From NCBI GenBank assembly GCA_021811105.1, contig JAJZPM010000004.1, positions 62,001 to 126,000 of the forward strand: a stretch of 64,000 nt of DNA, written 5' to 3'. Both the position numbers and the translations under genes were made by a program. How positions within the stretch are numbered: the stretch's first letter is position 1; every line of letters starts with the position of its first letter. Source of the DNA: Nitrospirota bacterium. Lineage in GTDB: Bacteria > Nitrospirota > Thermodesulfovibrionia > Thermodesulfovibrionales > UBA6898. Under the pieces are notes generated by a model. The model worked only from the letters and a program-made list of their open reading frames with translations, had not been told where the DNA came from and did not search any database. Positions 1-64,000 of this stretch are shown here, in pieces.

Positions 1-418
1 CAGCTGCGATCAGCATCTGCCGGGCCGCAGCTCCGACCTCCCGCAGCCGGTCATACTCGCTCCATACGCTCGTGCTACCGCCGGTCATCTGCATGCCGAA
101 GGCGGTATGGTTATATACCGCGGCGACTGGCGCTGACTCGAAGCGGACCTTTTTCCAGTCGGCCTCAAGCTCCTCGTTGACGAGCATCGGAAGGGAGGTG
201 TATACCCCCTGGCCCATCTCCGAATGGTTCACGATGATCGTTACCGTATCATCAGGCGCGATATGGACAAATGAGTTCGGCTCGACTGCATAAGATTTTT
301 TGGTCCCCTCTTCCGCAGCCCCGGCCCAGTCGATGTTGGCACCCAGTATCAGCCCGCCTCCGACAAGTGCTCCTGTCTTCAGGAACTCGCGACGGCTCAC
401 GTTGAATATCCCGCTCAT
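1..418 (-). CDS. Molybdopterin-binding subunit of an IorB/aldehyde-oxidase-type hydroxylase (partial)
   Basis: This is the N-terminal 139 codons of a large subunit; the rest lies beyond the left edge. The protein opens with a twin-arginine signal (SRREFLKTG, about residues 8-16) followed by a hydrophobic stretch, so it should be exported folded. It continues with [20 protein letters not shown] and [11 protein letters not shown], typical of the molybdopterin domain of IorB-like members of the xanthine oxidase family. The ATG at 418 overlaps the TGA of the upstream iron-sulfur subunit gene (ATGA), so the two are translationally coupled partners. The family oxidises aldehydes or N-heterocycles by hydroxylation; the substrate here cannot be told. 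Confidence 0.85.
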
Positions 419-888
419 GGCTTGCCTCCTTTCTTCATCTCCCTTGAGGCCTTGTGGACCGCCTTGCGTATGCGCTGGTATGTCCCGCACCTGCAGAGAT
501 TGCCCGAAAGATATTCGTCGATCTGCGCGTCAGTCGGTTTCGGGTTGGCGGATAGGAGCGCCGATGCAGTCATGATCTGCCCTGACTGGCAGTACCCGCA
601 CTGGGGCACGTCTTCGGCGACCCATGCCTTCTGGACCGCTGCGCCGGACGGCGTAGAGGCTACCGCCTCGATCGTCGTGATCTTCTTTCCCTGCGCCTCG
701 GCCACAGGTATCTGGCAGGAACGCTCAGCCTTGCCGTCGACATGCACCGTGCACGACCCGCAGAGGCCTTTGCCGCAGCCGAACTTCGTGCCGGTAAGCC
801 TCAGATGCTCCCTGATGACCCAGAGAAGAGGGACATCGGCAGGCACATCCACCGAATGCTGTTTGCCGTTGATTTCGAGAGTAATCAC
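415..888 (-). CDS. [2Fe-2S] subunit of an IorA/xanthine dehydrogenase-family hydroxylase
   Basis: This 157-residue protein has the usual size for the small iron-sulfur subunit. The plant-type ferredoxin cluster motif [17 protein letters not shown] lies near residues 36-52. The second, helical domain carries QCGYCQSGQ and [12 protein letters not shown], which bind the second [2Fe-2S] cluster next to the molybdenum site. Translation starts at a GTG (888) preceded by AAGGAGG at a good distance. The gene is coupled to the Tat-exported molybdenum subunit that runs off the left edge. It passes electrons from substrate oxidation to an unknown acceptor, perhaps a cytochrome. Confidence 0.9.
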
Positions 889-977
889 TGTTGCCTCCTT
901 TACCGAAACGATGCAGGCCCTGTTTACAGTTCCGGGGATAATACGATGAGAATGGACCTTTTACCCACAGGCTACTA

Positions 978-1191
978 AAAGAACGGACACCTGTCAATCG
1001 TGCGTTACTCGTCGGCAACGCCGCCCTCATCCTCGATTGCATGGACAATTTCCCGACGAGATACGTCCTGAACGAATGCGCCATCAAGAATATCCCTTTG
1101 GTGCACGGAAGCATCTGGGGACTGGACGGACGACTCACGTTCATCATGTCGCCTGAAACTCCCTGTCTCAGATGTTATTTCCCCGACCCCT
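978..1191 (+). pseudogene. Remnant of a MoeB/ThiF/HesA-family adenylyltransferase
   Basis: One frame reads ERTPVNRALLVGNAALILDC, then DNFPTRYVLNE, IPLVHGSIWGLDGRL and ETPCLRCYFPDP. This is the middle part of a ThiF/MoeB protein, including the DNFPTR motif and the first CXXC of the zinc site. The nucleotide-binding N-terminus and the second half are missing, and no ribosome-binding site precedes the internal ATG at 1041. It is best read as a decayed fragment of a sulfur-carrier-activating enzyme. It sits between a molybdoenzyme locus and a lipoprotein gene; a MoeB link to the former is possible but unproven. Confidence 0.7.
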
Positions 1192-1279
1192 GCGACCGTG
1201 GCTTTACATCAAGCCCCTTAATAGCGGCTGCGGGATCCGGATAGCATCCGATATCTACCCGGATCCCCGAGTGACGAAA

Positions 1280-1636
1280 TTATTTTTTCTGCTCAAGTTC
1301 AAAAGCCTTCTTTGCCCTTTCGGCTGCAGCCTCGGCCCTCTCTGCTGCGGCTTCGGCCCTCTTTGCTGCCTCGTCAGACTTGCCGCAGCACTCCTTGGTA
1401 AGTCTCATCGCCTCTTCGGCCAGAGACTTCGCCTCCGCCGCCTGCTTCAGCGCCTGATCCGAGGAACCCATCTGGCCTATCTTTGCCTCAAGTGCGGAAA
1501 CCCGCGCCTCTAGTTTACTGACTCTGTCATTGAGAGGTTCTATCTGCTGCCTGACATAGTCCTTCGTGGCGCAGCCTGTAACAAACAACGCTAGCAAGAC
1601 ACTTAAGAGGCCTAACAACGATATCGATCTTTTCAT
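1280..1636 (-). CDS. Lpp-like coiled-coil lipoprotein
   Basis: The 118-residue product starts at ATG 1636, chosen because AGGAGGTGAGAGA precedes it; an upstream in-frame ATG lacks such a site. A signal peptide ends in the lipobox FVTGC (Cys22). The rest is charged and helical, with heptad-like segments (NDRVSKLEARVSALEAKI) followed by alanine-rich AERAEAA repeats, like an alanine-zipper murein lipoprotein. It is probably an outer-membrane-anchored oligomeric helix. The function is structural by analogy only. Confidence 0.75.
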   Translation of the reverse strand: MKRSISLLGLLSVLLALFVTGCATKDYVRQQIEPLNDRVSKLEARVSALEAKIGQMGSSDQALKQAAEAKSLAEEAMRLTKECCGKSDEAAKRAEAAAERAEAAAERAKKAFELEQKK

Positions 1637-1782
1637 TCTCTCACCTCCTTCCCGCAATGATCTAGTCACATACTATCGCCTAAACGGCCCGTATGCAACA
1701 TCTTCATGATCCGGCCAAATACCGTGCAACGACAGTGCTTCTGCATGAAATGGACGAATGTATTGCCCCACAAAAGGCATAG

Positions 1783-2436
1783 TTACCGTATCGTCGACAA
1801 TACCGACAGGGCCTCTTTCCGCAGAAGCGGCTCGCCGTCACCTTGCGCTATTGTCTCTAAGGGAGAAACAGCCGTCGCATCCTTCAACAGGCCGAGGGAG
1901 TGAATAGCGCTTGCCCTTATCAGGAAACGCCTGTCTTTCAGCTGAGCAATGAGATAGGGGACCGCGCGCGTGTCTCCGACTTTCCCCAGCGAGACAATGG
2001 AGGCCTCCCGCACAATAACCTCAGGGTCGTCCAATCCGCCGATAAGGGCGTCAACCACCTTTGGGCCTGCAAAATTTCCGAGGGCAATGGCAAGGCTGCT
2101 CCTAACAGCAGGGCATCCGTGGTGGAAGAATAGATCGGAAAAAAACTGCAGTAAGACGTCTTCCACCCGGGGAGTATGTATTTCGCCTAAAAGACGAATG
2201 CCGCGCATCTGGATTCTCCAGTTTAGTCCCCGATTCCTGATCAGCTCGATAAGCACCTCCGTTGATAGCGGGTTGTTAATTTTTTTCAGGACAGCCTTGT
2301 TCGAGAGACGGACCTCCCAGTCATCCCTTTGCAGTTCGCCCAGGATGTAGTCGGATTGCGAAGCGAAGGCAGGCATGCTCACTGCAACAGATACAGCGAG
2401 GACAACAGCCGTCACTATTTTTCTATGGATGTCCAC
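1783..2436 (-). CDS. Secreted HEAT-repeat protein
   Basis: The 217-residue protein has a cleavable signal peptide (about residues 1-25, ending near AFAS). At least four HEAT-like helical repeats follow, for instance VVDALIGGLDDPEVIVREAS and AVPYLIAQLKDRRFLIRASA, each ending in a small-residue helix of the IVSLGKVGD or IHSLGLLKD type. The start is GTG 2436 with a GAGG about 8 nt upstream. HEAT solenoids bind proteins or pigments; no catalytic motif is seen. It stands alone between a lipoprotein gene and divergent rtcA. The function is unknown. Confidence 0.75.
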   Translation of the reverse strand: MDIHRKIVTAVVLAVSVAVSMPAFASQSDYILGELQRDDWEVRLSNKAVLKKINNPLSTEVLIELIRNRGLNWRIQMRGIRLLGEIHTPRVEDVLLQFFSDLFFHHGCPAVRSSLAIALGNFAGPKVVDALIGGLDDPEVIVREASIVSLGKVGDTRAVPYLIAQLKDRRFLIRASAIHSLGLLKDATAVSPLETIAQGDGEPLLRKEALSVLSTIR

Positions 2437-2555
2437 GATTTACCTCACATGAATTCCCACTGGGTTTACTCTCCAATGTTACCACCCGCATCACCTCACG
2501 GCAACAGGTACTGCACATACTTTTTATCCTGGACGCGTCGCGGGGAGATTGAGAC

Positions 2556-2561
2556 TATAAT
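2556..2561 (+). promoter_or_regulatory. -10 hexamer (TATAAT) of rtcA, leaderless layout
   Basis: A perfect TATAAT lies only 6 nt before the rtcA ATG and no Shine-Dalgarno sequence is present. Transcription would begin at or within a base of the start codon. The -35 region is poor: TGGACG is 20 nt upstream. Confidence 0.5.
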
Positions 2562-2567
2562 TGAAGT

Positions 2568-3596
2568 ATGCTCGAGATCGACGGGAGTTACGGTGAAGGG
2601 GGCGGACAGATCCTCAGGACCGCACTGAGTCTTTCCTGTCTGCTGAGAAGGCCTTGCCGGATTGTGAATATAAGGAGGGCACGTAAAAAGCCCGGTCTCA
2701 TGCCACAGCATCTTGCGTGCGTGCGCCTGCTCACCCTCATCTCGAACGCCAAAGTGAGTGGGACCGACGTCGGCTCCACGGAAATGACGTTCGAGCCCGG
2801 TGAACCGATACCCGGTGATTATTTCTTCGACATAGGCACAGCAGGATCGACGTCTCTGCTCCTCCAGGCAGTCCTGCCCCCGCTGATATTCGCCGGGAGT
2901 CCTTCCCGCATCGCCCTCGTCGGCGGCACACATGTCCCTTTCAGTCCTCCCTATCACTTCATAAGCGAGATATTCCTCCCGATGCTCAGCAGACTCGGGG
3001 TAGTAGTCAGTTCGTCGATCGAACGCCATGGCTTCTATCCCAGGGGAGGCGGGAAGATTTCCGTCACCCTGCAGCCATGCAGGAAAGTAAAAGCGATATC
3101 CCTCGAAGAACGCGGCGATATCGTGTCGGTGACCGGGATCTCGGCGGTCGGCAACCTTCCGGCAAGTATCGCGGAACGCCAGAGGAGTGCTGCTGAGGCG
3201 GTCCTCGCCGTCATACCGTCGCGGCCGGAGATTGCGATGAAGACCGTCATGGTCGATTCCTACAGTCCGGGCACCTTTGTCTTTCTCAAGGCTGCATCCC
3301 GGTGCATCTCCGGCTTTTCGTCCCTCGGGGAGCAAGGCAAGAGGGCGGAGGCGGTCGGAGAAGAGGCTGCACGGGAACTTCTCCGGCATCTCGAAACAGG
3401 AGCCTGCATCGACTCCCACCTCGCGGACCAAATGGTAATCTATCTCTGTCTGGCCGGAGGGGCCTCGAAATTCACCACTTCAAGGATATCCGGCCATCTC
3501 ATGACGAACCTATGGGTGATAAGACAGTTCCTCGATATCTCCAGTAATGTCGAAGGGGAATTGGGAAAGCCCGGCAGGGTTGAGATAATCCCTTGA
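2568..3596 (+). CDS. rtcA: RNA 3'-terminal phosphate cyclase
   Basis: RtcA converts RNA 3'-phosphates to 2',3'-cyclic phosphates using ATP. The 342-residue length matches the family. The N-terminus LEIDGSYGEGGGQILRTAL is a signature of the cyclase fold. The conserved block around residue 290 (HLADQMVIYLCLAGG) contains the histidine that is adenylated in the E. coli enzyme. No rtcB or rtcR lies in the window, so the usual sigma54-controlled rtcBA operon is not seen. The gene seems to have its own promoter with the -10 box next to the ATG. The ending (PGRVEIIP) is complete. Confidence 0.93.
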   Translation: MLEIDGSYGEGGGQILRTALSLSCLLRRPCRIVNIRRARKKPGLMPQHLACVRLLTLISNAKVSGTDVGSTEMTFEPGEPIPGDYFFDIGTAGSTSLLLQAVLPPLIFAGSPSRIALVGGTHVPFSPPYHFISEIFLPMLSRLGVVVSSSIERHGFYPRGGGKISVTLQPCRKVKAISLEERGDIVSVTGISAVGNLPASIAERQRSAAEAVLAVIPSRPEIAMKTVMVDSYSPGTFVFLKAASRCISGFSSLGEQGKRAEAVGEEAARELLRHLETGACIDSHLADQMVIYLCLAGGASKFTTSRISGHLMTNLWVIRQFLDISSNVEGELGKPGRVEIIP

Positions 3597-3603
3597 CTCC
3601 TGA

Positions 3604-3632
3604 TTGACAAGGTGCGTTTAGTTGTATATATT
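3604..3632 (+). promoter_or_regulatory. Sigma70-type promoter of brnTA
   Basis: TTGACA (3604-3609) and TATATT (3627-3632) are separated by exactly 17 nt. The start codon of brnT is 14 nt past the -10 box, giving a leader of only about 7 nt. Confidence 0.8.
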
Positions 3633-3641
3633 AGTAATATA
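3627..3641. promoter_or_regulatory. Perfect 15-bp palindrome over the brnTA -10 box and start point, likely operator
   Basis: TATATTA-G-TAATATA is a perfect inverted repeat with 7-bp arms. It covers the -10 box and the expected transcription start. BrnA is a DNA-binding antitoxin known to repress its own operon, so binding here would block RNA polymerase. The palindrome is seen; its role as operator is inferred. Confidence 0.6.
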
Positions 3642-3646
3642 CGTGC

Positions 3647-3970
3647 ATGAAAGATTGGACTGACATTCTTGACTCCATTGAAGGCTTCGAGTGGGACGAA
3701 GGGAATATCAATAAGAACTGGGAGAGACATGGCGTCTCCCACGTCGAATGTGAAGAAATATTCTTTAACAGTCCGGTGATTGTCAAAGGAGATGCGCTCC
3801 ACTCAGCAAGTGAGGACCGATACTTTGTATTAGGAAAAACGGACACAGATAGATTGCTCTTCGTCGTTTTTACTGTGAGGGGTGCGAGGATAAGGATAAT
3901 TTCGGCTCGCGACATGAATCGGAAAGAGAGGACAATATATGCGCAAACTCAAAAGGATACCGAAGTTTAA
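3647..3970 (+). CDS. brnT: BrnT-family toxin
   Basis: The 107-residue protein matches BrnT: FEWDEGNINKNWERHGVS near the N-terminus, the central FVVFTVRGARIRIISARDM, and a charged end. BrnT toxins have a RelE-like ribonuclease fold and stop translation. The gene precedes and overlaps brnA by 32 nt, the toxin-first order usual for this type II system. Transcription should start from the strong promoter at 3604-3632. The reading frame is intact, so the toxin may be active. Confidence 0.88.
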   Translation: MKDWTDILDSIEGFEWDEGNINKNWERHGVSHVECEEIFFNSPVIVKGDALHSASEDRYFVLGKTDTDRLLFVVFTVRGARIRIISARDMNRKERTIYAQTQKDTEV

Positions 3971-4220
3971 GAGCGAAGCGGAAGAATCTGAGTTTTGGGC
4001 GACGCACGATTCCACTGAGTATGTTGACTACTCAACGGCAAAGCGGGTCGCTTTTCCAAACTTAAAGCCATCTACCAGGACAATCTCGATTCGTCTGCCT
4101 GAATCGCTTATTGAACATCTCAAAGTACTGGCCAATAAAAGGGATGTTCCTTATCAGTCTCTCTTAAAAATGTTCCTCTCTGAGAAGGTAGAAGAAGAAT
4201 TACACAGCACGGCGAAGTAG
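3939..4220 (+). CDS. brnA: BrnA-family antitoxin, ribbon-helix-helix
   Basis: The 93-residue protein has a basic N-terminus, a middle part with SEFWATHDSTEYVDY that is typical of BrnA (toxin-neutralising segment), and a C-terminal CopG/ribbon-helix-helix domain (RTISIRLPESLIEHLKVLAN, about residues 50-69). It starts inside the 3' end of brnT with GAGAGGA upstream, which ties its synthesis to that of the toxin. Dimers should bind the palindrome over the shared promoter. Confidence 0.88.
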   Translation: MRKLKRIPKFKSEAEESEFWATHDSTEYVDYSTAKRVAFPNLKPSTRTISIRLPESLIEHLKVLANKRDVPYQSLLKMFLSEKVEEELHSTAK

Positions 4221-4347
4221 AGAGCCATTTTTTTGCTTCTTCCTCCTCCAGAGAATTTTCCCCGCATACAAGGTTTCCTTCGGGAAGTAACTGCTGACTG
4301 TTTTCCTTCCGTTTCGTCAGGAGTTCCTGAAGCCATTCGTGCCACGA

Positions 4348-6585
<2,238 letters not shown>

Positions 6586-6655
6586 TTAACTCGCCGACAT
6601 TAAAACTCTGCCAACTTTTATCCAAGCAGGATTGCTCCTGATGGAAGCCACAATA

Positions 6656-7105
6656 TTATCGTCTTCTTGCACCTCTGCACTCCTTACAGTACCCATAATA
6701 TTCAAACCGCATACTTGCAGGCTTAAAACCCGTTTCCTTTTCCACAGCCTTTGAGAATGAAGGCATATCACCCATAAAATCGGTTATCCGTCTGCATTTT
6801 GTGCAGACGAGGTTGATATGGTCCGATACGTTAATTTCATAACGGTTCTCCATGTCGTAATATTCAAGCTCTCGTATCAAGCCTTCTTTTTTCAGCATGT
6901 CAAGGGTGTAATATACGGTTGACATGCTTATCCTTGGGACGTTCTTTCTGACTTTCCGTAAAATTTCCATTGCCCCGGGATGTGACTTATTACGTGACAG
7001 AAGTCTGATAATTTCCCTTCTTTGAGGAGTAAGCCGGTATCCCTTCTCCTGTAGACTTGAAACGAGTCTCTGTTCAATATCACAAGGCTTACTATATTTT
7101 TTCAT
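6656..7105 (-). CDS. Fur-family regulator, PerR-like
   Basis: The 149-residue protein has the Fur fold: a winged helix (YRLTPQRREIIRLLSRN, then SMSTVYYTLDMLKKEGLI) and a C-terminal dimer domain with two CXXC pairs (CTKC, CKEC) for structural zinc. By alignment with B. subtilis PerR, the ligand His37 is kept (SHPGAM), His91 is kept (SDHIN), and Asp104 is kept (ITDF). The Asp85 position is Glu (RYEI) and the His93 position is Asn. Retained Asp104 and the katG neighbour favour peroxide sensing, but the metal site is not the textbook one. It is probably expressed with, or controls, katG. Confidence 0.88.
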   Translation of the reverse strand: MKKYSKPCDIEQRLVSSLQEKGYRLTPQRREIIRLLSRNKSHPGAMEILRKVRKNVPRISMSTVYYTLDMLKKEGLIRELEYYDMENRYEINVSDHINLVCTKCRRITDFMGDMPSFSKAVEKETGFKPASMRFEYYGYCKECRGARRR

Positions 7106-7109
7106 AATC

Positions 7110-7120
7110 GGAATGATTCC
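7110..7120. promoter_or_regulatory. Palindrome GGAATGATTCC over the ribosome-binding region of the Fur-family gene
   Basis: A perfect inverted repeat (GGAAT-G-ATTCC) lies 5 nt upstream of the regulator's ATG and overlaps its weak AGGA. It could be an autoregulatory operator. It is shorter than a standard 15-bp Per box and has a different sequence, so this is tentative. Confidence 0.3.
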
Positions 7121-7580
7121 TATTTAACCAATATCACATACTGTTTGCTATGTCAAGTTCAGCGAAGTCAAGTAAAATTCTAACAGTGTCATTAAAGGTT
7201 TATTACTGCCAGTTGGAGGCTACCTGCTTTGTTGATTTCCCGTCGAAAGGTTGACTTATGAGAATAGCATCTCAAACGTCTGTTTCAGGACACCGAAATT
7301 TTGCCTGTCCCTTCCATCCCCTTCGTTCTTCAGCAGGATACAGGGGGAAACATAGGATGTCCGATCACGCCCGGAATCTCCATATGTATCAAATTCCGTT
7401 AGAAAAAGTGATTATTCGACGTGAAAACCTAAGATTATATTGTACTTAGGGCATTGTTTCAGATAAAATGTTGTGTCAAATATCGCGCGGGCGCAGCCAA
7501 CTTATTCTTGAGATGCGGTTAAGCCTTATCTTGAAGCTGGCTTTAGGAATTTATGGAACCATAGTTTGTCGTGCCGTGCA
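7121..7580. other. Intergenic stretch without a supported gene
   Basis: Between the Fur-family gene and the hairpin near tRNA-Phe I see only one short open frame (7258-7449, 63 codons). It has no ribosome-binding site, no recognisable motif and an odd composition, so I do not call it. A degenerate short inverted repeat (AAGCC...GGCTT, about 7525-7550) is the only structure noted. Confidence 0.5.
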
Positions 7581-7622
7581 GCGGAAGCATAACTTGTCGT
7601 TTGCGACAAGTTATGCTTCCGC
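7581..7622. repeat. Perfect 19-bp inverted repeat just downstream of tRNA-Phe
   Basis: Arms 7581-7599 and 7604-7622 are perfect reverse complements (GCGGAAGCATAACTTGTCG on the left) around a TTTG loop. On the minus strand it lies 36 nt beyond the tRNA 3' end but is not followed by a T-run, so it is not a standard terminator. It may stabilise or process the tRNA precursor, or be the trace of a recombination site. Confidence 0.7.
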
Positions 7623-7657
7623 GACACAAGACACATAAAATCATTGAGGGTAAATCA

Positions 7658-7733
7658 TGGTGGGCAGTCGCAGAATCGAACTGCGGACACGAGGCTTTTC
7701 AGGCCTCTGCTCTACCGACTGAGCTAACTGCCC
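7658..7733 (-). tRNA. tRNA-Phe (GAA)
   Basis: The 76-nt cloverleaf is complete. The acceptor stem GGGCAGT pairs with ACTGCCC, with discriminator A and an encoded CCA. The D-arm GCTCAGTCGGTAGAGC, the anticodon arm GAGGC-CTGAAAA-GCCTC with anticodon GAA, and the T-arm with GTTCGATT are all present. It is the only tRNA gene I found in the window. Its promoter lies within the first codons of the upstream open frame of the divergent lnt gene. Confidence 0.97.
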
Positions 7734-7743
7734 ACGGATATAC

Positions 7744-7773
7744 ATGATACCCTTTCATTTTTTTGATTGTCAA
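7744..7773 (-). promoter_or_regulatory. Promoter of tRNA-Phe
   Basis: On the minus strand TTGACA (7773-7768) and TATCAT (7749-7744) are 18 nt apart, and the mature tRNA 5' end is 11 nt past the -10 box. The complement of this -10 box contains the first possible ATG of lnt (7744). That argues for the internal lnt start at 7777. Confidence 0.75.
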
Positions 7774-7776
7774 CTG

Positions 7777-9324
7777 ATGAAAGACTCTCTGGCAAGAAAG
7801 GCAGGCGATTATTTCCCCGCCGTTGTTTCGGGGATACTGGTCGTATTGTCTTTTCCGCTCTTCGACTACTATCCGCTCGCATGGGTCGCCTTTGTCCCGC
7901 TCCTTCTGTCGCTCTGGGGAAAAGATTCGAAAAAGGCCTTCGTCGCCGGATATGTCTTCGGGCTTGTCTATTTCGTCGGCACGCTTTACTGGATATATTA
8001 TTCGATAAACCATTACGGCGGATTCTCTTTCCCGGCGAGCCTCTCTCTCGTGGTCCTGCTCTGCCTTTACCTGGGTCTCTATCCCGCGATCTTCTCGTTT
8101 CTTTTCATAAAAATGATCAGGAAAACGGAACTGCCCGCGCTTTTGATTGCGCCGGTACTATGGGTCGTCCTCGAGTTCGCCCGTTCTTATGCCCTGACCG
8201 GCTTCCCCTGGTCGAGCATCGGCTACAGCCAGTACCGGTTCCTGCATATGATACAGGTCGCGGACATCACCGGCATCTACGGGATATCATTTCTTGTCCT
8301 GGCGGTCAACGGAGCGCTTGCCGACCTTTTCCTCCTCAGGAAACGCACTGCCGAGATGCCGCTTTTCCCCATCTCTTATACGGTCGTCGGGCTGTCGGTC
8401 CTGCTTCTGGTGGTCATCGCATCATTGGGATACGGTCACTGGCGGCTCAACCAGGAAAGGAGCGGAAAGCTCATCAACGTAAGTCTTATCCAGGGCGACA
8501 TTGAGCAGGACAAAAAATGGGAGCCGGCCTATCAGAACGAGGTGCTCGAAACCTATTTCAGCCTCTCCCGAAAGGCCGCCGGACCATCACTTCAGATGAT
8601 CGTCTGGCCCGAGACGGCGCTGCCGTTCATATTCGATTTTGACAAGGCAAATACGGAGAGGCTCATCCGGTTCGAGCAGGAACTCGGCTCCGACCTGCTC
8701 TTCGGGACCATTCTCGTCAAGGAGCAGTCCCGCAAGAAGACGCTGCTGTCGAACAGCGCCGTTCTCCTCGACAGGGAAGGGAAAAACATCTATGAATATG
8801 ATAAAATACATCTGGTACCCTTTGGCGAATATGTTCCTCTCAGAAGCGTTCTTTTTTTTGTTGACAAGCTGGTCACGGGAATCGGGGACTACGTGCCGGG
8901 CAGGCAATACGTCAGGGCTGATACGGAATTCGGCAGCTTCGCCACGCTGATCTGCTACGAGATCATCTTCCCCGGACTGGTGAGGAAGTTTTATACGACG
9001 GGCGGTGATTTTATTGTGAATATCACCAATGACGCGTGGTTCGGCAGGACCTCTGCGCCGTATCAGCATTTCAGTATGGCGGTATTCCGTGCCATCGAAA
9101 ACAGAAAGCCGGTCGTCCGGTGCGCGAATACCGGCATTTCGGGATTCATAGACAGCAACGGAAAGATCCTGTCGGAGACGCCTCTCTTCAAGAGGCTCGT
9201 TCTGCCGGGTGCCGTAAAGACGGACGGGACATTGTCCTTTTACACGAAATACGGAGACCTTTTTTCGTATCTCTGCATTGTGTTGTCGATCGTACTTTCT
9301 CTTAACATCAAAATTTGGAGGTAA
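7777..9324 (+). CDS. lnt: Apolipoprotein N-acyltransferase
   Basis: Lnt adds the third acyl chain to the N-terminal cysteine of lipoproteins in the inner membrane. The protein has six or more membrane helices in its first 200 residues, then a nitrilase-like periplasmic domain. The Glu-Lys-Cys triad is visible in IVWPETALPF, YDKIHLVPFGEYVPLR and LICYEIIFPG. I place the start at ATG 7777 (MKDSLARK, 515 residues). The other in-frame ATG (7744) overlaps the divergent tRNA promoter and lies 10 nt from the tRNA gene; neither start has a clear ribosome-binding site. Several lipoproteins in this window would be its substrates. The gene ends 3 nt before prfB. Confidence 0.94.
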   Translation: MKDSLARKAGDYFPAVVSGILVVLSFPLFDYYPLAWVAFVPLLLSLWGKDSKKAFVAGYVFGLVYFVGTLYWIYYSINHYGGFSFPASLSLVVLLCLYLGLYPAIFSFLFIKMIRKTELPALLIAPVLWVVLEFARSYALTGFPWSSIGYSQYRFLHMIQVADITGIYGISFLVLAVNGALADLFLLRKRTAEMPLFPISYTVVGLSVLLLVVIASLGYGHWRLNQERSGKLINVSLIQGDIEQDKKWEPAYQNEVLETYFSLSRKAAGPSLQMIVWPETALPFIFDFDKANTERLIRFEQELGSDLLFGTILVKEQSRKKTLLSNSAVLLDREGKNIYEYDKIHLVPFGEYVPLRSVLFFVDKLVTGIGDYVPGRQYVRADTEFGSFATLICYEIIFPGLVRKFYTTGGDFIVNITNDAWFGRTSAPYQHFSMAVFRAIENRKPVVRCANTGISGFIDSNGKILSETPLFKRLVLPGAVKTDGTLSFYTKYGDLFSYLCIVLSIVLSLNIKIWR

Positions 9325-9326
9325 CT

Positions 9327-10458
9327 ATGATAGTCCAGTCGGAACTGAAAGAAGAGCTTGTATCCCTGAGGGGCAAGACCGATGCGCTCCGAGGTTATCT
9401 TTGATGTCGCAAAGAAAAAAGAGGCGATAGAGAAGATCACCGGGGACCTCTCAAGGGAGGAAGTCTGGTCGTCCCCCGAAAAGTCAAAAGAACTCTTCAA
9501 GGAAAAGGCCCGTCTCGAAGGCACGGTGGCGCCTTTCGAGGCGATCGAAAACAGGCTGGCCTATGTCGAAGAGTCGATAGGGATCCTTGAAGAGGAAGGC
9601 GGCGACGTCTTTTTCAAGGAGCTCAGGAAGGAGCTCGAGTCCGTTCGCGAGGAGATCGAAAAAATCGAACTTCAGAATCTCCTCTCCGGTGAACTCGACA
9701 AGAGCAACGCTATCCTCACGATCCATCCTGGAGCAGGGGGCACGGAGAGCCAGGACTGGGCCCAGATACTCATGCGGATGTATCTGAGATGGGCCGAGCT
9801 AAGCGGCTATGAGGCGAAGATCGTCGATCTCCAACCCGGCGATGAAGCAGGCATAAAGGGCGCGACGATCACCTTCAGCGGCGACTACGCATACGGTTAC
9901 CTGAGCTGCGAGGCGGGCGTCCACAGGCTGGTGAGGATCTCTCCCTTCGACGCAAACAAGCGGCGGCATACCTCCTTTGCCGCGGTCATCGTCTATCCGG
10001 AGGTCGAGGGCGACATCGATATCGAGATCCGGGAGGAAGATATCAAGATGGACACTTACCGTGCCTCCGGGGCCGGGGGACAGCACGTGAACAAGACCTC
10101 GTCCGCAGTACGTTTAACGCACTTGCCCACAGGCGTCATCGTCGCCTGCCAGAACGAGCGTTCTCAGCACAAGAACAAGGCGGTCGCAATGAAGATATTG
10201 AAGGCCCGTCTGTACGACCTCCAGGTGAAGGCCAAGGAAAAGAAGATGGAAGACCTGGTGGGCGACAAGAAGGGCATCGCGTGGGGGAGCCAGATCAGAT
10301 CGTACGTCCTTCAGCCGTACCGGCTCGTGAAGGACCATCGCACCGGGGTAGAGGTGGGAGATGTCGATTCCGTCCTGGACGGCGGCATCGACCGGTTCAT
10401 AAAGGAATACCTCAAGACAAAGGCGGGCAAGGCCAATTCTGCAGGCGGAGGGAACTGA
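9327..10458 (+). CDS. prfB: Peptide chain release factor 2, made by programmed +1 frameshift
   Basis: RF2 ends translation at UGA and UAA. The gene starts at ATG 9327 with GGAGG at the end of lnt. After 25 codons the frame meets TGA at 9402; skipping T9402 joins it to the long frame that begins GAT GTC GCA, giving 376 residues. The recognition tripeptide SPF is in VRISPFDANKRRHTSF and the catalytic GGQ in ASGAGGQHVNKTSS. An annotation that starts at the in-frame ATG 9382 would have a false N-terminus. The UGA lets RF2 limit its own synthesis. trpD follows 1 nt after the stop. Confidence 0.95.
9391..9404 (+). promoter_or_regulatory. prfB programmed frameshift site
   Basis: GAGG (9391-9394), acting as an internal Shine-Dalgarno, is followed by TTAT and then CTT TGA (9399-9404). 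This closely matches the E. coli prfB slippery site, with the same Leu codon and UGA stop. The +1 slip occurs on CTT T. Confidence 0.93.
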
Positions 10459-10459
10459 G

Positions 10460-11470
10460 ATGATCAAGGAAGCGATAGGCCTGCTCGTCGGCGGCATCGA
10501 CCTTTCCGAAGCGGAGATGGCCGAATGCATGAAGGAGATCATGGAGGGCAGGGCCGCCGACGCGCAGATCGGCGCCTTCCTCACTGCCCTGAGACTGAAG
10601 GGCGAGACCGTCGACGAAATAACCGGCGCCGCCAGGATCATGCGGGAGAAGGCCGCACGGATAAAAGCGCCCGAGGGGGTCCTTGACACCTGCGGTACGG
10701 GCGGGGACATGGCCCATACGTTTAATATCTCGACGGTGACCGCCCTTGTGGTGGCGGCCGCAGGGGTGCCGGTCGCCAAGCACGGAAACAGGGCGGTATC
10801 GAGCAAGTCAGGCAGCGCGGATGTGCTCGAGGCGCTCGGGATCAGGATAGACCTGCCGCCGGAGAAGGTCGAACAATGCCTCTTCGAGACCGGCTTCGGA
10901 TTTCTCTTCGCGCCGCTCTTTCATCCGGCGATGAAATACGCGGTCGGACCGAGGCGCGAGATGGGCATACGCACGATCTTCAACATCCTCGGACCGCTCA
11001 CGAATCCCGCGAACGCAAAAAGACAGGTCCTCGGCGTCTTCACCGACAGGCTGACAGAGCCTCTCGCCCGGGTGCTCGGGAACCTCGGGGCGGAAGACGC
11101 GATGGTAGTGCACGGGGAGGACGGGCTCGATGAAATCACGATCACGGACGGGACAAAGGCATCGAGGTTCGTGAACGGCGCGGTCGAGACGATGTACTTC
11201 GCACCCGAGGACTTCGGCCTGCCGCGGGGCAGCGTCACCGATCTGGCCGGCGGGGACAAAGACGAGAACGCGCGCATCGCCTTGGAAATACTGGGGGGGG
11301 AGAAGGGGCACAGACAGGACGTCGTCCTTATGAACTCTGCCGCCGCCATTGCTGTATCTGGAAGGGTTTCCGCCTTTAGCGAGGCCTTCGAGATGGCGAA
11401 GGAGACGATTGATTCAGGCCGCGCCATGGCGAAGCTCGAGGAGATCAGAAAGATCACCAATACGTTGTAG
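10460..11470 (+). CDS. trpD: Anthranilate phosphoribosyltransferase
   Basis: TrpD joins anthranilate and phosphoribosyl pyrophosphate in tryptophan synthesis. The 336 residues match the family. Seen are the glycine-rich PRPP loop DTCGTGGDMAHTFNIST (near residue 75), KHGNRAVSSKSGSADVLE for anthranilate binding, and VVHGEDGLDEI. The start follows GGAGGG and is 1 nt past the prfB stop, so the two are co-transcribed. trpB and trpF lie 22 kb away and no trpE or trpC is in the window, so the pathway is scattered in this genome. Confidence 0.95.
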   Translation: MIKEAIGLLVGGIDLSEAEMAECMKEIMEGRAADAQIGAFLTALRLKGETVDEITGAARIMREKAARIKAPEGVLDTCGTGGDMAHTFNISTVTALVVAAAGVPVAKHGNRAVSSKSGSADVLEALGIRIDLPPEKVEQCLFETGFGFLFAPLFHPAMKYAVGPRREMGIRTIFNILGPLTNPANAKRQVLGVFTDRLTEPLARVLGNLGAEDAMVVHGEDGLDEITITDGTKASRFVNGAVETMYFAPEDFGLPRGSVTDLAGGDKDENARIALEILGGEKGHRQDVVLMNSAAAIAVSGRVSAFSEAFEMAKETIDSGRAMAKLEEIRKITNTL

Positions 11471-11478
11471 ACACGCCG

Positions 11479-12690
11479 ATGGCCGACGTCCTGAAGATCT
11501 CTTCTGTCTTTGTGCTCACCCTGCTTCTTCTCAGGAAGAAACTGAATATAGGTTATGTCATGCTCATCGCATCCGCCCTTATCGCGCTTCTGTACCGGAT
11601 GGGACCGGCCGGCATCTTTGCGACGGCAGAAAGGGCGGCAATGAACGGGACCACGATCAAACTGCTCCTTGCACTGTCGCTGATACGGATCTTCGAAATC
11701 ATCCTTAGGGAACAGAAGGTCCTCAAATCGATGATGTCCTCCGTAAAGAAATTTTCCTCCAGCAGAAGGGTTGTGATCATCGCAATGCCGCTGCTGATCG
11801 GGATGCTTCCTTCGCTCGGCGGCGCCTATTTCTCGGCACCGATGGTCAAGGAAGCGACTGCTGGATTGGAAATGAGCCGGGAAGAAAAGGCCTTCATCAA
11901 TTACTGGTATCGTCATCCCTGGGAATATATCCTGCCGCTCTACCCGGGCATTCTGCTGGCGGCGGCGATATCGGGCATCCCCCTTTACCGCCTGATCGCG
12001 CACAATATGACATACGCCGTCGTGCTTCTTTTGACCGGGTTTATCTTCAGCATGCGCCGCATCAAGACGGCTGATGCGCCGACGGCAGGCACTCCCGGAG
12101 AGACGAAGAACGGGAAAAAGTTCGAAGGACTCAGCTTTCTGCCGGTTGCGGCGGTGCTTCTCCTCGTCGTCGCCGGCCGGATAGAGCTCCACTACGCGCT
12201 TCTGGCGGTGATCGTACCGCTTCTCCTCATCTACCGTTATCGCCCTGCGGAGGTGGTCCGCATCACCCGCTATGGCTTTGCCCTTGAAGTCATAATCCTG
12301 ATCTTCGGCATCATGCTCTTCAAAGAGGCGATGGAATCCTCGGGCGCAGTGAAGAACCTGAGCGTTTTTTTCGTCTCGCACGGCGTACCCGCCCTCCCTA
12401 TCCTCTGCCTTCTTCCTTTGATCACAGGGCTCCTGACAGGCCACACCGTAGGGTTTGTCGGAGGCGCCTTTCCCCTGCTGATCAGCATCGCCGGCGGGGC
12501 GTCGATCGGCCACATCTCTTTCGCCTTCGCCTGCGGCTTCATAGGCGTGCTCCTGTCCCCTGTACACCTCTGTCTTGTGCTGACGAGGGAGTATTTCAAG
12601 GCGGACCTCTGGGGCGTCTACAGGAAGATCATCCCCGCGAGCCTCGTCATCTTCTGCTCGGCCCTGATCGAGTATATGGTCCTCAGGTAG
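11479..12690 (+). CDS. DUF401-family membrane permease
   Basis: The 403-residue protein is almost wholly hydrophobic, with about ten membrane helices. Two conserved segments stand out: PLLIGMLPSLGGAYFSAPM (about residues 100-118) and GLLTGHTVGFVGGAFPLLIS in the second half. They look like paired re-entrant loops of ion-transporter-superfamily permeases, to which DUF401 proteins are related. It follows trpD by 8 nt and may be in the same transcript. The substrate is unknown, though organic acids are typical for the superfamily. Confidence 0.75.
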   Translation: MADVLKISSVFVLTLLLLRKKLNIGYVMLIASALIALLYRMGPAGIFATAERAAMNGTTIKLLLALSLIRIFEIILREQKVLKSMMSSVKKFSSSRRVVIIAMPLLIGMLPSLGGAYFSAPMVKEATAGLEMSREEKAFINYWYRHPWEYILPLYPGILLAAAISGIPLYRLIAHNMTYAVVLLLTGFIFSMRRIKTADAPTAGTPGETKNGKKFEGLSFLPVAAVLLLVVAGRIELHYALLAVIVPLLLIYRYRPAEVVRITRYGFALEVIILIFGIMLFKEAMESSGAVKNLSVFFVSHGVPALPILCLLPLITGLLTGHTVGFVGGAFPLLISIAGGASIGHISFAFACGFIGVLLSPVHLCLVLTREYFKADLWGVYRKIIPASLVIFCSALIEYMVLR

Positions 12691-12790
12691 CTAAATCCTC
12701 TGAAGTCTCATTCTTCTGCCGAAGGGGCCCTTTATGGATAGAATCACTCCCGGAATGCTGATACACTTAGCAATAGGAAAGGGATGAAAC

Positions 12791-12916
12791 ATGGGCATTG
12801 AGGTCCTGTTAAGGACATATCAGAAGTTTGGGCAACAGACCTTTACAGAGACACAAAGGGAAGGGCAGCGCCGAAAAACGGGCGCGGTCTCACCCGTAAA
12901 GATCGGCAATGAGTAA
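12791..12916 (+). CDS. Small protein (41 aa) coupled to the DUF4912-glycosyltransferase gene
   Basis: AAGGGATGAAAC precedes ATG 12791, and the frame ends with TAA at 12916, overlapping the next gene's ATG (12909) by 8 nt. The product (MGIEVLLRTYQKFGQQ at its start) is basic and polar, with no signal peptide. The close overlap and the good ribosome-binding site suggest a real leader or coupling peptide. I do not recognise the family. Confidence 0.45.
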   Translation: MGIEVLLRTYQKFGQQTFTETQREGQRRKTGAVSPVKIGNE

Positions 12917-14606
12917 GACATTTCCGCCGGAGCGGCTCAGGGAGATCATCTGGGATGTCGGGCGTAGATACCCAATCCCCCCGGAGGTGGACGCCATCGC
13001 CCTCTTGATGGTCCATCCCCGCATGGGGCACGTGGCCTGGCAGGTGCGGGAACAGTCGGTCGGGGAGGTCAGGTCGCGGCATGGGGGGGCGCTCTCAAAT
13101 GCTTCGCTTATCGTACGCGTCTATGACGTTACGGACATCATCTTTGACGGGTTCAACGCCCATATGTTCTTCGATCTCGATGTCGGAACACCGGTCGGTA
13201 ATTATTATTTCAATGTCGACCGTCTCGCGAGGAATTACCTGGCCGAGATCGGGCTGCGAAACCCACAGGGAATGTTCCATCCCCTCAGCCGTTCGAATAC
13301 CGCATTCTTCGACCGCGACAGGCCTTCAGGAAATTATCAGACAACCGGCCTCTTCGTCGGAAAATCCCTGCAGAGAATCTTTCCGGTTGAAAACATATTC
13401 GATGCCCCGGTATATGAGAGGATGAATCATGAGCTTGCGGGCGTCGTGCGGGAAAAAGCCCTCTCTGTTGCCGTGGTGTTTCTCGGGATCGATCATGCTT
13501 CGGGCCTTAGCAGCCCTCTTGGTCATTTTATCGGGAAACTCTCGAGGAGGATCGAAAAGTTCGTCGGCGATACAAGACTCTTCAGCCCGCCGTTGCGGGG
13601 GCCAGACCGCCTCTCCGGAGTGCCTCTGCTTGCTGCTGTGGATACCCTTTCGGCCGAGGTCGCGACGTATGTCAGAGACGCGCACAGACAAAAACCTTTC
13701 GATATCATCCACTGCCACGACTGGTATTCCTCTGCAGTTGGGCTCTCCGTGAAAAGAGAGTTGCGTATCCCCATGGTGCTGACACTGCATTCTACCGAGC
13801 ACGCGCGGCTGCAGGGGAATGAGATGAACAGCCTTTCATTATCCATCTGCCAGAGGGAGAAAGATGCGGTCGCCGGCGCTGACCTCGTGACCGTCCCTCA
13901 TTCATCGACACGGCAGCAGGTGATCACTCTTTACGAAGCCCCTCCCGAAAAGGTCGTCATTGTCCCTGACGTACTCGATGAAAAATCTCCCGATCCACCT
14001 CAGGGTGCGGCCGACGTAAGGAGATGGCTCGGACTGAACAAGGAGGCGCCGACCGCGCTCTTTGCCGGCGAGATTTCCCACGCAGCCGGCGCAGACCTCC
14101 TCGTGGACGCGCTGCCCACCGTTTGCCGTAACCACCGAAGTGCGCAGTTTATATTCGCCGGTGACGGACCCCTCAGGGGAGAACTGGAGACGCGCGTCCT
14201 GCATGCGGGTATCGGCCACAGGTGCCGTTTCCTGGGTGATGTATCAAAGGAGACCTTCGACGCAGTTCTCGCGGCCTCGGATTTTGTTGTCATCCCGGCC
14301 CGCACCTGGCAAGACGAGGGGCTCGCCCAGATCGCTATTGCCGATGGACGGCCGGTGCTCACCACGCGCCAGGCGGGCATCCGCTGCATAGTCCACGGAG
14401 AAAACGGGCTCGTGACTTTTGATAATCCCGGCTCGATCGTCTGGGGCGTTCAGGAGATGCTCCACAATCCCTTGCAGGGGAGCATGCTCCGCTTCACGGC
14501 GAGAAAGAGGGCGGGCGAGACGCCTTCCGTGGAAATTGCCGCTGTACAACATTACACGTATTACGAAATGCTTCTCAAGAGAATTGAGGGGGCACGAGAT
14601 GCCTAA
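12909..14606 (+). CDS. DUF4912 domain fused to a GT4-type glycosyltransferase
   Basis: The first 150 residues match DUF4912: PRMGHVAWQVREQSVGE, LIVRVYDVTDIIFDGFNAH, VGNYYFNVDRLARNYLAEIG and FHPLSRSNTAFFDRDRPSG. From about residue 240 a GT-B glycosyltransferase follows, with FDIIHCHDWYSS, VLTLHSTEH and a C-terminal donor-binding half (IFAGDGPLRGELE, EGLAQIAIADGRPVL). The next gene is a GH57 branching enzyme, overlapping by 8 nt. The pair probably extends and branches an alpha-glucan, with DUF4912 perhaps holding glycan. The usual glycogen-synthase N-terminal signature is not seen, so donor and product are uncertain. Confidence 0.8.
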   Translation: MSKTFPPERLREIIWDVGRRYPIPPEVDAIALLMVHPRMGHVAWQVREQSVGEVRSRHGGALSNASLIVRVYDVTDIIFDGFNAHMFFDLDVGTPVGNYYFNVDRLARNYLAEIGLRNPQGMFHPLSRSNTAFFDRDRPSGNYQTTGLFVGKSLQRIFPVENIFDAPVYERMNHELAGVVREKALSVAVVFLGIDHASGLSSPLGHFIGKLSRRIEKFVGDTRLFSPPLRGPDRLSGVPLLAAVDTLSAEVATYVRDAHRQKPFDIIHCHDWYSSAVGLSVKRELRIPMVLTLHSTEHARLQGNEMNSLSLSICQREKDAVAGADLVTVPHSSTRQQVITLYEAPPEKVVIVPDVLDEKSPDPPQGAADVRRWLGLNKEAPTALFAGEISHAAGADLLVDALPTVCRNHRSAQFIFAGDGPLRGELETRVLHAGIGHRCRFLGDVSKETFDAVLAASDFVVIPARTWQDEGLAQIAIADGRPVLTTRQAGIRCIVHGENGLVTFDNPGSIVWGVQEMLHNPLQGSMLRFTARKRAGETPSVEIAAVQHYTYYEMLLKRIEGARDA

Positions 14607-16182
14607 GGGATATCTTGCATTCGTACTTCACGCCCATCTGCCCTATGTGAGACATCCCGAGCATGATACGTTTCTCGAGGAGCGGTGGTTCTTCGAGGCG
14701 ATGACCGAAACCTATATACCGCTCGTCAAATTCTTTGACCGGCTCATCAGCGAAAACGTCCCCTTCGGGCTTGCCATCTCCGTCTCTCCGAGTCTCCTGG
14801 CGATGATGGAAGACCAAATGCTCAGGGAGAGGTACGCGGAGCATCTCACAAAAATGATAGAGTTGAGCGAAAAAGAAATCGAAAGGACATGCCGCGACCC
14901 GCACCTCAACTATCTCGCGGGAATGTACATGGGACTCTTCTCGGAGGCGAGGCAGATCTTTGTCGGGCAGTATGGCGGAAGGCTCTCTTCCGCTTTCAAG
15001 AGGTTTCATAAGTGCGGGGTAGTCGAGCTTATTACGACCTCGGCGACCCATGGGCTACTGCCGCTCCTGTCACCACATCCGAAAGCGGTGACCGCACAAC
15101 TCGCCACCGGGCTTGATTATTTCAGGCGCGTTTTCGGGTTCGACGCCCGGGGCATATGGCTTCCCGAATGCGGGTATTACCGCGGCCTCGAAGAGAGCCT
15201 CCGCGACAGGGGGATACGGTATTTTATCCTCGAGTCACACGGGATCGAACACGCGGCAACGACCCCTTTTTACGGGGTGTATGCACCGCTGTATACGCCC
15301 TCGGGAGTGGCAGCCTTCGGGCGCGACCGCGGAAGCACAAAACAGGTATGGTCTGCGCGCGAGGGCTTCCCCGGCGACCCCGTTTACCGGGAGTTTTACC
15401 GTGACATCGGCCACGACCTCGACTTCAACTACATCCGGCAGTACCTCGCCGGCCACGTGCGCGCCGATACGGGCATAAAATACCACCGTATCACCGGGCC
15501 CACTCCATGGAAGGAACTCTACTACCCGGATGCGGCGAGAGAGAGGGCGGCGCAGCACGCCGGGGATTTTTTGCACAAGAGGACCACCCATATCGAGTAT
15601 CTGGATTCGATTATGGAGACGGCGCCGGTAGTCGTGGCGCCCTTTGACGCCGAACTCTTCGGCCACTGGTGGTTTGAGGGGCCGCAGTGGCTTGATTTCC
15701 TGATACGGAAGGCCGCCTTCGATCAGAATACGCTCGAACTTATCACCCTTTCGGGATACCTTGACCGCCATCCGGTCCACCAGATGGGTGTCCCTTGCAG
15801 CTCCACCTGGGGGCATAAGGGCTATTTTGAGGCATGGTTGAACGGCAGGACAGATTGGATCTACCCCCAGCTCTACGAGTGCTGCCGCCGGATGGAGTCG
15901 CTTGCAGGGAGATACGGCATCGGAAGGGTCCCCTACATCACGGTAAGGGCACTTAATCAGTGTGTGCGGGAGCTTCTTCTCGCACAGAGTTCGGACTGGC
16001 CGTTCATCATAAACAATGGAACGTCCGAGGGATACGCAGTGCGCCGCATAAAAGACCATGTTGCCCGTTTCCGGTATTTCGCGGATTCAATCGAAAAGAA
16101 GTCCATCGACGAAGAGTATCTCTCGGCCATAGAGGAGATCGACAATATCTTTCCTAATTCCGATTACCGCCTGTTCCTCTAA
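14599..16182 (+). CDS. GH57 alpha-1,4-glucan branching enzyme (DUF1957 type)
   Basis: I take ATG 14599 as start because GAGGGGG lies just upstream and the protein then begins PKGYLAFVLHAHLPYVRHPE, the GH57 opening. The 527 residues match GH57 branching enzymes. The nucleophile Glu is in GIWLPECGYYRG and the acid/base Asp in APFDAELFGHWWFEGPQWL. The C-terminal helical part with SSTWGHKGYFEAWLNG matches the DUF1957 domain. It overlaps the glycosyltransferase gene upstream, suggesting joint synthesis of a branched alpha-glucan in the cytoplasm. No signal peptide is seen. Confidence 0.92.
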   Translation: MPKGYLAFVLHAHLPYVRHPEHDTFLEERWFFEAMTETYIPLVKFFDRLISENVPFGLAISVSPSLLAMMEDQMLRERYAEHLTKMIELSEKEIERTCRDPHLNYLAGMYMGLFSEARQIFVGQYGGRLSSAFKRFHKCGVVELITTSATHGLLPLLSPHPKAVTAQLATGLDYFRRVFGFDARGIWLPECGYYRGLEESLRDRGIRYFILESHGIEHAATTPFYGVYAPLYTPSGVAAFGRDRGSTKQVWSAREGFPGDPVYREFYRDIGHDLDFNYIRQYLAGHVRADTGIKYHRITGPTPWKELYYPDAARERAAQHAGDFLHKRTTHIEYLDSIMETAPVVVAPFDAELFGHWWFEGPQWLDFLIRKAAFDQNTLELITLSGYLDRHPVHQMGVPCSSTWGHKGYFEAWLNGRTDWIYPQLYECCRRMESLAGRYGIGRVPYITVRALNQCVRELLLAQSSDWPFIINNGTSEGYAVRRIKDHVARFRYFADSIEKKSIDEEYLSAIEEIDNIFPNSDYRLFL

Positions 16183-16209
16183 AAAAGGGCAGGTGGCCAT
16201 TGCCCACCT
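16181..16209 (-). terminator. Rho-independent terminator of the phosphatase gene
   Basis: On the minus strand the stem AGGTGG/CCACCT (16209-16191) or the alternative GGGCA/TGCCC is followed by GCCC and TTTTTT. It lies between convergent genes, and the T-run sits on the minus-strand side. Confidence 0.6.
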
Positions 16210-16232
16210 TCGGACACTGACGAGATGGTCGC

Positions 16233-16817
16233 TCAGTTTTTTTGCTCGGCCTTTTCGTTGTATTGAGGCTGATCTTTAACCCCTGCACTTGGGGCCCAGT
16301 TCTCGAAGAAACGATCAAGTACTGTTGTTTTGCCTATCGGGATGTGGCCATAAAGTAAAGAGAGCTGTTTCCGGGCCTCCGACTTTGGTTCGTGGTCGAT
16401 GACCACCTTCCATATCGCCGCCGCCAATCCCGACCTGTCGGCGCCGGCCTGACAGTGCATCAAAAGAGGGCGGGGAGCGGAAATAAAAATTTCTATGAGT
16501 CTTCTGATGTCTTCTTCCTTCGGTTCATCGGTCGCAGATAGCGGGATGTCGAAATGCCGAACATTTTGTTCAGCGCAGGCCACAGTTTCCTCTTTGTACC
16601 ATGGAGCATCCACGTTCTGTCCCCGCAAATTCACAACGCTTTTGATCTGGTATTTTTTTATATAATATTCAAACTCGTCCCTGTCAAGCTGGGCGGACCG
16701 GTAGGCCTCTCCGGGCGCAACTTGATGAAAATTGCCCTGCTCCTCCATATATAGGAAATACCCGGCAAGGAGGAAAAATATTGCGAAGATGATGATCTTT
16801 TTCTTATTTTTGGACAT
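16233..16817 (-). CDS. Membrane-anchored dual-specificity/tyrosine phosphatase
   Basis: One N-terminal membrane helix (about residues 8-24, IIIFAIFFLLAGYFLYM) anchors the protein. The catalytic domain carries the P-loop HCQAGADRSGLAA, the CX5R motif of cysteine phosphatases, after VVNLRGQN and an Asp-containing loop (ATDEPKEEDIRR). It resembles PTPLA/DSPc-like bacterial phosphatases that act outside the cytoplasm. I use ATG 16817; a GTG three codons upstream is also possible. It follows the methyltransferase gene by 65 nt. The substrate is unknown. Confidence 0.82.
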   Translation of the reverse strand: MSKNKKKIIIFAIFFLLAGYFLYMEEQGNFHQVAPGEAYRSAQLDRDEFEYYIKKYQIKSVVNLRGQNVDAPWYKEETVACAEQNVRHFDIPLSATDEPKEEDIRRLIEIFISAPRPLLMHCQAGADRSGLAAAIWKVVIDHEPKSEARKQLSLLYGHIPIGKTTVLDRFFENWAPSAGVKDQPQYNEKAEQKN

Positions 16818-16881
16818 GCTCTTCACGGGACCCAGATCATTCGCCGTGCATCGGCATCCAATTTATGGTCGGCGGAGATCA

Positions 16882-17700
16882 TCAGGCTGCCCCCCGTTCC
16901 ACTTTATTCTTTACCTGACGGCAAAGGCCCCTGAGCATCTTCAACTCCCATTCCGTCAGACCTGCCCTGCCGATGAAATGCTTCACATTGACCATGATCT
17001 TCTTCTGTATGTTCCTGTCGCCCCTCTTGATGTACTCGAGAAGCTCCAGCGACTCCGAGATCCTCTCGCAGAGATCGGCGACTTCCCCGTGTCCTGCCAG
17101 CGCCGGCACCGGAGAGGTGTCGGCGCCCACAACGTATGGTCCCGGGCCGCCCGCCACGGGATCCGTTCTTCCGTACTCTGCACGAAAAAGCTCATAGGCG
17201 ACAACCAGCACCGCATGAGACAGGTTCAGGGAGGGTTGGAGCCTGCTGCTCGGTATGTTGAGCATGAATCCGCATTCCTCAACTTCCTCGTTAAACAACC
17301 CCCTGGCCTCTCGCCCGAAAAGGATCGCGATTTTATTGCCGGCCGCGATCCTGCAAATTCTCGAGGCCCCCTCATCGGCCGGCATGATAATGCCGCGTTT
17401 TTTCCCTCTCCTTCTCGTGGTGCCGACAACGATGGATTTGTCCCTTACCGCATCCGCGACACTCCGGTAAATCATGACCGAATCGAGCACATCGTGGGCG
17501 TTCCGCGCAAACCACCTTCCTTCATCGTTCATCTCGGGAGGAGGATTGACAAGGCAGAGGTTTCGAAAACCCATGTTCTTTATCGCCCTGGCGGATGCGC
17601 CGATATTGCCGGGCTCCTTGGGTTCCACAAGAACGAAGTATATGCTGTCCTGCCACGCCTTCATACAGTAATTTACCGTCTCGCTTGTCTGTTTGTCCAT
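16882..17700 (-). CDS. tRNA 2'-O-methyltransferase of the TrmJ/TrmH (SPOUT) family
   Basis: The SPOUT fold is marked by VLVEPKEPGNIGASARAIKN (about residues 24-43), ILFGREARGLFNEEVEEC and LQPSLNLSHAVLVVAYELF, which form the knotted SAM site. A C-terminal helical extension of about 80 residues fits TrmJ, which methylates position 32 of tRNAs. The length is 272 residues from ATG 17700; an internal ATG at 17664 is an alternative. It shares a divergent control region with recN. Family membership is clear; the exact tRNA position is inferred. Confidence 0.85.
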   Translation of the reverse strand: MDKQTSETVNYCMKAWQDSIYFVLVEPKEPGNIGASARAIKNMGFRNLCLVNPPPEMNDEGRWFARNAHDVLDSVMIYRSVADAVRDKSIVVGTTRRRGKKRGIIMPADEGASRICRIAAGNKIAILFGREARGLFNEEVEECGFMLNIPSSRLQPSLNLSHAVLVVAYELFRAEYGRTDPVAGGPGPYVVGADTSPVPALAGHGEVADLCERISESLELLEYIKRGDRNIQKKIMVNVKHFIGRAGLTEWELKMLRGLCRQVKNKVERGAA

Positions 17701-17849
17701 TCAGGCAGAAATAATGTATATCCGCGGGACACTTGCGCCGTGGAGCAAAGTGGCCGGAAAGAAGTAGCGCAGACCGGGAACCGCAATCTCTTCTCTCACT
17801 TTTTTGTGGTATAGTTAATAGGGTTGAAAAGAACATTCGGGACCGCAGC

Positions 17850-19514
17850 ATGCTGAAAGAACTCAGGATCAGAAACCTCGCGATCATCGACGACCTTTCC
17901 GTAAGGTTCGACAAGGGACTGAACGTGCTCACCGGCGAGACAGGCGCCGGCAAGTCGATCATCGTGGATGCGCTTGGTCTGGCGCTCGGCGAAAGGGCGC
18001 AGTCGGACCTGATCAGATCGGGAGGCACGGAGGCGTCGGTGCAGGCCTATTTTGAACTCGACAATTATGCTGCCCTCCCTGATATCGGGATCGGTACCGC
18101 GGACGGACTTATGCTCAGACGGGTACTGTCTTCGGGCGGAAAGAGCAGGGCCTATGTCAACGATACTATGGTCACCCTCCAGACGCTCTCGGCGATAGGC
18201 GGGACGCTCGTCGATATCCTGAGCCAGCATGAGCACCAGAGTCTCCTCGCCCCGGAAAAGCAGAGGTCCCTTGTGGATTCCTTCGGAAAACTCCAGCCGG
18301 AGCGGGAAAGAGTGGAGACGCTCTTCCGTGAGACAGAGGCGCTTAAGAGCAAGTGCGCTGAATTACATGAAAAGGTGAGGGAGCGGGCGCACAGGCTCGA
18401 TCTTCTCAGGTTCCAGATACAGGAGATCGACGGAGCGTCGCTGAGAGAAGGGGAAAAAGAAACGCTCGCCGATGAGAAAAGAATACTCGTCAATCTCACG
18501 AAACTCACGGAACTGACCGGCGCGTCCTATTCGTTGCTGTACGAATCCGACGGCTCATGTTCGGAGAAGCTCGCAAAGGTGATCTCTCATCTCCGCGACA
18601 TAAGCGCGATTGACGGCAGCATGGAAGAGCCGCTCCGGCTGCTCGAATCCGCGATGCCGCTCATAGAAGACGCGTCACTGGCCCTGGGAAGATACCGGGA
18701 CCGCTTCGACTTCGAGCCCGGGAGACTGGAGGCGGTCGAAGACAGACTCGAACTGATCAGGAAACTCGAGAAGAAATATGGGGAGGACATCGGTGCGATA
18801 CTCAGTTACCGTGATGCGGCACAGAAAGAGATGGAAGGGATCGAATCGGCAGACGAGACACTGGCTTCGCTCGAAGCGGACCTCGGGGCAAAGAAGGATG
18901 CGCTCGCACGGGCCGCGCTGGAGCTTTCAGATAAAAGGACAAAGGCAGCCAAAAAAATCGGGAAACTCATCTCGGCAGTCCTCGCGGACCTCGCATTCGG
19001 CAGCGCGGAATTCAGGATAGAGATTAAAAAAGAGACCGGCGCGGAGGGGCAATACAGGATAGGGCCCACCGGCCTCGACAGCGCTACGTTCCTCTTTTCA
19101 GCGAACCCCGGCGAACCCCTGAAGCCGCTTTCCAGGATCATCTCGGGAGGTGAACTCTCGCGGGTAATGCTGAGCCTCAAGACGGTCCTTGCGGACGTTG
19201 ACAATACGCCGGTGCTGATCTTCGACGAGGTAGACGCCGGCATCGGGGGCAAGACCGCCGAGAGCGTCGGGAAGAAACTCGGGGTGATTTCCGGTCGGCA
19301 TCAGCTGCTCTGCATCACCCATCTCCCGCAGATCGCGAGCATGGCCGATTTTCACCTCAGGATCGAGAAGATTGAAAAGAACGGGAAGGTCTACGTAGAA
19401 GTGAAAGAACTCTCGGGCAGGGAAAGGCAGGATGAGATCGCCAGGATGCTGAGCGGCACGGTCACCGAGATTTCACGCAGGCATGCAGGAGAACTCCTGG
19501 AAAGGGTGAAATGA
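17850..19514 (+). CDS. recN: DNA repair ATPase RecN
   Basis: RecN is an SMC-like protein for double-strand break repair. The 554 residues begin at ATG 17850 (MLKELRIRNLAIIDDLS). Walker A is GETGAGKS near residue 33. Coiled-coil arms span the middle. The ABC signature is ISGGELSRVMLSLK and Walker B is VLIFDEVDAGIGG, followed by HLPQIASMAD. A longer upstream open frame has no homology. A TATAGT box lies about 30 nt upstream. The stop overlaps the ferredoxin start (ATGA). Confidence 0.96.
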   Translation: MLKELRIRNLAIIDDLSVRFDKGLNVLTGETGAGKSIIVDALGLALGERAQSDLIRSGGTEASVQAYFELDNYAALPDIGIGTADGLMLRRVLSSGGKSRAYVNDTMVTLQTLSAIGGTLVDILSQHEHQSLLAPEKQRSLVDSFGKLQPERERVETLFRETEALKSKCAELHEKVRERAHRLDLLRFQIQEIDGASLREGEKETLADEKRILVNLTKLTELTGASYSLLYESDGSCSEKLAKVISHLRDISAIDGSMEEPLRLLESAMPLIEDASLALGRYRDRFDFEPGRLEAVEDRLELIRKLEKKYGEDIGAILSYRDAAQKEMEGIESADETLASLEADLGAKKDALARAALELSDKRTKAAKKIGKLISAVLADLAFGSAEFRIEIKKETGAEGQYRIGPTGLDSATFLFSANPGEPLKPLSRIISGGELSRVMLSLKTVLADVDNTPVLIFDEVDAGIGGKTAESVGKKLGVISGRHQLLCITHLPQIASMADFHLRIEKIEKNGKVYVEVKELSGRERQDEIARMLSGTVTEISRRHAGELLERVK

Positions 19515-19759
19515 AAGGGAAGATCAAGATCAATACGGAGCGCTGCAAGGGTTGCACATTCTGTGTCGAGACCTGTCCGTTCGGCGTGATATCTATACGG
19601 AAGCGTTTCAACAAGAGCGGGTTTTTCCCTGCCGTTGCCGTGCATATCGAAAAATGCACGGGCTGCGCCATGTGCGCGCGGATGTGTCCCGACATCGCGA
19701 TAGAAGTATACAGAGACGATAAGCCCAAATCCATGCACGCTGCGCGGCGGAAACGCTGA
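19511..19759 (+). CDS. 2x[4Fe-4S] ferredoxin, KorD/VorD-like
   Basis: The 82-residue protein holds two CXXCXXCXXXC(P) motifs: CKGCTFCVETCP and CTGCAMCARMCP. It has the 14-residue or longer spacer and short tail of the delta subunit of 2-oxoacid:ferredoxin oxidoreductases. No alpha, beta or gamma subunit genes are nearby, so it may serve an enzyme encoded elsewhere or be a free ferredoxin. It is coupled to recN by a 4-nt overlap, and a PLP enzyme gene follows 18 nt later. Confidence 0.88.
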   Translation: MKGKIKINTERCKGCTFCVETCPFGVISIRKRFNKSGFFPAVAVHIEKCTGCAMCARMCPDIAIEVYRDDKPKSMHAARRKR

Positions 19760-19777
19760 TTTCCCGGAGGGACTGAC

Positions 19778-20986
19778 ATGGGAAAAAACCAAAAAACAGC
19801 AAAGAGTAAAGTGGCCGGCTTCGGTACGACCGCGGTCCACGGCGGCGAGGAGGGCCGGTTCGCCTTCGATCCAGTCAGCACGCCTATCTACCAAACGAGC
19901 ACGTTTACGTTCGGCAGTGCCGAGGAAGCCGGCGAGGTGGAGAAGGGCGAAAGAGAAGGCTTTATCTATACGAGGATCGGCAACCCTACAGTCAGTGCCT
20001 TCGAAGACAAGATGGCGCTCCTTGAAGGCGGGGAGTCCTGCGTGTCCTTCTCGTCCGGGATGGCGGCACTGTCCGCGGTCTTTCTAGAACTGCTGAAGCC
20101 TGGCGACGAAGTCCTTTCGAGCAGCCGGATCTACGGCGGCTCGAAACTCTTCTTTGCCCATATACTCCAAAAACTGGGCTGCAGGGTAAGACGTTTCGGC
20201 CCGTACGATGATCTGAAAAAAGTAATACCCTCTCTCGTGACCAAACAAACAAGGTTCATTTTTTTCGAGACACCTTCCAACCCTGAACTCAGTATTATCG
20301 ACATAAGCCTGATCGCCGGTCTCGCAAAGAAACACAGGCTTGTTTCCGTGATCGACAATACCTTTGCCACGCCTTATCTGCAGCGGCCGATCGAGTCGGG
20401 AATCGATTGCGTCGTGCATTCAGCCACGAAATATATCGGCGGCCACGGCGATGCGATAGGAGGCGTGGTCGTCTCGTCCAAAGAATTCATCTCCGGTCTC
20501 AGGCCGAATATGCTGCAGAACCTTGGGGCCTGCCTCTCGCCGTTCAATGCATGGCTCTTCCTGCGCGGACTGAAGACGCTCCATGTGAGGATGGAGCGCC
20601 ACTGCAAGACCGCCGGCGCGGTCGCGGAGTTTCTGGCCGGACATCCGAAAGTGAAAAACGTTTTGTTCCCCGGACTCAGGACCCACCCCGGCCATCTGAC
20701 CGCGAAAAAACAGATGTCCGGGTTCGGGGGCATGGTCTCTCTCAGGCTTGAAAACGGGAGGGCCTGCAGGAAGTTCATCAACGGCCTACGGCTCTGCAAA
20801 ACAGGCGTCAGCCTCGGCGACGCAGGGACACTTGCACTCCACTACGCCTCGATGTTTCACCCGAAACTCTCCGATGCCTCATGCCGCAAGATCGGGGTCG
20901 ACCCGGCCTTGATCAGGATATCGACAGGACTCGAAGACGCAGTGGACATCGTCGAGGACCTGAGATACTCCTTATCCGCACTCTGA
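19778..20986 (+). CDS. PLP-dependent trans-sulfuration enzyme (Cys/Met metabolism family)
   Basis: The 402 residues match the cystathionine gamma-synthase / O-acetylhomoserine sulfhydrylase / methionine gamma-lyase family. The PLP-binding lysine is in VHSATKYIGGHGDAIGG. STPIYQTSTF, YTRIGNPT and CVSFSSGMAA are family blocks, as is SLGDAGTLALHYASM near the C-terminus. The cysteine that marks true methionine gamma-lyases after the YG motif is absent (YGGSKLFF here), so a synthase or sulfhydrylase role is at least as likely. cysK is 11 kb away. Confidence 0.88.
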   Translation: MGKNQKTAKSKVAGFGTTAVHGGEEGRFAFDPVSTPIYQTSTFTFGSAEEAGEVEKGEREGFIYTRIGNPTVSAFEDKMALLEGGESCVSFSSGMAALSAVFLELLKPGDEVLSSSRIYGGSKLFFAHILQKLGCRVRRFGPYDDLKKVIPSLVTKQTRFIFFETPSNPELSIIDISLIAGLAKKHRLVSVIDNTFATPYLQRPIESGIDCVVHSATKYIGGHGDAIGGVVVSSKEFISGLRPNMLQNLGACLSPFNAWLFLRGLKTLHVRMERHCKTAGAVAEFLAGHPKVKNVLFPGLRTHPGHLTAKKQMSGFGGMVSLRLENGRACRKFINGLRLCKTGVSLGDAGTLALHYASMFHPKLSDASCRKIGVDPALIRISTGLEDAVDIVEDLRYSLSAL

Positions 20987-20992
20987 CCCGCC

Positions 20993-21015
20993 CGCTGTCA
21001 TTGATTCCGACAGCG
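20993..21015 (+). terminator. Weak terminator-like hairpin after the PLP enzyme gene
   Basis: CGCTGTC (20993-20999) and GACAGCG (21009-21015) form a perfect 7-bp stem with a 9-nt loop, 6 nt past the stop codon. It is followed by TACCCTTTTG. The T-run is short. Confidence 0.4.
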
Positions 21016-21147
21016 TACCCTTTTGAAGTCCATTCGCCGGTCATTTTCCGACCGGACCAAACCGTTCCGTATCGCCTGCGTCTAAGCCTTCTCCGCGAGA
21101 GGCAAAGTCATGGAAAGAAAACGGCTCTTCGTCGGCCTGCCTGTCTG

Positions 21148-21176
21148 TTGACTTGCAGCATGCCTGTGATTACACT
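21148..21176 (+). promoter_or_regulatory. Promoter of the PA2779-like gene
   Basis: TTGACT (21148-21153) and TACACT (21171-21176) are 17 nt apart, about 48 nt upstream of the GTG start. This layout leaves room for the strong GGAGG at 21211. Confidence 0.6.
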
Positions 21177-21223
21177 AAGAAAAGTCGGAAATCCGAACTT
21201 CACAGGGAAAGGAGGTGAAAGTC

Positions 21224-21613
21224 GTGTCGATTCCTTTCATGAAGTCTATCGCCTTCTACTTGGCGTTTGCGATGTTCATTATCGGTATTACCCCGAGAGC
21301 CGATGCCTCCTTCGCGCCGTCGGGTATCATTCCGCTTACCCAGACCGACAGAGCGGCCGACCTTGCGACCGTGCAGAAGGCCCTCGAACTGAAAATGGTC
21401 AAGGAGAGACTTGCCGATCTGGGATTTACTCACGAAGAGATTCAAAGCAGGCTCTCCCAGTTCAGCGACCAGCAACTGCACAGGACAGCCCAGCAGCTCG
21501 ACGACCTTAAGGTGGGCGGCGACGGCTTGGGCGTAGTAATCGCGATTCTCGTGATCGCAATTCTTGTCGTGCTCCTGATACAGCTTACCGGGCACAGGGT
21601 CATCGTAAAATAA
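21224..21613 (+). CDS. PA2779-family membrane protein
   Basis: GTG 21224 is chosen because GGAGG ends 8 nt upstream. The 129-residue protein has an N-terminal signal or membrane helix, a soluble helical middle (DLATVQKALELKMVKERLAD, LGFTHEEIQSRLSQFSDQQL) and a C-terminal membrane helix (VVIAILVIAILVVLLIQL). This layout and the middle segment match the PA2779 family, which is usually encoded beside a PA2778-type cysteine peptidase, as here. The function is unknown. A strong terminator separates it from the peptidase gene, allowing unequal expression. Confidence 0.78.
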   Translation: MSIPFMKSIAFYLAFAMFIIGITPRADASFAPSGIIPLTQTDRAADLATVQKALELKMVKERLADLGFTHEEIQSRLSQFSDQQLHRTAQQLDDLKVGGDGLGVVIAILVIAILVVLLIQLTGHRVIVK

Positions 21614-21634
21614 TCTTCTTTTCGGCAGAATAAA

Positions 21635-21670
21635 GGCGGGGAGGAAAGCTTTTCCTCCCTGCCTTTTTTT
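21635..21670 (+). terminator. Strong Rho-independent terminator after the PA2779-like gene
   Basis: A 13-bp stem (GGCGGGGAGGAAA / TTTCCTCCCTGCC, one G-T pair) with a GCT loop is followed by TTTTTTT. It is the clearest terminator in the window. Confidence 0.9.
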
Positions 21671-21673
21671 GTG

Positions 21674-21679
21674 TATAGT
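21674..21679 (+). promoter_or_regulatory. -10 hexamer (TATAGT) 5 nt before the C39-peptidase gene
   Basis: TATAGT lies directly after the terminator T-run and only 5 nt before ATG 21685. There is no Shine-Dalgarno sequence, because the preceding 20 nt are T-rich. This implies a leaderless transcript; no good -35 box is seen. Confidence 0.4.
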
Positions 21680-21684
21680 TATAC

Positions 21685-22221
21685 ATGGGAATCGTTCTGA
21701 AAACATCGGCGGGGCTACTGTGTTACTGTCTGCTGCTGGCCGCCTGCGCTTCCGCACCTCCGGCTGCGCGGCAGGGCGAGACCGTAATCGGCAACGTTCC
21801 TTTTTACCCTCAGGAGGCTGACCAGTGCGGTCCTGCCTCACTTGCCGGCGTACTCAACTACGAGGGATTGGACACGACGCCTGAAAGGATCGCCAAAGAC
21901 ATATTCAGCCGCTCCGCCCGCGGTACTCTCAATCTCGACATGGCCCTGTATGCCCAGCGGAACGGTTTTTCCGCTCAGGAGTATTCCGGCAGTATGCAGG
22001 ACCTCAAAGAAAAAATAAGCGCGGGGCAGCCGCTTCTTGTCATGGTGGACTACGGCTTCCTTGCTTGGCAGGTGAATCACTTCATGGTGGTCGTGGGGTA
22101 TAACAGTGACGGCGTTATCGCGAATTCCGGGAAGAAAGAGCGTGAGTTTATCAATAACGACACTTTCCTCAGAATCTGGAAGAAGGCCGGCTTCTGGAGC
22201 CTGGCGATAAGAAAAAAATGA
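21685..22221 (+). CDS. C39-like cysteine peptidase lipoprotein (PA2778 family)
   Basis: The 178-residue protein has a lipobox (LLAACAS) and then a papain-like C39 domain. The catalytic Cys is in EADQCGPASLAGVLNYEG and the His in WQVNHFMVVVGYN, followed by an Asn/Asp position. In PA2778 of Pseudomonas this domain is joined to a TPR domain; here the TPR part is a separate lipoprotein gene overlapping by 4 nt. The substrate is unknown; processing or tethering of an envelope peptide is possible. Confidence 0.82.
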   Translation: MGIVLKTSAGLLCYCLLLAACASAPPAARQGETVIGNVPFYPQEADQCGPASLAGVLNYEGLDTTPERIAKDIFSRSARGTLNLDMALYAQRNGFSAQEYSGSMQDLKEKISAGQPLLVMVDYGFLAWQVNHFMVVVGYNSDGVIANSGKKEREFINNDTFLRIWKKAGFWSLAIRKK

Positions 22222-22712
22222 CTCTGTCCCGCCTCCACCAATGGCTAAAGGGTGCCTTTCTTCCGGCGTTTGTATTCTTGTGCCTCGCGACCGCTTCGTG
22301 CGCCCTTCCCAGAATAATCGTTCTCCACGACCCGTTGACCCCGGAGGAACACATCAACCTGGGTCTCGCCTACGAAAAAAAAGGCGAAACCGAACAGTCT
22401 GTCGGGGAGTATAAGAAAGCGGCGAAAGATCTTCCGACCGCGTATTTATATCTCGGGAACATTTATTATGGAAAAGGTGAATATGCCCGGGCGGAGGAAT
22501 ATTATCGGGAAGCGATCAGGAAGGATCCCGGTCTCGCCGACGCCTACAACAACCTCTCGTGGTTGCTGTATACCTGCGGAAGAAACCTTGAGGAATCGGA
22601 GACGCTGGCACGGAAGGCGACGGAACTGGCTCCTTCGAATGAGATTTACCAAGACACCCTTGCCAAGGTGCAGGAGAAGATGAAACAGGAAGCAGTGCCC
22701 GCCGGCAGGTAA
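22218..22712 (+). CDS. TPR lipoprotein, partner of the C39 peptidase
   Basis: The 164-residue protein has a signal peptide with lipobox ATASC. Three to four tetratricopeptide units follow (EEHINLGLAYEKKGETEQSV, PTAYLYLGNIYYGKGEYARA, DAYNNLSWLLYTCGRNLEES). It starts within the stop of the peptidase gene (ATGA), so both should be made together and probably act as one complex at the envelope, replacing the fused PA2778 architecture. Confidence 0.82.
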   Translation: MTLSRLHQWLKGAFLPAFVFLCLATASCALPRIIVLHDPLTPEEHINLGLAYEKKGETEQSVGEYKKAAKDLPTAYLYLGNIYYGKGEYARAEEYYREAIRKDPGLADAYNNLSWLLYTCGRNLEESETLARKATELAPSNEIYQDTLAKVQEKMKQEAVPAGR

Positions 22713-22736
22713 ATGAGAAGCATTCAGTTGCTGTAA

Positions 22737-24149
22737 TTACCTGCTGTTCTTGTGCTTATTGCCCCCCCGTCCTGTCATCGACTGAGGATCGAGGAGCCTG
22801 TCGAGTTCTTCTGAGGAAAGGCCGGTCATCTCGGCGGCGACTTCCCTGATAGGCCTGCCCTCTGCATAGGCCCTCTTTGCGATCTCCGCCGCCTTGTCGT
22901 AGCCGATCACCGGACTCAATGCAGTGACAAGCACCGGATTGCGGCCGAGGACCCCGGCAATCCTCTCCTCGTTTACCGTGAACCCGGCAACCGCGCGGTC
23001 TGCGAGAAGTCCTGCAGCATGTCCCAGGATGGTGACCGACTCAAGGACGTTATGGCAGATGAGCGGCAGCATCACGTTCAGCTCGAACTCGCCCCGGCTG
23101 TTGGCGATCGTCACAGCGACATCGTTTGCGATCACCTGGACGCAGGCCATGATCGTTGCCTCGGCGATCACCGGGTTGACCTTGCCGGGCATGATGCTCG
23201 ACCCGGGCTGAAGGGCCGGAAGGCTGATCTCGGAAAAGCCCGTGAGCGGACCGCTGTTCATAAGCCGGAGATCGTTGGCGATCTTCAGCAGGGAAGATGC
23301 CGACGTCTTGAGCGCCCCGCTGAATTCGGTCACGCTGTCCATCGCCGCCTGAGATGCGAAGTGGTTGTCAGTCTCGGCAAATGATAGTCCTGTGCGCGCA
23401 GACAGTTTTTCAGCCATCCTCCTGCCGAATTCGGGATGGGCGTTGATGCCTGTGCCGACGGCTGTGCCGCCGATCGCCAGCTTTTCAAGTCGGCCAAGGA
23501 CGCTGCGAAGGCGGTCTTCACTCTGCCGGACCTGATATGCCCATCCGCCCATCTCCTGTCCGAGGGTGACCGGCATTGCGTCCATCAGGTGGGTCCTGCC
23601 TGTCTTGACGATTCCGGAGAGCTCTTCCGCCCTTTTTGCCAGGGCAAAGCCGAGACGTGACAGGGCCGGGATAAGAAGTTCGGCTGTTTCGAGGCAGACG
23701 CCGATGTGGATCGCCGCGGGAATCACGTCATTCGAGGACTGGCCGAGGTTCACATGGTCGTTCGGATGGACTACGCCGGAGCCGACCCTCTTCCCAAGAA
23801 GCTGGCACGTCCGGTTCGCGATCACCTCGTTGGCGTTCATGTTCGTTGAAGTCCCGGAGCCGGCCTGGAAGATGTCGATCGGGAAATCCTGGTCCCATCT
23901 GCCGGAAACGACCTCATCAGCCGCCTGACGGATAGTACAGGCAATTTCTCCGTCGAGCAGGCCGAGTTCGGAATTCACATCGGCTGCACAGCCTTTGATC
24001 AGGCCGAGCGCACGGATAAAAACCCTCGGGAAGCGTATCCCGCTCACCGGAAAGTTCTCGACCGCCCGTTGCGTCTGGGGTCCATACATGGCCTCAGTCG
24101 GCACCCTTACTTCGCCAAGGGAGTCTTTTTCTATACGGTAATCGGCCAT
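22737..24149 (-). CDS. fumC: Class II fumarate hydratase
   Basis: FumC interconverts fumarate and malate. I use ATG 24149 (MADYRIEKDSLGEVRVPTEA), giving 470 residues; an upstream extension overlaps sdhB and lacks homology. The superfamily signature GSSIMPGKVNPVIAEA is present, as are TGRTHLMDAMP and NANEVIANR. The gene is 14 nt after sdhB, in a sdhA-sdhB-fumC operon that converts succinate to malate or the reverse. The divergent malic enzyme could take malate on to pyruvate. Confidence 0.95.
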   Translation of the reverse strand: MADYRIEKDSLGEVRVPTEAMYGPQTQRAVENFPVSGIRFPRVFIRALGLIKGCAADVNSELGLLDGEIACTIRQAADEVVSGRWDQDFPIDIFQAGSGTSTNMNANEVIANRTCQLLGKRVGSGVVHPNDHVNLGQSSNDVIPAAIHIGVCLETAELLIPALSRLGFALAKRAEELSGIVKTGRTHLMDAMPVTLGQEMGGWAYQVRQSEDRLRSVLGRLEKLAIGGTAVGTGINAHPEFGRRMAEKLSARTGLSFAETDNHFASQAAMDSVTEFSGALKTSASSLLKIANDLRLMNSGPLTGFSEISLPALQPGSSIMPGKVNPVIAEATIMACVQVIANDVAVTIANSRGEFELNVMLPLICHNVLESVTILGHAAGLLADRAVAGFTVNEERIAGVLGRNPVLVTALSPVIGYDKAAEIAKRAYAEGRPIREVAAEMTGLSSEELDRLLDPQSMTGRGGNKHKNSR

Positions 24150-24163
24150 ATCGCGTCCTATTT

Positions 24164-24862
24164 CTATCTCTTCCTCACTGCAAGCCGCTTCATCTTCGAT
24201 ATATGCCCGGTGATGTCTATCTCCTTGGGACAGACCTCGACGCAATTGTATATCGAATGGCATCTCCAGATTCCGTGGGGCCGGGCAAGCATCCTGAGCC
24301 TTTCGTTTCCTGCCCTGTCCCTCGTATCGAGGATGAACCGCGCCGCCTTGAGGATCGCTGCAGGCCCGAGATATTGCTTGTCAGCCCAATAGCTGGGGCA
24401 GGAAGATGTACAGCAGGCGCACATGATGCAGGTGATCGATTCGAGTATCCTGTGCTGCTCCTCAGGGCTCTGCAGCCGCTCCCTTTCGGGAGGCGGCTCC
24501 TCGTTGATGAGACGGGGGAGGACCTCCTCGTTCTTCCCGAAGAACGGGTCCATGTCGACTACGAGGTCCTTGATCACGGGGAAGGCGGGGAGCGGCTCGA
24601 AGGAGATCGATTCGGGCATGTCCTTGATCAGCGTCTGGCAGGCGAGACGGTTCTTTCCGTTGATCTTCATCGCGCAGGAACCGCAGATGCCATGTGCGCA
24701 CGACCGCCTGAACGTCAGGCTTCCGTCCAGGGAGTCCTTTATCTTCATCAGGCCGTCGAGCAGCCTTTCGAAAGGCTCCATCTCCACGGTATATTCCTCC
24801 CACCGCGGGACGACATCCTTTTCGGGATCAAAACGTTTTATCTTGAACACGTACTCTTTCAT
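24164..24862 (-). CDS. sdhB: Succinate dehydrogenase/fumarate reductase iron-sulfur subunit
   Basis: The 232-residue protein has the [2Fe-2S] motif SCAHGICGSCAMKING with a distal Cys (LACQ). The C-terminal domain has CIMCACCTSSCPSYW and CHSIYNCVEVCPKEID for the [4Fe-4S] and [3Fe-4S] clusters. It links SdhA to a quinone site. sdhA ends 2 nt upstream and fumC follows. No membrane-anchor gene (sdhC, sdhD or a heterodisulfide-reductase-like subunit) is in the cluster. Confidence 0.95.
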   Translation of the reverse strand: MKEYVFKIKRFDPEKDVVPRWEEYTVEMEPFERLLDGLMKIKDSLDGSLTFRRSCAHGICGSCAMKINGKNRLACQTLIKDMPESISFEPLPAFPVIKDLVVDMDPFFGKNEEVLPRLINEEPPPERERLQSPEEQHRILESITCIMCACCTSSCPSYWADKQYLGPAAILKAARFILDTRDRAGNERLRMLARPHGIWRCHSIYNCVEVCPKEIDITGHISKMKRLAVRKR

Positions 24863-24864
24863 AC

Positions 24865-26589
24865 TCAGTATTTTCTCTCCTCAGGCTGAAACTTCGTGAT
24901 CGAGACCGGCTTATATCGCAATGCGACCCCTTTGTCTGTTATAAACGCCAAGGTATGTTTGAGCCAGTTTGTGTCATCTCTTTTCGGGAAGTCCTCCCGT
25001 GAATGCGCCCCTCTGCTTTCCTCCCTCCGCAGGGCCGAAACAGAGATCACCTCGGACAACGTAAGAAGATGCGTCAGTTCTATCGCTTCGAGGACCTCGG
25101 TGTTAAACCGCTTTCCGCTGTCTTTTATCCCTATTTCGGCAGACCTTCCTTCTAGGACCCTTATCTGCCCGACCAGCTTTTCGAGGTCCTTCTCATGCCT
25201 AAAGACAGAGCATTCATCCATCATCTTCCTCTGAAGTTCGTTCCTTATCACTGCCGCCTTTTCCCTGCCGCTCTTTCCGCAGACGGCTTTGAGCGCAGCC
25301 TCTGTCCTCGCGGCAAGGTCCCTGCCGATATCCTTTCTTTCAGCGGTCTTCAGGAACCTGCCTATTTCGATGCCGGCCCTCCTGCCGAATACCACGGTAT
25401 CGAGAAGAGAGTTGCAGCCGAGCCTGTTTGCCCCATGGACCGAGACGCATGCGCATTCCCCTGCCGCAAAAAGGCCCTCAAAAACTGCTCCCTGCTCGTC
25501 CCTGAAGACCCTGCCGTCGTTATCGGTAGGTATCCCGCCCATCGCATAATGTGCGGTCGGGAGCACTGGAATCGGGGACTCGGCAGGATCGAGGCCCATA
25601 TAGATCCTGCAGAAGGTGGTGATCTCGGGAAGTCGTTCCTCCAATATCTCCTTTTTCACGGGCCTCAGGTCGAGGTACACGAAGTCCCTGCCGTCTATGC
25701 CCCTGCCCTCCCTGATCTCGGTCATGATCGCCCTGGAGACCATGTCCCTCGGCGCAAGGTCCTTGATGGTCGGCGCGTACCGTTCCATGAAGCGTTCGCC
25801 CTTGCCGTTTATCAGGATCCCGCCCTCGCCCCTGGCGCCTTCGGTGACCAGGATTCCGAGGCCGTACAGACCGGTCGGGTGGAACTGAAAAAATTCCATA
25901 TCCTGCAGCGGAACGCCGTTCCGGAAGAGTATGCTAAGGCAATCTCCTGTACTCGCGATGGCGTTCGAAGTGGTCTTGTATACCCGGCCGTATCCCCCGG
26001 AGGCGACGAGGGTTGCCTTCCCGTTGAACATGTGGACTTCGCCTGTTTTTATTTCAAGGGCGATCACCCCGCGGCATTTCGCGTCTTCAATCGCGATATC
26101 GAGCACATGGAACTCGTCGAAGAATTTCACCCCTTGCAGCCCCGACTGCTCGAACAGCGCAAAGAGTATCGCATGGCCGGTCCTGTCGGCGGAATAACAG
26201 GCCCTCCTGACAGCAGCCGCTCCGAAGTCCCTTGTATGTCCGCCGAACCTTCTCTGGGCGATTTTACCTTCGGCCGTCCTCGAAAAGGGCACCCCCATAT
26301 GCTCGAGCTCTATGACCGTCCTGATCGCGTCCTCGCACATCACCGCGATCGCGTCCTGGTCGCCCAGAAAATCGCTGCCCTTCGTAGTGTCGTAAAAATG
26401 CCATTCCGGTGAGTCCGGTTCTTCGTTGCCGAGTGCCGCGGCAATCCCTCCCTGTGCGGCCGTCGAATGCGAGCGGGTAGGATAGAGTTTCGTCAGCACC
26501 GCCACTGTTCCGTGTTTCGCAGCCTCTATCGCGGCACGCAGAGCGGCGAGGCCGGAGCCGATGATGACGGTATCGAAATTGTGGGTCAT
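24865..26589 (-). CDS. sdhA: Succinate dehydrogenase/fumarate reductase flavoprotein subunit
   Basis: The 574-residue protein starts with the FAD-binding TVIIGSGLAALRAAIEAA. RSHSTAAQGG contains His41, the site of covalent FAD attachment. The catalytic segment has QFHPTGLYGLGILVTEGARG and GANRLGCNSLLDTVVFG. It oxidises succinate or reduces fumarate. It is the first gene of sdhA-sdhB-fumC. A TATAAT box lies only 6 nt before its ATG with no ribosome-binding site, which suggests a leaderless message. Confidence 0.96.
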   Translation of the reverse strand: MTHNFDTVIIGSGLAALRAAIEAAKHGTVAVLTKLYPTRSHSTAAQGGIAAALGNEEPDSPEWHFYDTTKGSDFLGDQDAIAVMCEDAIRTVIELEHMGVPFSRTAEGKIAQRRFGGHTRDFGAAAVRRACYSADRTGHAILFALFEQSGLQGVKFFDEFHVLDIAIEDAKCRGVIALEIKTGEVHMFNGKATLVASGGYGRVYKTTSNAIASTGDCLSILFRNGVPLQDMEFFQFHPTGLYGLGILVTEGARGEGGILINGKGERFMERYAPTIKDLAPRDMVSRAIMTEIREGRGIDGRDFVYLDLRPVKKEILEERLPEITTFCRIYMGLDPAESPIPVLPTAHYAMGGIPTDNDGRVFRDEQGAVFEGLFAAGECACVSVHGANRLGCNSLLDTVVFGRRAGIEIGRFLKTAERKDIGRDLAARTEAALKAVCGKSGREKAAVIRNELQRKMMDECSVFRHEKDLEKLVGQIRVLEGRSAEIGIKDSGKRFNTEVLEAIELTHLLTLSEVISVSALRREESRGAHSREDFPKRDDTNWLKHTLAFITDKGVALRYKPVSITKFQPEERKY

Positions 26590-26595
26590 GAGTTA

Positions 26596-26623
26596 ATTAT
26601 ACCGGAAGAGGGCGATTCTTCAA
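26596..26623 (-). promoter_or_regulatory. Promoter of sdhABfumC, leaderless layout
   Basis: On the minus strand TTGAAG (26623-26618) and a perfect TATAAT (26601-26596) are 16 nt apart. The ATG at 26589 follows 6 nt later. The predicted transcript starts at the start codon. Confidence 0.65.
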
Positions 26624-26720
26624 CGCACCTCAAGAAACCCGGACGATTTTTTCATGTACTCCCACCGCAGATTGAGGGATAATAGACTCGACAGGTTTAT
26701 TATTGCTAGGAGGGTAGATC

Positions 26721-28127
26721 ATGGCACAGGTCCCGGGTCCAAGCTACAGCATCACTATCAGGGCGGAGATAGAAAACCGCATAGGCATGTTCGCGCAGAT
26801 AGCGGCCGCGATCAGCCAGGTGGGCGGGGACCTCGGCTCGGTAGACATCGTCAGGGTCGAAAAGGGAAAGGTCGTCAGAGACATCACGGTAAACGCCAGA
26901 GACGAAGAGCATGAAAAGACGATCGTAAAATCTATCAGGAAGATTCCCGGCATCAAGGTCCTCCGGGTAATGGACCGCACCTTCTTCGCTCACCACTGCG
27001 GCAAGATCGAGATTTGTCCGAAGCAGACGATCCGGGACAGAAATGACCTCTCGAAGGTATATACACCGGGCGTGGCGAGGGTCTCCCTGGATATCAGTGC
27101 ACATAAGGAGCATATCTTCCGGTATACCATAAAATGCAACTCCGTGGCGATCGTTACTGACGGCACCGCAGTACTCGGGCTGGGAGACATCGGCCCCGAA
27201 GCCGCCCTGCCGGTCATGGAGGGTAAGGCTATGATCTTCAAGGAGTTTGCCGGGGTCGACGCATACCCTATCTGCCTCGCCACAAAAGACCCGGAGGAGA
27301 TCATCGCGACGGTCAAGAACATTGCAGTACCGTTTGGCGGCATAAATCTCGAGGACATCTCGGCGCCCCGCTGCTTCGGGATCGAAGAAAGGCTGCGGAA
27401 GATACTCGACATTCCGGTCATCCACGACGACCAGCACGGTACCGCGGTCGTGGTGCTCGCCGCGCTCATAAACGTCGGCAGGCTCCTTAAGAAAGACATC
27501 AGGAGGATGCGGATCGTGATATCGGGCGCAGGGGCCGCGGGCTCCGCCAACGCGCTCATGCTCTCGTCGTACGGAGTAAAGGACATCGTCGTATGTGACA
27601 GGTCAGGCGCGATCTACAAAGGCAGAAGAATCAATATGACCGCCTACAAGAGGCTTCTGGCCGGAAAGACGAACATGAGGAAGATCCGGGGCTGCATCTC
27701 CGAATCGGTCGCCGGGGCGAACGTCTTTATCGGTCTTTCCGCGCCCAATGTCCTGACGCCGGATGACGTCAGAAAGATGGCGAAGGACCCTATAGTCTTT
27801 GCCCTGGCGAATCCCGATCCCGAAATCGCTCCCGAAGACGCCGCACCGCTTGTCAGAGTGCTGGCGACCGGGAGGTCTGATTACCCGAACCAGATCAATA
27901 ACATGCTCGGCTTTCCCGGCATATTCAGGGGGCTCCTTGATGTAAGGGCGAGGGGGGTGAACGAGGAGGTGAAGTTCGCCGCCGCGAAGGCAATCGCCTA
28001 TACGGTGAAGGACGATGAGCTTCACGAGGACTATATCATCCCGAGTATCTTCGACAGGAGCGTTGTTTCTGCTGTCGCCCATGCGGTCGCGGACGCGGCT
28101 AGAAAGACCGGGTTGGCGCGGCATTAG
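26721..28127 (+). CDS. Malic enzyme with N-terminal ACT domain
   Basis: The enzyme decarboxylates malate to pyruvate with NAD(P)+. Residues 1-85 form an ACT domain (YSITIRAEIENRIGMFAQIA), likely a site for amino-acid control. The malic domain follows, with KVYTPGVARVS, the metal-binding FGGINLEDISAPRCF and IPVIHDDQHGTAVV; the NAD domain has IVISGAGAAGSANALML. AGGAGGGTAGATC precedes the ATG. It is divergent from sdhABfumC (131-bp gap), linking the C4 pathway to pyruvate. Its end overlaps the convergent glucoamylase gene by 4 nt. Confidence 0.94.
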   Translation: MAQVPGPSYSITIRAEIENRIGMFAQIAAAISQVGGDLGSVDIVRVEKGKVVRDITVNARDEEHEKTIVKSIRKIPGIKVLRVMDRTFFAHHCGKIEICPKQTIRDRNDLSKVYTPGVARVSLDISAHKEHIFRYTIKCNSVAIVTDGTAVLGLGDIGPEAALPVMEGKAMIFKEFAGVDAYPICLATKDPEEIIATVKNIAVPFGGINLEDISAPRCFGIEERLRKILDIPVIHDDQHGTAVVVLAALINVGRLLKKDIRRMRIVISGAGAAGSANALMLSSYGVKDIVVCDRSGAIYKGRRINMTAYKRLLAGKTNMRKIRGCISESVAGANVFIGLSAPNVLTPDDVRKMAKDPIVFALANPDPEIAPEDAAPLVRVLATGRSDYPNQINNMLGFPGIFRGLLDVRARGVNEEVKFAAAKAIAYTVKDDELHEDYIIPSIFDRSVVSAVAHAVADAARKTGLARH

Positions 28128-30529
28128 CCGGTTCGGGTCTCAACCTTCACCCTGAAATCCGTCCCCTCCCACTTTTCTGCTCCGGGCCAGTAAAAGGTAA
28201 AATCGATGACCCCGCCCTCCTGCATCGCCGAGACAGGGATGTCGACCAGGAAGACCCCCACTCCTGTCTCCCTGGTCTCATCCTCTCTTACATTCTGCCA
28301 GCCGTCAATTCCCCAATGCACCTTCGCCGGCGACAACACCTCTATGCGCAATATACTCCCTTTGGACATCGTCCGGATTTTATGGTTGAAGCGCCAGATG
28401 ACAAAGGGCGAACCCGTTTTCCCGACGACATACCGTTCGTAAGTCTGGGGCGGCATGTCGAAGACGCGGCCGTCCGCAATCGAACGGACGAGCTTGATAT
28501 ATTCCGAATGTGCCCAGACAAGGGGCATGGCGGACCCCGATGGCCTGCCGAAGAAGAGCTCCCGCTCGGGGATATCGGCCGAGTCCCAGATCTGTTCAGA
28601 GATCATCCCTCCCTCGTTTGCGAATGAGGCCATCGTCTTCAGAAGCCTTTCCGCCTCCAGTATACGTCCTGCCGCAATCTCGTAATGGCCGCGCTCACCG
28701 GTAAGTAAAGGCCAGAGCCTGCCGGTACCGGTACCGTCAAAGGGCGACCCGTCGTCATGTTCTCCGTATCCGTCGTCATTGTAGCGGTGCCAGGCAGGCC
28801 CGTAAGGGGCTTCGACCCTCAGGAGCGAGTCGATCACCTTGACCGTATTGACGATCTTACGGTCATCAGCGGCCCGCAGCCCGAACCTCACCAGCGCAAG
28901 GGCGTCCGGGCTTATAATATGGGAGGCCGGCTCGTCGCTCTGCCCCGGGAGCCGGTTCTTTATCGGCACGAAGCCGCTTGTCGGCGACGACGCATCAGCC
29001 GTCTCAGGAGGCGCGATCCGGACATAATAGCCTTCGACCTTGAATTCGCGGCAGTAATCGGTGCCTCTTACGTAGGTCCAGCGCTCTATGTTCGAGTTCC
29101 AGTTGTCGGCTGTTTCGCGCAGGTATGAAGCGATCCCGGGTTCGTTGTGGGCTTCCGCCAGCTCGGCGGCAACCAGGAGGCCGGCGATTTCAACGGCGAG
29201 GGTAAACGGAGAGTAGCCGGGGTCTTCCTCCCAGCGGTCTTCCTGCGTCACAGGGCCGTTGCAGACTATAAATGCTGCGGCGCGGAGGACCATCGGCCAG
29301 AATTTGGCGATCTCCTCCTTCGCGAAGACTTTTTCTCTACCTGCCATGTCAACAAGGAGGATAGGGAAGGCGGTCTCGTCCAGCTGCAGCCCGCTCCAGT
29401 AAGGAGTGCCGTCGAGCCACATATTCTGGGGCCAGTGGCCGTCGGCCTCCTGGGTGACCTGGAGATAATTGAGCACCCGCCGCACGTCGTTAGACGCACC
29501 GGCGGCAAGCATTCCTCCAGCAGTCTCCGCAAGGTCTCGCGGCCAGGCGAGATGATAGCCGCCGAGATCGTCATCTCCTTTGGCGAACCCCCATGGGACC
29601 GAGAGGCTGGCGATAATGCCGCCCCTGAACCTCTTGGATTCGTGTGTCCGAAGTACCGCGCAGCTTATACGGTAAAGGTCCCCAGCATCCGACGGCATTT
29701 CATGGACAGGCAGCCTTCCGTGCCACTCGCCCCATTCGCGGATGTATTTTCCTTTTGCCTCTTCGAACCCGTCGAACAGGCTCGCAAGTGCCCGGTTCCC
29801 GGCTTCTGAATGGTTCCTTCCGAATCCGAGGGCGAGCACGAATTCCCCGCGGCTATCTTTTACATCTATCTCCCCGGTGAGCGCAACATTCCCGTTTTCC
29901 GCCTTCTGGTAGGCCCAGGTCAACTTCTTATTGAGGGAAAGGTCCTGCCAGCCGTCGGAGAAGCCGATATATCCGGCGGACCTCCCGGCCCATGGGGCAG
30001 AAGAGACAAGGGCGAGTGCAAGTCCGTCACGTTCGGCAAATAGCATCGGCACACCCTTGTAGTCGCTTATCCATGCGGTATTGCCGCCCCCCCTGTTGCC
30101 GAGATGGGGCGACAGAAGCACATAAAGATGATACGCATCCGGCGCATCATGAAGGACCGTGAAGACGGTCTTCTGAAGGACCACGTCGCGCTCCGGGTCT
30201 GCAAGTATCTCCTTCACGATCCTGTATCGTCCCTGTTTACAGGTATTGGTGAGACGGTAGGCGGGTACTCCGTCAGATAGGTATGAGACCTCAGAGTAGG
30301 CATGCCTTTTTTCCTCCGAGAAGAATTCCTTCCCGTCCGTCACTATAAACCCCATGTCGCGCGTGCATGCCTGGTCCACCCGCGAATAGTAGATCTCGTT
30401 AAATATGCCGTGGCTGAGCGTGAACCATACACGGCTTGCAGCGCTGAGAGAAGTACCTACGCCGCTCTTTGCGCTCGACGTCCAGCGGGCATCCCCGCCG
30501 GGCCAGCCGGGGGCATTAGTATTATCCAT
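28124..30529 (-). CDS. GH15 glucoamylase/glucodextranase-like enzyme
   Basis: I place the start at ATG 30529, 6 nt after GGGAGG; a longer frame upstream lacks a ribosome-binding site. The 801-residue protein has the N-terminal beta-sandwich of prokaryotic GH15 (APGWPGGDARWTSSAKSGVG, then YYSRVDQACTRDMGFIVTDG), the (alpha/alpha)6 barrel with candidate catalytic Glu in QLDETAFPILLV and GMISEQIWDSADIPE, and a C-terminal sheet domain (KVHWGIDGWQNV). No signal peptide is visible, so it would act on internal alpha-glucan, fitting the GH57 locus. It releases glucose from chain ends. Confidence 0.9.
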   Translation of the reverse strand: MDNTNAPGWPGGDARWTSSAKSGVGTSLSAASRVWFTLSHGIFNEIYYSRVDQACTRDMGFIVTDGKEFFSEEKRHAYSEVSYLSDGVPAYRLTNTCKQGRYRIVKEILADPERDVVLQKTVFTVLHDAPDAYHLYVLLSPHLGNRGGGNTAWISDYKGVPMLFAERDGLALALVSSAPWAGRSAGYIGFSDGWQDLSLNKKLTWAYQKAENGNVALTGEIDVKDSRGEFVLALGFGRNHSEAGNRALASLFDGFEEAKGKYIREWGEWHGRLPVHEMPSDAGDLYRISCAVLRTHESKRFRGGIIASLSVPWGFAKGDDDLGGYHLAWPRDLAETAGGMLAAGASNDVRRVLNYLQVTQEADGHWPQNMWLDGTPYWSGLQLDETAFPILLVDMAGREKVFAKEEIAKFWPMVLRAAAFIVCNGPVTQEDRWEEDPGYSPFTLAVEIAGLLVAAELAEAHNEPGIASYLRETADNWNSNIERWTYVRGTDYCREFKVEGYYVRIAPPETADASSPTSGFVPIKNRLPGQSDEPASHIISPDALALVRFGLRAADDRKIVNTVKVIDSLLRVEAPYGPAWHRYNDDGYGEHDDGSPFDGTGTGRLWPLLTGERGHYEIAAGRILEAERLLKTMASFANEGGMISEQIWDSADIPERELFFGRPSGSAMPLVWAHSEYIKLVRSIADGRVFDMPPQTYERYVVGKTGSPFVIWRFNHKIRTMSKGSILRIEVLSPAKVHWGIDGWQNVREDETRETGVGVFLVDIPVSAMQEGGVIDFTFYWPGAEKWEGTDFRVKVETRTG

Positions 30530-30687
30530 GAGAAAACCTCCCTTCCAAACCTTAGCATCCCAATCCCACGCTAGAAAGCACGGCAAATCCCGTAAACACA
30601 CTTTATCACATAGGTGCAAAAGATCAATGGCGGCGGGAGGAAATACCGGAGACGGGAGAAAGGGAGGCCGTTAGTAAAGCACCCTCA

Positions 30688-30763
30688 TTGTCATTGCCCG
30701 ACTTGATCGGGCAATCCAGAACTTCTTATAAACGCTGGATTCCCGCCTCCGCGGGAATGACGC
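30688..30763. repeat. Dispersed palindromic element, full copy (two hairpins)
   Basis: The first hairpin is ATTGCCCGA/TCGGGCAAT (30693-30715). The second is ATTCCCGC/GCGGGAAT (30739-30758). The outer parts (GTCATT...ATCCAG and CTGGAT...AATGAC) are also mutual inverted repeats, so the whole unit can fold as a cross. Related partial copies lie at 38342-38384 and 48121-48145. Confidence 0.8.
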
Positions 30764-30781
30764 CACATGAGGTCTTACTTT

Positions 30782-31354
30782 TCATGAGGCTACCAGTTTC
30801 CAGCCATTGCCGGATTTTCTGAGCTTCACCACCCTCGTCTCCTCTTTTTTCAGTTTTTCTCCGAAGTATTCACAATAGGCGTTGATGCAGAGGAGAGAAT
30901 AAAAAGGCTCGATCGGCTTATACCCGGTCACATACCTGACGGTCGCCGTAGCGTTGTGCTTGTCGAAATCCACCCTTTCTATCTTTTTGAGCACTTCATT
31001 GCATACGGCGCCGTCAAACATCGCAAACGAATCCCTTATATATATGCCGTTTGCGAAGCCCCGTCCCTTATCTGTCGGCATATAAGTCCTGTTCTTCTCC
31101 CCTTTGCCCCCAACGCCCGCCTCCTCTCTGATATATCCTTCCGCAGCCAGCTTTTCGACCCCCTGTACAAATTTCGGAATATCAGGGTTGCCGGCATAGC
31201 CCGCATGGATCATATTAAACACCGGCTGCGGATATTTCACACACTGAAGGACCATCTTCTTTGCTTCATCATCCGAAATCTGCTGGCTGCACGAAAGAAG
31301 GAGGATAAGAGTCCAGAAGGACAGCAGGGGAAGCATTACCGAAGTGATACGCAT
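30782..31354 (-). CDS. Lipoprotein of unknown function
   Basis: The 190-residue protein has a signal peptide with lipobox LLLSC (Cys22) and starts at ATG 31354 after GAGGTAACACT. The body is mixed alpha/beta with several cysteines (LQCVKYPQP, GAVCNEVLKK, CINAYCEYFG). I do not recognise the family. It stands alone between repeats. Confidence 0.65.
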   Translation of the reverse strand: MRITSVMLPLLSFWTLILLLSCSQQISDDEAKKMVLQCVKYPQPVFNMIHAGYAGNPDIPKFVQGVEKLAAEGYIREEAGVGGKGEKNRTYMPTDKGRGFANGIYIRDSFAMFDGAVCNEVLKKIERVDFDKHNATATVRYVTGYKPIEPFYSLLCINAYCEYFGEKLKKEETRVVKLRKSGNGWKLVAS

Positions 31355-31483
31355 AGTGTTACCTCTTCATCAGTTGCTGAATTCAGGATATGAATTATAC
31401 ATGATTAAGGGAGCGAATTGCACGATAAACCTTAGCCTTACATTTGGAGATTCTATCTGAAAAAAAGAAGGCGAATTTGTAGA

Positions 31484-31630
31484 AAAAGATCCATAATCTG
31501 AGGCTCCTCTCTATCCCCGGATGAGGCCGGCCAACCTTTCTTGGGAAATCACGCAAGGTGACGTCTGCGTTTACGTGAACCACGATGAATATCTGCCGAA
31601 TTTATGGACTTTTTCGGCAAGTTCGTCTCC
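31484..31630 (-). repeat. Dispersed element 'GCGTTTACGTGAA', copy 1, downstream of cysK
   Basis: It contains TCTGCGTTTACGTGAACCAC and ATCTGCCGAATTTATG followed by ACTTTTTC. It shares this core with 57963-58036, and its upstream half (CCATAATC...CCAACCTTT) with 38886-39056. It begins 14 nt beyond the cysK stop on the minus strand. The core appears three times in this window, each time just 3' of a minus-strand gene. Confidence 0.75.
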
Positions 31631-31643
31631 TTTATGCCGGACT

Positions 31644-32576
31644 TTACGGTGATTCTGAGGCAAAGAGGCCGGTACTCAGATAACGCTCGCCCCGATCGGG
31701 CAGGATTACCACGACATTTTTACCCTTCCCGAGCTTCCCGGCAACCTTAAGCGCGGCCCACATCGCTGCGCCGGACGAAATACCGGAAAGGATACCCTCT
31801 TTCCTGGCAAGTGCCCGCGCCATATCAGCAGCATCATTGTCGGTTACCGGAATTACCTCATTATAGACCCTTGTATTCAGCACCCCGGGAAAGAATCCCG
31901 CACCGATGCCGGCAATCTTGTGGGGTCCGGGGTTGCCGCCCGAAAGCACCGGCGAGGCAGCCGGTTCGACCGCAGCGATCCAGACATTTGGGTTGCGTTC
32001 CTTCAACACCTCTCCTATGCCGGTGATCGTGCCGCCCGTGCCTACACCCGCCACGAAACCGTCCGGAACAGCGCCGAGGTCGTTCAATATCTCTACAGCT
32101 GTTGTTTTTCTGTGGACTTCGGGGTTCGCAGGATTTTCGAACTGCTGGGGCATAAAATAAAATTCAGGATGCTCCCTGTGGATTTCCGATGCCTTATCTA
32201 CCGCACCTTTCATGCCCTTTTTCCCCTCGGTCAGTACGAGTTCGGCACCATAGGCCTGGAGCAGTTGCCGCCGCTCCATAGACATCGTTTCAGCCATGGT
32301 AAGCACCAGCTTATACCCCTTGACCGCAGCGACCATCGCAAGTCCGATTCCGGTATTGCCGCTCGTCGGTTCGATTATCGCACCGCCCGGCCTTAACCTT
32401 CCCGACTTTTCGGCCGTCTCTATCATCGACAGGGCGATCCTGTCCTTCACCGACCCGCCCGGGTTACATCCTTCGAGTTTCGCCCATATCGCGGCACCCC
32501 CTGACTCGGTCATTCGGTTGATGCGCACAAGCGGTGTATTGCCGATAAACTTCAGGACATCCTCATGCAGCATCAT
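31644..32576 (-). CDS. cysK: Cysteine synthase A
   Basis: CysK makes cysteine from O-acetylserine and sulfide. The 310 residues start at ATG 32576 (an adjacent ATG at 32573 is equally good), after GGAGGCACT. The PLP lysine is in [16 protein letters not shown], the substrate loop is [16 protein letters not shown], and [17 protein letters not shown] binds phosphate. A longer upstream frame is non-homologous. No cysE is in the window. It may share metabolites with the trans-sulfuration enzyme at 19.8 kb. Confidence 0.95.
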
Positions 32577-32686
32577 AGTGCCTCCTCCCCTGCCGTAAGG
32601 GTTATCGTGAAAAACTATGCGGCACAGGGTAAAAGAATTATAACACAGCATAAAAAAAGCTGTTCCTATTGAAATGCCCGATAGTG

Positions 32687-32692
32687 TACAAT
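32687..32692 (+). promoter_or_regulatory. -10 hexamer (TACAAT) 8 nt before the ATP-cone nuclease gene
   Basis: TACAAT lies 8 nt before ATG 32701. The sequence between is TTTCTTTA, with no ribosome-binding site. The -35 box is weak. It fits the leaderless pattern seen at other genes here. Confidence 0.4.
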
Positions 32693-32700
32693 TTTCTTTA

Positions 32701-33543
32701 ATGGACATAACGATCACGAAGTCGTCTGGACAGCAGGAGAAATTCGAGGTTCGCAAGCTTGTCGACTCGCTCGTCCGCTCTGGCGCGCCGCCCGACATTG
32801 CGGCGGAGATCGCGCAAAAGGTCGAACGGCAGATGCCGCCGTTGTCCCATACAAAGACGATCTTCAGGCTGGCGAAGAAGCTGCTGAGGCAGTACAATGC
32901 CGTGTCCGGCATGAAATATTCTCTCAAGAAGGCGCTCTCGGCCCTGGGACCTTCGGGATATCCCTTCGAGAAATACGTTGCGAGGATCCTTAAATCCCAC
33001 GGGTACGAGGTCGAAGTCGACAAGATAGTGACGGGATACTGTGTAGCCCACGAGGTCGATGTCTACGCAGTCAAGGGGGATGAGCATTTTGTCGTGGAAT
33101 GCAAATATCACAGCATCGGCGGCAACCCTACCGACGTAAAAGTAGCGCTCTACATCCATTCGCGATTCGAAGATATCCGGAAGGCCTTCGATCAAAACCC
33201 CGCGGAGGAAAAAGTTACTTACCGGGGGTTGCTCGTGACGAATACCCGGCTGACTACGGACGCAATCAAGTATGCGGAATGCACCGGCCTCGGGATCATG
33301 AGCTGGAGATACCCGGCAAAGGAGAGCCTCGAAAAGATGATAGAGGGTAGGAGGCTCTACCCGGTCACGGTCCTTCCTGCCGCAGGGAAGAAGGTGCTAG
33401 AGTCCCTCGTACGAAACGACATCATCCTGGCGCAGGAAATCGCAGACATGGACGAGAAGGACTTTTTGAGAAGGAGCGGGCTCGACGCAGCAACCGCCAG
33501 GACGATCAAAAGGCAGGCGGATGAGCTCTGCCCGTGCGGATAG
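32701..33543 (+). CDS. ATP-cone domain fused to a PD-(D/E)XK (Mrr-like) nuclease
   Basis: The 280-residue protein opens with an ATP-cone ([20 protein letters not shown], about residues 3-90), the nucleotide-sensing module best known from ribonucleotide reductases. Residues 95-215 are a restriction-endonuclease-like fold, with the core Asp in [12 protein letters not shown] and the Glu-X-Lys in [13 protein letters not shown]. The C-terminal 60 residues look like a helix-hairpin-helix segment ([20 protein letters not shown]). It is probably a DNA nuclease controlled by ATP or dATP, for repair or defence. It stands alone between cysK and trpB. Confidence 0.8.
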
Positions 33544-33636
33544 GTTTTTCCTTTTGGCCTGTATTTATGCTATCTTAACATATTGACTTGGAAGTAAAAT
33601 TAGGCCGTTCAGACTAGAATAATCCGGAGGCAAGTT

Positions 33637-34989
33637 ATGCGAGAGACTAAAATCGTACTTCCCGACAGGGAGATCCCGAAGCAGTGGTACAACATCGTGG
33701 CGGACATGCCGAACCCGCCGAAGCCGCCGCTCCATCCGGCGACGAAACAGCCGATTGGCCCGGACGACCTGAAGGCGATATTCCCGATGTCCCTGATAGA
33801 GCAGGAAGTCTCGACCCAGCGTTGGATCGATATACCTGAAGAGGTCCTGGATATCTACAGTCTCTGGAGGCCCTCCCCCCTTTATCGCGCACACAGGCTC
33901 GAAGCAGCGCTTAAAACGCCGGCAAAGATCTATTACAAATACGAAGGTGTGAGTCCCGCGGGCAGCCACAAGCCGAACACTTCCATCCCGCAGGCCTATT
34001 ACAACAAAAAGGCGGGCGTCAAGAGGATCGCGACCGAGACAGGCGCCGGCCAGTGGGGTTCCGCCCTTGCCCTTGCCGGAAGCCTCTTCGGCATTGATGT
34101 GACGGTATACATGGTCAAGGTCAGTTTCAATCAAAAACCTTACCGGAGGATCTCGATGGAGACATGGGGCGCCACTGTCCATGCCAGCCCTTCGACAGTG
34201 ACGAATTCAGGAAAGAAAATACTTGAGGCAGACCCGGACAGTCCCGGGAGTCTCGGCATCGCGATATCCGAGGCGGTCGAAGATGCCGCGACCCACGATG
34301 ACACGAATTACGCCCTCGGCTCGGTCCTGAACCATGTGCTTCTCCATCAGACGGTGATAGGTCTCGAGGCGAAGAAGCAGTTCGCGATGGCGGGCGATTA
34401 TCCGGACGTGGTCATAGGGTGCTGCGGCGGCGGCTCCAATCTGGGCGGCGTCAGTTTCCCCTTCCTCCAGGACAAGATCAGTGGGAAGAAACTGCGGGTC
34501 CTGGCGGTCGAGCCGATATCCTGCCCGACGCTCACCAGGGGCGAATTCAGATATGACTTCGGCGATACGGCGGGGCTGACGCCATTAATGATGATGTACA
34601 CCCTCGGCCATGATTTTATACCTCCCGGTATCCATGCGGGAGGTCTCCGGTACCATGCGGACGCTCCGCTTATATGTCAGCTTTATAAGGACAAGCTGAT
34701 CGACGCGGTCGCATACGGCCAGACCCAGGTCTTCGAGGCGGCTATACAGTTCGCAAAAACCGAGGCCATAATCCCGGCTCCCGAGAGCTCACATGCGATA
34801 AGGGCGGCGATCGACGAGGCGCTCCTTGCCAAGGAAGAAGGAAAAGAAAAAACCATATTCTTCAACCTCAGCGGACACGGGTATCTCGACATGACCGCCT
34901 ACGAAGACTACCTCGCAGGCAAGCTCGTCGATTATGCCTACCCGGACGAAAAGATCAAGGAAGCGCTGGCAAAACTGCCGGTAATTTAG
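33637..34989 (+). CDS. trpB: Tryptophan synthase beta chain, TrpB2 type
   Basis: TrpB joins indole and serine. At 450 residues it is longer than TrpB1 and has the TrpB2 hallmarks: an N-terminal extension ([17 protein letters not shown]) and the modified PLP segment [20 protein letters not shown], with the Schiff-base Lys in [25 protein letters not shown] binds the phosphate. CCGGAGG precedes ATG 33637. TrpB2 often works without TrpA and may salvage indole; no trpA is in the window. trpF follows after a hairpin. Confidence 0.93.
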
Positions 34990-35004
34990 ATAGTAAGTAT
35001 GTAG

Positions 35005-35035
35005 GGGCGGACCCATGTGTTCGCCCTTTATTTTT
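35005..35035 (+). terminator. Palindromic repeat/terminator between trpB and trpF
   Basis: GGGCGGA (35005-35011) pairs with TTCGCCC (35020-35026, one G-T pair) around an 8-nt loop and is followed by TTTATTTTT, right up to the trpF ATG. The unit GTAGGGGCGGACC...TTCGCCC resembles a palindrome common in bacterial intergenic DNA. It may end trpB transcripts or attenuate trpF. Confidence 0.65.
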
Positions 35036-35653
35036 ATGGTAAGAGTCAAAATCTGCGGGATTACCAATATCGATGACGCGCTCGCCGCGGTTGATTACGG
35101 GGCGGACGCGCTCGGTTTTGTCTTCTTCAAAGGAAGTCCCCGTTTTATTTCTCCGGAAAAGACCGCCACCATTATAAAGGTGCTGCCTCCATTTGTGCAG
35201 GCAGTTGGCGTCTTTGTGGATGAATCCCCCGCAGAGATAGGTAAACTCATTTCGGCAACCGGCGTCAGCCTCGTGCAGCTTCACGGCGAAGAACCGCCGG
35301 AGTCATGCAGGATACCGGGGCGGGTAATCAAGGCGATCAGGGTAAAATCTCTCGATAGTCTCGCACCGCTGGTCCAATTCAAGAAATATGTCTCCGCTTT
35401 TCTCCTTGATGCATACTCTCCGGACAAGCTCGGCGGCACCGGGATGCTCTTCAACTGGGACATAGCGGTCGAGGCGAAACGGTTCGGGAGAGTCATCCTT
35501 GCCGGGGGGCTGAAGCCCGATAATGTCGTCGAAGCGGTGAAATACGTCAAACCGTACGGGGTCGATGTGAGCAGCGGGGTAGAACTCGCCAAGGGGAAAA
35601 AAGACCTCGGGAAGATGAAATTGTTTATCGAGAGGGCGAAAGGGGCGATTTAG
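35036..35653 (+). CDS. trpF: Phosphoribosylanthranilate isomerase
   Basis: TrpF catalyses the third step from anthranilate to tryptophan. The 205-residue TIM barrel starts at ATG 35036 (MVRVKICGITNIDDALAAVD); the earlier ATG at 35015 lies inside the palindromic element. The catalytic Cys is in VKICGIT and the general-acid Asp in VFVDESPAE or LLDAYSP; the phosphate-binding loop is ILAGGLKPDNV, and GVDVSSGVE closes the site. No ribosome-binding site is present, because a hairpin and T-rich run sit directly upstream. Confidence 0.95.
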   Translation: MVRVKICGITNIDDALAAVDYGADALGFVFFKGSPRFISPEKTATIIKVLPPFVQAVGVFVDESPAEIGKLISATGVSLVQLHGEEPPESCRIPGRVIKAIRVKSLDSLAPLVQFKKYVSAFLLDAYSPDKLGGTGMLFNWDIAVEAKRFGRVILAGGLKPDNVVEAVKYVKPYGVDVSSGVELAKGKKDLGKMKLFIERAKGAI

Positions 35654-35837
35654 CGGTTGCGCGGGAGCCGACCGGGAGCGGCGCTGGTTAGATTTTCTGA
35701 TCACGCAAATTTTTTTCTCTTGAGGCTATAAGCTTCTCAATGAAGAGAGGGCTGGCTCAGGGGCTATATTCGGGATATTCGGGGGCTATATGATGAATAG
35801 AAATACAGCGCATTTTATCTGAACAAAAAGGAGACCA

Positions 35838-36863
35838 ATGAAAGAAACAGGCCCATCACCTATAGAAATGAAGACACTCTACCGTGCCGCATCCGAGTTC
35901 AGGAAACTCGCTCCGTGGGAGTGGATGGACGATTCAGATGTTTTCGGAGTTCAGGACCCAAGGACCGCCGAGATCGGCTACTGCTGCATTCTCGGCGCAC
36001 TTGAAGAGGTTTTTGCGCTCGTCGCTTATATAGGGGCCGATGGACTTAAAGTGCATCTGAATATGCAGAACGGTAAAATCGAACTCGATGACCCGGACGC
36101 TATGTTCATGCAGGACTGCCTTATGGCGTCTTTCGAGAACAAAGAAAACATGGACAAGGACGACATACGACTGATAAAGAGGCTCAACTTGAACTTTCGT
36201 GGCCGACATGCCTGGCCTATGTTCCAACGATACAAGCCGGGATATTTCCCGTGGCATCTAGACCTCGGCGAAGTCCTGTTCATGACGGATGCCTTAGTGC
36301 AAGCGGCCGAAGTTTGCCGGCGTCTTCTTGAAAATGACGCGCTTCATACGCCTACAAATGAGGGGGTCTATCTTGTGCGGGTTCCTCAGCTCGAAGACGG
36401 GAAAGTTGTCTGGAAAGACGAATGGAGAAAGCCACAGTCTGTTAAGGAGACGTCTTTCAGCGTGGCACATGTTAATGAACTCCACATCCAGCAGCTGAAA
36501 AAAGAAGCGAAGCGGACGGCCGCTGAGTGGGAGATTGATTTCTTCTACGCCCCAACTCCAATTTCAGAGGGTAAAAAACCCTATTATCCATACGCTATCA
36601 TGATCGCCGACCATGATACGGGTTTTATATATGATGTCTACCTCTCTCGTCTTGAGGGTCATAAAAAAGAATTTATGGAACATTTCCTGTCATGCATCGA
36701 AAATACGAAGCAAATTCCCAAGGAGATAATGGTGAGAAAGGAAGAGGCTGCGAGGTTTTTCGAGACATGCGCTGCATCGTTGCAGATCGAACTCAGAGTA
36801 GTAAAGAGGCTTGACGCCGTTGACAGCGCCAGAAGAAGCATGACTCGACATCTACAGTCATGA
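35838..36863 (+). CDS. Uncharacterised protein resembling DUF7309/DUF6930
   Basis: The 341-residue soluble protein has AAGGAGACC before its ATG. Segments such as FRKLAPWEWMDDSDVFGVQD and EIGYCCILGALEEVFALVAY resemble the DUF7309 domain, and the second half (PYYPYAIMIADHDTGFIYDV) resembles DUF6930, often joined in one protein. No membrane segment, zinc motif or catalytic motif is clear. It stands at the edge of a patch with gene remnants and a toxin-antitoxin pair. The function is unknown. Confidence 0.65.
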   Translation: MKETGPSPIEMKTLYRAASEFRKLAPWEWMDDSDVFGVQDPRTAEIGYCCILGALEEVFALVAYIGADGLKVHLNMQNGKIELDDPDAMFMQDCLMASFENKENMDKDDIRLIKRLNLNFRGRHAWPMFQRYKPGYFPWHLDLGEVLFMTDALVQAAEVCRRLLENDALHTPTNEGVYLVRVPQLEDGKVVWKDEWRKPQSVKETSFSVAHVNELHIQQLKKEAKRTAAEWEIDFFYAPTPISEGKKPYYPYAIMIADHDTGFIYDVYLSRLEGHKKEFMEHFLSCIENTKQIPKEIMVRKEEAARFFETCAASLQIELRVVKRLDAVDSARRSMTRHLQS

Positions 36864-36978
36864 AGGAGATAGAATTATCATCTGTTTGAAATAGGATCTA
36901 TTGCGTCTGCGGCCGCTCACATCCCGCTCCTGGACTATGTCGCCGGGGCCTGACGCCGGATAACGTTGCAGAACGGTG

Positions 36979-37095
36979 TCAGATTTCTCCCCGCCTCAAT
37001 TTCTCTCTTATCTGTTTCTCTTTTTCTCCGAGAAACAGTTCGTTGAACTCGTTGATCTCTTCAAGCCACTTGAGTTTGTCGGCCACCGCACACAT
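36979..37095 (-). CDS. Possible small protein or gene remnant (38 aa)
   Basis: A short frame encodes a charged helix (ADKLKWLEEINEFNELFLGE) with a basic end. It resembles the antitoxin-like 'EKLRWLEE' small proteins found beside toxin genes, but this is recall, not proof. There is no clear ribosome-binding site; TACAAT lies about 14 nt upstream. It may be the leftover of a larger gene. Confidence 0.3.
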   Translation of the reverse strand: MCAVADKLKWLEEINEFNELFLGEKEKQIREKLRRGEI

Positions 37096-37258
37096 TGCGT
37101 GCTTTTTATTGTATTATTTTGCTCCCTATCGTAAAATTAACGGCAGTGGTGGCATAAGGGGATAACCTTCATACTTGAGGAATCTGGATCGGAGCTGGAG
37201 ACCATGGCTGCTGATAATGTAAAGGCGAACGCATCGAATTACCGTGCTTCCTCCTGTT

Positions 37259-37498
37259 ATGTCTGAAAAGAATCTTGATTATTATCTCTATCGCTTTGCC
37301 AACCTCAGAATAGATAGAAGCCATGGAAGGCCCGCCACACACAAACCGATATTACTCCTCTCTATAAATGCGCAAAGACCCACTGAATGGTTACTGACCG
37401 AACTCAGGAACAGACAAATTGGGCTTCCGCAGAATGAGGACCTTTATCCGGCACAAGAGGCCTTGCATTATCACAGAGAAAGCAAATTCCTTAAATGA
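37259..37498 (+). pseudogene. N-terminal fragment of an HNH restriction endonuclease
   Basis: The segment YYLYRFANLRIDRSHGRPAT and the following HKPILLLSI are the typical N-terminus of HNH endonucleases of the type that read modified (for example phosphorothioated) DNA. After about 36 residues the similarity stops, and the rest of the frame (to 37498) is unrelated sequence. No HNH motif remains and there is no ribosome-binding site. It is a remnant of a restriction gene. Confidence 0.6.
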
Positions 37499-37554
37499 AC
37501 GGCAAATTGGGCTTGGAGTCGAGGCAGTATTCCTTTGTCCCCGTAATCGTTTCT

Positions 37555-37887
37555 CTATTCAGCCAGGATCTTTTCAATGGCGGCTATCAGAGAAGGCAGG
37601 TTATTCTTTACGGTTTCCCAAACAATTGGGAGATCCACGTCGTCATATTCATGGATCATGACGTTCCGCATCGCGATCATTTCATTCCAGGGAAGTTCTG
37701 GATTCGCATCTCTCGAATCTTCTGAAATCCTTCGGGCTGCCTCCCCGATAATCTCAAATCGCCTGATTACGGCATCCTGACATTGACTATCGTTCAGGAA
37801 CTCCTCCCGTGATTTTCCCATGATATAAGAGACTGCAAGCTTGGCAGCTTCGAGAATATCGAGGAAGAACTCTCGATCACGCTTCAT
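37555..37887 (-). CDS. hepT: HepT-like toxin (HEPN ribonuclease, DUF86)
   Basis: The 110-residue helical protein starts at ATG 37887 (MKRDREFFLDILEAAKLAVS). The HEPN catalytic motif RX4HXY is seen as RNVMIHEY near residue 82. CQDAVIRRFEIIGEAARRIS is the second family block. The gene overlaps the end of mntA by 11 nt. In known pairs MntA adds AMP to the tyrosine of this motif and so silences the toxin. All key residues are present, so the pair looks intact. Confidence 0.9.
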   Translation of the reverse strand: MKRDREFFLDILEAAKLAVSYIMGKSREEFLNDSQCQDAVIRRFEIIGEAARRISEDSRDANPELPWNEMIAMRNVMIHEYDDVDLPIVWETVKNNLPSLIAAIEKILAE

Positions 37888-38194
37888 AAAATGACTCAGC
37901 CGAACTAAGGATGGCATTCTTCCTGATATGATTTCTGCTTGCCTCGATCCCCCGGCGGCTGACAAGGTCCACCTCGCGTCCGAAGATCTCCTTGAGCTCT
38001 TCCTCCATATGGACCATGTCAAAAAGGGTATGGCGCGCGCTTACATCAAACGTTACCAGCACATCGATATCACTGTCAGGGCGAAAGTCGTCGCGAAGCA
38101 CCGATCCGAAAAATGCGAATTCGCGTATTTGCCATTTCCTGCAAAATTCAGCTATTCTTCTCTTCGGCAGATCGACATGCACCTTGCCCATCAT
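37877..38194 (-). CDS. mntA: MntA-like minimal nucleotidyltransferase antitoxin
   Basis: The 105-residue protein carries the nucleotidyltransferase motif GSX10DXD exactly: GSVLRDDFRPDSDIDVLV. The third acidic residue is probably in REVDLVSRRG. ATG 38194 has AGGGG upstream; an adjacent ATG (38191) and a longer frame from 38221 are alternatives. It is the first gene of the pair and should AMPylate HepT. A dispersed repeat lies about 150 nt beyond its start. Confidence 0.9.
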   Translation of the reverse strand: MMGKVHVDLPKRRIAEFCRKWQIREFAFFGSVLRDDFRPDSDIDVLVTFDVSARHTLFDMVHMEEELKEIFGREVDLVSRRGIEASRNHIRKNAILSSAESFYEA

Positions 38195-38341
38195 AATCCC
38201 CTGGAGAAGGGGAGATCGCATTTTTCACAAGCTACGCCAAACATCTTTAAATGTGTTACGAATCGTTCCCTCATAATTGATTAAATATTAAAGACATTTC
38301 GAAATAATTGCAAACGGTGCAACGCCTTTGCAGCGGGATAG

Positions 38342-38384
38342 CCAGGACTTTTGCTGGATTCCCCGATCAAGCCGGGGAATGACA
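38342..38384. repeat. Dispersed palindromic element, partial copy
   Basis: ATTCCCCG (38358-38365) pairs with CGGGGAAT (38373-38380), flanked by CCAG...CTGG and ATGAC. It is the right half of the element seen in full at 30688-30763. It lies just beyond the queF stop codon. Confidence 0.7.
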
Positions 38385-38403
38385 AGGAATGAGTGTCGTA
38401 AAA

Positions 38404-38796
38404 TTATTTTTTCTCTGATCCCTTTTTCTTTTCCGACCCCGAACTCACACTGATCACCGTCTTCACATTCCCGCGCGGGTTGAAGTCGCCGACCACTTCG
38501 AGGGACCTCGGTTTCAGTTTCTTTTTCAGTTCGGAATAGACCAGATTCGTTATCTCTTCGTGGGAGATGTAGGCATCCCTGAAGGAATTGAGATATAACT
38601 TGAGAGATTTCAGTTCGACGATCTTCTTGTCCGGCACGTATCGCACGTTGATCGAGGCGAAGTCCGGATACCCCGACCTGGGGCAGAGGCAGGTGAACTC
38701 GGGGAAGGTGATATTGATCTCGTAATCCCGCTCTGGAGAGGGATTTCCCCATATCTCGAGCTTCGCCTTCTTTATCGCTTTTTCTCCGTATTTCAT
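38404..38796 (-). CDS. queF: NADPH-dependent 7-cyano-7-deazaguanine reductase
   Basis: QueF reduces preQ0 to preQ1 in queuosine synthesis. The product has 130 residues from ATG 38796 (a second ATG is one codon upstream), typical of the short unimodular form. The active-site Cys and Asp are in [14 protein letters not shown], and the QueF motif with Glu is in [20 protein letters not shown]. The C-terminal 15 residues are lysine- and serine-rich and probably disordered. No other queuosine gene is in the window, and I saw no preQ1 riboswitch upstream. Confidence 0.93.
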
Positions 38797-38885
38797 CATG
38801 CAATCTACCATGCACTACAAGGCTTTGTAAAGTTGGCCCTCATCGTTGATAAATAAGCACAACAAAGGAGGCGGATGTGCGGAGA

Positions 38886-39056
38886 AAAGTCCATAATCAG
38901 TCCTCCTCGGGCGGATCCGCTGGGGCGGACGGCTCCGCACAGCCCCGGAAGCGGCCAGCCAACCTTTTTCCAAATAGCCCATGGTTAATATTTGCGTTTA
39001 CGTGAATCACAATCAAATTCTGCCGCTTTTATGGCTTTTTTAAGCATGTCCGCCTC
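38886..39056 (-). repeat. Dispersed element 'GCGTTTACGTGAA', copy 2, downstream of ogt
   Basis: It shares TTGCGTTTACGTGAATCAC and TTTTATGGCTTTTTTAAGCA with the other copies, and its left half (CCATAATC, GCCAACCTTT) with copy 1. It includes an inserted or nested GGCGGATCCGC block like that at 45531-45570. It lies 36 nt past the ogt stop on the minus strand. Confidence 0.75.
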
Positions 39057-39091
39057 TGCAGTACACATCATTAGGGCTGAGAGGAACTTCC

Positions 39092-39589
39092 TCAACCCCG
39101 TGACAGTTTCGTGTAGTATTCGATCTCGAGGAGCCTTCTCTTGATGTCGATGCCGGAAGAATACCCCCCTATGGAGCCGTCGGATTCGATGATCCTGTGA
39201 CATGGGAATATGATCGGTATCGGGTTTTTCCCGAGGGCGTTTCCGGTGGCCCTGAATGCATGTGGTTTTCCTACTTTCTCCGCCATCCATTTGTAGGTCC
39301 TTGTCTCTCCGTAGGGGACTTCTTTCAGCGCGTTCCAGACTTCCCTTTCGAAATCAGTTCCTTCCAGGAAAGAGGTCCTGCAGGTGAATTCTCTTCTGTC
39401 CTTTTCGAAATATTCGGTCAGCTCTCTTTTTACTGCCTCGGTCTCCTCATTTTTTTTCATGACCAGCCCACCCGGCTTCGCGAACGCGATGCCTGTCAGA
39501 AAGTAGCCGCTGAAGACAAGATAGAGTGCTCCCAAAGGGGTCTCAAGGATGTCATAAAACTCATTGCCGCCCGCCCGCTTCCGGTTCAT
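39092..39589 (-). CDS. ogt: Methylated-DNA--protein-cysteine methyltransferase
   Basis: The enzyme removes O6-alkyl groups from guanine by transfer to its own cysteine. I start at ATG 39589, directly after GGGGGAAG, giving 165 residues. The acceptor Cys is in the motif PIIFPCHRIIESDGSIGGYS, and ALKEVPYGETRTYKWMAEK with FRATGNALGKNP form the DNA-binding part. It stands alone. An in-frame ATG 48 nt upstream lacks a ribosome-binding site. Confidence 0.94.
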   Translation of the reverse strand: MNRKRAGGNEFYDILETPLGALYLVFSGYFLTGIAFAKPGGLVMKKNEETEAVKRELTEYFEKDRREFTCRTSFLEGTDFEREVWNALKEVPYGETRTYKWMAEKVGKPHAFRATGNALGKNPIPIIFPCHRIIESDGSIGGYSSGIDIKRRLLEIEYYTKLSRG

Positions 39590-39843
39590 CTTCCCCCGTA
39601 TGACACAGCGTCCCTTAGCTCCTGGAATACTATACATCTTTCATCCGGTAACCCGTCAAGAAGGGAGCCGCCGAATATGGGCTTTCAGAAAGCAACGGGT
39701 AAGAGAGCAGACGGAGGACGATACTCATCCCGGGACTCAACCAGAAGGGATGGCGGTGACCATCTTCCTGCGAACTAACGAACAGGTGCAGGTGTTTGAG
39801 ATGCGAACTGGTTCTTCGAGCTGAACTCAGCTCAGGCTGACTT

Positions 39844-40026
39844 TCAGGAAGATCCGCAATTCAGATGGTACCTGTTGCCCTGTTTCTTCTCGTCTTCGTG
39901 CAGATGGCACTTCTTGTATTTCTTCCCGCTTCCGCACCAGCAGGGGTCGTTCCTGCCGACCCTTGGCCGCTGGACCGTATCGTCTTCACCTTTTAATAAA
40001 GAGCCTATGCTTTTTAATAAACCCAT
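39844..40026 (-). CDS. SEC-C zinc-motif small protein
   Basis: The 60-residue protein has the SEC-C motif [20 protein letters not shown], the zinc module found at the C-terminus of SecA and in many small proteins. The N-terminal helix ([15 protein letters not shown]) is amphipathic. The remainder is basic. It may bind a ribosome or a partner protein; the function is unknown. Confidence 0.8.
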
Positions 40027-40092
40027 AATGACCTCAAGATATAATAGGATGAATGAGTTGCGAAACTGTATTTAGTATACCAGAACTGACGA

Positions 40093-40781
40093 TTACTTAT
40101 CCAATGCCGGAGACTGGCCGGAGTAATCATTCCTCAGCTTTCTTGAAAGCCTGTCTGCGGCTCTCAGTGGTTCGGGGATCCTGAAGCCGGATGTACATTC
40201 CAGAACGATTTCGACAGAAGACTCTATATCGATAAGGTGTCCCGGCGAAACAAAGAGGGGCTTCACAAAGCTTCTCGTCCTTACGACCGCGCCGACCTTC
40301 GCGCCACGGTGGTACAGATATGTCCAGTTTCCTTTCATTGATCCAGGTGCTTCGTACTCGCCGACAAGCCTCGATTTGGCGCAGCCGATGGTGGGGATGC
40401 CGAGTATGACGCCAATGTGTGAAGCTATGCCGAACCCTTCGGGATGCGCAATCCCCTGGCCGTCTATTAGGACTAGATCAGGTGCGACCGTCAGTTTGCC
40501 GATAGCGCTGATGATCGCGTGTCCTTCCCTGAATGCAAGTAGTCCAGGAATATATGGAAAGCGGGCTTTCTTGCGAGCAAAGACATCCTCCATATGCACC
40601 AGGGGTGAATATATAAGTAGAGAGACGCGGCCGCGAAGACAAAATCATCGGAGAAAGCCGCATCAGCCGCAGCGATTAATTGCGGCGCCTTTTTTAGAGA
40701 CGTGATCTTTAGCTTCTTCTTCAGGGCTCGCTGGATTTCGTGTGCTTCCTCAATAGTTCGCGGCCGGAGATATGCCCTCAT
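40093..40781 (-). pseudogene. nfi: Endonuclease V, interrupted by a frameshift in a TA repeat
   Basis: EndoV cuts DNA or RNA 3' of inosine. Residues 1-60 (EIQRALKKKL, then APQLIAAADAAFSDDFVFAA) are in one frame from ATG 40781. The rest (SPLVHMEDVFARKKARFPYI, IPGLLAFREG, LVLIDGQGIAHPEGFGIASH, GCAKSRLVGEY) is in another, ending at 40093. The break is at the TATATA tract, 40609-40615: removing one TA restores a full protein with all active-site acids. It is a recent mutation, a variable repeat or a sequencing error. Confidence 0.85.
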
Positions 40782-41064
40782 TTATCCATTATAAATCTTC
40801 TCTGGAGAAGGCGCATGAAACATGACCGATCCCTCCGTTATCTTCGTATTTATAAGGCTTCACGCAAAGGTTTTCAAAACAGGAGACTCGAAGTGGTTGA
40901 AACAGCGATCAGCAGCAATCAGCAGCATTGCTTTAACATTTCCCCGCTATATGTCCCTTGATGAAAAGCATAAGGAGCGCATCCTTGAAATATGTGGACG
41001 GTTTAATGATAATACAGCAACGATTAGGATCCCCCTTAAGAGATCCGATCATGGAGGTATCATG

Positions 41065-43062
41065 ATGGAAAAGCTTTTTCCCTGCGGATTTTTCAAGTTA
41101 TGGATTCTACTGTTTTCAGTTTTATTGCTTTCCGGTCTTATTGCTTCGCCGGCCGCGGCTGACGATACAGCCCTCATCTCGCCAATGAAGCCCGAGACTT
41201 TCAGCTCAGGGATAGATCACACGTGCGGAGTGAAGACGGACGGGACAGTCGCTTGCTGGGGAGATAATAGCTATGGCCAGGCAGCACCGCCTGCAGGGAC
41301 CTTCACATCTGTGAGCGCAGGCTCTTCGCATACCTGCGGAGTGAAGACGGACGGGACAGTCGCCTGCTGGGGAGATAATAGCTATGGCCAGGCAGCACCG
41401 CCTGCCGGGACGTTCACATCTGTGAGCCCAGGCACTTGGCATACCTGCGGGTTGAAGACTGATGGGACAGTCGCCTGTTGGGGTAACAATACCTATGGCC
41501 AGTCAACATCGCCTGCAGGGACCTTCACATCTGTGAGCGCAGCAACCTTTCACACCTGCGGGTTGAAGACGGACGGTACAGTCGCCTGCTGGGGAGCTGC
41601 TGGATATGGCGCGGCGATACCACCTGCCGGGACCTTCACTCAGGTGAACGCAGGAGACTCATACACCTGCGGAGTAAAGACGGACGGTACATTAACCTGT
41701 TGGGGGGGCGCCAATACCTATGGCGAGTCAACACCGCCTGCCGGGACGTTCACATCTGTGAGCCCAGGCGCTTGGCATACCTGCGGGTTGAAGACTGATG
41801 GGACAGTCGCCTGTTGGGGGCATAATGGCAACGGCCGGGCAGCACCGCCTCCCGGGACCTTCACGTCAGTGAGCGCAGGAATGTATCATACCTGCGGGTT
41901 GAAGACTGATGGTGCAGCAGCCTGCTGGGGGGATAATACCAATGGCCGGTCAACGCCGCCTGCCGGGACGTTCGGCAGGGAAGAGATGAGCGCAGGGGGT
42001 ACACACATTTGTGTATTGAGGACGGACGGGACAGTGGTCTGCTGGGGGAATAATACCAATGGCCAGTCATCGCCGCCTGCCGGGACCTTCACTCAGGTGA
42101 GCTCAGGGGAATTACACACCTGCGGGTTGAATACTGGCGGGACATTGGCCTGCTGGGGATATAATAACAATGGTCAGTCATCGCCGCCTGCAGGCACGTT
42201 TATACAGATGAGCGCGGGAGGCTATCACACCTGCGGGGTGAAGACTGACGGGACAATATCCTGCTGGGGAGATAATACCTATGGCCAGTCATCGCCACCT
42301 GCCGGCACATTTACACAGGTGAGCGGGGGGGGCATTCATACCTGCGGATTGAAGACTAATGGGACAGTAGAATGCTGGGGCGCCGGCATAACTAATACGG
42401 GCTCATATCCTAACTATGGCCAGTCAATGCCGCCTGCCGGCACATTTACACAGGTGAGCGGGGGGGGCATTCATACCTGCGGATTGAAGACTAATGGGAC
42501 AGTAGAATGCTGGGGCGCCGGCATAACTAATACGGGCTCACATCCTGACTACGGCCAGTCTACGCCGCCTGCCGGGACCTTCACATCTGTAAGTGCAGGA
42601 AACTTTTACACCTGCGGGTTGAAAACGGACGGGATATTAGCTTGTTGGGGGCGTAATGAATTCGGCCAGTCAGTGCCGCCTCTCGGGGCATTTACCGAAG
42701 TTGCCGCTGGAGGCATACAAACCTGCGGATTGAGGACTGACGGGACAATATCCTGCTGGGGCGACAATACCTACGGCCAGCTTCAAACCGTTTTGAGGGT
42801 CCAGGGTATCAAAACTGTCGCAGGCTTTACTACGATTGCCGGGGCTTTCCTTGCATGCGATACAAACGACGATATTGTCGAACTGAAGACAGCGACTTTT
42901 GCTGAAGATGCTAACTTCAATAGCGGTGTGGCGATAACCATGAAAGGCGGCTTCGACTGGGCTTTTTCGTCTCAAGAAGGATATTCGGTAATAGCCGGGA
43001 CGCTCACGATCAGCAGCGGCACCGTCACAATCGAAAATATCGTGATACGACCGGCTGATTAG
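41065..43062 (+). CDS. Secreted RCC1-like repeat protein
   Basis: The start is ATG 41065 (or 41062) after GGAGGT. The 665-residue protein has a signal peptide ending near SPAAA, then about fourteen repeats of 34-45 residues built on HTCGVKTDGTVACWGDNSYG, followed by QAAPPAGTFTSVSAG: the RCC1_2 repeat, expected to form one or two beta-propellers. Each repeat has two cysteines, likely disulfide-bonded. The last 90 residues (FAEDANFNSGVAITMKGGFD, EGYSVIAGTLTISSGTVTIE) match a beta-helix-like end common in secreted proteins of Geobacter-like bacteria. It is probably surface-exposed; the ligand is unknown. Confidence 0.85.
   Translation: MEKLFPCGFFKLWILLFSVLLLSGLIASPAAADDTALISPMKPETFSSGIDHTCGVKTDGTVACWGDNSYGQAAPPAGTFTSVSAGSSHTCGVKTDGTVACWGDNSYGQAAPPAGTFTSVSPGTWHTCGLKTDGTVACWGNNTYGQSTSPAGTFTSVSAATFHTCGLKTDGTVACWGAAGYGAAIPPAGTFTQVNAGDSYTCGVKTDGTLTCWGGANTYGESTPPAGTFTSVSPGAWHTCGLKTDGTVACWGHNGNGRAAPPPGTFTSVSAGMYHTCGLKTDGAAACWGDNTNGRSTPPAGTFGREEMSAGGTHICVLRTDGTVVCWGNNTNGQSSPPAGTFTQVSSGELHTCGLNTGGTLACWGYNNNGQSSPPAGTFIQMSAGGYHTCGVKTDGTISCWGDNTYGQSSPPAGTFTQVSGGGIHTCGLKTNGTVECWGAGITNTGSYPNYGQSMPPAGTFTQVSGGGIHTCGLKTNGTVECWGAGITNTGSHPDYGQSTPPAGTFTSVSAGNFYTCGLKTDGILACWGRNEFGQSVPPLGAFTEVAAGGIQTCGLRTDGTISCWGDNTYGQLQTVLRVQGIKTVAGFTTIAGAFLACDTNDDIVELKTATFAEDANFNSGVAITMKGGFDWAFSSQEGYSVIAGTLTISSGTVTIENIVIRPAD
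42298..42540 (+). repeat. 135-nt tandem duplication inside the RCC1-repeat gene
   Basis: Positions 42298-42405 and 42433-42540 are identical over 108 nt, with a 135-nt (45-codon) period. Each copy contains a run of eight G. This marks recent in-frame expansion of the protein repeat. Confidence 0.9.
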
Positions 43063-43128
43063 CAAGAGGGGGAATTGACCGGTTCTGCCAGCTGCCGGAG
43101 TTAGGATTACTTGGCCCCACTGACATGC

Positions 43129-43134
43129 TATATT
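43129..43134 (+). promoter_or_regulatory. -10 hexamer (TATATT) 8 nt before the RF-like gene
   Basis: TATATT lies 8 nt before ATG 43143, with AAATAGTT between and no ribosome-binding site. It belongs to the leaderless pattern; the -35 box is weak. Confidence 0.35.
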
Positions 43135-43142
43135 AAATAGTT

Positions 43143-43562
43143 ATGAGCATTTTTACGGTAAGTGCCCAGAAGGAAAACCAGCTGCGGGAAAAGATGGAGT
43201 CCCTGGATATCCGGGAAGAGGACATAGAGGAGTCCTTCATCCGGTCGTCCGGGAAGGGCGGACAGCACGTAAATAAGACTTCGACCTGCGTATATCTTAA
43301 ACACCTTCCCACCGGGATCGAGGTGAAATGCCAGGAGGAGCGGTCACAGGCGCTGAACCGCTATCGTGCGAGGGTGATCCTGACGAATAAAATAGAGCAG
43401 CTTGTCAAAGGCAAAGAGAGCGAAGAGATCCAGCGGATAGAGAAAATCCGGCGTCAGAAGAGGAAGCGATCGAAGAGGGCGAAAGAAAAGATGCTCGCCG
43501 AAAAGAAAATCACAGCCACAAAGAAAAAACTCCGCGGACCGGTCGGAGAAAACAATTATTGA
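43143..43562 (+). CDS. Peptide-chain-release-factor-like rescue protein (GGQ domain only)
   Basis: The 139-residue protein has only the catalytic RF domain: SFIRSSGKGGQHVNKTST with the GGQ motif near residue 42, then LPTGIEVKCQEERSQALNRY. The codon-recognition domains are absent. The C-terminal 45 residues are strongly basic (RRQKRKRSKRAKEKM), as in ArfB or mtRF-R, where such a tail enters the empty mRNA channel of stalled ribosomes. It should release peptides from non-stop complexes. The exact ortholog is uncertain. Confidence 0.85.
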   Translation: MSIFTVSAQKENQLREKMESLDIREEDIEESFIRSSGKGGQHVNKTSTCVYLKHLPTGIEVKCQEERSQALNRYRARVILTNKIEQLVKGKESEEIQRIEKIRRQKRKRSKRAKEKMLAEKKITATKKKLRGPVGENNY

Positions 43563-43656
43563 ACATGGACACTGCAGTTGCAAGCGCGGTCATCCGCTCT
43601 CTCAACTGCCGGACTTGCCAAGGATACCATATAAACCTAAAAAAGGCAGATCCTTT

Positions 43657-43785
43657 ACCACGAAGGCACAGAGACACAGAGAAAACAACAATTTGCCGTA
43701 AAATTTCGGGGCACCATCGAGGTGATTGGTACATTCAGGAGTTTTCTCTTTTTTTTTCAACTCTGTGCCTCCGAGTCTCTGTGGT
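43657..43785. repeat. Long imperfect inverted repeat of the 'ACCACGAAGGCACAGAG' type
   Basis: ACCACGAAGGCACAGAGACA (from 43657) is mirrored by CTCTGTGCCTCCGAGTCTCT with GTGGT (to 43785), giving arms of about 25 nt and a loop of about 80 nt. This unit recurs between genes in several deltaproteobacterial and related genomes. It could act as a two-way transcription stop or mRNA stabiliser. Confidence 0.7.
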
Positions 43786-43832
43786 TAACTGCTTTTTCCA
43801 GGATAAACTGTCTCAAAATAATGTCGAGATTT

Positions 43833-43954
43833 AAAATCCCTCCTAACCTCCCTTTACCCCCGCACTCAGGCGGGTTCGCCGAGAAGAAAAAGGGAGGAAT
43901 AATACCCCTCTTTAGCAAAGAGGGGATGGGGAGATTTTCAGATAATTTAAATTC
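43833..43954. repeat. Dispersed 'AAATCCCTCCTAACCTCCC' element, copy A
   Basis: AAAATCCCTCCTAACCTCCC opens the unit; CCCCTCTTTAGCAAAGAGGG forms an internal hairpin; GAGATTTTCAGATAAT closes it. The ends are inverted with respect to each other. A longer copy lies at 50770-51000. Confidence 0.75.
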
Positions 43955-43975
43955 AATTTAGAGACCTTTGTTACC

Positions 43976-44611
43976 ATGCAACCCAAATTGTCATTAATAT
44001 ACAAGAAACTCTACCGTGCCTTCGGTCCCCAGCATTGGTGGCCGGGGGAAACGCCTTTTGAGGTTGCGGTCGGGGCGATTCTGACCCAGAACACCAACTG
44101 GGGAAATGTAGAAAAGGCGATCGCCAATTTAAGAAATGAGCGGAAGCTTAACGCGGCCGCCCTCCACGGGCTACCCACGGGGAGACTTGCATCGTTGATA
44201 AGGCCGGCTGGATATTTCAACATAAAGGCGAAGAGACTGAAGCATTTTGTGGATTTTCTCGTAAGGGAATACCACGGGAGTATGGCGAAGATGAAAAAAG
44301 AAGAGGTTGACGTGATAAGGGAAAAGCTCCTCGACGTGAACGGAATCGGCCCCGAGACCGCCGATTCGATAATCCTCTACGCACTCGAAAAGCCTGTCTT
44401 CGTCATCGATGCCTATACAAAACGGGTGCTGTCGCGGCATAATATTTTGGACCATGATTCGTCGTACGACAAATTCCAGCAACTGTTTCATAGGAATCTC
44501 GGGAAGGACGTGCAACTCTTCAATGAATATCATGCGCTCATTGTCAGCGTGGCAAAGAAACACTGTAAGACAAAGCCGATCTGCGCCGGCTGTCCTCTTG
44601 AAGGGATATAG
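43976..44611 (+). CDS. Endonuclease III-related HhH-GPD DNA glycosylase
   Basis: The 211-residue protein has the helix-hairpin-helix LLDVNGIGPETADSIILYAL and the catalytic Asp in VFVIDAYTKRVLSRHN. The start FGPQHWWPGETPFEVAVGAI with LTQNTNW is typical of the endonuclease-III-related subgroup near MIG-type mismatch glycosylases, not of Nth itself. At the C-terminus only three cysteines of the [4Fe-4S] site are seen (HCKTKPICAGCPLEGI, then stop); the usual fourth is missing. It excises damaged bases; the specificity is unknown. Confidence 0.88.
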   Translation: MQPKLSLIYKKLYRAFGPQHWWPGETPFEVAVGAILTQNTNWGNVEKAIANLRNERKLNAAALHGLPTGRLASLIRPAGYFNIKAKRLKHFVDFLVREYHGSMAKMKKEEVDVIREKLLDVNGIGPETADSIILYALEKPVFVIDAYTKRVLSRHNILDHDSSYDKFQQLFHRNLGKDVQLFNEYHALIVSVAKKHCKTKPICAGCPLEGI

Positions 44612-44618
44612 ATAAGCT

Positions 44619-44825
44619 ATGGTCCGGATGATCACCCAGGTACTTGCCGGCCTGATGCTGCTCTTCGGCGCCGCGACGCTGTTTCCGAAGGCCTATTTCG
44701 AGTACCGGTTGAGGAGGACCAGGAAAAGCCTTCTCTACTTCAGCCTCGGTCTCCTGGCCCTCTTCTTTTCGATCATGGCCTTCGTCTATGCGTACCTGAT
44801 ACTGAGTAGGGAAATATTGGCCTAA
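44619..44825 (+). CDS. Small two-helix membrane protein
   Basis: The 68-residue protein has two membrane helices (VLAGLMLLFGAATLFP and SLGLLALFFSIMAFVYAYLI) joined by a basic loop (YRLRRTRKS), which should face the cytoplasm. It starts 7 nt after the glycosylase stop and ends in a 4-nt overlap with convergent rsmG. No family is recognised. Confidence 0.6.
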   Translation: MVRMITQVLAGLMLLFGAATLFPKAYFEYRLRRTRKSLLYFSLGLLALFFSIMAFVYAYLILSREILA

Positions 44826-45442
44826 CGCCTCACTACCACAAGATGCCTGGTTGTGCCGGTAAAGGGCAGTTCGATGTCAGAGACGGTAATGTTGCGCAAG
44901 TCGAGACCCTCCAGTTCTTCCGCGAGTTTCGGTCCCTTGCTTAATATCAGAACACCGTTTGCGGTCAGTATCCGCTCCGCCTTTTCGATAAACTCCCCCA
45001 CGCTGTAAAGCGCCCTTGTCATTGCCGCATCGACCCTGAGCCCTTCGACGTCCTCTATCCTGCTGTCCAGCACCTCGACGCCTTCGAGCCCCAGTTTGCC
45101 GCAGATATGTTTCAGGAAGACCACCTTCTTTTTCGAGGGTTCCAGAAGAAACATCTTCAGCTCCTGCGCGATGATCTTAACAGGGATGCCGGGGAAGCCT
45201 GCGCCGCTTCCGATGTCCGCCACCGTTGAAACCTCCTCGGGAAGGACCTTCAAAAAAAGGAGGGAGTCGAGGAAGTGCTTTACGATGATGTCGCGGTCGC
45301 TCTTTAAACCGGTGAGGTTATGGACCCTGTTCCACTTTTTCAGTTCCGAGAGATAGGCACTGAAGGCCTTGAACTGCAGATCAGTCCATCTGATCTCCAG
45401 CTGGTCAAGCCCTTTTTTGAGAAAATCTTCCGTCTCTTTCAT
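44822..45442 (-). CDS. rsmG: 16S rRNA (guanine527-N7)-methyltransferase
   Basis: The 206-residue protein is of the usual RsmG length. The SAM-binding motif is TVADIGSGAGFPGIPVKII, and KWNRVHNLTGLKSDRDIIVK with HFLDSLLFLK are family blocks. MTRALYSVGEFIEKAERIL forms the later core. It lies downstream of gyrA on the same strand, not in the common mnmG-rsmG-parA locus. Loss of RsmG is known to give mild streptomycin resistance. Confidence 0.95.
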   Translation of the reverse strand: MKETEDFLKKGLDQLEIRWTDLQFKAFSAYLSELKKWNRVHNLTGLKSDRDIIVKHFLDSLLFLKVLPEEVSTVADIGSGAGFPGIPVKIIAQELKMFLLEPSKKKVVFLKHICGKLGLEGVEVLDSRIEDVEGLRVDAAMTRALYSVGEFIEKAERILTANGVLILSKGPKLAEELEGLDLRNITVSDIELPFTGTTRHLVVVRR

Positions 45443-45530
45443 AGACAGTGTCAGTGCCGGAAAAGATATATTATTCTAGCCGCAAGAACTGACCAAAATA
45501 GAGTGCGGCGTGATGAAAAACGGCCATACT

Positions 45531-45570
45531 CGTCCTCCTCAGGCGGATCCGCCGGGGCGGAAGGCTCCGC
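45531..45570. repeat. GGCGGATCCGCC dispersed palindrome
   Basis: TCGTCCTCCTCAGGCGGATC followed by CGCCGGGGCGGAAGGCTCCG matches the block nested in the repeat at 38886-39056. It ends 2 nt before the gyrA stop codon (complement) and could serve as its transcript end. Confidence 0.6.
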
Positions 45571-45572
45571 TA

Positions 45573-47984
45573 TTACAGCTGATCTTTCTCCGCGACCCTT
45601 GCGATACTGACGATCCTGTCCTCAGCGGTATTCATAAGCTTCACGCCCTGGGTGTTCCTGCCGTGGATCGATATATTTTCAGCGGTCGTCCTGATAAGCT
45701 TGCCGGAACTCGTGATCATCACGACTTCGTCCTCGTCCCGCACCTGGAGGAGTCCGACCACCTTTCCGCCTTTTTCAGTGAGCTTGATCGAGATCACGCC
45801 CTTCCCGCCGCGGCCCTGGAGGGGATAATCCCCTATCTTCGTCCTCTTGCCGAAACCGTTTTCAGCAGCCGTGAGCACGGTCGTCCTCTCTTCGGCGACT
45901 TCTGCAGCCACAACCTCGTCACCTTTCACCAGGCGTATCCCCCTCACTCCCCTTGCCATACGTCCCATGTCCCTGACGTCCTCTTCATTGAACTTGATTG
46001 CAAGGCCGTTGCGCGTGCCGATAATCAGGTCGTCCTGCCCGCTCGTCTTTCGTACCGCGATCAGTTCGTCGCCTTCTTCCAGGGATATCGCGATGACGCC
46101 CTTCCCCCTCGGATTGCTGTAGGAGGTAAGCGCGGTCTTCTTGACCGTCCCGTTCTTGGTAAACATTACAAGATACCCTTCCTTGAAATCACGGACAGGC
46201 AGCGCTGTTGTTATCCTCTCTCCCTCCGAAAGCTGGAGCAGATTAATCAGCGCCTTGCCCTTCGAGGCACGGCCTGCCTCCGGGATCTGGTAGGTCTTCA
46301 GCCAGTAGAGCCTTCCGAGGTTCGAGAAAAAGAGCATATAGTCGTGGGTCGACCCGATGAAGAGCTGCTCGACAAAGTCTTCCTCCTTCGTCTCCATGCC
46401 GATGAGGCCCTTGCCCCCGCGCCGCTGGCTCCGGTAAGCACTCAGCGGGTTTCTCTTGATATATCCGGCATGCGAGAGAGTGATCACCATCTCCTCCTCG
46501 GTGATGAGGTCTTCGAGCGTGATCTCTTTCATCTCCTCCGCGATCTCGGTCCTCCTCTCGTCCGCATATTTCGTCTTTATCTCGAGGAGCTCGTCTTTGA
46601 TGATCTTCGTGACCAATGCCTCTGACCCGAGAATCGCCTTCAGCCTCTCGATCTCTTTCAGGGTCTCTTTGTACTCGCTGATTATCTTTTCCCGTTCGAG
46701 CCCGGTGAGTCTCTGCAGTCTCATCTCGAGGATCGCCTGTGCCTGGATCTCGGAAAGGGGATAGTTGGACATCAGACCGGCCTTCGCCTCTGCAGGGCCA
46801 TTCGATGCCCGTATAAGGGCGATAATCGCATCCAGGTGGTCGAGCGCTATCTTGAGCCCTTCCAGGATATGGGCCTTCTCCTCTGCCTTCCTGAGTTCAA
46901 ACCTCGTCCTCCTGAGAACGACGTCCCGCCTGTGCTGGATGAAGTAATGCAACACCTTCTTCAGCCCGAGCACGTGAGGCTGGCCGCCGACAAGGGCAAG
47001 CATGATAATGCCGAAGGTCGTCTCCATCTGGGTATGTTTGTAGAGGTTGTTCAGCACCACCTCGGCCATCTCGCCGCGCTTCAGTTCGAGCACCACCCTT
47101 ATACCGTCCCTGTCGGATTCGTCCCGTATATCGGAGATCCCCTCGATCTTCTTTTCCCGCACCAGTTCGGCGATCTTTTCGATAAGCCTCGCCTTGTTCA
47201 CCTGATAGGGCATTTCGGAGATGACGATATGCTGGCCTCCCCGGTGCACATCCTCCACCCTCGCCTTCGCCCGCACCTTGATAAGGCCCCTGCCGGTCGT
47301 ATACGCGTCCCTGATCCCGCCGGTGCCGTGAATGATCCCGCCGGTCGGAAAATCCGGGCCCTTGACCGCGGTCATGATCTTTTCTATTGGGATTTCCGGG
47401 TCGTCCAGAAGCATGATCAGCGCATCGACAACCTCGCCGAGATTGTGAGGGGGAATATTCGTCGCCATTCCGACTGCGATGCCGGCAGCGCCGTTTACGA
47501 TGAGGTTCGGGATCCTCGAGGGAAGGACCTTCGGCTCTTCGGTCGTCTCGTCGAAATTGGGGATGAAGTCGACCGTCTCTTTGTCTATGTCGGCGAGCAT
47601 TTCTTCTGCGATCTTTGCCAGCCTGGCTTCGGTATACCGATATGCCGCGGCAGGGTCTCCGTCGATAGACCCGAAATTCCCCTGGCCGTCGACAAGAGGG
47701 TATCGCATGTTGAAATCCTGTGCCAGCCGGACCATCGCGTCGTATACCGCCGAGTCCCCGTGGGGATGATACTTCTTGAGCACCTCGCCGACGACGCCGG
47801 CGCTCTTCGAATATTTCCTGCCGGGGAGGAGCCCCTCTCTGAACATCGCATAGAGGATCCTTCTCTGGACGGGCTTCATCCCGTCCCGTACCTCCGGCAG
47901 TGCCCTGCCGATGATTACGCTCATCGCGTAATCGAGGTAGCTGACCTTCATCTCTTCTTCGATATTGACCGGTAACTTTGCCAT
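45573..47984 (-). CDS. gyrA: DNA gyrase subunit A
   Basis: GyrA cuts and rejoins DNA in the supercoiling reaction. The 803 residues hold the winged-helix core with the catalytic Tyr in [15 protein letters not shown]. The quinolone-determining region reads [20 protein letters not shown], with the Ser and Asp of susceptible enzymes. The C-terminal pinwheel has the GyrA box QRRGGKG ([14 protein letters not shown]), which separates it from ParC. GGGAGGG lies about 14 nt upstream of the ATG. gyrB is not in the window. Confidence 0.97.
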
Positions 47985-48301
47985 ATTATGTACTCTTGCC
48001 CTCCCTTTTAAACTACATATTTTAACACATTATCGTGTCTTTCGTATTGAAGTTGAAGATACCCGGGATTCCCTGGTCAAGTCTGAGGATGACTATATGA
48101 ACTGCTTGTTTTTATTTGTCATTCCCGCAGGTTTTAAGCGGGAATCCAGTGAGTGTTAACGGCAGGATGCTGAACAAGTCTGATGATTACGCCTGATGCT
48201 ATCATGGCCGCGTCAGCCCCGTCAGCATGGTAATGACGGAAAAACAGTTGGCAACACTGTTACATATCCCTACCAGAGTCAGTCATGTCGCTGCAGGGTC
48301 G
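47985..48301. other. Intergenic region between dgt and gyrA with a partial palindromic repeat
   Basis: About 317 nt. It includes the hairpin ATTCCCGC/GCGGGAAT (48121-48145), a copy of the element at 30688-30763, and a degenerate second half near 48058-48092 (GGATTCCCTGGTCAAG...GATGAC). No gene is apparent. Confidence 0.6.
48121..48145. repeat. Dispersed palindromic element, partial copy
   Basis: ATTCCCGC and GCGGGAAT form a perfect 8-bp stem with a 9-nt loop, flanked by GTC and CCAG as in the full copy at 30688-30763. Confidence 0.7.
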
Positions 48302-49339
48302 TTAGAGCACCGTCCACTGTTGGGGCAAAAAGAGTCTCTCGTATGTCAGGAGGGCGAAACTGTCGGTCATCCCCGCGATAAAGTCACAGACCATTCGGTT
48401 CTTGTTCAGTTTCTTCTCTGCGGGTATGGCCGAAAAAATTTCCTCTACGTGTGCGAGGTAATATTCATACAGGTCTTTCAACATCTTTTTCGCCTTTCTG
48501 AATTCGCCCTTGATGATCTGGCTTTCGTACACCCGGTCATACAGGAAATCCCTCAGGAAGCAGGCAGCCTCGGATATCCCGCCGCTCATGTTGATTTCGT
48601 TGAGATCGGCCGCGCGCGAGGTATAGATCACATCCTTCACCATCACGTCTATCCTCCTGGCGTGCGTGGCCCCGAGCACATTCACGATCTTTTTCGGGAT
48701 GTCCTCTTCCCTGATCACCTCCGCCCTGAGCGCATCGTCAAGATCGTGGTTGACATAGGCGATAAGGTCCGAGATGCGCACCACCTGGCCTTCGAGGGTT
48801 TCGGAGCGTTCGGACTTCTTCTCCGGCATGATAAGCCCCTTCCCCTTTGAATGGGTGACGATCCCGTTTCTGACCTCATGGGTAAGGTTCAGTCCCCGGC
48901 CGTCATGCTCGAGGAAGTCGACAACCCTGAGACTCTGCTTATAATGGTCGAACCCCCCCGGATGGATCTCCCTCAGTATCTCTTCGCCGGCATGTCCGAA
49001 GGGCGTGTGCCCGAGGTCATGCCCGAGAGCGACCGCTTCGGTCAAGTCCTCATTCAGCCTGAGCGCTCTTGAGATCGTCCTCGCGATCTGGGAAACTTCG
49101 AGGACATGGGTGAGACGCGTCCGGTAGTGGTCTCCCCTCGGCGCGAGGAATACCTGGGTCTTGTGCTTCAACCTCCTGAAGGACTTGGAATGGATGATCC
49201 TGTCCCTGTCCCTCTGAAAACAGGTCCTGATCTCACCCTCCTCTTCCCTGAACGCACGGCCCTTACTCTTTCCGCTCAGGCAGGCCTTCGGATCAAGAAA
49301 CCGGGTCTCCAGCTCTTCGGTCTCCTCTCGGATAGTCAT
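48302..49339 (-). CDS. dgt: dGTP triphosphohydrolase-like HD protein
   Basis: The 345-residue protein is a short (type 2) dGTPase. The HD metal site is seen as [15 protein letters not shown] and [19 protein letters not shown], and a further Asp is in [39 protein letters not shown] is the nucleotide-binding lead. It hydrolyses dNTPs to nucleosides and triphosphate, controlling dNTP pools or limiting phages. It is divergent from metK across 91 bp; a TAAAAT box lies 7 nt before its ATG. Confidence 0.92.
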
Positions 49340-49346
49340 AGAGGTT

Positions 49347-49352
49347 ATTTTA
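49347..49352 (-). promoter_or_regulatory. -10 hexamer (TAAAAT) 7 nt before dgt
   Basis: On the minus strand TAAAAT is followed by AACCTCT and the ATG at 49339. AACCTCT cannot pair with 16S rRNA as a Shine-Dalgarno, so a leaderless message is likely. Confidence 0.4.
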
Positions 49353-49418
49353 CCTTACTCTCCCTTTCTTTTTATAAGAACTTTCGGGGGCGGATTTGTC
49401 TGCGGCCCTTTTTCCTGA

Positions 49419-49424
49419 TAGAAT
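49419..49424 (+). promoter_or_regulatory. -10 hexamer (TAGAAT) 6 nt before metK
   Basis: TAGAAT is 6 nt before ATG 49431, with TTGTCT (49396-49401) 17 nt further upstream. No ribosome-binding site is present. It is a leaderless candidate. Confidence 0.5.
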
Positions 49425-49430
49425 TCGCTC

Positions 49431-50633
49431 ATGATAGTTGTCGAACCCTTTAAGGGGAAATCGGTCACGGACCAGAGGGTCGAGATCGTGGAGCGAAAGG
49501 GCACCGGCCACCCGGATTTCATCTGCGACTCCGTCATGGAAGCCATCTCGGTTGCCCTCAGCCGCGCATACAAGGAGGCATTCGGGACAATCCTTCACCA
49601 TAATATCGACAAGGGTCTGCTCGCCGCCGGCCGGGCTGACCATACATTCGGGGGCGGCCGGATGATCAAGCCCATGGAACTAATCATAGGAGACAGGGCG
49701 ACCTTCTCGGCAATGGGCAGAAGGATCCCCGTGGGCGAGATCGCGGTTGATGCGGCGAAGAGATGGCTAAGGAAGCACCTCAGGTTTATAGACCCTGAAA
49801 AACATGTCAAATACCGGCTGGTCCTTGCGCCGGGATCAGAGGAGCTTACGGACATCTTCGCAAGGTCGCAGGCGATAAAGGGCGCAAATGACACATCGGC
49901 CTTGATAGGCTATTATCCCCTCTCCTCTACCGAGGAGGCGGTACTAGGTCTTGAGCGGTATCTTAACTCCTTGTCATTCAAGAAAAAATACCCGGAGACC
50001 GGAGAAGACATAAAAGTGATGGGGCTGAGGACCGGGAAAGAGGTGGAAGTCACTGTTGCGATGCCGCTTATTTCCCCTTTTATTCATTCCGAGGACGACT
50101 ATTTTGAGAAAAAAGAGTTATTGCAGAGAGAAATAGAAGAATTTCTCAGGGCAAACAGCGGGTTCGGCCGTATCAGCGTGCATCTGAATGCCCTTGATGA
50201 GAGGGGAAGGGGGGGCGGCGGCGTATACCTGTCGCTCCTGGGGACCTCGGCGGAAGATGCGGATTCGGGACAGGTCGGAAGGGGTAACAGGGTAAACGGT
50301 TTGATCTCGGTCAATAGGCCCATGGGAACTGAGGCGGCCGCCGGTAAGAACCCGGTAAGCCATGTGGGCAAGATCTACAATATCCTTGCGCACAAGACTG
50401 CCGAAAAGATCTACAAGAACGTTGAGGGTATCAGGGAAGTGTATGTGCTTCTGCTGAGCAGGATAGGAACGCCGGTCGACGCCCCTCCAATGGCTTCGGT
50501 TCAGGTGCTCCTCGAAAAAGGATGCAGGCTCGCGGACGTATCGGGAGCTTCAGCTATGATTGTGGAACGGGAACTCGCTGACATCTCCAGTTTCTGCGAC
50601 AGGCTCGCCAAAGGGACTTATCCGGTCTGCTGA
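49431..50633 (+). CDS. Archaeal-type S-adenosylmethionine synthetase
   Basis: The 400-residue protein belongs to the archaeal MAT family (AdoMet_Synthase), not the bacterial MetK family. Typical are [54 protein letters not shown] and [20 protein letters not shown]. It makes SAM from methionine and ATP. Such genes occur in some bacteria, likely by old transfer from archaea; whether a bacterial metK also exists elsewhere cannot be told. It would feed the SAM-dependent methylases encoded nearby. Confidence 0.93.
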
Positions 50634-50697
50634 AGGCCGGATCACCGGCCACGCTATTTCCTCCTCAGAACTTGGGAAAGGACATAAAGGCCGTCAT

Positions 50698-50719
50698 TGT
50701 CCCGAACGCTTTCGGGACA
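50698..50719. repeat. Hairpin TGTCCCGAA/TTCGGGACA after metK
   Basis: A perfect 9-bp stem with a CGCT loop, 64 nt beyond the metK stop. GTCATTG precedes it as in the other GTCATT-type palindromes. There is no T-run, so it is more likely a repeat element than a terminator. Confidence 0.6.
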
Positions 50720-50769
50720 CCTCCTCTTAAGATATTAACAGCCTCGAAATAGTATGCACATAATTATCA

Positions 50770-51000
50770 TAAAATCCCTCCTAACCTCCCTTTGCTAAAG
50801 GGAGGGATTACCCCTCTTTTCCGCCTCGGCGGATCAGCCGGGGCTGAGGCAAAGAGGCCTGCCTGCCGGTAGGCAGGGGCGGCGCCTTACCCCCTGTTTC
50901 CGCACTCAGGCGGATTCGCCGAGGAGAAAAGATAAGAGGGGGTAAAGGGGAGTTATGATTCCCAAAAGGGGAAGGGGGATTTTCCGATAATGTAAATTCC
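50770..51000. repeat. Dispersed 'AAATCCCTCCTAACCTCCC' element, copy B (composite)
   Basis: It opens with AAAATCCCTCCTAACCTCCC and closes with GGGGGATTTTCCGATAATGT, as copy A at 43833-43954 does. Inside are extra palindromes: CCGCCTCGGCGG, CCTGCCTGCCGGTAGGCAGG and CTCAGGCGGATTCGCCGAGG. It looks like nested insertion of several repeat types at one spot. Confidence 0.75.
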
Positions 51001-51204
51001 CTTAATAAGATGCACTCCCCCAGCACAGGTGGCAAGGAGCGAAAGAAATATGATAACGTAAATAATCGGAAGTTGCAGTTTTATGAAGTTTCATCAATAC
51101 AGAACCCGTAAGAATATATCGTATTTTCCCCTCCCTTCTGACGTTGTTGCCGGTTGCAGGAGGAAAAGACTGGATCATTCGGCCTGCGGGTATGTGAAAG
51201 CCCA

Positions 51205-53022
51205 ATGAAGAAAAAGATCGTCATAGGACTAAGCCTTTTCTCTCTGATTTTTTTTATGGGGGGAATATACATCATCTTCACCGTCGAGAGGGCGACGTCG
51301 AAACTCGACAGGCTTATCACGCTCCACCAGGTCGAAATCTTGCGCGAGCACCTGCTGATAAGCATCAAGAGGGTACAGCAGGATATCGACCTCAAAGATA
51401 CCCGCTATGCAAGAGGAATGGACACCATCATGTCGGACGTGATGAGCATGAGCAAGACGGCGGATACCTGCTTCGACTGTCATCACGCTGAAGGAGTCAG
51501 GGAAAAGCTCGTCGACCTCAACAGCCATGTGGAAGAATATAGGAAGGCCGTAAGCAGGGTACTGACTATGAGGGCGAAGGCCGCGAGACAGGTGGCGGAA
51601 GAAGATGCGGCCTTCAGAATAGGTGAGGAGCTCACGGCTAAAGTGAACACGATCATCGCAATCGCAAGCAGCAATGTCGAGAAGAAAACCCAGTCGGCGA
51701 TGAAGGAGATCTCAGACACCAAGATCATTCTCTTTGCCTTAATTGGCATCGGACCCCTCCTGGCAACAGGCCTCACGTTCGTTTTTATCAAGGGCTTCAC
51801 CAGACCGGTAGACGTCCTTCTGCGCGCGATACGCAAATTGAAATCAGGAGATCTGGATTCCCGGATAGAAGGCCTGAAAGACGAGTTCGGAGAAGTGGCC
51901 GCCTCATTCAACGACATGACCTCATCTTTGAAAGAGCAGATGTACAAAATCGAAGAGAGCGAGATGCGGTACCGTATGCTTTTTGAAAGCGCCAAAGACG
52001 CCATTTTTATTATAGCGGCCGGGGGACAAGAGCCGGGAAAGATCGTTGCGGCAAACCGGGCCGCTGCGGAAATGCACGGATATACCGTCGAGGAGCTCAA
52101 GACCCTGAACATCGCCGACCTCGACGCACCCGGGGAGAGTGAGCACATCCCCGAGAGGATCGGACGGATACTCCGGGGCGAATGGATAAAAGCCGACATC
52201 ACCCACAGGAGAAGGGACGGGGCGGTGTTTCCGGTGGAGATCAGCGCAGGCCTGATCGAGCTGGGATCACAGAAATATATCCTGGCCTATGACAGGGACA
52301 TAAGCGAGCGCAAGAATGCGGAAGAGGCATTGCAGAGGTCGGAGCAGCTGCGAATGGTAGGAGAGCTGGCAGCAGGGCTTGCACATGAAATAAAGAATCC
52401 TCTGGCCGGAGTAAAGGTGTCGATCGACGTGATGCTCCAGGAACTGCCCCTTTCGCATGACGACAGGCAGGTCTTTCTCGGGGCCAGAGAAGAGCTCAAG
52501 ATGATCGAACTGCTGATTAAGTCCCTCCTTAATTTCGCCAAGCCGCCCAAGCCCCAATTTGCCGCTGTCAGAGTAAATAATCTCCTGAATACAATCATGG
52601 CGCTTTCCCTGAAAAATCCGTCGTTCTCCGCCATTCAGGTGACCAGGGACTACGAGGAAGATCTTCCGGAAATCATGGCCGACTCCATGCAACTGCAGCA
52701 GGTGTTCATGAATCTTCTTATCAATGCCGGCGAATCGATGACGGCCGGAGGGACGCTGACGGTAAAGACCTCTTCCGATAAAAGCAAAGGCCTCATCGAA
52801 GTGATAATATCGGATACCGGCAAGGGTATCGATGACAGTGCGCTACAGAAAATATTCGAGCCTTTTTTTACGACAAAGCCGAAGGGTACGGGGTTGGGGC
52901 TTGCGATCTCCAAGCGACTTATCGATCAGCACGGGGGCGCTATCTGCGCATCAGGTAATCCCGGCGGGGGGGCTTCCTTTATCGTCACGTTTCCCGTCGG
53001 GAAGTCCGGGGAGGCGCATTGA
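51205..53022 (+). CDS. Membrane sensor histidine kinase with a periplasmic CXXCH (heme c) motif
   Basis: The 605-residue kinase has TM1 (about 5-26), a periplasmic helical domain to about 178, TM2, HAMP (200-255), PAS (262-375), HisKA with GLAHEIKNPLAGVKVSIDVM, and a HATPase domain (NAGESMTAGG, DTGKGIDD, GTGLGLAISKRL). The periplasmic domain contains TADTCFDCHHAEG (Cys89, Cys92, His93), a c-type heme attachment site. Sensing of redox state or a gas is therefore likely. I use ATG 51205; a TTG at 51154 would add 17 residues. The response regulator gene overlaps its stop. Confidence 0.88.
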   Translation: MKKKIVIGLSLFSLIFFMGGIYIIFTVERATSKLDRLITLHQVEILREHLLISIKRVQQDIDLKDTRYARGMDTIMSDVMSMSKTADTCFDCHHAEGVREKLVDLNSHVEEYRKAVSRVLTMRAKAARQVAEEDAAFRIGEELTAKVNTIIAIASSNVEKKTQSAMKEISDTKIILFALIGIGPLLATGLTFVFIKGFTRPVDVLLRAIRKLKSGDLDSRIEGLKDEFGEVAASFNDMTSSLKEQMYKIEESEMRYRMLFESAKDAIFIIAAGGQEPGKIVAANRAAAEMHGYTVEELKTLNIADLDAPGESEHIPERIGRILRGEWIKADITHRRRDGAVFPVEISAGLIELGSQKYILAYDRDISERKNAEEALQRSEQLRMVGELAAGLAHEIKNPLAGVKVSIDVMLQELPLSHDDRQVFLGAREELKMIELLIKSLLNFAKPPKPQFAAVRVNNLLNTIMALSLKNPSFSAIQVTRDYEEDLPEIMADSMQLQQVFMNLLINAGESMTAGGTLTVKTSSDKSKGLIEVIISDTGKGIDDSALQKIFEPFFTTKPKGTGLGLAISKRLIDQHGGAICASGNPGGGASFIVTFPVGKSGEAH

Positions 53023-54416
53023 CCGGGACAAACAGCGGGAAAGTGTTCCTCGTTGACGACGACGATGTCATCGTATCGATGCTCAGCAGAACTTTAAAAA
53101 AAGACGGGTACGATGTCGATTCTGAAAGCAGAAAGTTCAGCGGCCTCGTCGACAGGATCAGGTCTTGGGGCCCCGATATCGTGCTGCTCGACATCAAGCT
53201 CGGAGAGTTAAGCGGCCTCGATGTCCTTGAGGAGATAAAAAGCAGAAAGGTGAACACGCAGGTCGTAATGCTGACATCCGACAACAACGTCGAAACAGGG
53301 GTCAGATGCATGAAACTCGGGGCCTCCGATTATCTGACGAAACCTTTTAATATCGATGAGGTGAAGATCGTCATAAGTAATATCATCGAAAAAGGGAGGC
53401 TCAGGAACGAGGTCGACTATCTGAGGGGCGTGTATTCCGAGTTCTTCCGCACTGAGATCATAGGGGAATCGACCGCCATAAAGGCACTCCGGGAGAACGC
53501 GGCAAAGATAGCCTCGGCAAAGGTCCCGACCATCTTAATCACCGGCGAGAGCGGCACGGGCAAGGAATTGGTTGCCCGATATATCCATAAGGGGATGCAT
53601 AACGACTCAGGGTCAGGATGCGTGCCCTTTATCGCGATCAACTGTACGGCGCTGCCTGAAAGCCTCCTCGAAAGTGAGTTCTTCGGTTATGAAAAAGGGG
53701 CCTTCACCGACGCGAAAACGGACAAAAAGGGGATCTTTGAGCTGGCCCACACCGGTACGATCCTCCTCGACGAAATCGGCGATATGAAACCCAGCCTCCA
53801 GAGCAAACTGCTGAGGGTACTTGAGGAAAGGTCGGTACGCCGCATCGGCGGGCATGAGGAGATCACTATCGAGGTAACGGTCATCGCAACCACAAACAGG
53901 GACCTCTCTGAAGCCGTTGAAACAGGGGACTTCAGGAAAGACCTCTTCTATCGGCTGAATGTCTTTTCTCTCCATATGCCGCCCCTCAGGGACCGGGCAG
54001 ATGACAGCCTGATAATGTCCGAATATTTTCTCGGTTATTTTGCAGAAAAATACAAAACAAGGAAGGTAAAAGGGTTTTCACCGCAGGCGGAAAAGGTTAT
54101 CCGTGGATACGGTTGGCCGGGGAATGTCCGCGAACTCAAGAACGTGATCGAAAGAATCGTGGTCCTCGAAAATGCCGAGATAATCACTCCCGAGCATCTG
54201 CCGAAGGAGATGAGCGGTTGGTCCGTTGATCAGGGACTTCCTGCAGCCAACAGGTTCCTCCTCCCTGACGGCGGGGTATCCCTTGACGATATAGAAAAGG
54301 ACCTGATCATACAGGCGCTGGAAAAAACGAACCACAACAAGACCCATGCGGCAAAACTTCTCAGGGTAAGTTACGACTCCCTGAGGTACCAAATAAAGAA
54401 GTTCGGGCTGGAGTAA
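53019..54416 (+). CDS. NtrC-family sigma54-dependent response regulator
   Basis: The 465-residue protein has a REC domain (FLVDDDDVIV, phospho-Asp in IVLLDIKLGE), an AAA+ domain and a Fis-type HTH (THAAKLLRVSYDSLRYQIKK). Walker A is GESGTGKE and Walker B is GTILLDEIGD. The sigma54 contact loop reads GAFTDA instead of the common GAFTGA. It starts at TTG 53019, overlapping the kinase stop, with GGGGAGG upstream. It should activate sigma54 promoters in response to the heme-type kinase. Targets are unknown; no clear -24/-12 promoter was found nearby. Confidence 0.92.
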   Translation: MTGTNSGKVFLVDDDDVIVSMLSRTLKKDGYDVDSESRKFSGLVDRIRSWGPDIVLLDIKLGELSGLDVLEEIKSRKVNTQVVMLTSDNNVETGVRCMKLGASDYLTKPFNIDEVKIVISNIIEKGRLRNEVDYLRGVYSEFFRTEIIGESTAIKALRENAAKIASAKVPTILITGESGTGKELVARYIHKGMHNDSGSGCVPFIAINCTALPESLLESEFFGYEKGAFTDAKTDKKGIFELAHTGTILLDEIGDMKPSLQSKLLRVLEERSVRRIGGHEEITIEVTVIATTNRDLSEAVETGDFRKDLFYRLNVFSLHMPPLRDRADDSLIMSEYFLGYFAEKYKTRKVKGFSPQAEKVIRGYGWPGNVRELKNVIERIVVLENAEIITPEHLPKEMSGWSVDQGLPAANRFLLPDGGVSLDDIEKDLIIQALEKTNHNKTHAAKLLRVSYDSLRYQIKKFGLE

Positions 54417-54467
54417 CTGTCGGCGCGGGTCGTTTCAGAGATTAAACCCGGCGGGTTATTCTTCGCT

Positions 54468-55130
54468 TCAAAGCATCAGGGAATCCACGAAAGAGAAGTA
54501 ATCGGACGGCGGGTCTACCAGCTGCATGCCGACAGCATACTTCATGCCGTCCTCCGCTGAAGGAAACTGAGGAGGGATGCAGGACGAATCAGAGGTCCGG
54601 ACCACCCTGCCTTTCAGAGGTATCTCACGGTTGTCCCGAACATGAAGAAGAATGTCGACTGTGGCCCCGCATTTAAAGACGGCATCGGTCATGACCAGCA
54701 TGCCGGAATCCGAGAGGTTATAGATCATGCCTTTATGTTTTTCGTCTATGCTGGCCTGCACCGATTTAAAGACCCTCATGCCCCGCAGCGCAGCCTTGAG
54801 CTTGTCGATATCGAACGGCTTTTCGAAAAATTCAAAGGCCCCCCTCTTGAGGGCTTCCTGCCTGATATCTTCGTCCGCACTGGACGTAATCATCACCACC
54901 CGGCTGTGGGGCGATTTGCCGCTAATATAGTCAAGTACGTCGAGTCCGTCTATGTCTGGAAGTTTTTTGTCGAGGATGACAATATGATAGAATTTCTCCT
55001 GGATCTGCTTCATTGCTTCGTTACCGGTGCCCACAGCCTTAACGTGCTGGAACTCTTTTGAAAAAAAACGCATCATGACCGACCTTAGCAGTTCATTATC
55101 GTCGACAAACAAGACATTTTCCGGACGCAT
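54468..55130 (-). CDS. Response regulator with REC and PilZ-like domains
   Basis: Residues 1-120 form a receiver domain (VLFVDDNELLRSVM, phospho-Asp in VILDKKLPDIDG, Lys in FFEKPFDIDKL). The C-terminal 95 residues look like PilZ, with the NXSXXG-type motif in YNLSDSGMLVM. The upstream arginine motif (RXXXR) that binds cyclic-di-GMP is not seen in VQASIDEKHKGM, so nucleotide binding is doubtful. It is convergent with the NtrC-like gene. It may link phosphorylation to motility or surface behaviour. Confidence 0.82.
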   Translation of the reverse strand: MRPENVLFVDDNELLRSVMMRFFSKEFQHVKAVGTGNEAMKQIQEKFYHIVILDKKLPDIDGLDVLDYISGKSPHSRVVMITSSADEDIRQEALKRGAFEFFEKPFDIDKLKAALRGMRVFKSVQASIDEKHKGMIYNLSDSGMLVMTDAVFKCGATVDILLHVRDNREIPLKGRVVRTSDSSCIPPQFPSAEDGMKYAVGMQLVDPPSDYFSFVDSLML

Positions 55131-55399
55131 TCCCTTTTATCCCTCTCATGATGCTGTTTGCTATAGATTAATTTTTTTTGTGAAAAAAGCAATATCTATG
55201 CCTGCAAATAATAAAAACCCCAATCAGCAGCTAACCTATTGTTTTTCTTGATTCTGTTATAGGATTTATCCGACTTCCATTGCCGCTGTAATACAAAAAT
55301 TGTATAGTGAAGTTAGTAAAATGACGCAGTCGCAGAGGCATTTCAACAGTCACTGACTGAGAAATATATTTTTTGTATTATTTCTAACTATCGATACCC
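55131..55399. other. A+T-rich intergenic region
   Basis: Between the divergent REC-PilZ and lipoprotein genes (306 nt in all). It has TATAGT-like boxes (near 55301) and poly-A/T tracts but no gene or recognised repeat. Confidence 0.5.
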
Positions 55400-55429
55400 T
55401 TGACACCACAAAAGCCAAATTTGTATAGT
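55400..55429 (+). promoter_or_regulatory. Strong promoter of the small lipoprotein gene, leaderless layout
   Basis: A perfect TTGACA (55400-55405) and TATAGT (55424-55429) are 18 nt apart. The ATG at 55437 is 7 nt past the -10 box, where transcription itself should start. No ribosome-binding site exists. This is the clearest leaderless promoter in the window. Confidence 0.8.
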
Positions 55430-55436
55430 AAACATT

Positions 55437-55811
55437 ATGAAATTTTTGGCGATGTTAAGCGCTTTTTGTCTTCTATTTATAGGCATGCTGACTGCTTCCT
55501 GTTCCAGACAGACTGCCCAGTCGCTCGTAGGCACGTGGCAGGAGGTCAACGGGACGGAGTCCATAGAGTTCCTCAGGGACGGCTCTTTCCGGGGCAAAAT
55601 GATTTGGGATATGACCAAACAACCGGTTGAAGTCGTGGGAACCTATTCAAGAAAGGGAGACCTTGTAGACCTCAAGGTGGACAAACCAGCGCAATTGACT
55701 CCCATGACATGGAAAGTGACAATATCCGGCCCTGAAATGACTATCGCCTTTCAGCAGGGAGGCGCCTTGAAACTCGACGGCAGTTCGCTGAGATACCGCC
55801 GAATCTCGTAA
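55437..55811 (+). CDS. Small lipocalin-like lipoprotein
   Basis: The 124-residue protein has a signal peptide with lipobox LTASC (Cys22). The rest is beta-rich, starting with LVGTWQEVNGTESIEFLRDG, the 'GTW' opening of lipocalin-like or DUF5640-like domains that make small barrels. It is expressed from its own strong promoter. The function is unknown. The TMTC-like gene follows after about 100 nt. Confidence 0.75.
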   Translation: MKFLAMLSAFCLLFIGMLTASCSRQTAQSLVGTWQEVNGTESIEFLRDGSFRGKMIWDMTKQPVEVVGTYSRKGDLVDLKVDKPAQLTPMTWKVTISGPEMTIAFQQGGALKLDGSSLRYRRIS

Positions 55812-55911
55812 GACGATTTTCAAGACCGCCCTTTTGGTCTTTATGTCTATTAATTTCTTTTCCGCCCTTATCGCAAAAAGACGACTGCCGGCACAGCTAC
55901 GGGTTAATAAT

Positions 55912-57933
55912 ATGACCGAACGCGTCCGTCTGCGCTTCTTCATCTCCCTTGTACTGGTCGTCGCGACCTTCCTTATCTTCGCGAAGGTGGGAGGTCATGA
56001 TTTTATCTCCTATGACGACAACCTCTATGTTACCGACAACCAGATGGTGCAGGGCGGACTGTCCTGGAGCGGCTTTGTATGGGCCTTTACGACCGTACAC
56101 TCCGCCAACTGGCATCCCATTACCTGGCTGTCCCACATGCTCGATATGCAACTTTTCGGCCTTCGGCCGGGTGCTCACCATCTGGTAAATGTGCTTTTTC
56201 ATTCGCTCAATACGGTCCTTCTCTTTCTGATACTGGCACGTATCACCGGAGCAATATGGCGAAGCGCCTTTGTCGCGGCCCTGTTCGCGGTTCATCCGCT
56301 GCATGTGGAATCTGTTGCGTGGGTATCCGAGCGCAAAGATGTCCTGAGCACCTTCTTCGGTTTTTTGACCATCTGGGTGTACGTTCGCTATACAGAGCGA
56401 CCGGGCATGACGCGTTACCTGTGGGTGGTTCTCTTGCTTGTTCTCGGCCTCCTAAGTAAGCCGATGCTCGTGACCATGCCTTTTCTTCTCATCCTTCTGG
56501 ATTACTGGCCGCTCGGGCGAATGCAAGGCGGGGGTCAGTCCGTCACCGAATCGAATCCGGTCCGGCCAAAGGCGACCTTGTCGCAATTGCTTGTGGAGAA
56601 GATCCCGCTTCTTGTAATCTGTACTGCATCAGGCATAGTGACCCTGATCGCTCAGAAGAAGGGTGAAGCGATGGCGGACCTTTCCCTGGGCTTAGGGCTT
56701 CGCATTGCTAATGCGGCAGTCGGCTATGCACGATACCTCGGAAAGACCTTTTGGCCGGTGGGGCTGTCAATTTTTTATCCGCACCCCGGGGCAGGGATAC
56801 CGGTGTGGCAGGTGGCCGGGGCCTCTTTCCTTCTTCTTACGGTCACTGGTTTGGTCCTGATGAGGCTGAGGCAGTCCCCCTGGCTTGCAGTGGGATGGTT
56901 TTGGTTTATGGTAGCGCTCGTTCCGGTGATAGGAATTGTTCAGGTGGGGGCGCAGTCGATCGCCGATCGTTACACCTATATTCCACTCGTCGGGATCTTT
57001 ATAATGATAGCCTGGGAGGTCCCTGAACTGCTAAAGCGCTGGCGCATCGGTGCCCGGGCGCTCGGGATCGCATCAGCACTGGTGCTCCTTCTTCTGTCGT
57101 CTCTGACGTGGAGGCAACTCGACTTCTGGAAGAACCACGAAACCCTTTTCCGCCATGCGATCAGTGTAACAAAGGACAATTGCGTCGCCCTTAGCAGCCT
57201 TGCCGATTATCTCGCCAGGAAGGGTAATGTCGACGAAGCTTACAGCGACCTCAATGAGTCGTTGCGGCTCTGCCCGAAAGACGAAGAGGCCTGGTACAAC
57301 CTGGGCGTCTTACAACGGAACAGGGGAGAGATGGCAGAGGCGGAAAACTCCCTGCGCGAGGCGTTGCGGCTTAAGCCCCGATATACCAAGGCCTGGTCCA
57401 ATCTTGGCTCGGTATATATGGCACAGGGCCGAATGGCCGAGGCGATCGAAGCCCTTCTCGAAGCTGCGCGCGTCTCACCCGATGACGCTTCCGTCTGGTT
57501 CAACCTCGGCTTCTTATATGGAAAGAATGGGCAACCTGAAGAAGCGGTGGAAGCCTATTGCGAATCAGTACTGCTAAAGCCGGCCTACTGGGCGGCATGG
57601 AACAATCTTGGCATTACATATAAAAACTTAGGCCGGATATCCGAAGCCGCGGCAGCATTCGGACAGGCGGCGCAAATCCGGCCTGACGATCCAATGGCGT
57701 GGTACAACCTTGGGATCCTTTATGCAAACACCGGGGACTTCACTAAGGCAATCGGGGCTTTTCGCAATGCCGTAAGGGTAAGGCCGGACCATGCGGCTTC
57801 CTGGTACGAAATGGGCATGGCCTACTCTTCGATGGGAAGACAACAGGAAGCAGGCGAAGTGGTCCGTACACTGCAGTCTCTCGACCCCGGGCTTGCCGAG
57901 AAACTCAGTAGCCGCATAGGCCAGAGCAGGTAA
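55912..57933 (+). CDS. TMTC-like membrane glycosyltransferase with C-terminal TPR repeats (copy 1)
   Basis: The 673-residue protein (from ATG 55912; an in-frame ATG at 55834 is an alternative) has about ten membrane helices and then six or seven tetratricopeptide units (EAWYNLGVLQRNRGEMAEAE, KAWSNLGSVYMAQGRMAEAI). The first loop has the acidic motif FISYDDNLYVTDN, and ANWHPITWLSHMLD with HPLHVESVAWVSERKDVLS are conserved. This resembles TMTC/GT-C protein O-mannosyltransferases. A paralog lies 3 kb away on the other strand. It probably glycosylates exported proteins; the acceptor is unknown. Confidence 0.8.
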   Translation: MTERVRLRFFISLVLVVATFLIFAKVGGHDFISYDDNLYVTDNQMVQGGLSWSGFVWAFTTVHSANWHPITWLSHMLDMQLFGLRPGAHHLVNVLFHSLNTVLLFLILARITGAIWRSAFVAALFAVHPLHVESVAWVSERKDVLSTFFGFLTIWVYVRYTERPGMTRYLWVVLLLVLGLLSKPMLVTMPFLLILLDYWPLGRMQGGGQSVTESNPVRPKATLSQLLVEKIPLLVICTASGIVTLIAQKKGEAMADLSLGLGLRIANAAVGYARYLGKTFWPVGLSIFYPHPGAGIPVWQVAGASFLLLTVTGLVLMRLRQSPWLAVGWFWFMVALVPVIGIVQVGAQSIADRYTYIPLVGIFIMIAWEVPELLKRWRIGARALGIASALVLLLLSSLTWRQLDFWKNHETLFRHAISVTKDNCVALSSLADYLARKGNVDEAYSDLNESLRLCPKDEEAWYNLGVLQRNRGEMAEAENSLREALRLKPRYTKAWSNLGSVYMAQGRMAEAIEALLEAARVSPDDASVWFNLGFLYGKNGQPEEAVEAYCESVLLKPAYWAAWNNLGITYKNLGRISEAAAAFGQAAQIRPDDPMAWYNLGILYANTGDFTKAIGAFRNAVRVRPDHAASWYEMGMAYSSMGRQQEAGEVVRTLQSLDPGLAEKLSSRIGQSR

Positions 57934-57962
57934 CATCCTTCAGGCCCCGTCCGGAACGTTAT

Positions 57963-58036
57963 GTCTGCGTTTACGTGAATCACAATGATATCTGCCGAAT
58001 TTATGTACTTTTTCAGTATATTTGCCTTCTCCTTTA
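57963..58036 (-). repeat. Dispersed element 'GCGTTTACGTGAA', copy 3
   Basis: TCTGCGTTTACGTGAATCAC and ATCTGCCGAATTTATG followed by ACTTTTTC match copy 1 closely. It begins 14 nt beyond the stop of the minus-strand gene at 58050-58724, in the same polarity as the other two copies have with their genes. Confidence 0.75.
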
Positions 58037-58049
58037 TCAACGATAGGGT

Positions 58050-58724
58050 TTACTTTAGAATATCCAGTTCCTTCGGGTGCTGTTGATAGTATTGCCTGAT
58101 GTAATCCCATAATTGGCTCTCGTCTTTTCGCCACTGCGGGGAGTATTCAATCTGCATCCACCATCCGACCTGCCGATAAACGGCATTCAGATACTCCGTG
58201 TATTCTTTCTCTTCCCGGTTCCATTCCTGAGTCAACCATTGCGGCAATTTGCCGCCGTAAAAGGAAAGGACTTCCACTTTGAGCGCTTCCTTGTCCTTCT
58301 CCCATTTTTTTACGTTGGCTTCCATACTCCCCTTCGCAGCCTCGAGGTTCTGCATGTTTTTCAGGACATAATTGGGAGAGGTCCGCCGGTTTTCCGTATT
58401 ATACTTCGTTCTTTCATAATTGGCCCGGTATGCGGTGTAGTTTTTTGCGAGCGCGGCATACTCGTTTCGCAGATCGGTATTGATCCGCCTTAATGCATCC
58501 AGATACCCCTTCTGCTTCTCCTCACTCATGTGGTCCAGGACGGCCCCGTATCCATTCTGTTTCGTGCCGGCAGGCTGCTCCTGACTGGTGCTGCTTCCTG
58601 ATCCGGACAGCTGACTGGGCGCGTTTCCCACGCCGTCCGTATCCGCGGCGTCCGAATTACTTATCAGGAAGAGCCCCCCCAAAAAAAACACACCAAGTGC
58701 GAGATACTTGCTCAGCCTTGCCAC
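58050..58724 (-). CDS. Secreted helical protein of unknown function
   Basis: The 224-residue protein has a signal peptide (LALGVFFLGGLFLISNSDAA) and then a serine/glycine-rich linker. A long charged helical region follows (GYLDALRRINTDLRNEYAAL, AAKGSMEANVKKWEKDKEAL), ending with a tryptophan-rich part (QVGWWMQIEY). It lies between two TMTC-like glycosyltransferase genes and may be their substrate; the SGSGSSTSQ linker would suit O-glycosylation. That link is inference. The signal peptide is coded across a run of T8G7. Confidence 0.65.
   Translation of the reverse strand: MARLSKYLALGVFFLGGLFLISNSDAADTDGVGNAPSQLSGSGSSTSQEQPAGTKQNGYGAVLDHMSEEKQKGYLDALRRINTDLRNEYAALAKNYTAYRANYERTKYNTENRRTSPNYVLKNMQNLEAAKGSMEANVKKWEKDKEALKVEVLSFYGGKLPQWLTQEWNREEKEYTEYLNAVYRQVGWWMQIEYSPQWRKDESQLWDYIRQYYQQHPKELDILK
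58674..58688. repeat. Homopolymer pair C7A8 inside a signal-peptide coding region
   Basis: Seven C followed directly by eight A (plus strand) read as T8G7 in the minus-strand gene, codons for VFFLGGLF. Slippage here would shift the frame at residue 13-18. Confidence 0.7.
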
Positions 58725-58848
58725 CTTTGTCCTCCTGTCGCCATTAATTTTGTATGAGCCTTTCTGATCGCTTCTGAAACCGATATCAGTCGCAGTCCTC
58801 TCCCTACAATACTTAAGCCAGTTGCCGGCAGTACGCCGCTATAACTTG

Positions 58849-60693
58849 TTACCTCAGCTCCTGCTTCCGTTTTACTGCGGCATCGAGGGCAAGGCGCGCC
58901 TCGGCCAACCCGGGATTAATACGTAGCGCCTCGGCGAAATGCCCAATGCCTTCGTCCAGTTTCCCCTGGCGCGCCAGCGCAATCCCCAGGTTATAGTGCG
59001 CTTCGGCAAAGTTCGGGCGTATGCGGAGCGCCTCGCTGAAATGCATGATGCCTTTTTCAAGGTCCCCCTGTGTTGCAAGGACAAGGCCCATACTGAAGTG
59101 AGTCTCCGCATTGTCGGCATTCACACGAAGTGCCTCGGTGTACTGATAAAGGGCGTCATGAAGCCTTCCCTGCTCCGCCAAGGCATTTCCCATATTGATA
59201 TGCGCGCCTTCATGGTCAGGATCCACCTTCAATACCTCCCAATATTGATCGATCGCCTCTGCAACCTTGCCCTGTTGCATGAGTGTAAAACCCATATTGA
59301 AATGCGCCTCCGCATCCCGTGGTCGTATGCGTAAGGCCTCGGTATATTGGGAGATCGCTTCATCGGGTCTGCCTCTCCTGGCCAGGGCATAGCCAAGACG
59401 AACATGGGCAATATCATTGTCGGGGACCGATTCGATAGCATGGCTGAAGAGAGTGATGCTGTTTCGCCAGTAGCCCAACTGCTGCCACGTTATAGCCGCA
59501 CATGCCAAAAGTGTGAGGACTCCCAGAGTGGACAGCACCAAGCGCCGATGTCGGTCCTGTCCCATAATAATAGGCGCACCCCATGCGATCATGATGAAGA
59601 GACCTATGAGTGGAACATACGTATAGCGGTCGGCCATGGACTGTCTGCCCACCTGTACCAGCCCGATAACAGGTACGAGCGTTCCGAGGTACCAAAGCCA
59701 ACCCATCAGCAGATAAGGATGTTTTCGTGCAAGACGGACCGTCGCAAACGACAGCACCGCCAGCACCAGGCCGGCAGATACCCCCTTCATAATTGATTCT
59801 GTGGAGGGTAGGGGGTAGATGACGGCAAGATGCAGCGGCCAGAACATCTTCCCCATATAGCCGACGTAGGCTGCCAGGGCGTTGATAATCCGTGAAAAAA
59901 ACGGCACCGTATCCAGAGAAGAGACAGCGCCGCCTTTGTACTGGACATAAATGGTTACAAGGCTGGAGGCGAATGAAAAGGCGATAAAAGGGATTTTTTC
60001 TATGATTAAAGGAGTGAAGACATTTTTTTGTCCTGACAAAAGTGAAGAGCCTTCCCGGATGGACGAAAACCTGCCGAGCGGCCAATAGTCCAGAAGGAAC
60101 AGCGTAAAAGGCAGCGTAACCAGCATCGGCTTGGACATAAGCCCAAGAACAAAGGCAGAAAGGGTCAACAGGTATCTCAATCTTCCCGGCTTTTCAACAT
60201 ATCGGACATAAAGTGTTAAGGTAAGCATCCAGAACAGCGTGCTTAAGACGTCCTTGCGCTCCGCCACCCATGCCACCGACTCCACATGAAGAGGATGCAG
60301 CGCAAACAGTGCCGCGACAAAGGAACTCTGCCAGTATGTACCGGTCAGCCCGTTGAGGAGAAGAAAAAGCAGGATAGCGTTGGCCGCATGGAAGACCACA
60401 TTCGTCAGATGATGTCCCCTAGGATTCAACCCGTAAAGCGATACATCGAGCATATGCGATACCCACGTCAGAGGATGCCAGTTACCCGCATGCCCCGTGG
60501 TGAACGCCCACTTGAGACCTTCGGGAGTCAATCCTGACGCTACGGCCGGGTTTTCGGTGATGTACCTTCCGTCATCGTAGTCGACGAAGTCATGGCCGCC
60601 CACCTGCCAGAAAATCGCAAGGGTGACCGCGAGCAGAAAGAGGCTCATTGATGCTCTTCGTATCAAGTCGGTATCTTCGGTAAAGGCCTTCAT
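58849..60693 (-). CDS. TMTC-like membrane glycosyltransferase with C-terminal TPR repeats (copy 2)
   Basis: The 614-residue protein (ATG 60693; an earlier frame start at 60744 spans a hairpin) is a paralog of copy 1. It has the acidic loop FVDYDDGRYITEN, GNWHPLTWVSHMLD, and HPLHVESVAWVAERKDVLS, about ten membrane helices, then five TPR units (DAEAHFNMGFTLMQQGKVAE, FAEAHYNLGIALARQGKLDE). The TPR part is less like copy 1 than the membrane part, so acceptor choice may differ. It should act at the inner membrane with the TPR domain facing the periplasm, as in TMTC. Confidence 0.8.
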   Translation of the reverse strand: MKAFTEDTDLIRRASMSLFLLAVTLAIFWQVGGHDFVDYDDGRYITENPAVASGLTPEGLKWAFTTGHAGNWHPLTWVSHMLDVSLYGLNPRGHHLTNVVFHAANAILLFLLLNGLTGTYWQSSFVAALFALHPLHVESVAWVAERKDVLSTLFWMLTLTLYVRYVEKPGRLRYLLTLSAFVLGLMSKPMLVTLPFTLFLLDYWPLGRFSSIREGSSLLSGQKNVFTPLIIEKIPFIAFSFASSLVTIYVQYKGGAVSSLDTVPFFSRIINALAAYVGYMGKMFWPLHLAVIYPLPSTESIMKGVSAGLVLAVLSFATVRLARKHPYLLMGWLWYLGTLVPVIGLVQVGRQSMADRYTYVPLIGLFIMIAWGAPIIMGQDRHRRLVLSTLGVLTLLACAAITWQQLGYWRNSITLFSHAIESVPDNDIAHVRLGYALARRGRPDEAISQYTEALRIRPRDAEAHFNMGFTLMQQGKVAEAIDQYWEVLKVDPDHEGAHINMGNALAEQGRLHDALYQYTEALRVNADNAETHFSMGLVLATQGDLEKGIMHFSEALRIRPNFAEAHYNLGIALARQGKLDEGIGHFAEALRINPGLAEARLALDAAVKRKQELR

Positions 60694-60708
60694 TGTCGCA
60701 CTCAGGCA

Positions 60709-60737
60709 CTTACGCACGGCAGGAAGCCGTGCGTAAG
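60709..60737 (-). promoter_or_regulatory. Perfect 12-bp hairpin just upstream of the second TMTC-like gene
   Basis: CTTACGCACGGC (60709-60720) and GCCGTGCGTAAG (60726-60737) flank an AGGAA loop. If translation starts at 60693, this is a 5'-leader hairpin 15 nt before the start codon. It could also be the end of the upstream cytochrome operon, but no T-run follows. Confidence 0.55.
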
Positions 60738-60753
60738 AGTCCATCCATATCTT

Positions 60754-61134
60754 TTATCTGCAGAGGGCCTTGAAAAGTTGACTCATGACGGGGTCGAGCT
60801 CCATCGCCCGCCAGTCTCCGAGTTCGTGAGATACCTGGGGAGGTTTGTTCCGCGACTCGATAATCACTTCACGCTCCCGGACGATCTTGTTCGCGCAGTC
60901 GACTTCCTCAAGGGAACTTGCGGCAGAACCGTCACTTCCAATCTCCCTGGTCCGGACCTCTTTCACGTCCTTCCCCAGGGGGATAACGCTCGCCGCATCG
61001 TAGAAACAACGTGCCCCCTTATCGGTCGAGGTCACGTATTTCCACTGATCATCGACCGCCGACGCCCTGCAGGGGAGGAACAGGACCGCCCCTGCAAGGA
61101 TGCCCAGCAGCAAACTTTTCGCGGTCTTCATCAT
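60754..61134 (-). CDS. Secreted surface-adhesin-E-like protein
   Basis: The 126-residue protein has a signal peptide ending near RASA. The mature part (YVTSTDKGARCFYDAASVIP, KEVRTREIGSDGSAAS) fits the small beta-rich Adhesin_E domain (surface-adhesin protein E of Haemophilus). Two cysteine pairs may form disulfides. The start overlaps the NHL gene stop, and it is the last gene of the cytochrome operon. The role in the operon is unknown. Confidence 0.7.
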   Translation of the reverse strand: MMKTAKSLLLGILAGAVLFLPCRASAVDDQWKYVTSTDKGARCFYDAASVIPLGKDVKEVRTREIGSDGSAASSLEEVDCANKIVREREVIIESRNKPPQVSHELGDWRAMELDPVMSQLFKALCR

Positions 61135-62036
61135 TTCACCAGCGTGTACACCTGGACGCGGCTGTTTTCCCTGTCTGCCACGAAGAAGACCCCGTTTTCA
61201 TTGATGGAAAGCTCAGCCGGATACCGGACAAGACCTTCTTTCCATCCGAAGACGATCGGGCGGCCCCTGAAAGAGCCGTCCGGTCCTAGGACCACCACGC
61301 CGCCGCCGTTCTGGTCGGCAAGGTACAATTGTCCCGTGTTGTCCACGGTCATGTTTGCGGGGAAATTCATGTCCTGCTCCATATCCTTCGTCACCGCAGA
61401 GAATCCCTTCGAGCCGTCTCCATGCGCCTCATATACCCTTGCGTCTGCGCCGTCGAGAAGATAAATGTCCCCCTTCTGGTCCACTGCAAGGTCCGTGATG
61501 AATCCGTACTTCTCCGGGAACGCCACCTGCCTCACGTACTTTCCCGAGGGATCAAGGACAAGGACGCGCCCGGAAAATACATCGAGGATATAGATATTGT
61601 CCGCGCCATCGATCTTGAAGCTCTTGGTGATAAACTCAGAAGGAGACGGCACGCCGGCAGGATCGATATACCCCTTGAAGGCGCCCTCAGGGGAAAGCCG
61701 GGCGATCCGGTGCAGTTTTCCGTCCAGGGCGAAAATATCGCCCTTGGAATTCATCTGCACCTTCACAGGGTCCGTCGCCTCCGCAACCTTGATCTCCTGC
61801 CCGCCCTTTACCGTCGAGCCGTCGACCGTGTATTTCAGCAGCCGGCCGTTTCCAGTATCGGCAACGACAAGGACATTCCCCCTGCAGGCGACACCTTCGG
61901 GGAGCTTCAACCCGTTCCCCTTGACGTCGCTATAGACCGAGGAACTGAAAATCATCTGCACCGCGGCGCCGAATGAGGCGGTCGCAAGCGAAAGCACGAA
62001 AACTACAACAACGATTTTTGCAGACGTTCTTGTCAT
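61131..62036 (-). CDS. Secreted NHL-repeat beta-propeller protein
   Basis: The 301-residue protein has a signal peptide (VVFVLSLATASFGAAVQ) and about six NHL repeats, for example LPEGVACRGNVLVVADTGNG, FITDLAVDQKGDIYLLDGAD and FPANMTVDNTGQLYLADQNG. It should be a periplasmic or surface propeller. NHL proteins often accompany multiheme cytochromes in metal-reducing bacteria and are thought to be scaffolds. GGGAGGTGATGCA precedes the ATG and overlaps the end of the 16-heme gene. Confidence 0.88.
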   Translation of the reverse strand: MTRTSAKIVVVVFVLSLATASFGAAVQMIFSSSVYSDVKGNGLKLPEGVACRGNVLVVADTGNGRLLKYTVDGSTVKGGQEIKVAEATDPVKVQMNSKGDIFALDGKLHRIARLSPEGAFKGYIDPAGVPSPSEFITKSFKIDGADNIYILDVFSGRVLVLDPSGKYVRQVAFPEKYGFITDLAVDQKGDIYLLDGADARVYEAHGDGSKGFSAVTKDMEQDMNFPANMTVDNTGQLYLADQNGGGVVVLGPDGSFRGRPIVFGWKEGLVRYPAELSINENGVFFVADRENSRVQVYTLVK

Positions 62037-62040
62037 TGCA

Positions 62041-63321
62041 TCACCTCCCTACCTGTTTGTGGCACTGGGTGCACATTTCATCCATCGGCGTAAACCAGAT
62101 GAAATGCTTGTTCTCGGTGCCGTGAGCCCGGTGGCAGCTTTCGCATGTTACGGCCACGTTCCTGTTCCTCGGATCCATGACTTTTTCACCGAGCGGGTGT
62201 CCGGTGTGGTTCCTCCAGTCGTGGCAGGTATTGCAGACGCCGATAATCGTCGGCTGGGCGAAGAGGAAATCCGCGTCCGACGCATGCGGGTTATGGCATA
62301 TCGTACAGTTGCCTTCCTGTATCGGCGGGTGTTTGGTCTGAGAGCGTTCCTGCCTCTGTATCGTATCGTTATGACACGTGTTGCAGAGCGGTATCATCGG
62401 CGCTCTCAGAAGTTTAGCCTGTGTCGATGCGTGCGGATTATGACAGTTCAGGCATCCTTTCTTGCCCAGCACCGGCCAGTGGATCTTGTTCTTGCCCAAC
62501 ATCTCATTGACAGCATTGCTGTGACATCCCCGGCATAACTCGTATCCGGGTTTCTTCGTTGCAAAGGGCGTCGACGACGAAGGGTCCATATGGCACTGGT
62601 TGCACATCCTGTTGGCAACCGGCTGATGCACGTTGTCGAAGAGGATCCCGCCCCTGTTGGACCCGTGAGGGTTATGGCAGGTCGTGCAGCGGGCTTTTGC
62701 AACAGGATAATTCATGTGCTGCTTCGCAAACGACGGCGCGTCCGTTTTGTGGCACCCGAGACAAAGAGAAGGCACGGCATCCACAAGAAGGAACGCCGAC
62801 TTTTCGGACGCATGGGGGTTATGACAGGTGAGGCATCCCTTCTCAACAGGTGCATGCCTGAACTTCACCTTTCCGACCGCCTCTCCCATATCTTTGTGGC
62901 AGCCGAAACAGAGCTCGTTACCCGCCTTCAGCAGATTGAACTTGTTCTTCGCGGAGTGCGGGTCGTGGCACTTAACGCAACCGCCCTCGACCACTACCTT
63001 GTGTGCGCTGACCGCATTTTTGGGGACCATCTCGCCGTGACATCCGGCGCAGACCTTGCTCACCTGTTCCGCAAGCATTTTTGCGTGCGAAGACGCATGG
63101 GGGCTGTGGCAGCCGGTACAGTCCCCGTTCTTCACGGGTGTATGCACAAAGGGGTCCTTCAGCTTGTCCTGGAAGTCCACGTGACAGTTCAGACAGATCT
63201 TCCCCTTTGCGCCCATTTTCAGTTTGAACCTGTTGTCCTCGGCATGGGCCGGGGCGGCGAGACAGACAAGCCAGACCACGGACAAGACGAGCGCATATCT
63301 ATATCGACGGTACAATTTCAT
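62041..63321 (-). CDS. 16-heme c-type cytochrome (doubled CXXCH type)
   Basis: ATG 63321 follows AGGAGAAGGT. The 426-residue protein has a signal peptide (LSVVWLVCLAAPAHA) and sixteen CXXCH motifs by direct count, about one per 25 residues. Most occur in pairs with the pattern CLTCHNPHAS or CLGCHK, typical of the doubled-CXXCH family that forms long heme chains. The spacing suits a heme wire in the periplasm or at the surface. It is the second gene of an operon entered from the right edge. Homologs carry electrons to metals, nitrogen oxides or partner cells; the acceptor here is unknown. Confidence 0.93.
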   Translation of the reverse strand: MKLYRRYRYALVLSVVWLVCLAAPAHAEDNRFKLKMGAKGKICLNCHVDFQDKLKDPFVHTPVKNGDCTGCHSPHASSHAKMLAEQVSKVCAGCHGEMVPKNAVSAHKVVVEGGCVKCHDPHSAKNKFNLLKAGNELCFGCHKDMGEAVGKVKFRHAPVEKGCLTCHNPHASEKSAFLLVDAVPSLCLGCHKTDAPSFAKQHMNYPVAKARCTTCHNPHGSNRGGILFDNVHQPVANRMCNQCHMDPSSSTPFATKKPGYELCRGCHSNAVNEMLGKNKIHWPVLGKKGCLNCHNPHASTQAKLLRAPMIPLCNTCHNDTIQRQERSQTKHPPIQEGNCTICHNPHASDADFLFAQPTIIGVCNTCHDWRNHTGHPLGEKVMDPRNRNVAVTCESCHRAHGTENKHFIWFTPMDEMCTQCHKQVGR

Positions 63322-63332
63322 ACCTTCTCCTT

Positions 63333-64000
63333 TCATCGCTTTTCCACCACATGGCATTCTTCACATGACCTCCCGGCAAAGGGAGGATGGACATTTTCCT
63401 TGAACAGTTTCGGGTCCTTCGACGCGTGGGGCGTATGGCAGCTCACACAATTCATCACCGCCGGATCGATCCCGATATGCGCCTTTCCGAAGGAGGCCCC
63501 CTTCAGGTCGTGACAGTCGCCGCAAAGTTGCAGGAGCGGCTGGGCAACAAGCCTCGGCTGTGACGAACTATGTGGTTTATGACACCGCAGGCAGTCGCTC
63601 GCTGCTGGAGGATGGGCCTTCTCCTTCTCCATCTTTGCCTTCAGGTCCTTGTGACAGGTCAGACAGAGATCAGGACCCTCGGCAACCCTCAGCTTGCTCA
63701 ATTTCGACCGGTGAGGATTATGGCACTTTGTGCATTGGCCGTTCACAACGGGCGAGTGTTTGCTCACCCCTCCCTTTATCGTTTCACCAAGCTCGCTATG
63801 GCAGGAGAAACAGAGTTTGTCCTGCCTCTCCATGGTCATGCCTACGTTGGGGCTTCCATGCGGGCTGTGACAGGTCAGGCACATCCCCTCTTTAAAAGGC
63901 ACATGAGTAGACCCGCCGCTGGTGCCTGCCTCTTTCATGAGGACCTTGTGGCATTGCGCACACAGCTTCGAGCCGGTCTCTTTCAGGAGCTTACTTTCAT
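63333..64000 (-). CDS. Multiheme c-type cytochrome, at least nine hemes (5' end beyond the window)
   Basis: The frame is open to the right edge, so the N-terminus and probably more hemes are missing. Nine CXXCH motifs are visible: CAQCH, CLTCH, CFSCH, CTKCH, CLTCH, CLRCH, CGDCH, CVSCH and CEECH, again with the CHSPHGS or CHKPHSS pairing. The ATG at 63938 is internal; coding sequence with a heme site (KLCAQCHKVL) lies upstream of it. The stop is 11 nt before the 16-heme gene start. The two proteins probably form one electron conduit. Confidence 0.93.
   Translation of the reverse strand, partial: ESKLLKETGSKLCAQCHKVLMKEAGTSGGSTHVPFKEGMCLTCHSPHGSPNVGMTMERQDKLCFSCHSELGETIKGGVSKHSPVVNGQCTKCHNPHRSKLSKLRVAEGPDLCLTCHKDLKAKMEKEKAHPPAASDCLRCHKPHSSSQPRLVAQPLLQLCGDCHDLKGASFGKAHIGIDPAVMNCVSCHTPHASKDPKLFKENVHPPFAGRSCEECHVVEKR

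Follow-up and report, generated by a model that had tools for sequence, protein, structure and literature searches.

Two multiheme cytochrome genes abut the right-hand end of the 64,000-nt stretch of DNA analysed here (the window; G000:C90:62001-126000, from a 3.94 Mb genome in 93 contigs) and raise the question of which electron-transfer system they belong to. The first-pass annotation had read them, together with genes for an NHL propeller and a small adhesin-like protein, as a four-gene operon that could serve extracellular electron transfer. All four ORFs are indeed present, lying close together on the minus strand (at 60754-61134, 61131-62036, 62041-63357 and 63333 to the edge). However, contig C90 extends 48 kb further, and on it the row of genes runs on for 12 kb past the window edge; the four genes are the 3' end of this cluster of ~11, and the presumed operon is thus the tail of a larger unit cut by that edge. 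Positions past 64000 are given in window numbering, from which the L003 coordinate is obtained by subtracting 64000.

The cluster is read throughout from the minus strand. In transcription order, it starts with a sigma-54-like site (76052-76067), followed by a propeller gene (75078-76031), a hexaheme gene of the OmcS family (73599-74861) and a broken tandem OmcS-type copy (72718-73468; L003:8718-9468). Next come, at the positions of OscD to OscH, a YVTN propeller protein (71082-72548), a putative 733-aa outer-membrane barrel (68908-71109), an LpoB/GNA1162-like lipoprotein (68256-68840, lipobox LSAC), a second lipoprotein (67079-68344, lipobox VGGC) and a PPIC-type isomerase (PPIase; 65329-67062). 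An OscI-type 26-heme cytochrome (63333-65315, of which 63333-64000 lies in the window; start at C90:127315; GSU2495 counterpart) and an OscJ-type 16-heme cytochrome (62041-63357; GSU2494 counterpart) precede the NHL beta-propeller protein (61131-62036), which closes the conserved block in the position of GSU2493. Last in the row is a 126-aa ORF whose start resembles a signal peptide (60754-61134), the gene first labelled adhesin-E-like.

The larger cytochrome, initially credited with at least nine hemes, is real, and exactly nine CXXCH motifs fall in the window part of its gene; nonetheless, the window edge truncates this gene, and the complete 660-aa protein encoded in C90 carries 26. The 16 CXXCH motifs attributed to its neighbor were all found in 62041-63357, bringing the pair, formerly put at 25 hemes or more, to 42. 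Motif counts of 26 and 16 are not explicable by chance, and both proteins matched the Paired_CXXCH family (E=3.4e-151 and 5.2e-89, respectively). Alignment of 22 orthologues of the 26-heme protein revealed that all 26 heme motifs and 25 further His are invariant, as would be expected of bis-His hemes, and all 16 motifs are likewise invariant in 24 aligned orthologues of the 16-heme protein. In the same-genus genome G374 (MAG Nitrospirae bacterium WY3.bin57), the one named relative recovered, the 26-heme protein is 98% identical, which places the host in Nitrospirota. Elsewhere in the genome, a 1988-aa open frame with several cytochrome c7-type stretches encodes a giant multiheme protein (G000:C31:27423-32594), and two frames of 400 and 375 aa (G000:C75:8503-9522 and C31:10155-11066) encode paired-CXXCH cytochromes of about MtrA-type decaheme size.

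The cluster hexaheme is a full-length homologue of OmcS (PDB 6EF8), matching it with E=9.6e-108 over 390 residues, that is, the whole mature length. In this alignment, the cluster protein has all six CXXCH motifs of OmcS and a His at eight further His positions of OmcS. OmcS uses 12 axial His, one of them supplied by the neighboring subunit (PMC6584659); the matched positions therefore make it very likely that all twelve axial ligands, the neighbor-subunit one included, are conserved. The tandem copy has suffered an internal loss of ~515 bp and a frameshift, and its counterpart in G374 is full-length; this could reflect either real decay or assembly collapse between near-repeats.

We then compared the cluster with described systems. 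Skennerton 2017 (PMC5539420) reported a core of 6-bladed propeller, 16-heme cytochrome, 26-heme cytochrome and PPIase from metal reducers and from sulfate reducers living in syntrophy (SEEP-SRB1, Ca. Desulfofervidus, Geobacter and Anaeromyxobacter). In SEEP-SRB1 that study detected no known porin, and the taxa it names are confined to Deltaproteobacteria and Thermodesulfobacterales. The same four genes are adjacent in the Nitrospirota cluster, which differs by its additional putative barrel and two lipoproteins. In Geobacter sulfurreducens, according to PMC12977616, the eight genes GSU2500-GSU2493 follow the hexaheme gene GSU2501 and are linked to OmcS maturation and secretion; along with omcS-omcT-oscC they make up osc, for OmcS companion (Shen et al. 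2025, as cited in PMC13194489 and PMC12977616). PMC13194489 equates oscI with GSU2495 and oscJ with GSU2494, and proposes roles in folding for OscH, in secretion for OscE/F/G and in morphology for OscD. Descriptions of the Geobacter genes further give 26 hemes for GSU2495, a lipoprotein for GSU2497 and a sensor kinase, GSU2507, in the neighborhood. In our cluster, an OmcS-type hexaheme is followed by the same number of genes, eight, in the GSU2500-GSU2493 order, with a lipoprotein in place 4, the 26-heme cytochrome in place 6, the second cytochrome in place 7 and a sensor kinase nearby. Protein types matched at every osc place for which these descriptions state the Geobacter type; several places (barrel, propellers) are not among them. 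The differences are the host phylum, Nitrospirota, the breakage of one of the two tandem hexahemes and an OmcS-type sequence clearly diverged from that of Geobacter. By gene content, gene order and OmcS homology, the cluster is most likely a member of the osc operons, the companions being likened by domain type, heme number and order. OmcKL, also considered as the closest system, was dropped, given that OmcK is GSU2203, a different gene.

Regulatory genes flank the cluster on both sides. A gap of 20 bp separates the end of the sigma-54 site TGGCATGGTGATTGCT from the first (propeller) gene downstream of it; since the pattern, with one mismatch allowed, is expected to yield 1.0 match per 20 kb, this single site is modest evidence. 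In four other loci of the cluster's own lineage (type A, see below), this gene is likewise preceded by a sigma-54-type site, which begins 20-38 bp before the predicted gene start. Within the window, the plus strand encodes a sensor histidine kinase with HAMP and PAS domains (51154-53022; PF02518, E=2.1e-24) and a sigma-54-dependent response regulator (53019-54416; PF00158, E=1.9e-64), and a second kinase/sigma-54 regulator pair lies on the other side of the cluster (87476-90308; L004:3476-6308). The sensor part of each HAMP kinase has one CXXCH, so a c-type heme may allow both kinases to detect redox state. The 51154-54416 pair is the candidate regulator and activator of the cluster. Two membrane proteins with TPR repeats and a weak match to PMT_2 glycosyltransferases are also encoded near the cluster (58849-60744 and 55834-57933); similar proteins occur near osc in L039, L040 and L046-L049, and they perhaps glycosylate surface proteins or are simply common in the phylum.

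The sequence data make it very probable that this Nitrospirota locus is an osc operon with its own OmcS nanowire gene and that its products would make, fold, export and electrically connect an OmcS-type filament. The heme-bearing sensor kinase and the sigma-54 activator would probably switch on the promoter before the first propeller gene. The OmcS hexaheme subunit would then be exported to the periplasm and loaded with heme. By analogy with the roles assigned in the Geobacter papers, the PPIase (OscH) would fold it and maintain its solubility, and the barrel and the two lipoproteins (OscE/F/G) would carry it across the outer membrane. Outside the cell, OmcS is predicted to polymerise into a filament, to or from which the 26-heme and 16-heme proteins most likely relay electrons across the periplasm and the outer membrane, both this wiring role and the direction of flow being inferred. 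The original proposal of an extracellular electron-transfer module was therefore right in kind: the right-hand neighbors, among which a search for a porin or further cytochromes had been suggested, include the putative barrel and the OmcS-family hexaheme, that is, a nanowire cytochrome with putative export and assembly genes.

The relationship of both large cytochromes to MtrA brings in a different reading of the locus. The best PDB match of the 26-heme protein is a chain of 6r2q (E=1.9e-32), which the 16-heme protein matches as well (E=1e-27). We take this chain to be MtrA of MtrCAB, its PDB molecule label being 'cystathionine beta-synthase'; this assignment agrees with the DmsE-family decaheme matches of the cluster cytochromes. 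On account of these matches, the two proteins are best viewed as long MtrA-like heme wires, and, like MtrCAB of Shewanella (PDB 6R2Q), they are built of MtrA/DmsE-like paired-heme repeats. MtrA sits inside the MtrB barrel, so the cluster might primarily be a conduit of the porin-cytochrome kind, as MtrCAB and OetABI are, with the 26-heme protein running in the barrel as an insulated wire and OmcS as one client of several. Indeed, the barrel and the cytochromes occur together in nearly all loci, even those without a near OmcS, and Murali 2023 (PMC10553843) treats a cassette with OmcS-like genes as the conduit OetABI, which by its description places a porin and large cytochromes beside OmcS-like genes, in a position analogous to omcS/omcT. 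On the other hand, the hemes number 26 and 16 as against 10 in MtrA, no adjoining MtrC was found, and neither the barrel nor any other protein in the genome has a Pfam match to the MtrB-type porins (MtrB/PioB, PF11854). Furthermore, OscE/F/G are proposed to be necessary for OmcS secretion (PMC13194489), and a PPIase plus two lipoproteins suit export better than conduction. We hence regard a primary conduit function as rather unlikely.

The barrel itself is a putative assignment, based on 20 aligned orthologues, a C-terminal aromatic residue and an excess of alternating hydrophobicity that is the clearest among the proteins of the cluster (z about 3); in one type B orthologue, z is only 0.9. 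An insert in this protein weakly resembles an F5/8-type C domain. A PDB search with the barrel profile returned no match at E<=1, and structure prediction from the single sequence yielded a pLDDT of 32. In the plasmid collection, there was no match to the barrel, and distant multihemes only.

To place the block within the phylum, the 26-heme protein was searched against 396 Nitrospirota genomes, of which 59 matched at E<=1e-50, ~47 of them with long and colinear matches. Most of the 32 regions fetched have the YVTN, barrel, lipoprotein, lipoprotein, PPIase, 26-heme and 16-heme genes in this order. It is not seen in full at contig ends, in three loci (L050-L052) that have some of these genes on the other strand, or in L053 and L049, which lack a recognisable barrel or PPIase next to the block. 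In L040 and L044, the ORF picker chose an overlapping frame over the 26-heme gene, which the genome search shows to be open. As for the four-gene order first proposed, conservation in relatives extends to the 26-heme, 16-heme and NHL genes but not to the adhesin-like gene.

The 16-heme tree resolved two groups with full support, separated by a very long branch. In terms of sequence, the phylum holds two deep osc lineages, types A and B, which are new here. Type A comprises the window, G374 and members of families f8, f12, f15 and f25, with OmcS encoded close by or at another place in the genome, and in most of its loci the NHL gene lies directly 3' of the 16-heme gene. OmcS (E<=1e-60) was detected in 17 of the 19 type A genomes versus 2 of the 377 others (Fisher p=1e-25, a value that ignores kinship and overstates independence because the genomes are related). 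Type B, present in about 28 of the 396 genomes, has two LpoB-like lipoproteins and, after the 16-heme gene, no NHL gene but a hexaheme and then a 6-9-heme cytochrome. A sigma-54-type site lies upstream of this hexaheme in several loci. In the tree, the window sequence stands beside one from a different family (support 94/90, just below the starred threshold), and the same-family genome G182 falls in type B; this placement is suggestive of recent horizontal transfer. Type B 26-heme matches in G190, G294, G246, G366 and others contain one stop codon in the matched span, possibly at match ends.

Type B loci carry the block without a close OmcS homologue, as would be expected if the window genes were an independent module of undefined electron-transfer role, lying beside OmcS by chance. 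Against such independence, type A and OmcS occur together almost without exception, and the type B block itself adjoins a distant OmcS relative: the only PDB match of the type B hexaheme profile is OmcS (E=4.2e-21). We therefore consider a chance association very improbable. The type B hexahemes (L055-L067, the gene 3' of the 16-heme gene) also show a conserved heme-like motif of unusual spacing, CX5CH, in 10 of 12 sequences, replaced by CX4CH in L064 and CX3CH in L063; this CX3-5CH motif sits at about OmcS heme 3 and is a candidate heme site. Tentatively, and with some doubt, we propose that the two lineages are ancient versions of nanowire assembly, type B serving an undescribed filament of a distant OmcS-like hexaheme with the CX5CH site (CX3-4CH in two sequences). 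The 26-heme and 16-heme partners would be unchanged between them, and the 26-heme protein may form one long wire linking the periplasm with the filament.

The remaining window genes fared unequally. The NHL propeller was confirmed at 61131-62036 (PF01436, E=1.7e-19). In contrast, the 60754-61134 ORF matched no Pfam family, Surface-adhesin E included, at E<=0.1, had no counterpart beside any other cluster in the 32 Nitrospirota regions, and no homologue in G374, whose contig stops just past the NHL gene. An adhesin-E protein as a functional component was accordingly rejected, and the 126-aa ORF is probably a passenger outside the system. The adhesin-like partner had been singled out as foreign to described conduits; the rest of the set is in fact already described (PMC5539420; PMC13194489 and PMC12977616), and the adhesin-like gene is incidental to it. 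Finally, a soluble multiheme reductase of the nitrite, tetrathionate or sulfite type, unrelated to extracellular electron transfer, can be practically dismissed: the heme repeats do weakly match NrfB, NrfH and octaheme nitrite reductase, but over short stretches and far below MtrA, and the right-hand neighbors, where a nitrite or tetrathionate reductase had been envisaged as the contrary outcome, encode no catalytic subunit, but the OmcS cytochrome and its putative export and assembly proteins.

What a filament would bring to its host is a matter of debate, since studies cited in PMC13194489 found that Geobacter could reduce Fe(III) oxide and grow on anodes without OmcS; the benefit is therefore disputed. 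OmcS filaments and their assembly genes are known chiefly from metal reducers of the Desulfuromonadales type and from the bacterial partners of archaea that oxidise methane. With a complete osc-like set and OmcS in an uncultured Nitrospirota bacterium, electron exchange through nanowires becomes a prediction that can be tested concretely in this phylum. Moreover, the tight association of the block with a hexaheme in many genomes, together with a type B partner outside the known range of OmcS, offers a route to new cytochrome filaments through their assembly genes.
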